A stretch of DNA of 43,635 nt. Origin: Verrucomicrobiia bacterium. GTDB taxonomy: Bacteria; Verrucomicrobiota; Verrucomicrobiia; Limisphaerales; UBA8199. Positions 1 through 43,635 of this stretch are shown here, one piece after another. The stretch is from the NCBI GenBank assembly GCA_035946615.1, contig DASYZB010000096.1:1-43635 (forward strand). Reading direction: 5' to 3'. Numbering within the stretch: the first letter of the stretch is position 1; the number at the start of each line of letters is the position of its first letter. Below the pieces are notes generated by a model that saw only the letters and a list, made by a program, of their open reading frames with translations, had not been told where the DNA came from and made no database searches. A program made the translations under genes and the position numbers.

Positions 1-12
1 GGTTCTTCAGAT

Positions 13-30
13 CCTTCGGAAAACCGAAGG
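13..30. repeat. perfect hairpin, 7-bp stem
   Basis: CCTTCGG, loop AAAA, CCGAAGG. A compact perfect hairpin near the window edge. No T-run follows on either strand, so it is not a convincing intrinsic terminator. It may close a gene lying outside the window. Confidence 0.4.
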
Positions 31-159
31 TTCACGCTCGAATTTTGTCGCTTGTGGGATGCCAGTGTACCGTTTTTGCAATAATTTGCCATGAAAACCC
101 TGCGTATTGGTACCGGACTATGCCACTCACAGTGGTCCTCAAAGAGCCCGGAATGGTAC

Positions 160-179
160 CTAGTGTCACCTAGTGTCAC
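160..179. repeat. tandem 10-mer, two copies
   Basis: The decamer CTAGTGTCAC occurs twice head to tail in a stretch without genes. It sits about 20 bases before the tRNA-like 3' end at 202-224, so it could be recombinase-related or simply slippage. No function can be assigned. Confidence 0.5.
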
Positions 180-201
180 GAAGCATTCGGTTCAAGGCTG
201 T

Positions 202-224
202 TTCGAATCCCTTCGCTCGCTCCA
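202..224 (+). other. tRNA 3'-end-like sequence (possible att site remnant)
   Basis: The 23 bases read as T-loop TTCGAAT, 3' T-stem half CCCTT, acceptor 3' strand CGCTCGC, discriminator T and CCA. Discriminator U73 is typical of tRNA-Gly or tRNA-Cys. The 5' half of the T-arm is not present: the bases before the loop (GCTGT) do not pair with CCCTT, and no anticodon arm is seen upstream. This is what remains when a tyrosine-recombinase element integrates into a tRNA 3' end and leaves the duplicated tail. Chance resemblance cannot be excluded. The short reading frame at 443-586 may belong to the same event. Confidence 0.35.
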
Positions 225-442
225 CTCCTGTATAGCGGTTTTCTCACCAACACCCCCGTGGCAACACGGTGGCAACAGGCACCCCCCTCCCGGCGCCTGC
301 GTCCTGACCCGCCTCCGGGTTCGCGTCCAAGCATTTCCTTCTCTGACGCCTTCGTGCCCCCCGGTGCGGTGGTGGCCTCATTTTTCGCAAAGAAAGTGAG
401 GGCCGCTGCTTGAATTCGAAACAAAAAGCCTTCAGATCAAGA

Positions 443-586
443 GTGGCGACTGGTGCCGAAAACGGGAATGAAGGAAACAAAGTTGCTGAGATCAAAAAGG
501 GCTCAGTAGTCATCAACGTTTTTAAATCCCAGAACAGCCGCAAGTTTCCCAAGGAGCCGGTCGCCGGGACGATGGCCGCTGAATGA
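443..586 (+). pseudogene. short integrase-N-terminus-like remnant
   Basis: A GTG-initiated frame of 47 codons ends with TGA at 584-586. The frame is open back to 347 without an ATG. The peptide contains EIKKGSVVINVFKSQNSRK, which resembles the N-terminal strand of some arm- or core-binding domains in verrucomicrobial tyrosine recombinases (family recollection, not a search). It stops where such a protein would continue for 300 or more residues, so if real it is a 5' fragment. Its position 220 bases after a tRNA-like tail supports an old integration boundary. The alternative is a random open frame. The rest of 1-869 shows no supportable gene; the other open frames have no family resemblance and unusual composition. 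Confidence 0.25.
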
Positions 587-857
587 ATGTCCAAAAGCCG
601 CATTTTGCCGCAAGTACCACTAAAGTCCGACGAATGTCACTAAACCCAACTCGTCGCTTGGATTCAAGCGTCGCGCACAATCGCTTACTGTGCTGTGTGC
701 CTGCGAAGGGCCGGGGCAGAGCCGTATTTGGTTCTTGTGGGGTTTGTTCCAGGCACTCCGCACCGACTCAGGGCTTGACCTGGTGCAGCTTCGGATGTAG
801 CCCACCGCAATTACCGTAAGACACCAACGGCCCTGAAGAAATGACCACCACCCATAA

Positions 858-2657
<1,800 letters not shown>

Positions 2658-2687
2658 AGACGGAAACGCCCGGACCACTTCGTGCCA

Positions 2688-4208
2688 ATGAAAACGCCAA
2701 AGCTTCTTCTCAGTTGCGTAGTTCTCACCGCTTTGATGACCCTGACTCTCCGGTCACAGCCGCGGGCGGTCATCAAGGTTGATCTGGACCGCAAGATCGC
2801 GCAGATCGATCCGAACATCTACGGCGCCTTTGTGGAGCCCATCCGTACCGTGGTGTATGGCAGTATTTACGATCCCAAGTCTTCCTTTGCTGATGAGAAC
2901 GGATTCAGAAAGGATTTTGTCCAACTGGTCAAGGAGCTCAAGATTCCCGTGGTCAGGTGGCCCGGCGGAAATTTTGTGTCGGGCTATAACTGGGAGGACG
3001 GGATTGGCCCCAAAGATCAGCGGCCAGCCAGACTCGACCTCGCATGGCACCAGGTCGAAAGCAATCGGATGGGAACCGATGAGTACGCAAAACTATGCAG
3101 CCTCATCGGAGCCGAGAATTTCATCTGTATCAACGCCGGTTTGGGCACGCTGGATCAGGCGAGAGACTGGGTCGAGTACTGCAATTATCAGGGCGGAACC
3201 TATTACTCGGATCTCCGCAGGAAATACGGGAACGAAAAGCCTCTCAACATAAAGTACTGGGCGCTGGGCAACGAGATTGATGGGCCGTGGCAAATGGGGC
3301 AGAAAAGCGCCGAGGACTACTGCAAATTTGCCTTGGAGGCGGCCAAGCTCATGCAGTGGGTGGACAGGGATATCAAGCTCATCGCCTGCGGCGCCTCAAA
3401 TTACGGGCGTGGCACCAACAATGCCTGGATCGATTGGAACGATTATGTGTTGGAACACATGATCGGCAAAATCGATTATCTCTCAGTCCACAGATATGTC
3501 AGGGAGGTCCTGGGAGGCGAAACAAATTTCCCTGCGATAATGTCCCGCGGACTGGACATTGATGAAAAGATCGAAATCGTGAAAGCCCTGATTAAGAAAG
3601 CCACGGCGAAGTCCGGCTCCGCCAGGCCGGTGTATATCTCTTTTGATGAATGGTCAGCCGGAGGCCCCGGTGCAGGCAGCACTCTCCTCGGCTCACTGAT
3701 GGTGGCCCAGCACCTGAATTCATTTATCAGACACGCCGACATTGTCAAAATGGCGAACATCACCATGCTTTCGAGCCTGGTGGGGAATTCACCGGAAGGC
3801 GATTTCAAGAATGCGTTGTACCAGGCATTTTATTTATATTCGAATAACTCGCGCGGCACGGCTCTGGACGTGTATGACGAATGCGAGAGGTACAGCAATC
3901 GGGCGTTTCATGACATTCCTTATCTCGATGTCACCGCTGTATTGAGCGAGTCCGCCAAAGCAGTGGTTTTGAATGTGGTAAACCGGAATGAAAAGAATCC
4001 CATCACTAGCGATGTTATTTTGCAGAGCGGGGCATGTACGGGGAGTGCTACTGTAAAAGAGATTAACGCTGAAAGTGTGGATTCGAGCAATTCCAGGACC
4101 AGGGAAGGCGTAGCAATCACCTCAAAGGAGATTCAGTTTCAGGGCAGTTCCATCAATTACAGCTTCCCCGCGCATTCCTTCACACAAATGATGATCCCGA
4201 TAAAATAG
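2688..4208 (+). CDS. abfA: alpha-L-arabinofuranosidase, GH51 family
   Basis: 506 residues with an N-terminal signal peptide (MKTPKLLLSCVVLTALMTLTLRSQ). The (beta/alpha)8 barrel shows GH51 hallmarks: RWPGGNFVSGYNWEDGIGP, then the acid/base in WALGNEIDGPW (Glu196) and the nucleophile in ISFDEWSAG (Glu321). A C-terminal beta-sandwich ends with SFPAHSFTQMMI. The family removes terminal alpha-L-arabinofuranosyl residues from arabinoxylan or arabinan; substrate cannot be read from sequence. ATG 2688 is preferred; an in-frame GTG lies two codons earlier. Most GH51 enzymes lack signal peptides, so export here suggests polymer or long-oligomer work outside the cytoplasm. It follows the malectin-esterase by 30 bases, probably in one transcript. 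The family call is strong; the symbol is generic. Confidence 0.9.
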   Translation: MKTPKLLLSCVVLTALMTLTLRSQPRAVIKVDLDRKIAQIDPNIYGAFVEPIRTVVYGSIYDPKSSFADENGFRKDFVQLVKELKIPVVRWPGGNFVSGYNWEDGIGPKDQRPARLDLAWHQVESNRMGTDEYAKLCSLIGAENFICINAGLGTLDQARDWVEYCNYQGGTYYSDLRRKYGNEKPLNIKYWALGNEIDGPWQMGQKSAEDYCKFALEAAKLMQWVDRDIKLIACGASNYGRGTNNAWIDWNDYVLEHMIGKIDYLSVHRYVREVLGGETNFPAIMSRGLDIDEKIEIVKALIKKATAKSGSARPVYISFDEWSAGGPGAGSTLLGSLMVAQHLNSFIRHADIVKMANITMLSSLVGNSPEGDFKNALYQAFYLYSNNSRGTALDVYDECERYSNRAFHDIPYLDVTAVLSESAKAVVLNVVNRNEKNPITSDVILQSGACTGSATVKEINAESVDSSNSRTREGVAITSKEIQFQGSSINYSFPAHSFTQMMIPIK

Positions 4209-4247
4209 CCGGCGCAACCCACGAAGCGTTTCCCCAATCGAAGTACA

Positions 4248-4736
4248 TCATGAAGATTCTTCGGCTTTCTTTGCCTCCAGCTCCAAATCCCCCAGCGGAT
4301 ACCCTGGGTTGATGCATTCCTGTGACAAATGCAAAGTTCTTGGGCCAGCACTGGTTTTGCAGGAACTCCTGCGCGTGGGCTTTCAGGTCCTCTGCCGGCC
4401 CGGGATAAACCATGAGCACTTGTGCTTTTTGCGCGGCGAAAGCGTCGGCGGGAGCAATGAAATCGCCAAGTTGCCGTGTGCAATGGGGCATTGGTAGCCA
4501 GGCCACCCGCGCAAAACAACTACTACGACAGGTTTGTTTGCGTAAAGCTGCTTCAGTTCAACCGGCTTGTATTCCAGCGTTTTTAATGTGAAATCCGGCG
4601 CGGCATCTCCGGGCTCCGGAGGGGTCGCGGACCGGCCAATGCCCGCCGTAAGCAGGGTTAGCATAATAGCCGGGCACAAACACACGAATGCGCTCGTCTT
4701 AGGTGCGGAAGGTTTAACCGAGATCTTGCGTTTCAT
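4248..4736 (-). pseudogene. frameshifted AhpC/TSA-type redoxin (thioredoxin fold), exported
   Basis: The start at 4736 encodes a signal-peptide-like N-terminus and then a redoxin domain: GDAAPDFTLKTLEYKPVELKQL and VVVVLRGWPGYQCPI. At about 4490 the frame breaks, and the homologous sequence resumes one frame over as CTRQLGDFIAPADAFAAQKA through AQEFLQNQCWPKNFAFVT. Near 4310 the frame shifts again. The third frame reads NPGYPLGDLELEAKKAEESS and stops at 4248, which looks like a true C-terminus, but the middle of the fold (about 40 residues) is missing. The single active-site Cys of the WPGYQCPICT motif falls right at the first break. The gene is therefore dead or a decayed paralogue of thiol peroxidases. 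It converges with the GH51 gene. Confidence 0.75.
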
Positions 4737-4979
4737 CGATTTGTTCCTCTTAATTCAAAGACCAGTTTGATCACCCACTTCGGTTTCCAAAAGCAAACTT
4801 GCGAGCGCGGTGGGTTGGTCGTGATGTGCAACTATTCCGCGAGCAGCGTCCGACGGGGCGCCAATTGAAAATCATCTCTCTGAGGCCGTCCCCCGCCCGA
4901 AGTGCGCCTGGCGCCCTCGAAAGACATAGGAACAGCGAAGGGGTCCTGATAATAACCAAGACCTTATCGCTAAGGGCAG

Positions 4980-6257
4980 CTATGGATGCACCCAAGGCGC
5001 GCGGTAGTCGCGTTTGAGGAGACGGGCTGCCTCGGCATTGCCGGGAATGGTTTCAGTCTGGGCATCCCACGCGATCTTGCAACCGGTATCATAGGCGATC
5101 ATGGCGAGCTTCACCGCAGCCGTGGAGCGGTACGCATCTTCGATCATGCAACCGGCGGGTTGGCGGGTGCGCGCGGCATTCAGGAATTCGGCCATGTGGA
5201 GGCCCCCCATATCGGCTCCGGCTTCATAGGTGTGGCGTTCCTTGTTTTTGCCCCGCGGAATCACTTCGTAGCGATCGTCAGTGACGAAAATGGTTTCCTT
5301 CTCGCCATATAAAGTGATGCCGTTCGAGATTTGCGGATTGTATTCTTCGGCTCCCCAAATCCGATGGTGCCAACTAAGCGGACAAGAAGCGAAATCGAAA
5401 TGCGCGGCGAAGACGTCCGGGGTTGTGATGCCTTTCAGGCCATAGAGGCCGCCTGCAGCGCTGACCGTTTGCGGCAGGCCCTCGCCGAGGATCACGCGGG
5501 CAGCGTCGATGAGATGAATGCCCCAATCCACGAGGTGCCCTTGGCCGCTGGTTTTTTCGAGGCGCCAGTTCATGTGGCCGACCTGCGGGCTGTACGGGAT
5601 CTTGGGACCCGGCCCGCACCAGAGGTCCCAATCGAGCGAGGCGGGTGGTGGTTGCGGGGTGGGGTCTTTCGTGCCGGCAGAATAGTTGATAGTGGCTTCG
5701 GCGCAAACGATCCGGCCAGGATCGCCGGCCTGCACCCGCTGGCGCACGGTCTGGAAGGCGGGGCTTTGGCGGCGTTGAAAGCCGACCTGAATGATGCGCC
5801 CGCTTTCCTTGGCAGCCTCGACCATCGCGCGGCCTTCACGGATGTCATAGCTGAGCGGTTTCTCCTGGTACACATCTAACCCATGATCGAGCGCTGCGAG
5901 GAATTGCAACGCGTGCCAATGCGGCGGGGTGGCAATGATCACGGCATCCAGGCCGCCGGCCTTGAGCATGTCCTCATAGAGCTTGAAGGTCTGCGGGCGT
6001 TTGCCCTGGAGCTTCTCGACATCGTTGGCGCTTTGCTGGAGATGGTCGCTATCGACGTCACACAGCGAGATCACGTCGATGCCACCGCACTTGACCGCGG
6101 CCTTTAGGTCAACCATCCCGTACCAGCCGCACCCGATTAGGCCAAGCTTGATCTTGCGGTCGGGTTCGGCGGAACGGAGCAGGGCGGGCAATTGGGAGAG
6201 GGCCACAGCGCCAACGGTCGTGCTTTGGAGAAAATGACGGCGAGTGCTTGCGCTCAT
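4980..6257 (-). CDS. Tat-exported Gfo/Idh/MocA family oxidoreductase
   Basis: 425 residues. ATG 6257 is chosen because it places a twin-arginine signal at the N-terminus (MSASTRRHFLQSTTVGAVAL); the frame extends 53 codons further upstream with non-homologous, proline-rich sequence. The Rossmann glycine motif is GLIGCG (residues 39-44) and the catalytic-type EKP motif has Lys133. The C-terminal alpha/beta domain contains WDLWCGPGP and VDWGIHLIDAAR. Family members oxidise or reduce sugars and sugar derivatives with NAD(P), and Tat-exported relatives in this phylum bring the cofactor pre-bound to the periplasm. It is the last gene of the minus-strand FGE-like, MBOAT, SGNH cassette, 118 bases after the SGNH gene, so co-transcription is plausible but unproven. 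Substrate unknown. Confidence 0.85.
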   Translation of the reverse strand: MSASTRRHFLQSTTVGAVALSQLPALLRSAEPDRKIKLGLIGCGWYGMVDLKAAVKCGGIDVISLCDVDSDHLQQSANDVEKLQGKRPQTFKLYEDMLKAGGLDAVIIATPPHWHALQFLAALDHGLDVYQEKPLSYDIREGRAMVEAAKESGRIIQVGFQRRQSPAFQTVRQRVQAGDPGRIVCAEATINYSAGTKDPTPQPPPASLDWDLWCGPGPKIPYSPQVGHMNWRLEKTSGQGHLVDWGIHLIDAARVILGEGLPQTVSAAGGLYGLKGITTPDVFAAHFDFASCPLSWHHRIWGAEEYNPQISNGITLYGEKETIFVTDDRYEVIPRGKNKERHTYEAGADMGGLHMAEFLNAARTRQPAGCMIEDAYRSTAAVKLAMIAYDTGCKIAWDAQTETIPGNAEAARLLKRDYRAPWVHP

Positions 6258-6375
6258 GCGGCGACAATGCCCGGAAGGCAGCCAAATTGCAATTCCGTTT
6301 AAGTCCGAGGGCGCAGAGAGAGGCGAAACATCGTTCGTCGTCTGTGGGATTGCCGGCAAGATGCCACGGGAGCGC

Positions 6376-7575
6376 TCATGGGTGGGGCGACTCCAGCCAA
6401 TTCTGGAAAGTGGCATTCGCGAGGAGTCGTTTGGCTAGTAATTCGTAGCCCGCGGTCAACGGGTGGCTGGCATCCGCGTAAAGAGCGCTGGGCAAGACCT
6501 CAGGAATAACCACCGGCGTGCCTTCCTGCCGGAGCCAGGCCGCAATACCGGCGCGAATTTCCCGATAGGGCTCCAGATTGTCCTCCGCCACCATGTGCTC
6601 GTTGAAGGGGCCCAGCACGACCAGTACGTCGTTCCCTCTGGCGCGCAACCTGGCGACGACTCGCTGGAAGGCGCGCCACTGAAGCGAGCGGTCGAGGCCC
6701 ACCCACTCAAAACTCGTTGTGCCCCGGCCCTCAGAAGACCAGGGTTTGTGCCGCGGGCTGTCAGGTCCGCGTTGCGGGTCGTGCGCCGGCGCCGAGGGCA
6801 CGCGGAATGTGATCTGGGTGAGCGGATTCTTCCAGCAGTGCGGGTAGTGCGGTGGATACGCACCATCGTCCTCAAGTGTCCAGTCCAGGATGCTCTTCTG
6901 TCCGAAATAGGCGTCCTGGAGGTGGCCGACCCAGGAAAGGAATTCCACATGGCGCTGCAAGACCGCGCTCAAGCGTTCGTTGGCGTCCGCCCGATAGCAG
7001 GGAATGCGCGGATAAAACTGCGGCACAAGGCGCGAGTGGTTGAACTGTTGCTCCTTGCCGGCACTCAAATCGGCTTTCGGACTGGTCATCCAGAGCACGT
7101 TGCAGTGGAGGACCACTTTTCGGTTCCGAAGCGAGGCGGCGTAATGGTCGATGAGGCCCTCCTGGGCCAGTGGGAAAAGACCGTTCAGGCCGCCATTAAC
7201 GAAGCGATTGGTTTCAACCGTGGTCACATTCAAAAAATGCGATAACGTGCCGTTCGGAAGCACGTATTCGCCCCAGACCACGGAGTCGCCGAGTACGACG
7301 ATCTTGGCCGGTTGGGCCGCATGGCGGAGCCACCGGCTGTACAGCCAGTAATCCTTGCTGAGCTGGTAAGTGATACGGTAGTCGGGGCCGGTTTCAAACC
7401 GTTCGATCCTTTCCCACACCCGGGGCGTCAGCAGCACGAAGAGGCCCGTGATGAGCAACGTGAACACCCATTGGCGGCGGTTCAGCCTTACGTCGTTCAC
7501 CCCCAACGGGGGTTCCTTCTCCGCTCCAACCTGGTGGCGGACGGCGGGCGCTGCGGCGATGGGCGGGGTTTCCAT
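6376..7575 (-). CDS. membrane-anchored SGNH hydrolase-like protein, AlgX/AlgJ-like acetylation partner
   Basis: 399 residues. A single membrane helix (about residues 36-51, WVFTLLITGLFVLLTP) is followed by a periplasmic SGNH fold: the block I serine in VVLGDSVVWGEY (Ser98), and the block V pair in YADASHPLT (Asp368, His371). Proteins of this layout next to an MBOAT O-acyltransferase transfer acetyl groups onto exopolysaccharide, as AlgJ/AlgX do for alginate. Start 7575 lies one base after the MBOAT stop codon, so the two are translationally coupled. An upstream in-frame start exists, but it would overlap the MBOAT gene by 130 bases and adds no domain. The acceptor polymer is not known. Confidence 0.75.
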   Translation of the reverse strand: METPPIAAAPAVRHQVGAEKEPPLGVNDVRLNRRQWVFTLLITGLFVLLTPRVWERIERFETGPDYRITYQLSKDYWLYSRWLRHAAQPAKIVVLGDSVVWGEYVLPNGTLSHFLNVTTVETNRFVNGGLNGLFPLAQEGLIDHYAASLRNRKVVLHCNVLWMTSPKADLSAGKEQQFNHSRLVPQFYPRIPCYRADANERLSAVLQRHVEFLSWVGHLQDAYFGQKSILDWTLEDDGAYPPHYPHCWKNPLTQITFRVPSAPAHDPQRGPDSPRHKPWSSEGRGTTSFEWVGLDRSLQWRAFQRVVARLRARGNDVLVVLGPFNEHMVAEDNLEPYREIRAGIAAWLRQEGTPVVIPEVLPSALYADASHPLTAGYELLAKRLLANATFQNWLESPHP

Positions 7576-7576
7576 G

Positions 7577-9178
7577 CTAGAACTGGAAGTAGATGAAGGC
7601 GCCGCCCCCTGAGGAACAAACGCAGAGGTACAGCAGCATGCAGACGGCCACCCCCACGCGAACCAGACGTGTCTGCAAAATATCCCGGAACCTGGATTCG
7701 TACACAAACTCGTAGAGCCACACCAGCGCCACCATGGCCAGCATCAAGGCCGGGATCTGCGGGTCATGCCAGGCCGCAGTGCAGAGCCGCCGCACGATCA
7801 ACAGAGCGTCGGCCAGCGAATCGGCGCGGAAGAATATCCACGTGAAAGTAACAAACAGAAATACCCCGCCTTGCTTCAGGATTTTCGGCACTCGCTCCCG
7901 GTACACCGCGGAGCGCTCCAGTTCGCGTGTCACCAGCACGCCCAGGCCATGCAACGCGCCCCAAATGACAAACGTCCAGGCAGCGCCGTGCCAGATGCCG
8001 GAGATGAAAAACGTGAGGAACAGGTTGCGATAGGTATTGAACGCGCCACGCCGGTTGCCGCCCAGCGGGATATAAACGTAATCCCGGAACCAGGTGGAGA
8101 GGCTGATGTGCCAGCGGGACCAGAAGTCGCCCAGCCCGGTGGCGAGGTACGGGTTGTTGAAGTTCAGAATCAGGTTGAAGCCCATGAGCTTGGCCACGCC
8201 GCGCGCCATGTCCGTGTAGCCGCTGAAGTCGAAAAATATCTGCCACCCAAACGCGACCGTGGCCAGGAAGAGCGCCGGCGCGCCGAACTCCCCCGGGTTG
8301 TCGTACACGCGTTCGACGTAGAAAGCCAGGTAGTTGGCCAACGCCAGCTTCTTGAACAGGCCCACCAGGAAAAGCGAAGCCCCATCGGTGAAGTTTTGCA
8401 GGCGCACCGGCGGGAATTGGGCGAACTGCGGCAACAGGTGCCGTGCGCGCTCGATGGGCCCGGCCATGAGCTGCGGGAAAAAGCAGACGAAGGTGGCAAA
8501 GCGCAAAAAGTTGCGCTCGCGCTGACACTTGCCGAAATAAAAGTCGATGGTGTAGCTGAGCGACTGAAACGTGAAAAAGGAGATGCCGACCGGCAGGAGG
8601 TACTCGAATCCCAGAGGCATCAGGACGGAAGGATCGGACAATCTGAAGGGCAGATGGACCCAGGCCAGGACGGCATTCAGGTTGGCCGCCACGAACCGGG
8701 CATACTTGAAGAAAAGCAGCAGCGCCAGGTTATTGACCAGGCTGATCAGCAGCCATATCCGCCGGCTGCCATAGAGCGCGCCCAGGCTCATGAGCAGCAC
8801 GATCACTCCCAGCATTCCCATCGCGGCGCGCAGCGTCCTGGGACCGAACGCCGCCACCAAAGCAATGCCGACTGTTGCCGTGGCGCAACTCAAGAATGAT
8901 GTCTTGAGCACGCGATCCTCAAACTCCAGTCGAAACAGACGGTGAAAAACGTTGACCTTCGTTCCCTCGCGCGGACAGTGATCCATCAGCGCCACCAGGC
9001 AAAAGTCCAGCACCGTCGAGTACAGAACCAGGAACAGGTAGTAAGGATTCCACCACCCGTAAAAGAAATAGGATGCCAATGTCAGCCACGGCAACCACAG
9101 CCCCGTTTTGCGCAAGGCGAAAAACACCGGCAAAACCACCGAGAGAAAAATCAAAAAGGGCCAGGTATGGAAAAGCAT
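7577..9178 (-). CDS. MBOAT-family O-acyltransferase (AlgI-like)
   Basis: 534 residues, polytopic membrane protein with about 10-12 hydrophobic helices. It carries AlgI hallmarks: YFFYGWWNPYYL, LPVGISFFTFQSLSYTIDFY, FFPQLMAGPIERARHLLPQF, FWSRWHISLSTWFRDYVYIP and the invariant MBOAT histidine in SGIWHGAAWTFVIWG. It moves acyl (usually acetyl) groups across the inner membrane for attachment to polysaccharide. ATG 9178 is preferred because it begins directly at the first helix (MLFHTWPFLIFLS); the frame extends 75 codons upstream with low-complexity basic sequence overlapping the preceding gene. It is coupled to the SGNH gene downstream. A hydrophobic insertion of two to three helices near residues 95-165 is longer than in alginate AlgI. 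Confidence 0.9.
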   Translation of the reverse strand: MLFHTWPFLIFLSVVLPVFFALRKTGLWLPWLTLASYFFYGWWNPYYLFLVLYSTVLDFCLVALMDHCPREGTKVNVFHRLFRLEFEDRVLKTSFLSCATATVGIALVAAFGPRTLRAAMGMLGVIVLLMSLGALYGSRRIWLLISLVNNLALLLFFKYARFVAANLNAVLAWVHLPFRLSDPSVLMPLGFEYLLPVGISFFTFQSLSYTIDFYFGKCQRERNFLRFATFVCFFPQLMAGPIERARHLLPQFAQFPPVRLQNFTDGASLFLVGLFKKLALANYLAFYVERVYDNPGEFGAPALFLATVAFGWQIFFDFSGYTDMARGVAKLMGFNLILNFNNPYLATGLGDFWSRWHISLSTWFRDYVYIPLGGNRRGAFNTYRNLFLTFFISGIWHGAAWTFVIWGALHGLGVLVTRELERSAVYRERVPKILKQGGVFLFVTFTWIFFRADSLADALLIVRRLCTAAWHDPQIPALMLAMVALVWLYEFVYESRFRDILQTRLVRVGVAVCMLLYLCVCSSGGGAFIYFQF

Positions 9179-9212
9179 GCGCGCGGGTGGCTCAGGGTGA
9201 AGAAAATCGGTT

Positions 9213-10148
9213 TTATCCGGGCCGCGAAGACTTCCGCAGCTCCTCCAACTGACCCGGGGCGGCCCGGCGCACACAGCGGAAGCCGCAAAAGTCTGTCGAA
9301 AAGCACGCGTCGGTATCGCCGGTTCGTTCGCCCTGGCGCGCCGTCGCGCGGCATTGCTCCGCGCTGGATTTCCAACTCCCGCCGCGGATGACCCGCTTGA
9401 CATCCTTGCCGGAGCTGGGGGGGCCGAGCGGATCGGTCAGCGGGCTGGCTTTATAGTAGATGGGGCTATAGACGTCTTCGCACCATTCGGACACATTGCC
9501 GTACAAATCGCAAATCCCGAACCCGTTTGGTTTTTTCTGGCCCACGATGTGGGTCATCCGCTCGGAGTTATCCGCAAACCAGGCATACTGCCGGAGTTTG
9601 TCGGGCCGCTCAAAATCGTAATCGCCGCTCGTCCCGGCGCGGCAGGCATATTCCCACTCCGCCTCCGTTGGCAGGCGGTACCCATTGGCCGAGTAGTTGC
9701 ACTTCCAGTCCGGCGTCTTTTCGTTGTAGCAGGGTTGGAGTTGCTCGAGCAGCGAGCGCTCGTTGCAGTACCGCTTGGCGTCCAGCCAGCGTACCTGCTC
9801 GACCGGTTGCTGCGGGTTTTGCTGCCAATGAGACGGATTGGGCAACTGCGCCTCTTTGAACATCGCCTGTGTCACCTCGAATTTATCCATGAGAAAGGGG
9901 CTCACCCGAACCTTGTGGGCGGGCGCCTCGTCGGGATTGCCGCGCTCCGAGCCCATCAGGAATTCTCCTCCCGGCAGGTAGATCATCCGCACCCCCGATC
10001 GGGTTGTGACGTCGAGCGGTCCGGACTCGCTTGCTTTGCCTTCCCCGCTTGCCGTCGTGGTGTCTTGGGAGGTCGCCGGCCCTGCCTTTTCGCAGGCGAC
10101 CAGACCACTCAACAGGGTGCTCAACAGGAGCAAACGGACAAGGAGCAT
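9213..10148 (-). CDS. FGE-fold (SUMF1/DUF323) lipoprotein lacking one catalytic Cys
   Basis: 311 residues. The N-terminus is a lipoprotein signal with lipobox LVAC (Cys19). The remainder is a formylglycine-generating-enzyme fold: PGGEFLMGSERGNPDEAPAH, FEVTQAMF, YRLPTEAEWEYACRAGTSGD, GNVSEWCEDVY, RVIRGGSWKSSAEQC and GFRCVRR. In human FGE the copper-binding cysteines are C336 and C341 in GGSYMCHRSYC. Here the first position is Ser261 and the second is Cys266. With one Cys missing, sulfatase activation is unlikely; a binding or structural envelope role is more plausible (inference). It leads the minus-strand acetylation cassette, 34 bases before the MBOAT start, and is divergent from the gene at 10286. 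Confidence 0.85.
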   Translation of the reverse strand: MLLVRLLLLSTLLSGLVACEKAGPATSQDTTTASGEGKASESGPLDVTTRSGVRMIYLPGGEFLMGSERGNPDEAPAHKVRVSPFLMDKFEVTQAMFKEAQLPNPSHWQQNPQQPVEQVRWLDAKRYCNERSLLEQLQPCYNEKTPDWKCNYSANGYRLPTEAEWEYACRAGTSGDYDFERPDKLRQYAWFADNSERMTHIVGQKKPNGFGICDLYGNVSEWCEDVYSPIYYKASPLTDPLGPPSSGKDVKRVIRGGSWKSSAEQCRATARQGERTGDTDACFSTDFCGFRCVRRAAPGQLEELRKSSRPG

Positions 10149-10285
10149 ATACGATTTATCCCCATCCTAAGCGCATGAAGCCGCGCCCGGCAATCTCCGA
10201 ATGCCCGCAGAGCCTGGAGCGAATTGCCTGCGCACCGAATCTCTTCAGGCTTGTAAAACAGCGCTCGCCCTTTAGGCTGCCCCTC

Positions 10286-11362
10286 ATGCACGCATCTGCT
10301 TTTCGAGCGGGGGCTTTTTCCCGCGCTCTGCGCTGGTCCGGGCTTTGGGTGCTCCTGTTTGCCGTTTCGACCCTCCGTGCCCAGTCGCCTTTTGCCAAGC
10401 AACTCAAGACCCTGCCTTTCAAGATCGCCTATGAGTGCTATGTCAATAACAACTGGGAAATCTTCGTCATGAACGCCGACGGTTCAAACCCGGTGAACCT
10501 TACTCGTACACCCAACGTGCATGAGCATTACCCGCAGATCTCCCCGGACGGGCGGAAAATCTGCTTTTGTGTGGACGAAGGCGAAGGCCGCGACGCGGTC
10601 CGGAGTCTGTACGTCATGGACATTAACGGCAAGCGGCGCAGAAAGCTCGTCGATCATGCGCGGGAACCATTCTGGAGCCCGGACAGCAAGGTGATTGGTT
10701 TCCTGCCACAGGAATTTCCGAAGTTCAACGTGATGGACTTTTACACGAGTGGAATGAGCTTTTATCATCTGGCTACCGGGCAGATCGAACCGCAGGTCAA
10801 TAGCACCAATCTCCACCACCTCTATAACCCTTCCTGGTCGAGAAACGGGAAGTGGATCGTCGCGACCGTGCACGCCGGGATGGGTTTCGAGCATACCATC
10901 CTCGCCATCGAGGCGCACGGCACCAACATTATCAATTTGAAGATACCCGGCTGCCGGCCTTGCCTCAGCCCGGATGGGGAGCAGATCGCCTGGGGAGCGG
11001 GCGACCACGAAATCGCGACCGCCCCGATCAGCCTGGATTCGGCGTGCCCCGCCGTGGGCGAGTGGGGCCTGCGAGTAAAAGACGAGACCAACAAAATCTA
11101 CCACGTGGATTGGTCGCCGGACAACCGCTTCCTCAGTTTCAGCCGGGGACCGGATGGGGAGGGCGATCCAAACCTGCCGGGAACGTTTCAGGCCGCCTGC
11201 GAAATCGTCGGCGTGCGCGCCGAGGGCTGGAACCTTTGCGCCGTGTCCGCCGAACGGCAAGGCGTGCTGGATATGAACAACCCGGCGGAGACCGGTTTTC
11301 TGATGCTCACCACCAACGGCTGCAGCAACAAGGAACCCGCGTGGTTCCGCCCACGCCGGTAG
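10286..11362 (+). CDS. exported TolB-like beta-propeller (PD40 repeats)
   Basis: 358 residues. ATG 10286 gives a signal peptide (MHASAFRAGAFSRALRWSGL, then WVLLFAVSTLRAQ). Repeated WD40-like beta-propeller (PD40) blades follow: NWEIFVMNADGSNPVNLTRT, YPQISPDGRKICF, PFWSPDSKVIGF, NPSWSRNGKWIVA, RPCLSPDGEQIAWG, VDWSPDNRFLSFSRGP. The fold matches the C-terminal part of TolB, but the N-terminal TolB domain is absent, so this is not TolB itself. It heads a plus-strand unit with the 635-residue protein and a second FGE-like lipoprotein. It is divergent from the acetylation cassette across 137 bases, where promoters for both units must lie. Ligand unknown. Confidence 0.75.
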   Translation: MHASAFRAGAFSRALRWSGLWVLLFAVSTLRAQSPFAKQLKTLPFKIAYECYVNNNWEIFVMNADGSNPVNLTRTPNVHEHYPQISPDGRKICFCVDEGEGRDAVRSLYVMDINGKRRRKLVDHAREPFWSPDSKVIGFLPQEFPKFNVMDFYTSGMSFYHLATGQIEPQVNSTNLHHLYNPSWSRNGKWIVATVHAGMGFEHTILAIEAHGTNIINLKIPGCRPCLSPDGEQIAWGAGDHEIATAPISLDSACPAVGEWGLRVKDETNKIYHVDWSPDNRFLSFSRGPDGEGDPNLPGTFQAACEIVGVRAEGWNLCAVSAERQGVLDMNNPAETGFLMLTTNGCSNKEPAWFRPRR

Positions 11363-11411
11363 CTTGTCCGCTTCCGGTGGTTTCGGTAATGATTCGGACC
11401 GCGCTCAATTC

Positions 11412-13319
11412 ATGAACTCACCTCGATTCAAGTGGGGGGCCTTTTTGACGCTTGGCATCCTTTCCCTGGCCGCGGCTGCCGGCGTTCAGCCAGCCGCACC
11501 GGGAGAACCCGTCCAGCCCCGGAACTCTCAGCAAGATACACCCATTGCCCGGAACCGGGCAGCTTCCCCGCCCTCACCAAGCGCCGTTTCCCGAAACCTC
11601 ACGCTCTGGGACACGTTTTCACCGGCATCTGACAACTTTGATCCGGAGAGGCGAGTGGGTTGGAACGTCGTTCCCGGTGATTTGCTCCTGTTGGAAAAGG
11701 ATCGCCTTAAAGCCAGTTCAGACCCGGGCTATTATGGCCGGGACTATTCCTTCAAGGGGGATGCCGTTGTGGAAACCCCTGCTCTGATCGCCGCGTTCTG
11801 CTCCATCAAAGGGTGCGTAAGGCTTTTCGCCAAGGCGGGCGGCGGTCGAATCAGCGAACTCTCGCCCGTCCCAGCCGCGGGCGCCGCCATTACCATCAGT
11901 CGGGTTGAAATCGTGCGCAATGCCGACGATGACATCGTCCTCGAGGCCACCTTCTCCGGTGCGGGGCCACTCGAAAGCACCTGCATCTTTTCCTTCGACC
12001 GGACCGGTATCCTCGAGATCAAGCTCGTCGCGAACCTGGATCATCTGCGACTGTCGGCTCCCATTGCCTACGGGGTCTTCCCCGCGTTCATTGGTGACGA
12101 CCTCATCTACGGCGGCTCGGAGGGTCTGGGCACCAACACCGCGGCGGTCCCAGCTGAGAACATGTTCCTGGGATTGCTCAGGGGAGAGGACACTGAGCTG
12201 GTGCTCACGTGGCCGCAGGGCGAACAACGCGTCAGCCTCCAGCTCGCTGAGGAGCAGGGAGAAGAGGTGATCCAGTCCATTGACTTCAACGGTGGCGGCC
12301 AAAACCTCTATCTGGCAGCGCTGAGCGCGCCGGGAATTTGGCACAAGGAAACCTTGACTCCCGACTTCCTCGAGAGGGATGTCCGGATTCAGTGGCGTCC
12401 CCCCTTCGCCGCCAGGTGGAAAACGCAGCTGTACGAAGAGGACCTCAAAACCTCCTATGCCTTTCGGGAGTCCAAAGGCACTATCTGGCGGGGCGTGGCC
12501 GGCTCCTATGATTATCCAGTGTGGTTCACCGCAGAGGGGGCCTTTTACCATTTGAGCAAGAAAGTTCAGCCCAAGGGCGAGTCCATTATTTATTTCCTGG
12601 AAGGCCGGGACACGCCATTGACGGTTTCAACTCCCGCGGAGCTCCTCAACCAAACGCTGGGCTGGCAGGCCGCTGAGCCGATTCTCGATCTGGCTGGCCG
12701 GAAGCTTCGCACGCATCACCGCCGAGGCGCCGTAGGCGTTCGCCGTGCCTGCACCTGCGGATGCACAGAGGCGATCCAGGCCATCTTCGAGGCGGGCGAA
12801 GAGGCTCGACAAAAGGATGAAATCCAGGGTGAGCTGGACGACATGATCTATTTTGTCCACCGCCATGTGGACCGGATTAACCAGTACCGGCAGTTCGCGG
12901 CCAGCCTCTTGAAGCTGCTCGACGAGAAAAAGCGATCAGCCCCGGAACTCGAGCCGTTTATCGAGCGCGTTGAGGAAATCGCCCGGCAAATCCCGCAGGA
13001 GTGCGAGGTCCAAAAGGAGAACATGAAAGACTTTGGGTACGCCGACGAGCTGTCCCGCAAGACCATGGCCTTGACCGCCGGCAAGGACCCCGCCCATCTG
13101 GGGGCCTACATGGAATTGCTCAATGCCTGGAGGGCGATGGGCGGCGCGCAGGATTACGTTCTGGCCAAGTGCCACACGATTACCCGCGGTCTCTGCCAAG
13201 AGGCTGGTTATGGGTGCGCGGCGATGCCTGGCGCAGTGCCTCTTGCCCGGCAGGTCCGCGCGGATTGCCGGCACATGCTGCGCAACCCGGACGGCTATGA
13301 AATCTGGCCTGATTACTGA
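11412..13319 (+). CDS. large exported protein of unknown function
   Basis: 635 residues; I do not recognise a family. ATG 11412 opens a signal peptide (MNSPRFKWGAFLTLGILSLA). Residues about 55-420 look beta-rich with aromatic and Gly-rich strands (NLTLWDTFSP, DLIYGGSEGLGTNTAAV, IQWRPPFAARWKTQLYEED, YDYPVWFTAEGAFYHLSKK). A Cys cluster ACTCGCTEA (Cys447, 449, 451) marks the join to a charged helical region (about 455-560, with EEARQKDEIQGELDDM) likely to form coiled coil. The C-terminus has several further Cys (CHTITRGLCQEAGYGC). It starts 49 bases after the beta-propeller gene and ends 2 bases before the FGE-like lipoprotein, so the three are very likely one operon. Confidence 0.8.
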   Translation: MNSPRFKWGAFLTLGILSLAAAAGVQPAAPGEPVQPRNSQQDTPIARNRAASPPSPSAVSRNLTLWDTFSPASDNFDPERRVGWNVVPGDLLLLEKDRLKASSDPGYYGRDYSFKGDAVVETPALIAAFCSIKGCVRLFAKAGGGRISELSPVPAAGAAITISRVEIVRNADDDIVLEATFSGAGPLESTCIFSFDRTGILEIKLVANLDHLRLSAPIAYGVFPAFIGDDLIYGGSEGLGTNTAAVPAENMFLGLLRGEDTELVLTWPQGEQRVSLQLAEEQGEEVIQSIDFNGGGQNLYLAALSAPGIWHKETLTPDFLERDVRIQWRPPFAARWKTQLYEEDLKTSYAFRESKGTIWRGVAGSYDYPVWFTAEGAFYHLSKKVQPKGESIIYFLEGRDTPLTVSTPAELLNQTLGWQAAEPILDLAGRKLRTHHRRGAVGVRRACTCGCTEAIQAIFEAGEEARQKDEIQGELDDMIYFVHRHVDRINQYRQFAASLLKLLDEKKRSAPELEPFIERVEEIARQIPQECEVQKENMKDFGYADELSRKTMALTAGKDPAHLGAYMELLNAWRAMGGAQDYVLAKCHTITRGLCQEAGYGCAAMPGAVPLARQVRADCRHMLRNPDGYEIWPDY

Positions 13320-13321
13320 CC

Positions 13322-14209
13322 ATGGCCTCCCCTCATCTTAGGCCCGCGATCCTGTGCGTCTGGGCGGTGTTGTTCGTTGCCGCCTGCGAACGGGCCCCGC
13401 GCGCCGATGAGCCAAAGCCCAGGAGCCCCGGCTCCGTTCAGGCCGCCGCGCCGGGCGCCAACGGCCCGCTCACGCCCACGAACATGGTTTTGATCCCCGG
13501 AGGGCAATTCCAGATGGGAGACAAGGAGCAAGCCGATGCCAAACCGCATCTCGTCCGCATTAGCCCCTTCTTCATCGACCGCACTTTGGTGACGCAGGAC
13601 CAATACACCCGAGTGATGGGCGACAACCCTTCCCGCTGGAAGGGGGGGAACAACCCGGTCGAACAGGTGCGCTGGTCCGACGCGGTGCGGTTCTGCAACA
13701 AACTCTCCGAGTCGGAAGGCCTGCAACCTTGCTATGATTTGAAAACATGGAAATGCGACTTCACTGCCGGGGGCTACCGCCTGCCCACCGAAGCGGAATG
13801 GGAATATGCCTGCCGCGGCGGAACTTCCACCACCTTCTTTTTTGGCGATAATCCTGCGACGCTCGGCCAGTACGCCTGGTTCGACAAGAACTCGGGCGCC
13901 CATCCCCACCCGGTCGCCCAGAAACGGCCCAACCCTTGGGGCCTGTACGACATCTGCGGCAACCTCGGGGAATGGTGCAACGATTTTTACAAGGTGGACT
14001 ATTATCGCAACTCGCCCGCCACAGACCCAACGGGGCCCGGCGTCGGTGAAACCAAAGTCGTCCGCGGCGGCGCCTGGCGGTTCAGCGCCGAACGCTGCCG
14101 CTCCGGTTACCGCTACAATGAGAACCCCGGCTACGCCGACGTCTGCTTCGGGTACGACATTTACGGCTTTCGCTGCGTCAGACGGTCCATCCAACGAGGT
14201 CCTTCATAG
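13322..14209 (+). CDS. second FGE-fold (SUMF1/DUF323) lipoprotein lacking one catalytic Cys
   Basis: 295 residues with lipobox FVAAC and an acidic/proline-rich linker, then the FGE fold: LIPGGQFQMGDKEQADAKPH, LVTQDQYTRVMGDNPSRW, GGYRLPTEAEWEYACRGGTS, CGNLGEWCNDFYKVDYY, KVVRGGAWRFSAERC and GFRCVRR. At the sites of human FGE C336 and C341 it has Phe254 and Cys259, so the first copper cysteine is again missing. It resembles the lipoprotein at 9213-10148 in order of motifs and in the extra QPCYD/QPCYN segment, so the two are paralogues on either side of the divergent promoter. The start is 2 bases after the upstream stop codon (coupled). The role is probably in the envelope with the two upstream proteins. 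Confidence 0.85.
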   Translation: MASPHLRPAILCVWAVLFVAACERAPRADEPKPRSPGSVQAAAPGANGPLTPTNMVLIPGGQFQMGDKEQADAKPHLVRISPFFIDRTLVTQDQYTRVMGDNPSRWKGGNNPVEQVRWSDAVRFCNKLSESEGLQPCYDLKTWKCDFTAGGYRLPTEAEWEYACRGGTSTTFFFGDNPATLGQYAWFDKNSGAHPHPVAQKRPNPWGLYDICGNLGEWCNDFYKVDYYRNSPATDPTGPGVGETKVVRGGAWRFSAERCRSGYRYNENPGYADVCFGYDIYGFRCVRRSIQRGPS

Positions 14210-14222
14210 CCGATTCCGATGA

Positions 14223-14852
14223 CAGCTTGCAAGGACATCCGGGTTGCGGGTGGCGGAAGCCCGATTGGTGGACAGTGACGGCGTGTCGGTCGCGCTGATT
14301 CGGCGATTTGACCGAATGGCTGATGGCGGGCGAATTCCGTATGTATCAGCGGCAACGCTTCTGGGAGCTGACCCGGCTGACGCGCAGGAACATTCTTATA
14401 CCGAGATTGTCGATGGCCTGCGGGTCCACGGTGCGAACGTCCAACCCGACCTGGAGGAGCTTTGGCAACGCATGGCTTTTTTCATCTTGATTACCAATGT
14501 GGACGATCATTTGCACAACCATGGATTTCTTCATGTGAGCCACGGACAGTGGCGACTGGCTCCTGCCTTTGACCTCAACCCTTTCCCGGAGCATATGCGT
14601 GAACTGAAGACTTGGATTTCCGAGGAAACCGGCCCCGAGGCCACCATCGAGACGCTCCTGTCGGTCTTGGCCTACTTCCAGATTTCACGGACCAGGGCGA
14701 AGGAGATTTTGGGTCGGATTGAGCATGCGCTCTCTAAATGGCGTGAAGCCGGCGCGGCTCTTGGTATGACGAACCAGGAATTGGATCAATTCGCTGACGC
14801 GTTTGAGCATCCCGAACGCGAAGCCGCACGAAAAGCAATACGGGAAACGTAG
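14223..14852 (+). pseudogene. 5'-truncated HipA-family kinase (C-terminal part only)
   Basis: The frame opens right after a TGA (14220-14222) with QLARTSGLRVAEARLVDSDG, followed by VALIRRFDR, ITNVDDHLHNHGFLH (HipA catalytic loop, family pattern TDDHxxN) and LAPAFDLNP. HipA proteins are about 400-440 residues; the N-terminal domain and first kinase lobe, including the ATP-binding loop, are absent. The first possible start is TTG 14244. No HipB-like antitoxin lies upstream; the preceding gene is the FGE-like lipoprotein 13 bases earlier. The simplest reading is a toxin-antitoxin remnant left by deletion or rearrangement. It is probably inactive. Confidence 0.75.
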
Positions 14853-14879
14853 GGGCGGTTTCCGTCGGTTCGCAAAGGC

Positions 14880-16607
14880 CTACAGCGGCAGGAGCATGGT
14901 AACGGTAGTACCCTGACCTGGACGCGACTTGATCTTGAGCTTGCCGCTGTGGGTGTCAACGATGCGGCTGACGATCGCCAGCCCCAAGCCTGTGCCTTTG
15001 GGTTTCGTTGTTGTGAGAAGAGACGAAAAGGCGCCGCGCCGTTGCTCGGGCGTCATGCCAAAACCGGTATCCCGAAATTCGACGGCGACATGGGTGGCCA
15101 GAGCACTTCGACGGGGCGAACGGACGGAGCGGGAAAGGACAGTGATGGTGCCGCCTTGCGGCATCGCCTCGGCGGCATTGAGGATTAAATTGAGAAAGGC
15201 TTGTTCGAGCTGGCCGCTTTCGCCCATGACCGGCGGCAGCCCCGGTTCGAGTTGCTGTACCAGCCGGACATTCTGATGCTGCAGTTTGTGGCGGACGAGC
15301 AAAGCGAGCTCGGCCATCAGCTCATTGAGATTGACGGGGGCAAATTGTGGTTCGGTGGTGCGGGCAAAGTCCAGGACCTGATCGACGATCTTGTTCAGGT
15401 GCTCGATTTTCTCGTCGATAATGCGGGCATCCTTTCCGCGCGGGTCGCCAGCGGGGAATTGCAAATCCAGTGAATGATACAGCATTTTGAGCACGGTCAG
15501 CGGGTTGCGTATTTCATGAGCAACCTCGGCAGCGAGCAGGCCCAGGGCCGAGAGCTTTTCGTTCTGACGCAATTGCTCTTCCACGTCAACAACGCGTTCA
15601 TAGAGCTGGGCCTTTTGGATGGCAATTGCCGATAACTCAGCAAGCGCGGCCAGTGTGCGTATCTCTTCATTTGAAAAGCTGTAGGGCTGACCTGTGTAAA
15701 CGCTCATGGCGCCCAGCGTTTCGCCCTGAAAAAGCAACGGCACGCTCAGCAGCGCCACCAGCCCTTCGCGCCGGGCAGTCTCAACGTTTTGATAGCGGCT
15801 CGAGGTTTGGACGTTTTCGATCTGCATCGGTTTCTTACGCCGCACGACAATCCCCACGAGGCTGTCCTCGACGCTCAGGCGGGGTTTGCGCAGGTAGGCC
15901 TCGCCGGCGCCGAAACTGGAGCGCAGGTCGAGCCATTGCCGGCTCTTATCGAGCAACATCAGCGAGCACATCCTGGCCTGCATCAATACACAGGCCTCGT
16001 GGGTGATGACGTTCAGGGCGTCGTCGAGGTTGAGGGTCGAATTGATAGCGCGGCTGACGCTGACGAGCGATTCCAGCAGACGCGCCTTAAGGCGCAATTG
16101 CTCATATAACCAGGTTTGGTGGATGACATTAGCGGCCTGGGCCGCCAGGGCTTCGAGCAACTCCTGGTCCTGGACGCTGAAGGCGCTCACTCTGTCCGCA
16201 TCGACGTTAAGGACGCCCCGGACCTCGCCCTGGACCTCCAAAGGCACGGCCAATTCGGAGCGGACCTCGCTGCGAATCTGGACATAGCGCGGGTCGGCTG
16301 TCACATCATCGACCCGGGCCGCCTTGCCTGTGCGGGCGACCCAGCCTGTGACCCCTTCGCCGATGCGCAGCTTCAGTTCGGCGGCCTCGGGCGGGAGGCC
16401 ATACGAAGCATGAATCTCCAGCAAACCGTTAGTTGGGTTGAGCAAGATCGCTGAGCCGCTTGATGCGCGCATGAGGCGCACCGCCTCCTGCAGGATCAAG
16501 CGCAGCGCTTCCTGCGGGTCCAGCGTGGAATGGATGACGTTGCCAACCTGGCACAACAAGTTTAACCGTTCGTAACGGCCCTGTAGTTCTCCCAGTGGAT
16601 CGCTCAT
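14880..16607 (-). CDS. cytoplasmic GAF-GAF sensor histidine kinase
   Basis: 575 residues without membrane helices. GAF domain 1 spans about residues 25-165 (RASSGSAILLNPTNG, GEGVTGWVARTGKAARVDDV), GAF 2 about 190-340, then a HisKA dimerisation helix with the H-box EVAHEIRNPLT (His364). The HATPase_c domain has N-box NLILNAAEAM, G1 DTGFGMTPEQRRG and G2 GTGLGLAIVSRIVDTHSG. All catalytic motifs look intact, so it is likely active and senses a soluble small molecule or redox signal. It starts 7 bases after the LptF/G-like permease stop codon, so the two are probably translated from one transcript. No response regulator is adjacent. The signal is unknown. Confidence 0.9.
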   Translation of the reverse strand: MSDPLGELQGRYERLNLLCQVGNVIHSTLDPQEALRLILQEAVRLMRASSGSAILLNPTNGLLEIHASYGLPPEAAELKLRIGEGVTGWVARTGKAARVDDVTADPRYVQIRSEVRSELAVPLEVQGEVRGVLNVDADRVSAFSVQDQELLEALAAQAANVIHQTWLYEQLRLKARLLESLVSVSRAINSTLNLDDALNVITHEACVLMQARMCSLMLLDKSRQWLDLRSSFGAGEAYLRKPRLSVEDSLVGIVVRRKKPMQIENVQTSSRYQNVETARREGLVALLSVPLLFQGETLGAMSVYTGQPYSFSNEEIRTLAALAELSAIAIQKAQLYERVVDVEEQLRQNEKLSALGLLAAEVAHEIRNPLTVLKMLYHSLDLQFPAGDPRGKDARIIDEKIEHLNKIVDQVLDFARTTEPQFAPVNLNELMAELALLVRHKLQHQNVRLVQQLEPGLPPVMGESGQLEQAFLNLILNAAEAMPQGGTITVLSRSVRSPRRSALATHVAVEFRDTGFGMTPEQRRGAFSSLLTTTKPKGTGLGLAIVSRIVDTHSGKLKIKSRPGQGTTVTMLLPL

Positions 16608-16614
16608 TGCAGGG

Positions 16615-17718
16615 CTATCGCACTCGCGCGGTTAAATACAGGCCCGTCAGGCCAAACGCCGCGTTGGGAAACCAGCCGGCAATCCAGGCAGGAATGTAAC
16701 CCCCCGCCCCTGAGGCCAGGCAAACTTGTTGGAGCACATAATAGGCAAAAAAGATCAAGATGCTGCTGGCTACCCCGACGAAGACATTGCGGCGGCCAGA
16801 GGGGGCGCCGAAGGGAATGGCAATCAGAACGACCACCAGGCACGTCCAGGGCGTAGCCAGGCGACCGTAGAGCTTCGTGTAAAGAGCAGCAGCTTGGGCT
16901 GGGTGTGGGTGCAATCGCAGATAATTGATGATTTCCTTAATGGGCAAATCCGCTTGGCGGACCGTGCCGAGTGTTTTGGGATTGCTGATGCGGAGTTCGC
17001 TGCGGATTTCCTCGGGCGTCTCCGTAAAAGCCGGCTGGACTAAAACGTTTGTGCGCAGCAGGAGAAAGGGCAGCAGGTCCGGTTGTGCCGGTTCTTTGTG
17101 TTCCTCGGAATTATAAAAAACCCAAACCCCGTTTCGGCGCACCGCGCGGTCCGCGTACAAAGTGATGCGTGAGCTGTCCGGCTGGGTTGAAATGACGATT
17201 GGCTTGATCATTTCACCGGTGCGCGGGTCGTACAGACCAATGCGCCAGATGCGTTGGTCGCGCGAGTTGACAAACTCGACGTCACGGGACCGGCTGGCGG
17301 TCACATGCGAGCGGCGGTTGCGGATTTGCTCGGCGCGATCGGAGCTGTCCGGCACATAGAACTCGTTGAGAGCAAACAGGGCGAGGCTGGAGACAAAACC
17401 CACCGCCAGATACGGAACACACAAGCGCCAGAGGCTAACGCCCGCCGCCCGTATGGCGGTGATCTCGTGATGCCGCGCCAGGTTGGTCAGTGTGTAGAGC
17501 AAGGCCAGCAACAGCGCCACCGGCAAACCCAGCACGAGAAACCCGGGCGCCTCGACCAGGTAGTATTCTGCAATATCGCCTGGGCGCAGGTTGCGCGCTT
17601 GAAAACCGCCCAACTCATTCACCAGATCGACTGTGATCCACAACAGCAAAAAGCCGCTGAGGCAGTAACCCAGCGGCACAAGCAACTCGCGTAACAGGTA
17701 ACGGTCCAGCAGCCGCAT
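16615..17718 (-). CDS. LptF/LptG (YjgP/YjgQ) family LPS-export permease
   Basis: 367 residues. Three N-terminal helices, a periplasmic beta-jellyroll (about 125-265) and three C-terminal helices follow the LptF/LptG plan. Motifs include MRLLDRYLLRELLVPLGYCL, LPVALLLALLYTLTNLARHH, EITAIRAAGVSLWRL and TPWTCLVVVLIAIPFGAPSG. LptB2FG extracts lipopolysaccharide from the inner membrane. Only one member of the usual pair is present; the partner may lie elsewhere. F versus G cannot be assigned confidently, though the length and ending suggest LptG. The 227 bases upstream of this gene contain only an inverted repeat (17829-17878). The downstream histidine kinase gene is 7 bases away. Confidence 0.85.
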   Translation of the reverse strand: MRLLDRYLLRELLVPLGYCLSGFLLLWITVDLVNELGGFQARNLRPGDIAEYYLVEAPGFLVLGLPVALLLALLYTLTNLARHHEITAIRAAGVSLWRLCVPYLAVGFVSSLALFALNEFYVPDSSDRAEQIRNRRSHVTASRSRDVEFVNSRDQRIWRIGLYDPRTGEMIKPIVISTQPDSSRITLYADRAVRRNGVWVFYNSEEHKEPAQPDLLPFLLLRTNVLVQPAFTETPEEIRSELRISNPKTLGTVRQADLPIKEIINYLRLHPHPAQAAALYTKLYGRLATPWTCLVVVLIAIPFGAPSGRRNVFVGVASSILIFFAYYVLQQVCLASGAGGYIPAWIAGWFPNAAFGLTGLYLTARVR

Positions 17719-17828
17719 CGCCGTTCAGCCTAACTACCGAACCGGTTCAAAGCAAGGCAAGGGCGCAGGCCGTTCCCGTCCCTCCGGGCCCGGGGCTAAT
17801 GACAGAGTCGAAGCAACCCAGCCGCCAT

Positions 17829-17878
17829 TCGTCCTCGTGGTCGTCCTGGTTCTCGAAAGACTGAAAAATCGAGGACGA
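17829..17878. repeat. 9-bp inverted repeat in intergenic region
   Basis: TCGTCCTCG at 17829-17837 and CGAGGACGA at 17870-17878 are perfect inverse copies separated by 32 bases. The surrounding sequence is purine/pyrimidine biased with further GAGGA/TCCTC tracts. It lies between the start of the LptF/G-like gene (17718) and the 3' end of the TIM-barrel gene (17946), so it could act as a terminator stem for the latter or be a dispersed noncoding repeat. No T-run is seen. Confidence 0.45.
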
Positions 17879-17945
17879 GGAGGAACGGGAGCCGTCCATT
17901 TTCAAAACACGCTCTTAGCTTCTGTGCCGAGATTCTTGTATGCAG

Positions 17946-18815
17946 CTACACCTCGCAAATCCGCATCATTCTATCCAGTGTACCCAGCGGGTCCTTTGTG
18001 GGTGTGTATTCGTGCGCGATGAAGCCCTCAAAACCGGTTGAGGCGATTCCTTTGCAAATCCCGGCGTAATTCATTTCCTGGGTATCATCGAACTCGTGAC
18101 GGCCCGGGTTTCCCGCTGTGTGAAAATGACCGAGGTACTGCATATTATTTTTTATGGTGCGGATGATGTCTCCTTCCATAATCTGCATGTGATAAATGTC
18201 GTAGAGCAGTTTCACACGAGGGGAGTTGACCCGCTTGCAGAGTTCCACGCCCCAGGCCGTGTGATCGGCCATATAACCCGGGTGATTGACCTTGCTGTTG
18301 AGCAACTCCGTGCAGACCGTGACGCCCTGATCCTCCGCCAGGGCCTTAATGTTGTTCAGGAAAATCACGCAGTTGTCCATCCCTTCCTCGTCCGAGATGC
18401 CTTTCCGGTCGCCGGCTAGGGCGATGACATTGGACGCCCCTGCCGCAGCGGAGGCCTTAATATTCTCCTGCATCTTGCGTCCCATTTCTGCGTGGTTCCT
18501 TTTGTCGTTCATCCCGCTTTTGATCTGGGTGCCACCATGGACCATGGTGGGTATCAAGCCGTACTTCTTGAGAACGGGGAAATCCTTCGGGTCCACCAGG
18601 TCCACGCCCCAAGAACCCAGCCGCGCCGCCTCGCGGCACATCCCCTCCATGTCCAGGCCGCTCCCTCGGAAAACGCCCAGAGTGACCGATTGTTTTAAAC
18701 GTCCTTTGCGTGGCTCGGCCTGGGCGGCGGTGGATGCGTTCAAAATGGAAAAAGCCGCCAAGCCCCCGAGTGTAGCCAGGAAACTGCGGCGCCGAAGGGG
18801 AAGGGTACTATTCAT
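17946..18815 (-). CDS. Tat-exported TIM-barrel sugar isomerase/epimerase (hydroxypyruvate isomerase-like)
   Basis: 289 residues. The twin-arginine signal is RRRSFLATLGGLAAFSIL. The AP-endonuclease-2-type TIM barrel shows metal-site residues: Glu in CTELLNSK, Asp in KLLYDIYHMQIMEGD, His in LGHFHTAGNPGRHE and Glu in IAHEYTP. The pattern is closest to hydroxypyruvate isomerase (Hyi) or xylose-isomerase-like epimerases. Many Verrucomicrobiota carry exported copies next to Gfo/Idh/MocA dehydrogenases, so a role in modified-sugar breakdown is plausible. It lies alone between the RbsD/FucU-like gene upstream (47 bases) and the permease gene downstream, all on one strand. Substrate unknown. Confidence 0.85.
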   Translation of the reverse strand: MNSTLPLRRRSFLATLGGLAAFSILNASTAAQAEPRKGRLKQSVTLGVFRGSGLDMEGMCREAARLGSWGVDLVDPKDFPVLKKYGLIPTMVHGGTQIKSGMNDKRNHAEMGRKMQENIKASAAAGASNVIALAGDRKGISDEEGMDNCVIFLNNIKALAEDQGVTVCTELLNSKVNHPGYMADHTAWGVELCKRVNSPRVKLLYDIYHMQIMEGDIIRTIKNNMQYLGHFHTAGNPGRHEFDDTQEMNYAGICKGIASTGFEGFIAHEYTPTKDPLGTLDRMMRICEV

Positions 18816-18862
18816 GATGTGAGAGTAAGCGTTCCTTTATGGTCAACTCAAGCTTTTGCAAC

Positions 18863-19252
18863 TCAGCCGGAGATGAGGATCATATTGGCGTATTGGGTTG
18901 TATCGGCTGTGCGGATGAGGCCGATGGCATCGGGGACGGCTTTCTTAAAGGTCGCGTGGGGCTGGTGTGTGATGGGGATGCCCTCGATGGCCTTGGCGAA
19001 GCGGGTCCGCACAGAGGCGGTATTGTGTTGCAGGAATTCGCTGGCCATAAAGGCATGGGCAGGCTGGAAATGGTGGCGAATGGCCGCCAGGACTTGCAGG
19101 ACGGTTGGAACATCGTCCGTGAGGGAGAGATCGATGGTCTCGATTTGCGGCCAGAAAGGAAAGCCGCGATCAGCAATGACCAGCGAGTTGGTGTGGCGCA
19201 CGCGGGCCAGCAGCGAGAGGATGTCTGGGTTCAGGATTTTTGTGGTGAGCAT
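18863..19252 (-). CDS. RbsD/FucU family sugar mutarotase (pyranase)
   Basis: 129 residues, the usual length of the family (130-150). It begins MLTTKILNPDILSLLARVRH and has SLVIADRGFPFWP, matching the RbsD/FucU active-site region (IADAGLP type), and ends DTTQYANMILISG. The family interconverts anomers or pyranose/furanose forms of ribose or fucose. It lacks a signal peptide, so it acts in the cytoplasm. It is 47 bases upstream of the TIM-barrel isomerase on the same strand, and the pair may process a sugar together. Fucose versus ribose cannot be decided. Confidence 0.8.
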   Translation of the reverse strand: MLTTKILNPDILSLLARVRHTNSLVIADRGFPFWPQIETIDLSLTDDVPTVLQVLAAIRHHFQPAHAFMASEFLQHNTASVRTRFAKAIEGIPITHQPHATFKKAVPDAIGLIRTADTTQYANMILISG

Positions 19253-19382
19253 AAGCGGGTTGGGTTTGTTTTGCGCCGATCTTGAGCCAATTGTTTAGCC
19301 ACGGATTGGACGGATTGCACGGATGAAATGGAAGCCTAAAACTCCTTTGCCCGCCCGGGCTCCTGCGTTAGGCTGTTTGCCC

Positions 19383-21758
19383 ATGCGCACGTTGGTTGTC
19401 CCGCAAAATATCGATTCCTGCCGGGTTCGAAGGAACCGCCTCCCGGTCACCGCCTCGTCGCCCATACTCTCCTTCCTGCTTGGCGGTTTCCTGGCGTTCG
19501 CATGGGGTGCGGCCTGCGCGGGGGATTTCAGCGGGAAGAATCTGCTGGGCTTCAGCGCCGGGAATTCGGCAAAGGAGCGGGCGTTGGAGGACCAATTCGA
19601 TACCCAAATCAATCCCGATGAGCAACGGGAATGGCTGCAGCAAATGTCGGCAGAGCCCAACCAGGTGGGGTCGGCGCACGACCGAGCCAACGCCGAGTTC
19701 ATGCTCGAGAGATTTCGCGAATGGGGTTGGGATGCTGGGCTCGAAACCTTTTACGTCCTGTATCCCACGCCCAAAAAAGAGGTCCTCGAACTGGTCGCCC
19801 CCAACCATTTTGTCGCCCGCCTGTTTGAGCCTCCTGTGCCAGGGGACCAAACCTCCGCCAGAACCAAAAACGCCCTGCCTCCATACAACGTCTATGGAGC
19901 GGATGGGGACGTGACGGCCGAGCTGGTGTATGTGAATTACGGGATGCCTGATGATTACAAGGAACTCGCGCGGCATGACCTCAACGTCAAAGGCAGAATC
20001 GTCATCGCCCGGTACGGCGCCGGCTGGCGCGGTCTAAAGCCGAAGCTGGCCTACGAGCACGGCGCCGTTGGTTGCATCATTTACTCCGACCCGCATGAGG
20101 ATGGTTACGCCGCAGGCGACGTTTACCCCAAGGGAGGCTTCCGTCCACCCGATGGGGTGCAGCGCGGTTCTGTAGCGGACATGCCGGTGGCCCCGGGCGA
20201 CCCATTGACGCCCGAAATCGGGGCAACCAAAGATGCCAAGCGCTTGCCCTTGGCGGAGGCAAAGACGGTTTTGAAAATCCCGGTTTTGCCGGTCTCGTAT
20301 CGAGACGCCCAGCCGCTGCTTGAGGCCCTCGCGGGACCGGTCGCCCCGCCCGGCTGGCGCGGGTCCTTGCCGCTTACCTATCATCTCGGGCCGGGGCCGG
20401 CTCGGGTGCATCTGGCCATCGCTTCGAATTGGGACCAAAAACCGATTTACGATGTCATCGCGAAAATGAAAGGCAGCGAAACGCCGGATGAGTGGATTCT
20501 CCGCGGCAACCATCATGATGGATGGGTCTTTGGGGCATGGGACCCTTTGTCGGCCAACGTGGTCTTGATGGCCGAGGCCAAAGCCATCGGGGCACTGGTC
20601 AAACAGGGTTGGCGTCCAAAGCGCACACTGGTCTATGCGGGCTGGGATGGGGAGGAGCCCGGGTTGTTGGGCTCGACCGAATGGGTCGAGACCCATGCCG
20701 AGGAATTGCGCCGGAAGGCTGTTCTCTATGTGAACTCGGACTCGAACGGTCGAGGGTTCCTCGATGCGGGCGGCAGCCAAAGTCTTCAATGGCTTGTCAA
20801 CCAGGTCGCCGCTGAAATCCGCGATCCGGAAACCGGCACTAACGCCCTGGCACGCTTACGCGCCAAACTACTGGTTGAAGCCAGCGGGAGGGGCGCTCGA
20901 ACGGCGGTCCAGGAAGCGGCCAAACTTCTCGAAGCGGGCCGTGTCCCAGCCCTGCAGGCGCTTGGGTCCGGCTCGGATTACACGCCGTTTTTGCAACACC
21001 TGGGGATAGCCTCGCTGTCCATCGAGTATGGCGGCGAGGACAAGGAGGACGGTATTTATCATTCTGCCTATGATTCATTCGACCATTACGTGCGGTTTGG
21101 TGACCCGGGATTTGCCTATGGAGTGGCGCTGGCGCAAACGATCGGTCATCTTATGCTGCGGGTTGCCGATGCGGACGTTCTCCCGTTCGAATTCAAAGAA
21201 TTTGCCGATGCCATCGAGCGATACTCCAAAGAAATCCACAAGCTCGCCGATGACATGCGCGAGCAAACCGAGCAAGAGCGCCGGCTGCTCGATGAGAATG
21301 CCTTCAGCCTGGCAGCCGACCCCACCGAACCCCACTTCGCGCCGCAACGCGAGGCCAGCGTGCCGTTCCTCAACTTCGCGCCTCTCGATAACGCCGTGCT
21401 GCGGCTGAAGAAAAGCGCCAAGGCATGCGATGAGGCCCTCGAACGGGTCTCCGCCCCCGACACCAGGATGAGCGACGCCCAGGCCGCCGAGGTGAACAGC
21501 CTGCTGCAAGACATTGAGCAGACCCTCACCTATTCCCGGGGGTTGCCAGGCCGCGAGTGGTTTCGCCACATGATCTACGCGCCCGGGTTGCAGACGGGCT
21601 ATGGCGTCAAGACGCTGCCGGGAGTGCGCGAGGGAATTGAACAGCGCCACTGGCGTGAAGTCGCCCAGTACATGGAAGTCGTAGGGAGGGCGCTCAATGC
21701 CTATTCGAGCCAACTGGACAAGATCACCTCAGCACTGGGGCCTGCATCCCAAAACTAG
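19383..21758 (+). CDS. exported M28 metallopeptidase, glutamate carboxypeptidase II-like
   Basis: 791 residues. A signal peptide sits at about 25-47 (ILSFLLGGFLAFAWGAACAG). Domain order is that of GCPII/transferrin receptor: protease-associated insertion (about 190-300), M28 peptidase, then a helical dimerisation domain (about 620-780). Zinc ligands are visible: His377 (GNHHDGW), Asp387 (AWDPLSA), Glu425 with base Glu424 (GWDGEEPG), Asp453 (NSDSNGRG) and His560 (YHSAYDSF). It probably trims acidic or glutamate-rich peptides outside the cytoplasm. ATG 19383 is preferred over ATG 19323 because the earlier one lies inside a repeat-like noncoding stretch and adds a long basic leader. It is a stand-alone gene. 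Confidence 0.88.
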   Translation: MRTLVVPQNIDSCRVRRNRLPVTASSPILSFLLGGFLAFAWGAACAGDFSGKNLLGFSAGNSAKERALEDQFDTQINPDEQREWLQQMSAEPNQVGSAHDRANAEFMLERFREWGWDAGLETFYVLYPTPKKEVLELVAPNHFVARLFEPPVPGDQTSARTKNALPPYNVYGADGDVTAELVYVNYGMPDDYKELARHDLNVKGRIVIARYGAGWRGLKPKLAYEHGAVGCIIYSDPHEDGYAAGDVYPKGGFRPPDGVQRGSVADMPVAPGDPLTPEIGATKDAKRLPLAEAKTVLKIPVLPVSYRDAQPLLEALAGPVAPPGWRGSLPLTYHLGPGPARVHLAIASNWDQKPIYDVIAKMKGSETPDEWILRGNHHDGWVFGAWDPLSANVVLMAEAKAIGALVKQGWRPKRTLVYAGWDGEEPGLLGSTEWVETHAEELRRKAVLYVNSDSNGRGFLDAGGSQSLQWLVNQVAAEIRDPETGTNALARLRAKLLVEASGRGARTAVQEAAKLLEAGRVPALQALGSGSDYTPFLQHLGIASLSIEYGGEDKEDGIYHSAYDSFDHYVRFGDPGFAYGVALAQTIGHLMLRVADADVLPFEFKEFADAIERYSKEIHKLADDMREQTEQERRLLDENAFSLAADPTEPHFAPQREASVPFLNFAPLDNAVLRLKKSAKACDEALERVSAPDTRMSDAQAAEVNSLLQDIEQTLTYSRGLPGREWFRHMIYAPGLQTGYGVKTLPGVREGIEQRHWREVAQYMEVVGRALNAYSSQLDKITSALGPASQN

Positions 21759-21796
21759 ATGGAGCCTCTCTCCAATGTGCGTCATCAAACCAGTCC

Positions 21797-22066
21797 CTAA
21801 TGGTGCATGCCCTTCATCATGCTGAAGGCAAAAATGAGAGCGAGCGGAATCCCGATGACGAGCTGCAAGATAAACAGGATCGTCCCGATGATTCCACAGA
21901 TACGACCGGCATTGGTGAGTGAACGGCCACTGGGGTCCATCGTTCCGGCATCTATTTGTTTAAGGTCGCCGTTGCCCATCACCCATGCCGCTATCCCAAA
22001 TGGCTGGCAAATCGCTATACTGAGAATGCCAAACACAAGAATGAGGTTGCCTCGATGCGGTTTCAT
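21797..22066 (-). CDS. small DUF4190-type two-helix membrane protein
   Basis: 89 residues from ATG 22066 (MKPHRGNLILVFGILSIAIC). It has two hydrophobic helices (about 8-30 and 56-80) separated by a short hydrophilic segment with DLKQIDAGTMDPSGRSLTNA, which matches the DUF4190 pattern (PHRGxLILxxGILS...GxMDPxGRxLTxxG). Function unknown; such proteins are common in Verrucomicrobiota and Planctomycetota. The frame extends 18 codons upstream without homology. It converges with the M28 peptidase gene. Confidence 0.75.
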   Translation of the reverse strand: MKPHRGNLILVFGILSIAICQPFGIAAWVMGNGDLKQIDAGTMDPSGRSLTNAGRICGIIGTILFILQLVIGIPLALIFAFSMMKGMHH

Positions 22067-22177
22067 ATAAGGTGATGACTGTGCTGTTTGAATAGGCCAA
22101 TCGGCAATCTCGCGCAACAATTAAATGAGCGCGAAAAAACTTCAAGGCGGAGTGACAAAGTCGCCGATTATCAGTCG

Positions 22178-22200
22178 CCAGGCGCAGTAAAAGCGCCTGG
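22178..22200. repeat. 8-bp stem hairpin in a 398-base gap
   Basis: CCAGGCGC, loop AGTAAAA, GCGCCTGG. It lies in the gap 22067-22464 between the histidine kinase stop codon and the DUF4190 start, both on the minus strand. The stem could end the kinase transcript, but no T-run follows and it is about 265 bases from the stop codon. Nothing else is supportable in this gap; the open frames there look random. Confidence 0.4.
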
Positions 22201-22464
22201 GCGTGGGGGCAAGGTAAAGGCCCCTCCTCTCCCCTGGCCTCTCCTCCAAAGGATGAGTATCTGTTTAGCCCGCTCGCGTCGGCGCTTCGTGGCGCAGCGC
22301 ACATGGAAAAATGTGGGTAGTGACAAGAGCTTCCAACCTGGGGAGAAGGGGAATGCTCGGCAGCATACGGTTGTAGCACGTGTTGGCCTCGCACCGGTTG
22401 GATGCCGCGCTGGGATGAAAGTCCAGGCGCGCTGCCTCTGTCTGTACTTTTGCAGGGGCCCCGC

Positions 22465-24048
22465 CTAACCCGTTACCGGCTCGGGGTCGCATGCCGCGCT
22501 TGCATCCGGCACTGCCACTAATCCTGCCGCGGGTTTGCGGGAAGCCACCGCCGGGGCGCAAGGCAAAAAGACGGCAAATTGCGAACCTGCTCCCGCTTGG
22601 CTGTTGACCTCGATCCAGCCCGAATGCTGTTTGATCAGCCCATGAACCGTCGCCAGGCCAAGCCCGGTCGCTTTGCCGGGCTGCTTGGTGGTGAAGAATG
22701 GGTCGAACAGGCGGGCCTGGATGTCCGGCGTCATCCCGCACCCGTTATCGGCGACGCTGAGGCAGACATAAGTTCCTGCACGCGCATCCTCGACCGTCCG
22801 CGCATGGGATTCTTCGACACGCACCGCGGCGGTCCAAAGCCCCAGCACTCCCCCTTTGGGCATGGCATCCCGCGCGTTGAGAGCCAGATTGCGCACTATC
22901 TGTTCGACCAGGCTCGGGTCGGCCATAATGGGCGGGAGGTTGGGCCAAAAGCTCTTTTGGATAGTAATCTTGTTCCCCATGAGCCGGCCAAGGACCCCGG
23001 CCTGGTTCTCGATGAGTTTATTTAAATCCAGGGCCTGAAGCCGCATGGGATGGCGGCGCACCAGGGCCAGCAGTTGGCGCGTCAGGCCAGCCGCCCCCGC
23101 TGCAGTGGCTGCGATTCGCTTGAGCGCCTCCGCTGCCGCCACGTCCTGGCAAGTCTGCACCTGCACAGTGGCTTCTCCCTCGATAACGGCAATGAGCCGG
23201 TTGAAATTATCCGCTACGCCCCCGGCCAATTGGGAAGTCACTTCCATCTTTTGGGCTTGCAACAATTGCTTTTGGAGCAGGCGCTGCGCCGTCACTTCGT
23301 TGGTCAGCACCAGCCGGGCCGGGCACCCGCCGTACACCAGGTCCAGCGCGATGAGTTCCACCTCGATGATAGCCCCGTCCTTCTTGCAGTGCCGCCAGAG
23401 CCGGCGCGTTGGCACCCCGGTGCTGCCCTGGATACCGTCAGCGGCGAAGCTCTCCGCTTCCCCCGCCACAAAGAGGTCCTTGGCCGTCAGTTCCCTGAAT
23501 TCTTCGCTGCCATAGCCATAGTGCCGCAGGGTGGCGGTATTAAAGGCAAGGAACCGGAACGATTTGAGGTCGAATATCCACATCGGCTGCGGGTTCTCAT
23601 CAAAAAGGAACCGGTACTGTTCCTTGGATTTTCTCAGCTCCTCCTCACCCTGCCTGCGCAGGGAGATTTCCTGTTGCAACTCCTCGTTGGTTTTGTCCAA
23701 ATCCGCTGTGCGGTCTTTGACTTGTAATTGCAAGGCCTGACGCAAGTGCCTCTCCTCAACTTCCAATTGCAACCGTTCTTTGAACAGGATTTCGATATGC
23801 ACCATGCCAATGAGTAGCAACACGGGCACAAACACGTTCAGCAGGTCCAGCGTCAGTCCCGCATCCATGCCCACCCCCATCGGATGCCAGGAGCGAACCA
23901 GTTCCAAAAGGGCCAGCAAAGAAAAAACTGCAAAAAGCATCCAGCCGACCCGCTGGGTGCCAAAAAGGCGATTCAACCGCAGGGCATAGGGTGGGATGAG
24001 GCATGGCAACAGGCTCAAAACCATCTTGAGAACAGGCGCGTGACTCAT
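22465..24048 (-). CDS. membrane PAS histidine-kinase-like protein with His-to-Asp change in the H-box
   Basis: 527 residues. ATG 24048 is set by a strong Shine-Dalgarno AGGAGG ending 6 bases upstream. Two membrane helices (about 35-51 and 69-87) are followed by a coiled coil (88-140), a PAS domain (about 145-260, [20 protein letters not shown]) and a kinase core. The core belongs to the type with H-box GG(I/V)AHDFNNLL, but here it reads [11 protein letters not shown], placing Asp280 where the phospho-accepting His belongs. The ATPase domain looks intact: [39 protein letters not shown]. It may bind ATP without autophosphorylating, or regulate a partner kinase. No receiver domain and no adjacent response regulator. 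Confidence 0.85.
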
Positions 24049-24080
24049 AGCTGTCCTCCTGGCCCGGGGTGTCCATGAAT

Positions 24081-24097
24081 GCAACAACTGTTGTTGC
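24081..24097. promoter_or_regulatory. palindrome upstream of PAS kinase gene
   Basis: GCAACAA, CTG, TTGTTGC: a perfect 7-bp inverted repeat centred about 41 bases upstream of the kinase start codon (24048, minus strand). Its size and position suit a dimeric repressor operator or a short mRNA hairpin before the Shine-Dalgarno. No binding protein is identified. Confidence 0.35.
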
Positions 24098-24320
24098 TAC
24101 TTGAGACACCGCGCTGCGCCCTGGGGCGCCCCAGCACCGGCACTGCGACTTGGCTTCGAGCTAAAATCATTCAGACCCTTCTGAGCACTTGTCAGGCCAG
24201 TTGCTGGCCTTAATTCTCGCCTACCGGGAAGGCTTCATACCCCTCGCAGTAGCCCCAACCTCGGGACCCCCATCAGACGCATGCTTCCGTGGATTACCTG
24301 CGGACACACGCAGGGCTTGG

Positions 24321-24542
24321 TCAGGATTGCTCCGAGGGCTTGGACCGCAGACCCGTCGTCAGGAGCGGTAAGACCGTAAAGTGCCCGGCGTCCTCGTGGA
24401 CGATCACGTATGACGCGTTGGGTGGCAGCCAAATATAATCGGAATGCGGCTCTGCATACTCTTTGCCGTCCGCCATACGCAGGGTAAAAGGAGTGCCGCT
24501 CTCAATCGCGCTGGCGCGGAGGGTTGAGCGGCGGCGCGGCAG
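24321..24542 (-). pseudogene. small conserved-looking protein with damaged 5' end
   Basis: The minus-strand frame reads IESGTPFTLRMADGKEYAEP, then HSDYIWLPPNASYVIVHEDA and GHFTVLPLLTTGL, with stop at 24321. This matches the style of short verrucomicrobial proteins of about 70 residues (ADG(K/R)xY...H.DYI.LPP...V...D..GxFxxLPLLT), whose function is unknown. There is no ATG or GTG in frame before the conserved part; CTG 24542 is the only plausible start. A second frame one base over (TTG 24633 to TGA 24502, KEIRSALLRKVRELTKAQ) runs into it, so a 1-base frameshift may have split one gene of about 105 codons. The remainder of 24049-24662 shows nothing else supportable. Confidence 0.45.
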
Positions 24543-24662
24543 CCACTGGCTTCCCCCTGCGCGGCCGACACGACGCCTGCGCCTTCGTCAGTTCACGCAC
24601 TTTTCGCAAGAGAGCACTGCGAATTTCTTTCAATGAACCAGTTGTCCGAATAAATTAGCCCG

Positions 24663-26846
24663 GTGCAATCCGCCACGCAGGACTTGTTGCCGCTGCTGAA
24701 GCAATTCTTCGGCTTTGCAAGTTTTCGTCCTTTTCAAGAAGAGATCATCCGCGACGCGCTGGAAGGCAAAGACGTGTTCGCCCTGCTGCCGACCGGCGGG
24801 GGCAAATCGCTTTGCTTCCAGTTGGCGGCGATGGCGCGAGGGGGTCTGACGGTGGTGGTGTCGCCGCTGATAGCCCTGATGAAAGACCAGGTGGATGGGC
24901 TCCAGGCGAGCGGCGTGCCGGCGACCTTTCTCAATTCCTCTTTGGCAAGCGGCGAGGCGCGCGAGCGGTTGCGCGCGTTGCGCCAGGGAGAATATCGGTT
25001 GCTGTATGTCGCGCCGGAGCGGCTGATGCTTTCGGGTTTTTTATCCGATTTGCAGCGGCTTCAGGTCAATCTGCTGGCTATTGATGAGGCCCATTGTATC
25101 AGCGAGTGGGGACATGACTTCAGACCCGAGTACCGCCAACTGGCCACGTTGCGCGAGTTGTTCCCTTCGGCCCCGTTGATGGCCTTGACGGCGACGGCGA
25201 CTGAACGGGTGCGCGGGGACATCATCGGACAGCTTAAGCTGCGCCAGCCGCAGTGTTATGTGGCCAGCTTTAACAGACCCAATCTGACCTACCGCGTTTT
25301 TGCCAAGCTCAAGCCTTACGCGCAGTTGCTCGAATTCGTTCGCAGACGGCCGCGCGAAAGCGGCATCGTTTATTGCCAGGCGCGCAAAACCACCGAGAGC
25401 CTGGCCGAACGGCTGAATGAGGACGGGGTCCTGGCGAAGGCCTATCACGCGGGCCTGACTGCCGGTGAACGCACCCAAAACCAGGAGCTGTTCCTGCGGG
25501 ACGAGGCGCGGATCATTTGCGCGACGATTGCCTTTGGGATGGGCATCAATAAACCGAACGTGCGTTTCGTTATCCATTACGACCTTCCCAAGAACCTTGA
25601 GGGTTATTACCAGGAAACGGGCCGGGCAGGCCGGGACGGGTTGCCGAGCGAGTGCGTGTTGCTCTTTAGCGCCGGGGATGTGATGAAACAACGCAACTTC
25701 CTCGATGAGAAACCGCCCCATGAACGGCAGATCGCCCGCCAACAGCTTGAACAAATGGTCCATTATGCCGAAAGCGCTATCTGCCGCCGGCGGGAGATGC
25801 TCGAGTATTTCAGCGAGGCGTACCCAGAGGAAAACTGCGCCGCTTGCGATAATTGCCTGAGCCCGCGCGATACCTACAACGGGACGGTAGTTGCCCAAAA
25901 GTTTCTTTCCTGCATTTATCGCATCCGCCAGCAGAGCGGGTTTGATTTTGGCCTTAACCAGGTGGCCGAGGTCCTGACCGGGGCCGATACGGAAGGTGTC
26001 CGCAAATGGAACCATCAGCAGGTTTCGACTTACGGCATCGGCAACGAGCACACCCGTCCCGAATGGAAGGCGATTGGACGGGAGTTGATCCGGCTGGGCC
26101 TGGTGCAGCAGGCCGCCGACAAATTCAGCGTGCTATCGCTCACGCCTGCGGGCTTGGCCCTGCTCAAGCAGCGTCAAACGGTGACGCTCACCAAGCCCGT
26201 TACCGCTCCCGAGCCACAGACCCATCGGGTCGGAGAGATTGCGTGCGACGAGGTGCTATTCGAGCGCCTGCGCAAGCTGCGCAAGCAACTGGCCGACCAG
26301 CGCGCCGTGCCGCCTTACATAGTTTTTTCCGACGTGGCGCTGCGGCTCATGGCCCGGGACTATCCTTCCAATGCCGTGGAATTTACGCGCATCAGCGGCG
26401 TCGGGGAAAAGAAGCTGCGTGAATTTGGCCAGGTTTTCCTGGCCGAGATAGCCGCTCACTTACGGACCTGCCCACGGCAGATTTTTGCGGACTCCTTTGC
26501 GCCTGGCGCAAGCATCCCTGCTCGCGCGCGCCTGAGTGATACCGCCCGGGAAAGTCTGCGTCGATTTCAGGCTGGAGAAAGCCCGGAGCAGATCGCCTCG
26601 CATCGGAGCCTGGCGGCCGGGACGATTTATGGGCATCTGGCAGACGCTATGATGGCCGGGGAGCAAATCGATGTGAACATCTTTCTGACCGCCAGCGAAC
26701 AGGACGAGATACGAGCTGTGCTCCAGCGGGTGGGTTCAGTGAATCTCGGGCCGGTCTTCCAGGCGCTGGGTGGCCGCTATGATTATGGCCGGCTCAAGCT
26801 CATGCGGGCTGCCATGGCCCGCGCGCCCGTCTCAAAAGGCATTTGA
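24663..26846 (+). CDS. recQ: RecQ ATP-dependent DNA helicase with RQC, HRDC and C-terminal HTH
   Basis: 727 residues, GTG start at 24663; the only nearby ATG is in a frame that stops within 7 codons. SF2 core: FRPFQEEII (motif 0), LLPTGGGKSLC (Walker A, Lys48), DEAH box (residues 141-144), LTATATERVRGD, YYQETGRAGRDG (motif VI). The zinc site is Cys374, Cys392, Cys395 and Cys398 (CRRR...CAACDNC). Winged-helix RQC (about 400-510), HRDC (about 535-605) and a helix-turn-helix tail with SPEQIASHRSLAAGTIYGHL follow; this tail occurs in longer RecQ proteins. It unwinds 3'-5' at stalled forks and in recombination. It converges with icd. Confidence 0.95.
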   Translation: MQSATQDLLPLLKQFFGFASFRPFQEEIIRDALEGKDVFALLPTGGGKSLCFQLAAMARGGLTVVVSPLIALMKDQVDGLQASGVPATFLNSSLASGEARERLRALRQGEYRLLYVAPERLMLSGFLSDLQRLQVNLLAIDEAHCISEWGHDFRPEYRQLATLRELFPSAPLMALTATATERVRGDIIGQLKLRQPQCYVASFNRPNLTYRVFAKLKPYAQLLEFVRRRPRESGIVYCQARKTTESLAERLNEDGVLAKAYHAGLTAGERTQNQELFLRDEARIICATIAFGMGINKPNVRFVIHYDLPKNLEGYYQETGRAGRDGLPSECVLLFSAGDVMKQRNFLDEKPPHERQIARQQLEQMVHYAESAICRRREMLEYFSEAYPEENCAACDNCLSPRDTYNGTVVAQKFLSCIYRIRQQSGFDFGLNQVAEVLTGADTEGVRKWNHQQVSTYGIGNEHTRPEWKAIGRELIRLGLVQQAADKFSVLSLTPAGLALLKQRQTVTLTKPVTAPEPQTHRVGEIACDEVLFERLRKLRKQLADQRAVPPYIVFSDVALRLMARDYPSNAVEFTRISGVGEKKLREFGQVFLAEIAAHLRTCPRQIFADSFAPGASIPARARLSDTARESLRRFQAGESPEQIASHRSLAAGTIYGHLADAMMAGEQIDVNIFLTASEQDEIRAVLQRVGSVNLGPVFQALGGRYDYGRLKLMRAAMARAPVSKGI

Positions 26847-26921
26847 AGCCTCTGATCGTTGAGGGAATGGAAGACCATATCCACATTTGTTGCATTGAAC
26901 GATGACGGCGGGGCTTTCAAG

Positions 26922-26936
26922 CGTCGCTACGCGACG
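26922..26936. terminator. weak hairpin between convergent recQ and icd
   Basis: CGTCGC, TAC, GCGACG: 6-bp GC-rich stem in the 106-base gap between the recQ and icd stop codons. It could serve as a bidirectional transcription stop, but no T-run flanks it on either side. Confidence 0.3.
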
Positions 26937-26952
26937 GGTCACTCGCTGAGCC

Positions 26953-28206
26953 TTACATGTGTTGGATAATATTATCCCCGAATTCAGAGCATTTGATTTC
27001 GGTCGCCCCCTCCATCTGCCGCGCAAAATCATACGTCACGCGCTTGGAACCAATCGCCCCATTGAGTCCCTTGAGGATCAAATCGGCGGCCTCCGCCCAA
27101 CCCAGGTAGCGAAACATCATCTCGCCACTGAGCACCACGCTGCCGGGATTGACTTTATCCTGGTTGGCGTATTTCGGGGCGGTGCCGTGAGTGGCCTCAA
27201 AGATGGCGTGACCCGTGATATAATTGATATTGCCGCCCGGGGCGATGCCGATGCCCCCGACTTGCGCGGCCAGGGCATCGCTGAGGTAATCGCCATTGAG
27301 GTTCAGAGTGGCAATGACGTCAAAATCCTCCGGGCGGGTCAGGACTTGCTGGAGCGTTATGTCCGCGATGGAATCCTTAATGACCACACCCTCGGGTGTT
27401 TTGCACCAGGGACCGCCATCCAGTTCCACGGCCCCAAACTCGCGTTTGGCCAGCTCGTAACCCCAATCCCGAAACGCACCTTCGGTGAACTTCATGATAT
27501 TGCCTTTATGGACCAGGGTGACGCTCTTGCGTTTTTGGCGGACAGCATATTCGATGGCGGCTCGTATCAGGCGCTCGGTCCCGGGCTTGCTGACCGGTTT
27601 GATCCCGATGCCGATCTGGTCGGCTGCCTCTTTGCTGAACCGAATTTTTTTGAGGGCGGCAGGCAATTCACGCTCCATGAATTCGAGGAGCTTCCTGGCC
27701 TCGCTGCTGCCGGCCTGGTAGTCGATTCCGGCATAGATGTCCTCCGTGTTCTCGCGAAAGATGATCATATCAACCTTTTCCGGACGTTTTACCGGCGACG
27801 GAACGCCACGGAAGTACTGGACTGGGCGCAGACAGACATACAGGTCGAGCATCTGGCGCAAGGCCACATTCAGCGAGCGAATCCCGCCGCCGACCGGCGT
27901 GGTCAGCGGTCCTTTGATGCCGACAAGGAATTCTTTGAAAGCTTCAATCGTGTCATCCGGCAGCCAGTTATCAAATTTCTCCTTGGCAGTCCCGCCGGCA
28001 AAGACTTCGAACCAGGCGATCTTGCGCTGGCCGCTAAAGGCCTTCTGGACGGCGGCGTCAAACACCCGCTGGCTGGCGGCCCAAATATCGGGCCCGGTGC
28101 CGTCGCCGCGGATAAACGGCAGAATCGGATTATCGGGAACGGTAAGCCTGCCATTTTTAATGGAAATCCGGCTGCCTTGGGGCGGAGTGATGTCTTTGTA
28201 GGCCAT
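26953..28206 (-). CDS. icd: NADP-dependent isocitrate dehydrogenase
   Basis: 417 residues, the E. coli Icd length class. Substrate loop: [17 protein letters not shown] (the Ser that is phosphorylated in E. coli Icd is conserved). Metal and substrate sites: [63 protein letters not shown]. The cofactor site [20 protein letters not shown] has the Lys-Tyr pair of NADP-specific enzymes. It converts isocitrate to 2-oxoglutarate and CO2 in the TCA cycle. ATG 28206 fits the family start. It is a single gene with its own candidate promoter. Confidence 0.96.
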
Positions 28207-28231
28207 GGTAAATCGTGATTCTATTTTCCAG

Positions 28232-28260
28232 ATTTAAATTCAGGCGAGAGATAACGGCAA
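28232..28260 (-). promoter_or_regulatory. candidate sigma-70 promoter for icd
   Basis: On the minus strand TTGCCG (28260-28255), 17-base spacer and TTAAAT (28237-28232), about 26 bases before ATG 28206. Box quality is moderate and it was found by eye. Confidence 0.3.
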
Positions 28261-28316
28261 GCCCCAGGAAAGCAAGCACGATTCGATTCTGTCGTGCGCC
28301 CTGACCCTTTTGGGGC

Positions 28317-29591
28317 CTACAATTCCCGCCAATCGTCGGCGCCGTAGCCCTTCATTGGCCCCGCGTTGAGCAGATTCTCGTCGTAATGGAAATTGAAATG
28401 GCCATTGATGCTGATGGTGTTCGCAACGACTGAGCCGACAACGTTGTAGGTGCTGCTTCCGCCCCCACCGAGACTGAAGGCAGCCTCCGGGGCGTAGAGA
28501 GTCCCGGTAAAGGAGGAATTGCCGCTGAAATTAATCGAGGTGTTATTGGTGGTTCCGAAATAATTGAGGTTGCCGGCGTTGCCCCCATCGACCGTGCTGG
28601 CGCCCGAAAGAGTAAAACTGGGACCAGCCATATAGATGACGAGATGACCCGCATCAGTCCCTGGACCAGCGACACGGATGTTACTGGGGCTGGCATTGCC
28701 CGTCAGCAAAAGCCGGACATCGGAATTGGTGCCGACATAGAGGTTGCCGGTCAGGTTGTTCACTTGGTAATCGCCGCTGCTGACGGTGATGACGTATTGA
28801 TAGCTGACGCCATTGATGACGGAGGGGACGCCGAGGGGCGCCAGGGGCAGCCAGGTCGTTTGCGGAAGCGCGACGTCGCCGAAATCCGCGTTGAAATTGT
28901 AATAGACGTCGCCGGTGATCGTTCCATTTTTGCTGATACTGTTGGTGCCCGTGGGGCTCAGATACACGTTGCCGTTCACATTGCCATTGTTGACGTTGAT
29001 GATGCCCTCGGAGCTGGCAATGTCCCCATTCGTGCTGGTCTTGGCGGGGTCATAGAGACCGCCGGTGCTCAGGTTTGTATTGGCCGAATTGAAGCTGTCG
29101 GTATTAACACCATTGCCATTAAAGTTGATATTGTATTTGGCAGCCATCGCAACGGTGAACAAAGGAATATTGGTGGTGGTCACGAGTAACGTGCGGCTCA
29201 GGGTAGCGGCTAAAGAAGCTACCGCGACATAACCTGTCGAGTAAATGACCGGGCAGGAATCGGTGGTGTACTCAACACTGTAGGACCCGCTGCTCAGGGC
29301 GCGCGACATGGGCCCGTAAATCCCGCCCGAGGGTTGCCCCCAACCATTGGCCGCGCGGTCGATCACCGGCTGGGGCGTGGCGGGGTTTAGTTGAGCTAAA
29401 GCCTCTTCCACTCCCGACTCGGCGATGCCCAGGGCTGAATTCCAGGCCTGCGAGCGCGCCAGCATGTTGCGTTGGGTGCGGCTCAGGTTCAGGTAATAAA
29501 ACAAAAACAGACCCAGAGCACCGGCGATTACAAGAGTAAGGATCAAAACATTCCCTTGCTCTGAAGATCGAAATCCAACTGTTCTTTTCAT
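28317..29591 (-). CDS. PilX-like minor pilin/adhesin-type protein
   Basis: 424 residues from ATG 29591. The N-terminus SSEQGNVLILTLVIAGALG is a single helix (about 15-34) like PilX/GspK-type minor pilins, followed by the helical segment LARSQAWNSALGIAESGVEE. The large remainder is Asn/Ser/Gly-rich and beta-rich (NINFNGNGVNTDSF, GGNAGNLNYFGTTNNTS, FSGNSSFTGTLYAPEAAFSL), like the polymer-binding domains seen in PilX-type tip proteins. An earlier start, 7 codons upstream, is possible. It lies 1.6 kb from the gsp pseudopilin operon but on the other strand, so it may be an accessory tip component of a pilus or secretion system (inference). Confidence 0.7.
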   Translation of the reverse strand: MKRTVGFRSSEQGNVLILTLVIAGALGLFLFYYLNLSRTQRNMLARSQAWNSALGIAESGVEEALAQLNPATPQPVIDRAANGWGQPSGGIYGPMSRALSSGSYSVEYTTDSCPVIYSTGYVAVASLAATLSRTLLVTTTNIPLFTVAMAAKYNINFNGNGVNTDSFNSANTNLSTGGLYDPAKTSTNGDIASSEGIINVNNGNVNGNVYLSPTGTNSISKNGTITGDVYYNFNADFGDVALPQTTWLPLAPLGVPSVINGVSYQYVITVSSGDYQVNNLTGNLYVGTNSDVRLLLTGNASPSNIRVAGPGTDAGHLVIYMAGPSFTLSGASTVDGGNAGNLNYFGTTNNTSINFSGNSSFTGTLYAPEAAFSLGGGGSSTYNVVGSVVANTISINGHFNFHYDENLLNAGPMKGYGADDWREL

Positions 29592-29788
29592 GCCACAATC
29601 CAATTTCTCCACGCTTGGCTCCGCCTGGATTGAGCCAGCGCAGGTTCCAATGCAGGCGCCAATAGCTGATCTGTCCCGCTTATTAATCTTGAAGCAGCAA
29701 GTGCAATGCCGAAGACAAAAGAAAACTGAGGGAAAAAGGGGTACTACTGGGCACTCTTGGTGGTTTACCAGGGCGGCTGCAGGGAGTT

Positions 29789-30337
29789 TTACTGGACGCT
29801 TTTTTCGGCTTTATGGGCGTCGCTCCGTTTACCCAATCCGCCTGGGCGCCCAATCCCGAGATAGGGGCGCCCGAGACCCACAGTGGACTGACCAATACCG
29901 ATGGTGGACTGGCCGATGCCGATCGTGGACTGGCCAATTCCGATGGTGGACTGCCCAATACCGATCATGGACTGGCCGATGGCGACATTGGATAATGGCC
30001 GGGTTCCCTGAGTCTGCTGGGAGCCAGTCCAGCCCTGCCAGGCCCCATGGTTTCTCAAGCGGCGTTGGCCTGTACCGAACAGGGGACGAATTCCTCCGGC
30101 AGTATTATCAGGCTGAGAATCCGAAACAGCTACCGGGGCCGCGATGTCAGTGGGACCGTTAACGAAGGGGCTGTAGGGGACCCAGATTCCGTTCTGATAG
30201 GTCTGCCATTGATTATCGTGCCAGAAGACTGTGGGTTGGCCGATAATAGTAGATTGTTCGCTTCCCGCGCGGCTTGCCGATGAGCCGAGCACAAAGATAG
30301 CAGCCAGAACACTCAGCCGTAGAATCGAGCAACTCAT
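29789..30337 (-). CDS. exported protein with heptapeptide repeats
   Basis: 182 residues; function not recognised. Signal peptide MSCSILRLSVLAAIFVLGSS, cleaved near SRAGS. The segment QPTVFWHDNQWQTYQNGIWV resembles small exported proteins with a YXXXXWxxYxNGxWxPY pattern. The C-terminal half carries five near-identical heptapeptides (I-G-I-G-Q-S-T type) encoded by the 21-bp tandem repeats at 29883-29987, then Gly/Pro/Arg-rich IGRPGGLGKRSD. Repeat number probably varies between strains. A good sigma-70 promoter lies just upstream. Confidence 0.65.
   Translation of the reverse strand: MSCSILRLSVLAAIFVLGSSASRAGSEQSTIIGQPTVFWHDNQWQTYQNGIWVPYSPFVNGPTDIAAPVAVSDSQPDNTAGGIRPLFGTGQRRLRNHGAWQGWTGSQQTQGTRPLSNVAIGQSMIGIGQSTIGIGQSTIGIGQSTIGIGQSTVGLGRPYLGIGRPGGLGKRSDAHKAEKSVQ
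29883..29987. repeat. five 21-bp in-frame tandem repeats
   Basis: Units begin at 29883, 29904, 29925, 29946 and 29967 with the core GTGGACTGGCCRATNCCGAT. They are in frame in the minus-strand gene and encode the heptad I-G-I-G-Q-S-T. Units differ at 2-5 positions, mostly at codon third bases, which points to selection on the peptide rather than a very recent expansion. Confidence 0.85.
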
Positions 30338-30350
30338 AATTTATGCTGAT

Positions 30351-30379
30351 AATATAACACGGATCATTCGGTTATCCAA
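30351..30379 (-). promoter_or_regulatory. sigma-70 promoter for the heptad-repeat gene
   Basis: On the minus strand TTGGAT (30379-30374), 17-base spacer, TATATT (30356-30351). The predicted transcription start is near 30344, only about 7 bases before ATG 30337, so the mRNA would be almost leaderless. Boxes and spacing are close to consensus. Confidence 0.45.
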
Positions 30380-30454
30380 AGCAATCCAGGCCAGTATTTG
30401 TTCGGATAATCGGAGCCTCCTGACGTCCGCTCCTACAAAGGCGCTCGAGGCTGT

Positions 30455-30910
30455 TCAGCGGGAGATATCGGTCTGGCGCAGCGTGCGGAACTGGTTGCGG
30501 CGGAGGGTCTGCTCGGCCATTTCATTATCCTCAACGCTCAGGCCGATGATGGATTTGCCCTGCGGGTGGGGAATGAAGGTATAGAGATAATTAATGTTCA
30601 ATTCCGCCTGCAACAACGCGGACATCAGCCGGCGCAGGTCCGTGCTGTCGGCTTCGACCGCCACCAGCTTGCTTTCTGAAAATGGAAAACCCTCTCGAAA
30701 GAGCAGCTCCCGGGCCTGTTCCGGATCGTCCACCACCACCCGGATAATGGCGCTATCGGTGGTGTCCAGCACGGTCAGCGCCAGGACGTGGACGTTGTGG
30801 GCTGCGAAAAGGCCGATCAAATCATGAAGACGCCCCAAGCGGTTTGGGGTAAAAACCGAGAATTGGACAATGGCGTCGGGCCGCCTGCCCTGTGTTGTCT
30901 CGAGCGGCAT
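30455..30910 (-). CDS. tandem ACT-domain protein
   Basis: 151 residues. Two ACT-like units: residues 14-80 (VQFSVFTPNRLGRLHDLIGL, followed by HNVHVLALTVLDTTDSAI) and about 84-146 (VAVEADSTDLRRLMSALLQA then ELNINYLYTFI). The first follows the ACT ligand pattern NRLGRLHDL. There is no catalytic domain, so it is likely a small-molecule (amino acid) sensor or regulatory subunit; related stand-alone ACT proteins lie near acetolactate synthase or aspartokinase genes, but none is adjacent here. The neighbour upstream is the cloverleaf repeat. Confidence 0.75.
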   Translation of the reverse strand: MPLETTQGRRPDAIVQFSVFTPNRLGRLHDLIGLFAAHNVHVLALTVLDTTDSAIIRVVVDDPEQARELLFREGFPFSESKLVAVEADSTDLRRLMSALLQAELNINYLYTFIPHPQGKSIIGLSVEDNEMAEQTLRRNQFRTLRQTDISR

Positions 30911-30976
30911 AACTCCTCATATTACCACAAAACCAGGCACACTCCACCGGCAACAGGGCCACAGGCGTAATCGGTT

Positions 30977-31057
30977 AGTGACGGCGGGCGCTGCCGCCTA
31001 AAGGCGGCGTTCCGCGCGTCCGGAACGCCGGCTTCAGCCGGCAACCCCGCAGTCACT
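30977..31057. repeat. cloverleaf palindromic element
   Basis: Outer stem AGTGAC plus GCGGG (30977-30988) pairs with CCCGC plus GTCACT (31046-31057) across one G/A mismatch. Inside are three hairpins: GCCGCC/GGCGGC with loop TAAA (30993-31008), GTTCCG/CGGAAC with a 6-base loop (31009-31026) and GCCGGC/GCCGGC with loop TTCA (31027-31042). The arrangement is a four-way junction at DNA or RNA level. It sits in the 256-base gap between the ACT gene and gspF. Intergenic multi-hairpin units of this kind are typical of REP/MITE-type dispersed repeats; no transposase or direct flanking duplication was seen. Confidence 0.7.
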
Positions 31058-31109
31058 GAGGCATTACCCACAGGCGGTCTCGGGACATTGGGACATTTAA
31101 AAAAGCAGC

Positions 31110-31137
31110 TTGGAATAACGCAACTTTCCGCTAAATT
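31110..31137 (+). promoter_or_regulatory. candidate promoter of the gspF-bioD operon
   Basis: TTGGAA (31110-31115), 16-base spacer, TAAATT (31132-31137), 29 bases before gspF. It lies in an AT-rich patch unlike the surrounding DNA. Found by eye. Confidence 0.3.
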
Positions 31138-31166
31138 TGTGGTTTAAGTAAAAGAAGCTAATTTGT

Positions 31167-32441
31167 ATGCCACAGTTTTCCTACAAAGCGCGCCGCCGTT
31201 CCGGCGAGGTGGTCGAAGGCATGATGGAGGTCGCCGACCGCTCGGCGGCTTTGATCCAAATCGAACGCCTCGGCTTGTTTCCTGTTGCTGTGGATGCGGC
31301 TAAAGGGGCTGCTCTAGCAATACCCGACCGGCCAGGCCGGCAGAAAACCGATTGGCGCGCTCTGCTGCCTCCGGCCTTGCGCACCGCTCTGACGCAGAAA
31401 CGCAAACCCAAGCTGCAGGAATTAGCCACTTTCACCCAGCAATTAGCCAACCTGCTGCACTCAGGCATGCCGCTGACGGTTGCCCTCAACAGCATGACAC
31501 ATCTGGAGACCCGCGGTATTCCGGCTGATGTGAGCCGCGAATTGCGCCAGGACGTCATGGAGGGGCGCAGTTTGTCCGATGCAATGGCCAAGCAGCCGCG
31601 CATTTTCTCCGACCTTTACATAAACATGGTGCGCGCCGGTGAATCCAGCGGCGCCCTGGTCGAGGTCCTGCGCCGCATGGCCGACCATTTCGAGCGCTTT
31701 GCCCAAGTCCAGGCCAAGTTTACATCCGCCCTGATTTACCCGGCCTTTGTCACCGTTATCGGTGTTGGCATCATGTTCTTTTTCATGACTTACATGCTGC
31801 CCAAGTTCATGACCATTTTTCAGGGAATTAACGTGCCGTTGCCCGTGATAACCCAGATGCTCATCAGCATCAGCCATTTGTTCTCCGCTTATTGGTGGCT
31901 CATGCTGATTGTCATCGCGGCGGTGGTGATTCTGTTTAAGCGATTCCAGGCCACCACCGAGGGCCGGCGCAAGCTCGATCAATGGAAGATGAAGGCCCCC
32001 GTGTTTGGGAAGGTGGTCAAGCTGAACATCTTCGGCCAGTTCGCGCGGACGCTCTCGACCTTGCTGGAGAACGGCGTGCCGGTGCTCACCGCGCTCAAGA
32101 TTACCGAGCAGATCATCCCCAATTCAGTCGTCAAAGAGGCTATTGCCAAAACGCGCGAGGAGGTCACCGATGGAAAGACAATCGCCCAGCCTCTGGCGCG
32201 CAGCAAAATCTTTCCCCAATTGATGGTCGATTTGGTGAAGATTGGGGAGGACACCGGGGATGTGCCCGGCGCGTTGAAGAATGTGGCTGATACGTATGAG
32301 AATGAACTCAATATCGCCCTGCGGGTGATGACCAACATGATCGAGCCGGTGATGATCATTGTCATGGCCGCGGGCGTTGGGTTCCTGCTCCTGGCCGTCC
32401 TCTCGGCGATGTTTGCCATCACCGCTAATATTGCGAGGTAG
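31167..32441 (+). CDS. gspF: type II secretion inner-membrane platform protein GspF
   Basis: 424 residues. N-terminal cytoplasmic domain begins MPQFSYKARRRSGEVVEG, as in GspF/PilC. Two T2SSF domains follow: residues about 90-215 (LATFTQQLANLLHSGMPLTV) and about 290-415 (FGQFARTLSTLLENGVPVLT), each with a membrane helix after it. The last helix is MIEPVMIIVMAAGVGFLLLA. It is the first of a tightly packed run gspF-H-I-J-K. No gspE or gspG lies in the window; they must be elsewhere. PilC of type IV pili is the main alternative, but the downstream pseudopilins favour secretion. Confidence 0.92.
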   Translation: MPQFSYKARRRSGEVVEGMMEVADRSAALIQIERLGLFPVAVDAAKGAALAIPDRPGRQKTDWRALLPPALRTALTQKRKPKLQELATFTQQLANLLHSGMPLTVALNSMTHLETRGIPADVSRELRQDVMEGRSLSDAMAKQPRIFSDLYINMVRAGESSGALVEVLRRMADHFERFAQVQAKFTSALIYPAFVTVIGVGIMFFFMTYMLPKFMTIFQGINVPLPVITQMLISISHLFSAYWWLMLIVIAAVVILFKRFQATTEGRRKLDQWKMKAPVFGKVVKLNIFGQFARTLSTLLENGVPVLTALKITEQIIPNSVVKEAIAKTREEVTDGKTIAQPLARSKIFPQLMVDLVKIGEDTGDVPGALKNVADTYENELNIALRVMTNMIEPVMIIVMAAGVGFLLLAVLSAMFAITANIAR

Positions 32442-32446
32442 GCTGC

Positions 32447-33082
32447 ATGAGGCGATTGCTCAAGCTCCAAAGGTCTTGCGACCGGCTGCCGGCCCAGGAT
32501 TCGAAACGGAGCGCGTTGGAAGGGCGCGGTGCGTTCACGCTCATCGAAATCATGGTGGTCATCGGCATCATGGGCATCCTGCTTGCCTTGGGTGTGCCGC
32601 TCGTTTACAACGTCCGCCATCGCGCACCCATGGTCCAGGCGCTGCGCGACGTGCAGGAGGTCCTGAGCAACGCGCGAGCACGGTCCATTTTGCAGGGACG
32701 GGAAGTCGATGTGCTTTTTTTCCCCAAGGAGCGGCGTCTGGAGGTGGCTGCCGCCGTGGGAATGACCAACGCCGCGCCTGTGGTCGATGGGGCGGACAAC
32801 CCGGTAGCCGTCAACGCTGCTCCGGTAGCCTCCGGTTCCGGCTTGTCGGCTCAGATTTCTGACCGGGTGGCGATTGACATGCTGGATATAAACCTGACTG
32901 AGTACAAGGACGCCGAACGGGCGCGAGTGCGGTTCAATCCCAACGGCACGTGTGATGAGATGACCCTCATCCTGCGCTCAGAGAAGAACGAGCAGGAAGG
33001 CATCAGCCTTGAGATTACCACCGGTCTGGCCTCGGTTCTCAATCAGGAGGACCTACAGAATCTGCGCTCGGGAAAGTTATGA
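32447..33082 (+). CDS. gspH: GspH-like minor pseudopilin
   Basis: 211 residues. A basic leader of about 28 residues is followed by the prepilin cleavage motif GRGAFTLIEIMVVIGIMGIL, with Glu5 after the cleavage Gly and a hydrophobic helix. The next part (VQALRDVQEVLSNARARSIL) is the usual amphipathic N-terminal helix, then a beta domain. Starts 5 bases after gspF and overlaps the next gene by 4 bases. The H assignment rests on order and motif; sequence in this family is weakly conserved. Confidence 0.8.
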   Translation: MRRLLKLQRSCDRLPAQDSKRSALEGRGAFTLIEIMVVIGIMGILLALGVPLVYNVRHRAPMVQALRDVQEVLSNARARSILQGREVDVLFFPKERRLEVAAAVGMTNAAPVVDGADNPVAVNAAPVASGSGLSAQISDRVAIDMLDINLTEYKDAERARVRFNPNGTCDEMTLILRSEKNEQEGISLEITTGLASVLNQEDLQNLRSGKL

Positions 33083-33513
33083 GTCGAATACAAAAACGGG
33101 ACGGCGGGCAAGCAGGCCGGGGAACCACCGCATTTACTCTCCTGGAGGTGATGATTGCCTGCGGCATCTTTTTTATGGTCACCTTCACCATCCTGGCCCT
33201 GGTCTCCAGCACCTTGCGCAATGCCCGGGCCTTGCAGCGCACGGATGTCGATGCCGGCATGGCCGCTGCCCAGATTTTCGAGACCATGAAAACCAACCGC
33301 CAGGACTCCGGTTCGCTCTCAGGCGATTTCGGCGATGCCTATCGGGATTACTCATGGGACGCCCAGTGGCAACCCTATGACACCAATGGCCTGCTCGAAG
33401 TCGATATTACCGTAAACCGGCATGGCACCCCGGCGCCCGTCGATTCGCTCGCCATCCTGGTTTATGATCCTAACGCCAAAGGCCAGTACGGGGTGAGGCC
33501 GTTTCAACCATGA
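33079..33513 (+). CDS. gspI: GspI-like minor pseudopilin
   Basis: 144 residues with prepilin motif TAFTLLEVMIACGIFFMVTF; the Gly at the expected cleavage site is replaced by a neighbouring small residue (GTTAFTLLE), which may alter processing. The rest (NARALQRTDVDAGMAAAQIF) is a helix, then a short beta region. The ATG overlaps the gspH stop codon by 4 bases. GspI normally nucleates the K-I-J tip complex. Confidence 0.78.
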   Translation: MSRIQKRDGGQAGRGTTAFTLLEVMIACGIFFMVTFTILALVSSTLRNARALQRTDVDAGMAAAQIFETMKTNRQDSGSLSGDFGDAYRDYSWDAQWQPYDTNGLLEVDITVNRHGTPAPVDSLAILVYDPNAKGQYGVRPFQP

Positions 33514-34331
33514 TTCTTGCGTTATTCAGCCGCCCCGCTGCCCGTGGCCAAACCACGTGCGGCGCCGGCGCCCCTTCCAAGTCCCGTCGAGGCGCTGGCT
33601 TTACGCTGGTTGAAATCCTGATTGCGATGGGCATTCTGAGCATGGTCCTGGCCGCCATTTACTCGACTTGGACGTCGATTTTACGAGCTACAAAGGTCGG
33701 CTTGGACGCTGCGGCAGCCGTTCAACGCGCGCGGATGGCCGCGCGAACCCTCGAAGAATCCCTTGGCTCAGCCCAATCCTTCGCGCTCAATCAGGACCTC
33801 TACGGATTCGTGGCACAAAATGGGAGTGACGCCTCGTTGAGCTTTGTCGCGCGCTTGTCCCAATCGTTTCCACGCAGTGGCAAGTTCGGCGCTTTTGATG
33901 TGCGGCGCGTGACCTTTTCACTCCAGCAAGGCGCCGATAACAGTTCCGAACTGGTTCTTCGGCAAAACCCGCTCCTGATGGACCCGGACATCGACGAAAA
34001 GGAACATCCGATTGTGCTGGCCAGGCACGTGAAGGAATTCAAAACCGAATTCTGGGACCCGCGCCTGCAGGATTGGACCGATGAGTGGCCCCAAACCAAC
34101 CAGCTTCCGACCATGGTGCGGGTCTCTCTGCAACTGGCCGATAACGCCCATACCAGCATTGTGGGGCAGGAGGTCACGCGGGTCGTCAGCCTGCCCGCTG
34201 TGACGGTTCAACCGGGCTGGCAAATGCCCATGCAACCCCCGGGCGTGCCGCCCGGCGCCTTGCAAAACGCAAATCCAAATAGCAACCCGCAGAATACGCC
34301 GCCGTTGCAGAATCCGCCTGTGCTGCGATGA
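33510..34331 (+). CDS. gspJ: GspJ-like minor pseudopilin
   Basis: 273 residues with prepilin motif RGAGFTLVEILIAMGILSMV after a 30-residue leader. The beta domain is long, with QQGADNSSELVLRQNPLLMD and FKTEFWDPRLQDWTDEWPQT, the latter matching GspJ proteins. The proline/glutamine/asparagine-rich tail (from about 245) is longer than usual. The start overlaps gspI by 4 bases. Confidence 0.85.
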   Translation: MILALFSRPAARGQTTCGAGAPSKSRRGAGFTLVEILIAMGILSMVLAAIYSTWTSILRATKVGLDAAAAVQRARMAARTLEESLGSAQSFALNQDLYGFVAQNGSDASLSFVARLSQSFPRSGKFGAFDVRRVTFSLQQGADNSSELVLRQNPLLMDPDIDEKEHPIVLARHVKEFKTEFWDPRLQDWTDEWPQTNQLPTMVRVSLQLADNAHTSIVGQEVTRVVSLPAVTVQPGWQMPMQPPGVPPGALQNANPNSNPQNTPPLQNPPVLR

Positions 34332-35500
34332 AGCTTTGTCCTATCACTTCCAGAGGTTGCGAGGTGTCAAGCCGGCATCAGATTGGGTTTGCTGCTCCGG
34401 TTGGTGTTCCACCCTGTCCTGTGGCCCATGGTTCTCGACAGGGCATCGCCCTCATCATCGTGATGATTTCGGTTTTCGTGTTGATGGTCCTCGCGGGCGG
34501 CTTTGCCTATTCGATGAGGGTCGAAACACGGCTCGCGCGCAACACCAGCAGCGAGACTGAATTGGAATGGATGGGGCGTTCCACAGTCGAATACACTCGC
34601 TGGGTTCTGGCTAATTCTCTGCTCGACCCCCAGAGGCCATGGGACTCTTTGGACCAACCCTGGGCTACGGGCCATGGGTTCCTGGGGCCGTCCAATGCCC
34701 CGATTGCCCAGGTCCAGAATCCGCTTCCGTTCAGGAAAGGAACGGCTACCTGGAAGATAACCGACCTCGAGAGCAGAATTAATATCAACCAGGCAAACGA
34801 GCCTCTGCTTCAGCAGTGCCTCATGGGCATGGGAGTGGACGCCGGCCAGATGACGCCCATCGTCAACTCGATTCTCGATTGGATTGACCGCGACGACCAG
34901 CCTCACGTCGAAGGCGCCGAGAGCGAGTACTACCAAAGCCTCAGCCCGCCTTATTACGCGAAAAACGGGCCTATCGACGACCTTTCCGAGTTGCTGCTTA
35001 TCAAGGGCGTCACGCCCGATCTCTTCTGGGGGCCTGCCTCGACGAACCACGCTCCAGGAATTTTTTTGCCGCGGATTGACCGCTCAGCCGCTCCAAATGT
35101 GCCCGCCGGCTATCCTTTCGGCCTTGTCGATATCTTCACGCCCCTCTCGACGGGCAGAGTCAACATCAACACCGCCTCGGAACCCGTCCTCCAGGTTCTA
35201 TTAAACGGGGATGCGATGGCCGCTCAACGTTTGATGGAGGTCGTACGTTCCAATACAGGCGCTGATGGCAACGCCATGCCCGTCGGCAGCCCCGGCTTCG
35301 GTGTTCCGGACGCCCTGGTCAGCGCCGGTTTGAGCCGGCAGGCCGCCATGGCCGCCAGCATGTACTTCGTCACCCGCAGTTCGACTTTTAAGGTGACAGT
35401 GGATGCGGAAATCAACGGCTACCACCGCACTTTCGTAGCTATCCTCGGCCGAATGAACCAGAACGATGTGAAGGTTTTGAACTTCTACTGGAAGGACTGA
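34328..35500 (+). CDS. gspK: GspK minor pseudopilin
   Basis: 390 residues. After a 36-residue leader comes RQGIALIIVMISVFVLMVLA, lacking Glu5 as GspK does. The helical domain carries ITDLESRININQANEPLLQQ, NSILDWIDRDDQPHVEGAES (alpha domain with SAM-like insertion) and LSTGRVNINTASEPVLQVLL. GspK caps the pseudopilus tip with GspI and GspJ. The start overlaps gspJ by 4 bases, and bioD is coupled at its stop codon. Confidence 0.9.
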   Translation: MKLCPITSRGCEVSSRHQIGFAAPVGVPPCPVAHGSRQGIALIIVMISVFVLMVLAGGFAYSMRVETRLARNTSSETELEWMGRSTVEYTRWVLANSLLDPQRPWDSLDQPWATGHGFLGPSNAPIAQVQNPLPFRKGTATWKITDLESRININQANEPLLQQCLMGMGVDAGQMTPIVNSILDWIDRDDQPHVEGAESEYYQSLSPPYYAKNGPIDDLSELLLIKGVTPDLFWGPASTNHAPGIFLPRIDRSAAPNVPAGYPFGLVDIFTPLSTGRVNINTASEPVLQVLLNGDAMAAQRLMEVVRSNTGADGNAMPVGSPGFGVPDALVSAGLSRQAAMAASMYFVTRSSTFKVTVDAEINGYHRTFVAILGRMNQNDVKVLNFYWKD

Positions 35501-36210
35501 GAACCAAAATCATCTTCATCACCGGCGCAGATACGGGGGTCGGCAAGACTTTGCTGACATCGCTGCTCCTGGCTCATTTGCGGTCCCTTGGCGGGCAGGC
35601 CTTGGCCATGAAACCCTTTTGCTCGGGCGACCGGGCGGACGCCAGGCTGCTCCGTTCCCTTCAGGGCAATGAACTCACGCTCGATGAAATCAATCCTTTC
35701 TATTTCCGCCAGCCGGTCGCCCCATGGGTTGCTGCGCGAAATCATAGCCGCGCAATTGCGCTGTCTGAGGTCCTGAAGCCCATTCGACGCATTCAGGCTC
35801 GTTGCGATTGGCTTCTCGTTGAGGGGATTGGTGGGGTGCTGGTGCCGTTGGGCGAGGACTTTAGCGTGCTGGACCTCATCGGCTCGATGGCCGGCGATGT
35901 TCTGGTGGTAGCTCGAAATCGGGTCGGAGTCATTAATCATACCCTTCTTACCATTCGAGCGCTCAAAACCGCCGTTTGCGCCAACCGACGCACTCAGGTG
36001 ATCCTGATGGGGACACGGAAACCAGACGTTTCCTCACGCACCAACGCGGAGGTTCTTTCCTCACTGCTACCCAGAGTCCCCATATTCTGTATTCCATTCC
36101 TGGGTGCGCAGTGTCGTTCCGCGCGGTCCGACAGGACCGTAAGCCATCAAATCCAAGAGACTCTTTCCCGAATTCTTGATCACCCATTGGGGGCGCACCA
36201 AGCCGTTTAG
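35497..36210 (+). CDS. bioD: dethiobiotin synthetase with a non-ATG start
   Basis: 237 residues if started at CTG 35497, which overlaps the gspK stop (C-TGA). This start is required to keep the P-loop TGADTGVGKT (residues 9-18); the first ATG at 35551 would remove it. Other motifs: KPFCSGDRADARLL (substrate lysine region), LLVEGIGGVLVPL (BioD EGxGG). The enzyme makes the ureido ring of dethiobiotin from DAPA, CO2 and ATP. No other biotin genes are nearby. It is the last gene of the gsp run and ends 65 bases before ndk on the opposite strand. Alternatives for the start (ATC or CTG 35488) are less likely. Confidence 0.85.
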   Translation: MRTKIIFITGADTGVGKTLLTSLLLAHLRSLGGQALAMKPFCSGDRADARLLRSLQGNELTLDEINPFYFRQPVAPWVAARNHSRAIALSEVLKPIRRIQARCDWLLVEGIGGVLVPLGEDFSVLDLIGSMAGDVLVVARNRVGVINHTLLTIRALKTAVCANRRTQVILMGTRKPDVSSRTNAEVLSSLLPRVPIFCIPFLGAQCRSARSDRTVSHQIQETLSRILDHPLGAHQAV

Positions 36211-36274
36211 AGGAGAGACTCCTTACGTCGTCTCCTACACTCAGGAATGGCGGCTCGTTGCTTCGACTCTGTCA

Positions 36275-37465
36275 TTAGCCCCGGCCAGCCTCTACCGGGC
36301 GCCCGTAGAACTGTTCGACTATGTGGCGGAAACCATTCTCGCCCATCTTTACAATCTCTATCTCACGGCGAGCGTTTTCTTCCGAGTCGCTCGCGTGGGC
36401 GGCGTTGACCATGATAGTCTGGCCAAATTCGCGCCGAATAGAGCCCGGCGGGGCCTTCGAGGGGTCTGTGGGGCCAAGAATATCGCGGATTTTGCGCACC
36501 GCTTCCACTCCTTCATATACCAGCGCAATGCACTTCTCGGTACCCGGTTTTTTCTGTTCTTCAGGAGTGGTTTCGGAGGGGGCGCGTCCGGACATAAACC
36601 GGACGATATTTTCGAACTGCGCATCGCCGAAAACGGGGCCCACCACGTTGCCGAGCTGTTGTTCCTGCTCCGGCCCGAGCCGCAGACCCATCTCCTTTTC
36701 AATCGCTGCTCGGGCTTTTGCGCCAACCACATCCTTCAGTTTGGTCCGCAGGACTTCACGGACCGGTCCATAGAAATCGACAGCCTGAGCCACGCTCATG
36801 CGATGCAGCTTAACTGCAATGATAAACAACCCGCTGCGGGAGAAAAAATCGATCATATTGCCGGGCCGCCCGGTTGGAAAACGGAAATTCTCCGGCTTAA
36901 TCAGCACCAGGGTTCTCTGGGGCTTATCGTTGGGCTGATAAGCGTTTACGTTTTCGAGAATGCCGCCGTCCTTATCGGAATAGCGGGCCCAGATTCGCAG
37001 CTTCGCTTCGGCCTCGTCGGGAGTTGGGGCGGCCAGTACTGCCGGCTCGAAATAACGGACCTGGCCGTTTTCATCCATGATGAGGTCGCCGTAGGTATCG
37101 CGGATGGTCTCGCCACCGCGCCGGTCCGCGCTGATATTGCCAACGACCGAGCGGGTCTTGCGCACCGCGTCTTCGCCCTGAAAGAGCAACATCATAACGC
37201 GCCGCCGCCGACCGGACTTGGGATCGGCTGAAAAGTTCTGGAGGATGTACCTGTAAATCAGCTCCTGGATTTGCCGGTCCTGGGGGTCATTGGCTGAGAT
37301 GGTCTGGTCCGAGTATTCCTTCACCAACTCGGGGCTGGGGGCAAACATGCGCGCCCCCACCATTTCCAGGCCAGTCCGAGTAATCAACCGGCTCAGAATG
37401 CCGCCGGTGCGCGACTTGTACAACGAATAGGGCGTTATGATGACGTAGGCGAGTTCCTGCGGCAT
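36275..37465 (-). CDS. ndk: tandem nucleoside diphosphate kinase, two NDK domains
   Basis: 396 residues, against about 140-150 for ordinary NDK. Domain 1 (residues 1-150; LAYVIITPYSLYKSRTGGIL, AVRKTRSVVGNISADRRGGE, TIRDTYGDLIMDENGQVRYF) keeps the fold but has no His at the catalytic place. Domain 2 (about 175-390) begins RTLVLIKPENFRFPTG and has LVYEGVEAVRKIRDILGPTD, a 70-residue helical insertion containing GPVFGDAQFENIVRFMSGRA, and the catalytic signature NAAHASDSEENARREI with His357. It would transfer gamma-phosphate among nucleotides through His357 only. ATG 37465 is chosen; the frame runs 26 codons further upstream through basic, proline-rich sequence that overlaps the zinc-ribbon gene. 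Confidence 0.85.
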   Translation of the reverse strand: MPQELAYVIITPYSLYKSRTGGILSRLITRTGLEMVGARMFAPSPELVKEYSDQTISANDPQDRQIQELIYRYILQNFSADPKSGRRRRVMMLLFQGEDAVRKTRSVVGNISADRRGGETIRDTYGDLIMDENGQVRYFEPAVLAAPTPDEAEAKLRIWARYSDKDGGILENVNAYQPNDKPQRTLVLIKPENFRFPTGRPGNMIDFFSRSGLFIIAVKLHRMSVAQAVDFYGPVREVLRTKLKDVVGAKARAAIEKEMGLRLGPEQEQQLGNVVGPVFGDAQFENIVRFMSGRAPSETTPEEQKKPGTEKCIALVYEGVEAVRKIRDILGPTDPSKAPPGSIRREFGQTIMVNAAHASDSEENARREIEIVKMGENGFRHIVEQFYGRPVEAGRG

Positions 37466-37469
37466 ACTC

Positions 37470-37676
37470 TTACTTGGCCGAGGAAGGCTTTGCCGGTTCC
37501 GGGCTGGCGGACGAGGGGTGGGGTGCGGCCGCTTTGCCGCCAAGGATTTTAAACATCACCGTGCCGCAGGTGGGGCATTTGCCTTTAATGGCTTTGCGCC
37601 CATTCTTCATCGTTTCCTCGACCCCATCGATGATTTCCTTTTTGGCTTTGCACTTGACGCAGTATCCTTCTGGCAT
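37470..37676 (-). CDS. DUF5679-type zinc-ribbon protein
   Basis: 68 residues from ATG 37676. CVKCKAKKEI and GKCPTCGTVMFKIL form a four-Cys zinc ribbon, the DUF5679 pattern (MxxxYCVKCKxKxEI...G.CP.CGT.M.RI). The C-terminal tail is Pro/Ser/Ala-rich and probably disordered. Function unknown. It ends 4 bases before the ndk start, so the two are co-transcribed. The frame could begin 9 codons earlier. Confidence 0.85.
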   Translation of the reverse strand: MPEGYCVKCKAKKEIIDGVEETMKNGRKAIKGKCPTCGTVMFKILGGKAAAPHPSSASPEPAKPSSAK

Positions 37677-37962
37677 AGAAAAAATGGCTGCCCGGCGCTT
37701 CATGCTCCGTGGCAGTTACGGGCAATACCTTATGGGGGGGGTATCCTCAGCGTCAACTGTGAAAGCGACAGCGGGATTGCCCTGGTGTATCCGTGTAAAT
37801 TGTAAGTGACTTTCACACAATTGATTATATTGATTGCTCAGCGCTCCTATTTGGCAACTAACGGCTACTCATCAGGCACCAATTCAAGGCCGTTTCGGAT
37901 GGTTTTCATCGTCTTATTGCCCTATACAGCTCCTGGCGGCTTTGCTAATGTCTGTCTCACCT

Positions 37963-38523
37963 ATGGCACTGGACGACTTTCTACTGGATGCGGAAGACAA
38001 GATGAACAAGACCGAACTGGTGGTGGTCAATGAGTTTACGGGCGTCCGCACGGGCAAGGCCTCTCCGGCGCTAGTGGAGAATATCATGGTGGAAGTCTAT
38101 GGGGCGCAAATGCGCATCCGCGAGCTGGCTGGCATTACGACTCCCGAACCGCGCACGCTAACCATTCAGCCCTGGGACGCCAACTCCCTCCACTCGATAG
38201 AAAAGGCAATCCAAAAAAGCAATCTCGGGCTCACTCCCTCGATTCAAGGGCGCGTCATTCGCTTGTTCTTTCCTGAATTGAGCGAGGAGCGGCGCCAGGA
38301 ATTCGTCAAGATCGTGCGCAAATTTGCCGAGGACGGGCGAGTGGCTATCCGCCACGTGCGACGGGATGCCATGGAGCAGCTTAAAAAGCACGCGCACGAC
38401 AGTGGCATCACCGAGGATGATGTCAAGCACGCCGAGAAAGAGCTTCAAAAGCTGACCGACGAGTACATCGGCAAAATTGATCAGCACCTGGGCAGCAAGG
38501 AAAAAGAAATCATGACAGTTTGA
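37963..38523 (+). CDS. frr: ribosome recycling factor
   Basis: 186 residues from ATG 37963 (E. coli RRF is 185); an alternative ATG lies 5 codons upstream at 37948. Domain I: FLLDAEDKMNKTELVVVNEF, GVRTGKASPALVENIMVEVYG. Domain II: GITTPEPRTLTIQPWD. Late helix: LSEERRQEFVKIVRKFAEDG, ending DQHLGSKEKEIMTV. With EF-G it splits post-termination ribosomes. pyrH, often the upstream neighbour, is absent. The last codons sit in a tandem duplication (38516-38543). Confidence 0.95.
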   Translation: MALDDFLLDAEDKMNKTELVVVNEFTGVRTGKASPALVENIMVEVYGAQMRIRELAGITTPEPRTLTIQPWDANSLHSIEKAIQKSNLGLTPSIQGRVIRLFFPELSEERRQEFVKIVRKFAEDGRVAIRHVRRDAMEQLKKHAHDSGITEDDVKHAEKELQKLTDEYIGKIDQHLGSKEKEIMTV

Positions 38524-38543
38524 GAGCGCCAGTTTGAGAGCGC
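38516..38543. repeat. 14-bp tandem duplication over the frr stop
   Basis: CAGTTTGAGAGCGC occurs twice head to tail. The first copy contains the frr stop codon, and the second copies it into the 3' untranslated region. Looks like a recent local slippage event; it does not change the protein. Confidence 0.85.
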
Positions 38544-38561
38544 TACAGACTCTCTGAGGGC

Positions 38562-39242
38562 CTATTCCTGCCTCTCGGTTTGAACCGCTGCCGCTGTGCC
38601 GGAGTGCCGAATGTCCTCGGCTTCACAAAGGTACACGACTTCCTCGGCGACGTTTTTGGCATGATCGGCGATGCGTTCGAGGCTTTTAACCGCCACCATC
38701 CAATGCAGGCACCGGTTGACACTATCGGGGTTTGTGATCATGTAATCGGCCAACTGCCGGTGGATGTCTTTGTTCATTGCATCGACCTCTTTGTCTCGGG
38801 GAATCAATGCCCGGGCCATGGGGGCGTCCTGGTTGACAAAGGCATCCAAAGAACTTTGAAGTAATTGGAGGGCCAGTTGCGCCATTTGAGGCAGGGGGAT
38901 GACGAGCTTCAAGGGAGGCTCCTGGCTCAGGTCGCGCGCGCGCTTGGCAATCTTGGTCGCTTCGTCGCCAACGCGTTCGAGGTTCTGGGAGATTTTCATG
39001 ACGACGGCAATGAGGCGCAGGTCGCTGGCAAGGGGGGCTTTGGCCAAAAGGCGAATGGACATTTCATCGACATCGATTTCGAACCGATCGATGACAGTGT
39101 CATCAGCCCGAACGCGCAGAGCCAGATCGTAATCGCGTTTGACGAGCGCCTCGACAGCCTGTTTGACCGCCAATTCCGCATGGCTGGCCATCGTCAGCAG
39201 CAGGTTTTTCAATTCAGCCAATTCCTGGTCAAAGCGCAGCAT
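38562..39242 (-). CDS. phoU: phosphate transport regulator PhoU
   Basis: 226 residues, two PhoU three-helix-bundle repeats. MLRFDQELAELKNLLLTMAS is the family start; metal-binding E/D motifs appear as KISQNLERVGDEATKIAKRA in repeat 1 and VAVKSLERIADHAKNVAEEV in repeat 2. PhoU couples the Pst transporter to the Pho two-component system. It is the last gene of the pst operon, 6 bases after pstB. No phoB/phoR lies in the window. Confidence 0.95.
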   Translation of the reverse strand: MLRFDQELAELKNLLLTMASHAELAVKQAVEALVKRDYDLALRVRADDTVIDRFEIDVDEMSIRLLAKAPLASDLRLIAVVMKISQNLERVGDEATKIAKRARDLSQEPPLKLVIPLPQMAQLALQLLQSSLDAFVNQDAPMARALIPRDKEVDAMNKDIHRQLADYMITNPDSVNRCLHWMVAVKSLERIADHAKNVAEEVVYLCEAEDIRHSGTAAAVQTERQE

Positions 39243-39248
39243 ATATCC

Positions 39249-40100
39249 TTAGCCGAAGCGCCCGGTGACGTAATCCTCGGTCTGTTTTTTCCCCGGGTTG
39301 GTGAAGATTTTCGGCGTGCTCCCGTATTCGATCAGTTCCCCCAAATAAAAGAACGCCGTGAAATCGGAAATCCGGGCCGCCTGCTGCATGTTATGCGTAA
39401 CGATAATAATCGTGTAATCCTTTTTGAGCTCAAGAATCAAGTCCTCAATTTTTGAAGTCGCCAGCGGGTCGAGGGCTGAAGCCGGTTCATCCATGAGCAC
39501 CACCTCGGGTTGGACCGCCAAGGCCCGGGCAATGCACAAGCGCTGCTGTTGGCCGCCCGAAAGGCTCACCGCAGGAGCCCCGAGCCGGTCCTTAACCTCG
39601 TCCCATAAGGCGGCCATCCGCAAAGCGTGCTCCGTGCGCTGGGTCAGGATGGCCCCATTGCGCACGCCATTGAGGCGCAGCCCAACCGTTACATTGTCGG
39701 CGATGGACATCGTGGGGAAGGGATTGGATTTCTGAAAGACCATGCCCACACGGCGCCGGACAATCACCGGCTCGACTTCGCGGCCATAGATGTCCTGGCC
39801 AAAGAGCCGGATTTCACCCTCCAACCGGGCGGTGGGGACCAATTCATGCATGCGGTTGAGCGAGCGCAGGAAAGTCGATTTGCCGCAACCACTCGGCCCG
39901 ATGATGGCGGTGACGGCGCGCGCGGGAACATCCAGAGAGACCTGCCGGAGGACCTGGTTCTTTCCAAAGAATACGGAGAGATTGCGCGTAGTAATGGCCG
40001 GGATAGCAGGATTGGGCGCAGGGGTTTCCCCGCGGTGAGGGGGCGCTGGCCGGGGAGGCATGGCCGAGGAGGGTCTAGCTTCCTCGCTTGGAGTCGTCAT
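39249..40100 (-). CDS. pstB: phosphate ABC transporter ATP-binding protein PstB
   Basis: 283 residues from ATG 40100 (a start five codons earlier is possible). A 35-residue Pro/Ala-rich leader is unusual; the core begins [20 protein letters not shown]. Walker [11 protein letters not shown]-loop [11 protein letters not shown], signature [16 protein letters not shown], Walker [15 protein letters not shown]-loop THN. It energises high-affinity phosphate uptake with PstA and PstC. It follows pstA by 35 bases. Confidence 0.93.
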
Positions 40101-40135
40101 AATCGTACCGTCCATTTTAGTCGCTCGATGCCATC

Positions 40136-41005
40136 TTAGGTTGGTTGAGCGAACCTGTCACGGGTTAGAATGCGGACGCTCACGTTGACAAGGGCGACTA
40201 AAAGGAGCAGGACCAGGGCGCCGGCCCAGGCCTGGCGAATCCAATCCGGGTAAGCGGATTTAGCATAATTAAAAATCTCGAGCGGGATGGCTGCGACGGG
40301 CTCGGAAAGGTTATGGTTCCAAAACTGATTACCAAGCGCGGTAAACAGCAAGGGCGCCGTTTCACCGGCTACCCGGGCCAGCGCCAGGAGGATGCCGGTG
40401 ATAATCCCTTTGAGGGCAGTGCGGGCGACAATGCTGAGAACGGCGCGCCAGCGAGCGATGCCCAGCGCCAGGGCGGCCTCGCGGTAACCGCTGGGCACCA
40501 GCAAAACCACCTCCTCGGTGGTGCGCATCACCAGTGGAATCATAATCATGCCCAACGCCATGCCGCCCGCCCAGGCCGAAAAGCTGCGGCTTGGCACCAC
40601 TACCAGGGCCCAGACTACCATTCCCCATATAATCGAAGGCACCCCGTTGAGGACGTCGGCGCCGAACCGAATCCACCAGTTCAACCGCGATGCGCCGTAT
40701 TCGGCAAGGTAGATACCGCCCAAGACGCCGATTGGCACACCAATCAACGAGGCCAAACCCACCAACTCGAACGTGCCGACAATAGCGTTGGCCATGCCGC
40801 CGCCCGATTCGCCGACCGGCTTGGGCAGTTGCGTCAAAAAACCCAGGTTGAGCGACCCGAGGCCGGATTTGAGCACGTGAAAAAAGATCAAAACCAGAGG
40901 CGCCACCACCAGCAAGGCGCAGGCGCAAGTGATGGCCTGCATGCAGGCGTTTTTGAACTTGCGCCACGCGTGGAACGAGGTGCCTTTCATGGATTTGGGG
41001 TTCAT
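40136..41005 (-). CDS. pstA: phosphate ABC transporter permease PstA
   Basis: 289 residues, six predicted helices. The permease (EAA) loop is [20 protein letters not shown] and the substrate-channel region contains [20 protein letters not shown] and [19 protein letters not shown]. The start ATG overlaps the pstC stop (ATGA). It forms the transmembrane heterodimer with PstC. Confidence 0.95.
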
Positions 41006-41973
41006 GGTTGCTGCCGGAGCGAGGGGCCGGCAAAGGTTTTTAGCAGGACCTGGGCGAGGGCGTTGACGAGCACTGTTACCCCGAGCAACACCAGGCCGAT
41101 TTCGAACAGGGCGCTGAGATACATGTCCGTCGTGGCCTCGGTGAACTCGTTGGCTACCACGCTGGCCAGCGTGTAGCCCGGTGCGAAGAGGGATGCAGCA
41201 ATTTCGGGGCGGTTGCCGATGACCATGGTGACCGCCATGGTTTCACCTAGCGCGCGGCCCAGGCCCAGAATGATTGCGCCAAAGAGTCCCTTTTTGGCGT
41301 AGCTCAACACGGCAATCCTGGTGACTTCCCAGGGCGTGGCGCCGAGGGCATAAGCCGCTTCGCGCTGGAGGCCTGGGACGGCCCGCAGGATTTCGCTCGA
41401 AACCGAGGTGATAATGGGCAGGATCATGATGGCAATAATAATCCCGCCCGCCAGCATGCTGACCCCGTAAATTGGCCCCTGGAACAGAGGCAGAAAACCC
41501 AGCGTGTGACGCAGCCAGGCAAACAGATGCGTCCGGCACCAGGGCACCATGACAAAAATGCCCCACAAGCCCAGGATCACGCTGGGCACTGCGGCGAGCA
41601 GTTCGATAAAGAGCCTCAGCACCTGGCGAGCCCATGGCGGCGCTACTTCGGTAAGGTAAACGGCTGTGGCGATGCTCAGCGGCACTGCGATCAACAAGGC
41701 AACCGCCGAGGAAACCAGCGTCCCGAAAATAAACGGTAGCGCGCCGAATTGTTCGCTTACCGGGTCCCAATTGGAACTGGCAATAAAGCGCCAGCCGAAC
41801 TTTCGGATAGCGAGCTGCGAGCCGTGGGCCAGCTCGTAGCCGATGAGCCCAATCAGCACGAATATCGATAGTGCCATCAGGAGCGTCAGCCACTTAAAGG
41901 ACTGGTCGCCCAAGGCGCGGCCCGGCACGGTTTGGGGTTTGGTAAATAATCGGGTATCAGTCGCGAGGTTCAT
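41002..41973 (-). CDS. pstC: phosphate ABC transporter permease PstC
   Basis: 323 residues from ATG 41973, which overlaps the pstS stop codon by one base; upstream in-frame codons lie within pstS and lack homology. Motifs: SNWDPVSEQFGALPFIFGTL (PstC periplasmic loop), FIELLAAVPSVILGLWGIF, and the EAA loop REAAYALGATPWEVTRIAVL. It works with PstA in phosphate import. Confidence 0.95.
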   Translation of the reverse strand: MNLATDTRLFTKPQTVPGRALGDQSFKWLTLLMALSIFVLIGLIGYELAHGSQLAIRKFGWRFIASSNWDPVSEQFGALPFIFGTLVSSAVALLIAVPLSIATAVYLTEVAPPWARQVLRLFIELLAAVPSVILGLWGIFVMVPWCRTHLFAWLRHTLGFLPLFQGPIYGVSMLAGGIIIAIMILPIITSVSSEILRAVPGLQREAAYALGATPWEVTRIAVLSYAKKGLFGAIILGLGRALGETMAVTMVIGNRPEIAASLFAPGYTLASVVANEFTEATTDMYLSALFEIGLVLLGVTVLVNALAQVLLKTFAGPSLRQQP

Positions 41974-42983
41974 TAGTATTTGATTGTCGCGATGCGCTGG
42001 AGCACCCGGGCTTTCAACCCCTCCGGCAGCGGCGCGTAATCGAGCGCTGCAGCCATGGCTTCTCCCTTGCGCATGGCCCACTGGAGAAACTCGACCAGCT
42101 TCTTGCCCCTAATCGGGTCCTTCTGTTGTTGATAGACCAGCAGCCAGGTCGCCCCAGCGATGGGATAGGCCTTCGCCCCCGGCGGGTTGACCATTGAAAA
42201 GCGGAAGTCGTCGGGGATTTTAGCCGTTGCGAGCGCCTCGGTGACACTTTCCAACGAGGGCGCAATGAAATTGCCGGAGGCGTTTTTGAGCAAGGCGAAA
42301 GGGAGTTTATTCTGGTGGGCATAAGCCAGTTCCACATAGCCAATCGTGCCCGGCAACTGTTTGACCTGGCCGGCTACGCCCTCGTTGCCTTTGGCCCCGA
42401 GCCCGGTGGGCCATTTGACCGAGGTATTGCGTCCGACATGGGTTTCCCAATCTTTGCTCACGCTGCTCAAGTAATCGGTAAAGATGTAAGTCGTGCCGCT
42501 GCCATCCGAACGATGGACGACGATAAGGTCCATATCGGGTAAATTGACCGCCGGATTGAGGCTCTTAATTCGAGGGTCCTTCCAGGTGGTTATTTTGCCT
42601 TGAAAAATGTCTGCAATGAGCGGTCCATCCAATTTGAGGGTTGGCTGGCCCGGCAGGTTGTAGGTGACGACCACGGCGCCGGCGACCGTGGGGATATGAA
42701 GAATCTTTCCAGGGGCTTTGGCAAGGTTCTCATCGCTCATCGGGCCATCCGAGGCGCCAAAATCAACGGTTTGTTCGAGGATTTGCTTCTGGCCCCCCCC
42801 TGAGCCGATGGATTGATAATTAAACCGGACCGATGGATCGACTTTGACGTACTCGTCGAACCATTTCGAATAGAGCGGATTGGGAAAGGTTGCCCCCGCC
42901 CCGTTGATGAGCATCTGCGCCCGCGCGCCTGGTTGCCCGCACACCAGCCCGGCTGCCAAAACCATCAGACTGAGTTTTTTCAT
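41973..42983 (-). CDS. pstS: periplasmic phosphate-binding protein PstS
   Basis: 336 residues. Signal peptide MKKLSLMVLAAGLVCGQPGA, cleaved near ARAQ. Phosphate-binding segments: INGAGATFPNPLYSKW, YQSIGSGGGQKQILE, VDFGASDGPMSDENL and VVHRSDGSGTTYIFTDYLS. It delivers phosphate to PstCA. AAGGG about 10 bases before the ATG is a usable Shine-Dalgarno. It is the first gene of the operon; a Pho-box candidate lies 80 bases upstream. Confidence 0.96.
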   Translation of the reverse strand: MKKLSLMVLAAGLVCGQPGARAQMLINGAGATFPNPLYSKWFDEYVKVDPSVRFNYQSIGSGGGQKQILEQTVDFGASDGPMSDENLAKAPGKILHIPTVAGAVVVTYNLPGQPTLKLDGPLIADIFQGKITTWKDPRIKSLNPAVNLPDMDLIVVHRSDGSGTTYIFTDYLSSVSKDWETHVGRNTSVKWPTGLGAKGNEGVAGQVKQLPGTIGYVELAYAHQNKLPFALLKNASGNFIAPSLESVTEALATAKIPDDFRFSMVNPPGAKAYPIAGATWLLVYQQQKDPIRGKKLVEFLQWAMRKGEAMAAALDYAPLPEGLKARVLQRIATIKY

Positions 42984-43012
42984 CTATTTTGACCCTTTAG
43001 CTTCGAATTGCA

Positions 43013-43023
43013 TGTACCGTACA
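43013..43023. repeat. short palindrome in the pstS leader
   Basis: TGTAC, C, GTACA: a perfect 5-bp inverted repeat between the Pho-box candidate and the pstS Shine-Dalgarno. Could be an operator half-site pair or chance. Confidence 0.25.
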
Positions 43024-43063
43024 GCCATTTGGCCGGATTGTGCTACGGTTTCGCGTCAAGAAC

Positions 43064-43081
43064 GTTACAGTTCTGTTACAA
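43064..43081 (-). promoter_or_regulatory. candidate Pho box upstream of pstS
   Basis: On the minus strand TTGTAAC, AGAA, CTGTAAC: two 7-mers with 11-base periodicity, the same geometry as the E. coli PhoB box (CTGTCAT, N4, CTGTCAT). A third, weaker 7-mer (TTGACGC) follows at the same spacing. It lies about 80 bases upstream of the pstS ATG, where activated pst promoters carry such sites. PhoB control is the expected regulation; no phoB is in the window. Confidence 0.5.
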
Positions 43082-43635
43082 CCCGTGCGGCGGAGGTTGC
43101 CGCGAAGGAACGCAAAGAAAGAAGAAAGTCGGGGGGGAGACAAACCACAGGCACGGAGGTACGGAGAAAGAACGAAGGGGGTTCTTGCAGTCGCTCTCTC
43201 TTACTTTGTGTTGAAAAATGAACAGCACGGAAAGGAGGGACAGCAGGGAAACTGAAGTATTGGAAAATAGCGTTAGTTACCGTTATTTACCGTTTATCTA
43301 GCGATATGGAGGAGCAGTCAGCTGGGGAAGGTGAAGGAAACTGAGATAGCTCCGGTTGACTCCGGTTGGCTCCGGTTGACTCCGGTTTTTTGGGGAAGAG
43401 CAGACTGGGGGAAGGCAATGGCCAATAACCAATGGCCGATAGACAACGGAAGGGGTGGGGCAAAATGAGCGAAGTGCAATTTGGCGCAACCGGCGACCGG
43501 TGGGCGGGTCGGTGGGAAGACTGAACAGGAGGGGACTAAACCACGGGGGCACGGAGGAAGAGGACGGTTGGGCTATCGGGACCGCCGCGGGTTGCAGTTA
43601 CATTTGGTGAGATTTGGTTTGATTCAGTTCGGATG
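43082..43635. other. intergenic tail without a supportable gene
   Basis: Purine-rich on the plus strand, with repeated phrases (AACCACAGGCACGGAGG and AACCACGGGGGCACGGAGG at about 43144 and 43540). The open frames here have no family resemblance and biased composition. The decamer repeat at 43351-43390 is the only clear structure. Confidence 0.6.
43351..43390. repeat. four tandem decamers
   Basis: TCCGGTTGAC at 43351, TCCGGTTGGC at 43361, TCCGGTTGAC at 43371 and TCCGGTTTTT at 43381. A short, imperfect minisatellite in noncoding DNA. Could also be spaced protein-binding sites at about one helical turn. Confidence 0.7.

What the first reader, a model, noticed from the sequence alone, without database searches (positions are those of the whole stretch)
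36275..37465. Two-domain NDK with a degenerate first half and a helical insertion
Length is 2.7 times normal; only the C-terminal domain has the catalytic His, and a 70-residue insertion splits it. Normal NDKs assemble as hexamers or tetramers, so the fused dead domain could replace a subunit or bind regulators.
Basis: partly seen in the sequence, partly recalled or inferred. Interest (0 to 1): 0.55.

Follow-up and report, generated by a model that had tools for sequence, protein, structure and literature searches.

The report
Bacterial nucleotide kinase with fused dead twin
This environmental bacterium, like many distant relatives, makes its nucleotide-balancing enzyme (NDK) as one chain holding an active copy and a dead copy; the dead copy probably serves as a permanent partner subunit, which would give a natural test of why these enzymes must pair up to work.

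Summary
The observation largely holds. Window 36275-37465 (-) encodes 396 aa with two NDK folds. The first lacks the catalytic Lys and His. The second keeps the catalytic set and carries a helical insertion of about 43 residues in its nucleotide clamp, plus a second loop of about 17, not one block of 70.

It is not a one-off: no other NDK was detected in its genome. Of 194 sampled genomes of its phylum, 81 have only this form, 60 only a full-length single NDK and 1 both. Of 199 sampled from a second, probably planctomycete, phylum, 21 have it whole. In 124 distinct sequences the seven main catalytic residues of the second domain are invariant and the first domain never has the catalytic His.

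The first domain is not decaying: dN/dS is low, and its conservation is high at positions of the NDK dimer interface, not at the old active site. Two AlphaFold models match eukaryotic tandem NDK NME7 over both domains, though only roughly in domain placement. Best reading: a covalent pseudo-dimer whose dead half stands in for a subunit. Activity and assembly are inferred. No description of it turned up in the open papers searched. New variant of a known kind.

The parts
36275..37465 (-). tandem NDK gene, 396 aa (ATG start), the only NDK detected in this genome
36968..37465 (-). domain 1 (residues 1-166): NDK fold without catalytic Lys/His
   Evidence: PF00334 35.9 bits alone; VIA Z 15.4 to 4ane_D; 0 of 124 sequences with His at the catalytic position
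37400..37417 (-). domain 1 K17-S-R-T-G-G22 segment, nearly invariant; covers several NDK dimer-interface positions
   Evidence: K17 123, S18 121, R19 123, T20 119, G21 124 of 124; interface positions from PMC7554756
37034..37048 (-). domain 1 E140-P-A-V-L144, in the place of the Asn-x-x-His active-site strand
   Evidence: E140 and P141 124 of 124; position 144 L, F, M, I or V, plus one Y and one T
36923..36967 (-). linker (residues 167-181)
   Evidence: no long helix or strand there in the model
36350..36922 (-). domain 2 (residues 182-372): catalytic NDK domain
   Evidence: K190, Y232, R327, T333, R344, N354, H357 each 124 of 124; VIA Z 15.9, rmsd 2.4 over 132 residues to 4anc, model residues 182-376
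36617..36745 (-). helical insertion (about residues 241-283) in the alphaA-alpha2 nucleotide clamp of domain 2
   Evidence: 51 residues between Y232 and F284 in 112 of 124, 8 in E. coli; helices 225-242, 244-259, 265-292
36533..36586 (-). second, shorter loop insertion (residues 294-311) of domain 2
   Evidence: 18 residues in 113 of 124
36395..36397 (-). catalytic His357 codon
   Evidence: H357 124 of 124
37470..37676 (-). DUF5679 gene (68 aa from the ATG at 37676, two CxxC motifs), ends 4 bp before the NDK start; probable operon partner in this order
   Evidence: PF18930 53.4 bits (on the longer frame from 37703); adjacency conserved

Best explanation
It is the cell's housekeeping nucleoside diphosphate kinase, built as a covalent pseudo-dimer. 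Domain 2 does ping-pong phosphotransfer through His357. Domain 1 is a catalytically dead NDK fold that stays permanently paired with domain 2 across the classical NDK dimer interface, so that each chain supplies its own obligatory partner subunit, with one active site instead of two. The helical insertion rebuilds the lid of the nucleotide cleft, where the usual base-stacking Phe is replaced by Gln (Glu in some). Shown here by computation: two NDK folds, an intact catalytic set in domain 2 and none in domain 1, no other NDK in the genome, purifying selection on domain 1, and conservation at dimer-interface positions. Inferred: activity, housekeeping role, the pairing mode, and whether chains assemble further.
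For: Domain 2 keeps K190, Y232, R327, T333, R344, N354 and H357 in 124 of 124 sequences. No other NDK in the own genome. In 194 phylum genomes 81 have tandem only, 60 a full-length single NDK only, 1 both, 5 weak hits only, 47 none, so the two forms appear to replace each other. In domain 1 the 14 dimer-interface positions have mean entropy 0.95 bits against 1.73 for unlisted positions (23 of 5000 random draws as low; circular shifts as low 5 of 133, or 2 of 133 after thinning to 38 sequences). Active-site and trimer-interface positions of domain 1 show no such excess, nor do dimer positions in 25 single NDKs (24 of the phylum and E. coli). dN/dS of domain 1 is 0.02-0.14 in the 14 of 15 pairs that gave a value. 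AlphaFold pTM 0.83 and 0.84 for two members 65% identical; for both the best VIA match is NME7/FAP67 6u42_5O over both domains (Z 22.1, rmsd 3.7, 276 aligned; Z 21.6, rmsd 3.9, 275 aligned), against Z about 15-16 for single NDK chains. A review (passages and one section read) states that all functional NDKs are built from head-to-tail dimers (PMC7554756).
Against: No assay, no solved structure, no oligomer size. Foldseek's own superpositions on the NME7-like chains are loose (TM 0.43-0.54, rmsd 5.2-9.4 for ranks 1-14), so the placement of the domains agrees only roughly. The interface signal rests largely on one run (KSRTGG), which could instead be a ligand loop. The model is unsure (pLDDT about 58-67) around residues 191-210 and 331-360, which include the active-site loop, so the active site may need further assembly. 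47 of 194 genomes have no detectable NDK at all, so being the only NDK does not prove necessity. The match list was capped, and two tandem genomes (G167, G249) have a fourth match that I did not see in full. In the own order 7 of 58 genomes hold tandem and single NDK together.
Confidence: 0.58

Rival explanations
1. Domain 1 is a sensor: it has exchanged the NDK active site for a new ligand site (K17, R19, R26, R89, R122, D127, E140, P141) and regulates domain 2 allosterically, perhaps with the DUF5679 zinc-ribbon-like protein.
For: Nearly invariant charged residues that are not the catalytic set; E140-P141 invariant where the catalytic strand would be; DUF5679 gene directly upstream in 44 of 47 tandem genomes of the order (one search held).
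Against: Part of the conserved set falls on dimer-interface positions. DUF5679 is also present in 7 of 10 single-NDK-only genomes of the order and was found beside the tandem gene in only 1 of the other-lineage loci of the phylum (L111) and in 0 of 20 loci of the second phylum, so it is not a required neighbour.
Confidence: 0.22
2. A specialised enzyme (protein-histidine kinase or NTP-specific kinase) rather than the housekeeping NDK; the insertion and loss of the base-stacking Phe change its substrate.
For: Insertion of about 43 residues in the nucleotide clamp; the position aligned with the stacking Phe is Gln in 95 and Glu in 24 of 124; an aminotransferase gene lies directly downstream in 40 of 59 tandem loci outside the order.
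Against: No full-length single NDK in 81 of 82 tandem genomes of the phylum sample; complete phosphate-binding set; two members of one family have lost most of the insertion (19 residues instead of 51).
Confidence: 0.14
3. Assembly artefact or chance fusion.
For: The window lies in a genome of 161 contigs, probably from a metagenome.
Against: Same protein in single-contig genomes (G099, G129, G135, G209), in contigs of 4.4 and 4.0 Mb (G361, G395), and in over 30 family groups of the phylum.
Confidence: 0.01

Closest known systems
NME7 / FAP67 (eukaryotic ciliary tandem NDPK)
   Same: Two NDK folds in one chain, one active and one inactive; best structural match over both domains (Z 22.1, rmsd 3.7, 276 aligned; looser in Foldseek).
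   Different: NME7 has an N-terminal DM10 domain, its first NDK domain is the active one (PMC13256974, passages), and it sits inside ciliary microtubules. Here the second domain is active, there is no DM10, and it is the only NDK of the cell as far as detected. Common descent of the two tandems was not tested.
Canonical bacterial NDK (PF00334; E. coli ndk, M. xanthus NDK)
   Same: Fold; catalytic Lys/Tyr/Arg/Thr/Arg/Asn/His of domain 2.
   Different: One chain holds two domains; dead first domain; clamp insertion; stacking Phe replaced.
Enzymes that use a dead paralogue as partner (e.g. trypanosome AdoMetDC with prozyme, PMC5201418; only the start of the abstract seen)
   Same: Inactive homologue used as a partner of the active one.
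   Different: Here the partner is fused in the same chain, and its effect on activity is not known.

Membership tests
NDK (PF00334) | Profile score over the curated cut-off | tested here: met
   120.1 bits whole; 35.9 (residues 1-166) and 89.9 (residues 177-396) against 27; 37 of 37 order members match
NDK (PF00334) | Catalytic His, Lys and phosphate-binding residues | tested here: met
   Met by domain 2, 124 of 124 at each of seven positions; not met by domain 1 (0 of 124 with His, 0 of 124 with Lys)
NDK (PF00334) | Ferredoxin-like NDK fold | tested here: met
   Predicted model: both domains align with solved NDKs
NDK (PF00334) | Oligomer of head-to-tail dimers; NDP kinase activity | not testable with these tools
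   Only indirect: conservation of interface positions
NCBIfam nucleoside-diphosphate kinase equivalogs | Score over the curated cut-off | tested here: not met
   Best 109 bits against 155 (NF001908)
NME7 | Two tandem NDK domains in one chain | tested here: met
   model aligned with 6u42_5O over both domains
NME7 | Same placement of the two domains | tested here: inconclusive
   VIA Z 22.1 and 21.6 at rmsd 3.7-3.9, but Foldseek TM 0.43-0.54 at rmsd 5.2-9.4; predicted models only
NME7 | N-terminal DM10 domain | tested here: not met
   Only PF00334 in Pfam; the NDK fold starts at residue 3
NME7 | First NDK domain active, second inactive | tested here: not met
   Reverse order; NME7 order from PMC13256974
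NME7 | Phylogenetic placement among eukaryotic group II NDPKs | not tested
   No eukaryotic sequences were put in the tree

The most novel reading that the evidence does not exclude
An ancient PVC-bacterial NDK class that has escaped the need for self-assembly: each chain is a complete, asymmetric NDK with one active site (a pseudo-dimer), arisen separately from, or ancestral to, the tandem arrangement of eukaryotic NME7, and a natural system to test why NDKs must oligomerise.
Probability: 0.3. Interest if true: 0.7.

Novelty: new variant of a known kind. Interest (0 to 1): 0.5.

Why it matters
[quoted passage not shown] A widespread bacterial lineage in which the partner subunit may have become a dead, covalently attached domain, and in which mostly no other NDK is found, makes that question testable by simple mutation of one half. 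It also shows that the 'inactive half plus active half' design of eukaryotic NME7 exists in bacteria, where it would be the housekeeping enzyme.

Tried and rejected
Chance or assembly artefact: rejected, because the protein is conserved in two sampled phyla and in single-contig genomes. Degenerating duplicate: rejected by dN/dS and conservation. DUF5679 as obligate partner: weakened. Recent internal duplication: not supported. First halves form one group (support 100/100) on a long branch, second halves another (93/94), single NDKs a third (77/83), none nested in another (the bootstrap had not fully settled and one row, L126_N, is very long); old duplication and fusion of a diverged NDK are not told apart. 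Mobile origin: only ordinary NDK-like matches in plasmids and phages (0 of 22 and 0 of 7 matching records cover 80% of the query). Sequence profile of the family against solved structures: best hits are ordinary NDKs, NME7-like chains from rank 4, so sequence alone gives no special tie to NME7. Promoter and terminator scan near chance. I looked for model coordinates in the script box and found none. Papers: I saw titles and starts of abstracts and found no account of a bacterial tandem NDK; 'DUF5679' is in 0 papers. Passages were read in PMC13256974 and PMC7554756, no others. Subscription journals are mostly not held.

Rows dropped: before the alignment, identical proteins and two tandem proteins cut at contig ends (L020, L048), loci with under 600 bases downstream (1 tandem, 2 single). 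In one search two trimer positions fell on one E. coli position; one search counts it once. Confidence in the best explanation was lowered from 0.62 to 0.58 when the loose Foldseek superpositions were put in.

Full report
Observation. The minus-strand frame 36275-37465 gives a 396-residue protein. Pfam finds only NDK in it, in three stretches, 120.1 bits. Cut in two, residues 1-166 score 35.9 bits and residues 177-396 score 89.9 bits against a cut-off of 27. The length is 2.8 times that of E. coli NDK. The insertion is smaller than reported: 51 residues lie between Y232 and F284 where E. coli has 8, and a second loop of 18 residues follows G293 where E. coli has one or two.

Active sites. I aligned 124 distinct tandem proteins: 104 from loci. 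In domain 2, K190, Y232, R327, T333, R344, N354 and H357 are each 124 of 124. By PMC7554756 (section on the active site read) these bind the phosphates and ribose and carry the phosphate. The position aligned with the base-stacking Phe, at the end of the insertion, is Q in 95 and E in 24 of 124. In domain 1 the Lys position is T, N or S and the His position L, F, M, I or V (one Y, one T); there is no His in 124. Domain 1 has its own nearly invariant set: P12, K17, S18, R19, G21, R26, Y73, R89, G97, G109, R122, D127, E140, P141, each in at least 121 of 124.

Distribution. The nearest named relatives are mostly Verrucomicrobia, several of them titled subdivision 3, Limisphaerales or Pedosphaera (37 loci, 65-84% identity), so the window very likely comes from that order. 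The own genome has no other NDK. Of 58 genomes of the order and family, 47 have the tandem form (two of these are cut by contig ends, G001 and G055), 7 of them with a single NDK as well (G004, G015, G023, G024, G025, G046, G048; that of G004 is weak, 66 bits), 10 only a single NDK and 1 none. Of 194 genomes drawn from the phylum, 82 have the tandem form (counted with the window's own). With the Pfam search of the same genomes: 81 tandem only, 1 both (G135), 60 single only, 5 with a weak hit only, 47 none. The counts are not independent, since relatives share their state. In a second phylum, reached through a genome titled Phycisphaerae (G251), 21 of 199 genomes have a full-length match and one more has it split over two contigs. 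G251's own copy is 70% identical and may be contamination or transfer; the other 20 are 41-47%. Of those 199 genomes 45 are listed and 154 are not; no handle listed other than G251 had appeared before, which fits a different phylum. The tool does not name it.

Phylogeny and selection. In a tree of 26 first halves, 26 second halves and 25 single NDKs (24 of the phylum and E. coli), first halves form one group (100/100), second halves one (93/94) and single NDKs one (77/83); the bootstrap had not settled. The first halves sit on a long branch. For 15 pairs that share no sequence (85-98% identical), dN/dS in domain 1 is 0.02-0.14 in the 14 that gave a value; in the two core parts of domain 2 it is 0.00-0.11.

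Where domain 1 is conserved. PMC7554756 lists dimer-interface, trimer-interface and active-site residues of one NDK (figure legend). Converted to E. coli numbers by a fixed offset and mapped by alignment, the 14 dimer-interface positions of domain 1 have mean entropy 0.95 bits against 1.73 for unlisted positions; 23 of 5000 random draws were as low. Under circular shifts, which keep neighbouring positions together, 5 of 133 were as low, and 2 of 133 after thinning to 38 sequences under 60% identity. The trimer set (62 and 61 of 133) and the active-site set (26 and 26 of 133) of domain 1 gave no signal. In domain 2 and in single NDKs the active-site set is the conserved one (0 of 133 each) and the dimer set is not (48 and 95 of 133). 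So domain 1 has lost the constraint of catalysis and carries one at the pairing surface. The weak point is that much of the signal lies in one run, K17-G22.

Structure. AlphaFold models of the window protein and of a 65% identical relative have pTM 0.83 and 0.84. Both halves show the NDK order of strands and helices; the insertion is helical (225-242, 244-259, 265-292). The best matches among solved structures are NME7 / FAP67-like chains from ciliary doublets over both domains: VIA Z 22.1, rmsd 3.7, 276 residues, and Z 21.6, rmsd 3.9, 275 residues. Foldseek ranks 1-14 are all chains of 332-378 residues from doublet-microtubule entries, but with TM 0.43-0.54 and rmsd 5.2-9.4, so the placement of the domains agrees only roughly. 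Single NDKs reach Z about 15-16. A pTM above 0.8 for two domains of similar size suggests a defined placement. Confidence is low around 191-210 and 331-360; the latter holds the active-site loop, and in one NDK that loop folds only on assembly (PMC7554756), so further assembly of chains is possible.

Neighbours. DUF5679, a small protein with two CxxC motifs, is encoded 4 bp upstream in the window. In 46 tandem loci of the order it lies directly upstream in 42, in the same open frame in 1 (L052), is untestable in 1 (L048) and absent in 2 (L028, L055). By genome, 45 of 47 tandem genomes have it, 44 beside the gene, but so do 7 of 10 single-only genomes (one search held). Outside the order, a class I aminotransferase follows directly on the same strand in 40 of 59 loci; two subgroups, whose representatives share 22% identity, occupy this place in 21 and 19 loci. 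It was found in 0 of 45 loci of the order, 0 of 22 single-NDK loci and 0 of 20 loci of the second phylum. One subgroup is called aromatic amino acid transaminase by NCBIfam (538.6 bits, cut-off 377); the other matches aspartate aminotransferase models below their cut-offs.

Mechanism. The most likely scheme is a covalent pseudo-dimer: domain 2 catalyses, domain 1 supplies the partner surface that NDKs need. Steps shown by computation and steps inferred are separated in the Best explanation section. Whether three chains form a pseudo-hexamer, or the chain works alone, is open.

Known or new. In the open papers searched, tandem NDKs are described in eukaryotes (NME7 and other group II members; PMC13256974, passages), and I saw none described in bacteria (titles and starts of abstracts). 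By kind it is an NDK; by architecture it is a new variant, convergent with or distantly related to NME7, from which it differs by the order of active and inactive halves and the lack of DM10.

Noticed in passing
loci L071-L127 (tandem NDK loci of the phylum outside the window's order): A class I aminotransferase gene directly follows the tandem NDK in 40 of 59 loci, and two distantly related subgroups (representatives 22% identical) fill the same slot; found beside 0 of 22 single NDKs.
   Followed up: partly
window 37470-37676 and its counterparts in the order: DUF5679 (two CxxC motifs) directly upstream of the tandem NDK in 42 of 46 loci, gap under 55 bp in 40 of them; in L052 it shares one open frame with the NDK.
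   Followed up: partly
genomes without any NDK match: 47 of 194 genomes of the phylum sample show no NDK of either form; 42 of these are at least 90% complete and at most 5% contaminated. How they make NTPs was not examined.
   Followed up: no
L118, L119 (family f51): Two genomes have lost most of the helical insertion (19 residues instead of 51) but keep the rest of the tandem protein: a natural deletion variant.
   Followed up: partly
L055 / G251: A genome titled Phycisphaerae carries a tandem NDK 70% identical to the window's, far above the other genomes of its phylum sample (41-47%), and no other NDK match; contamination of the assembly or transfer.
   Followed up: partly
L017, L018, L019: A second, diverged single-domain NDK type, with an insertion before the catalytic His, in some genomes of the order.
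   Followed up: no
window 35551-36210: Dethiobiotin synthase-like gene (TIGR00347, 113 bits) convergent with the NDK; among the loci compared it was found beside the NDK only in the window's own genome.
   Followed up: no
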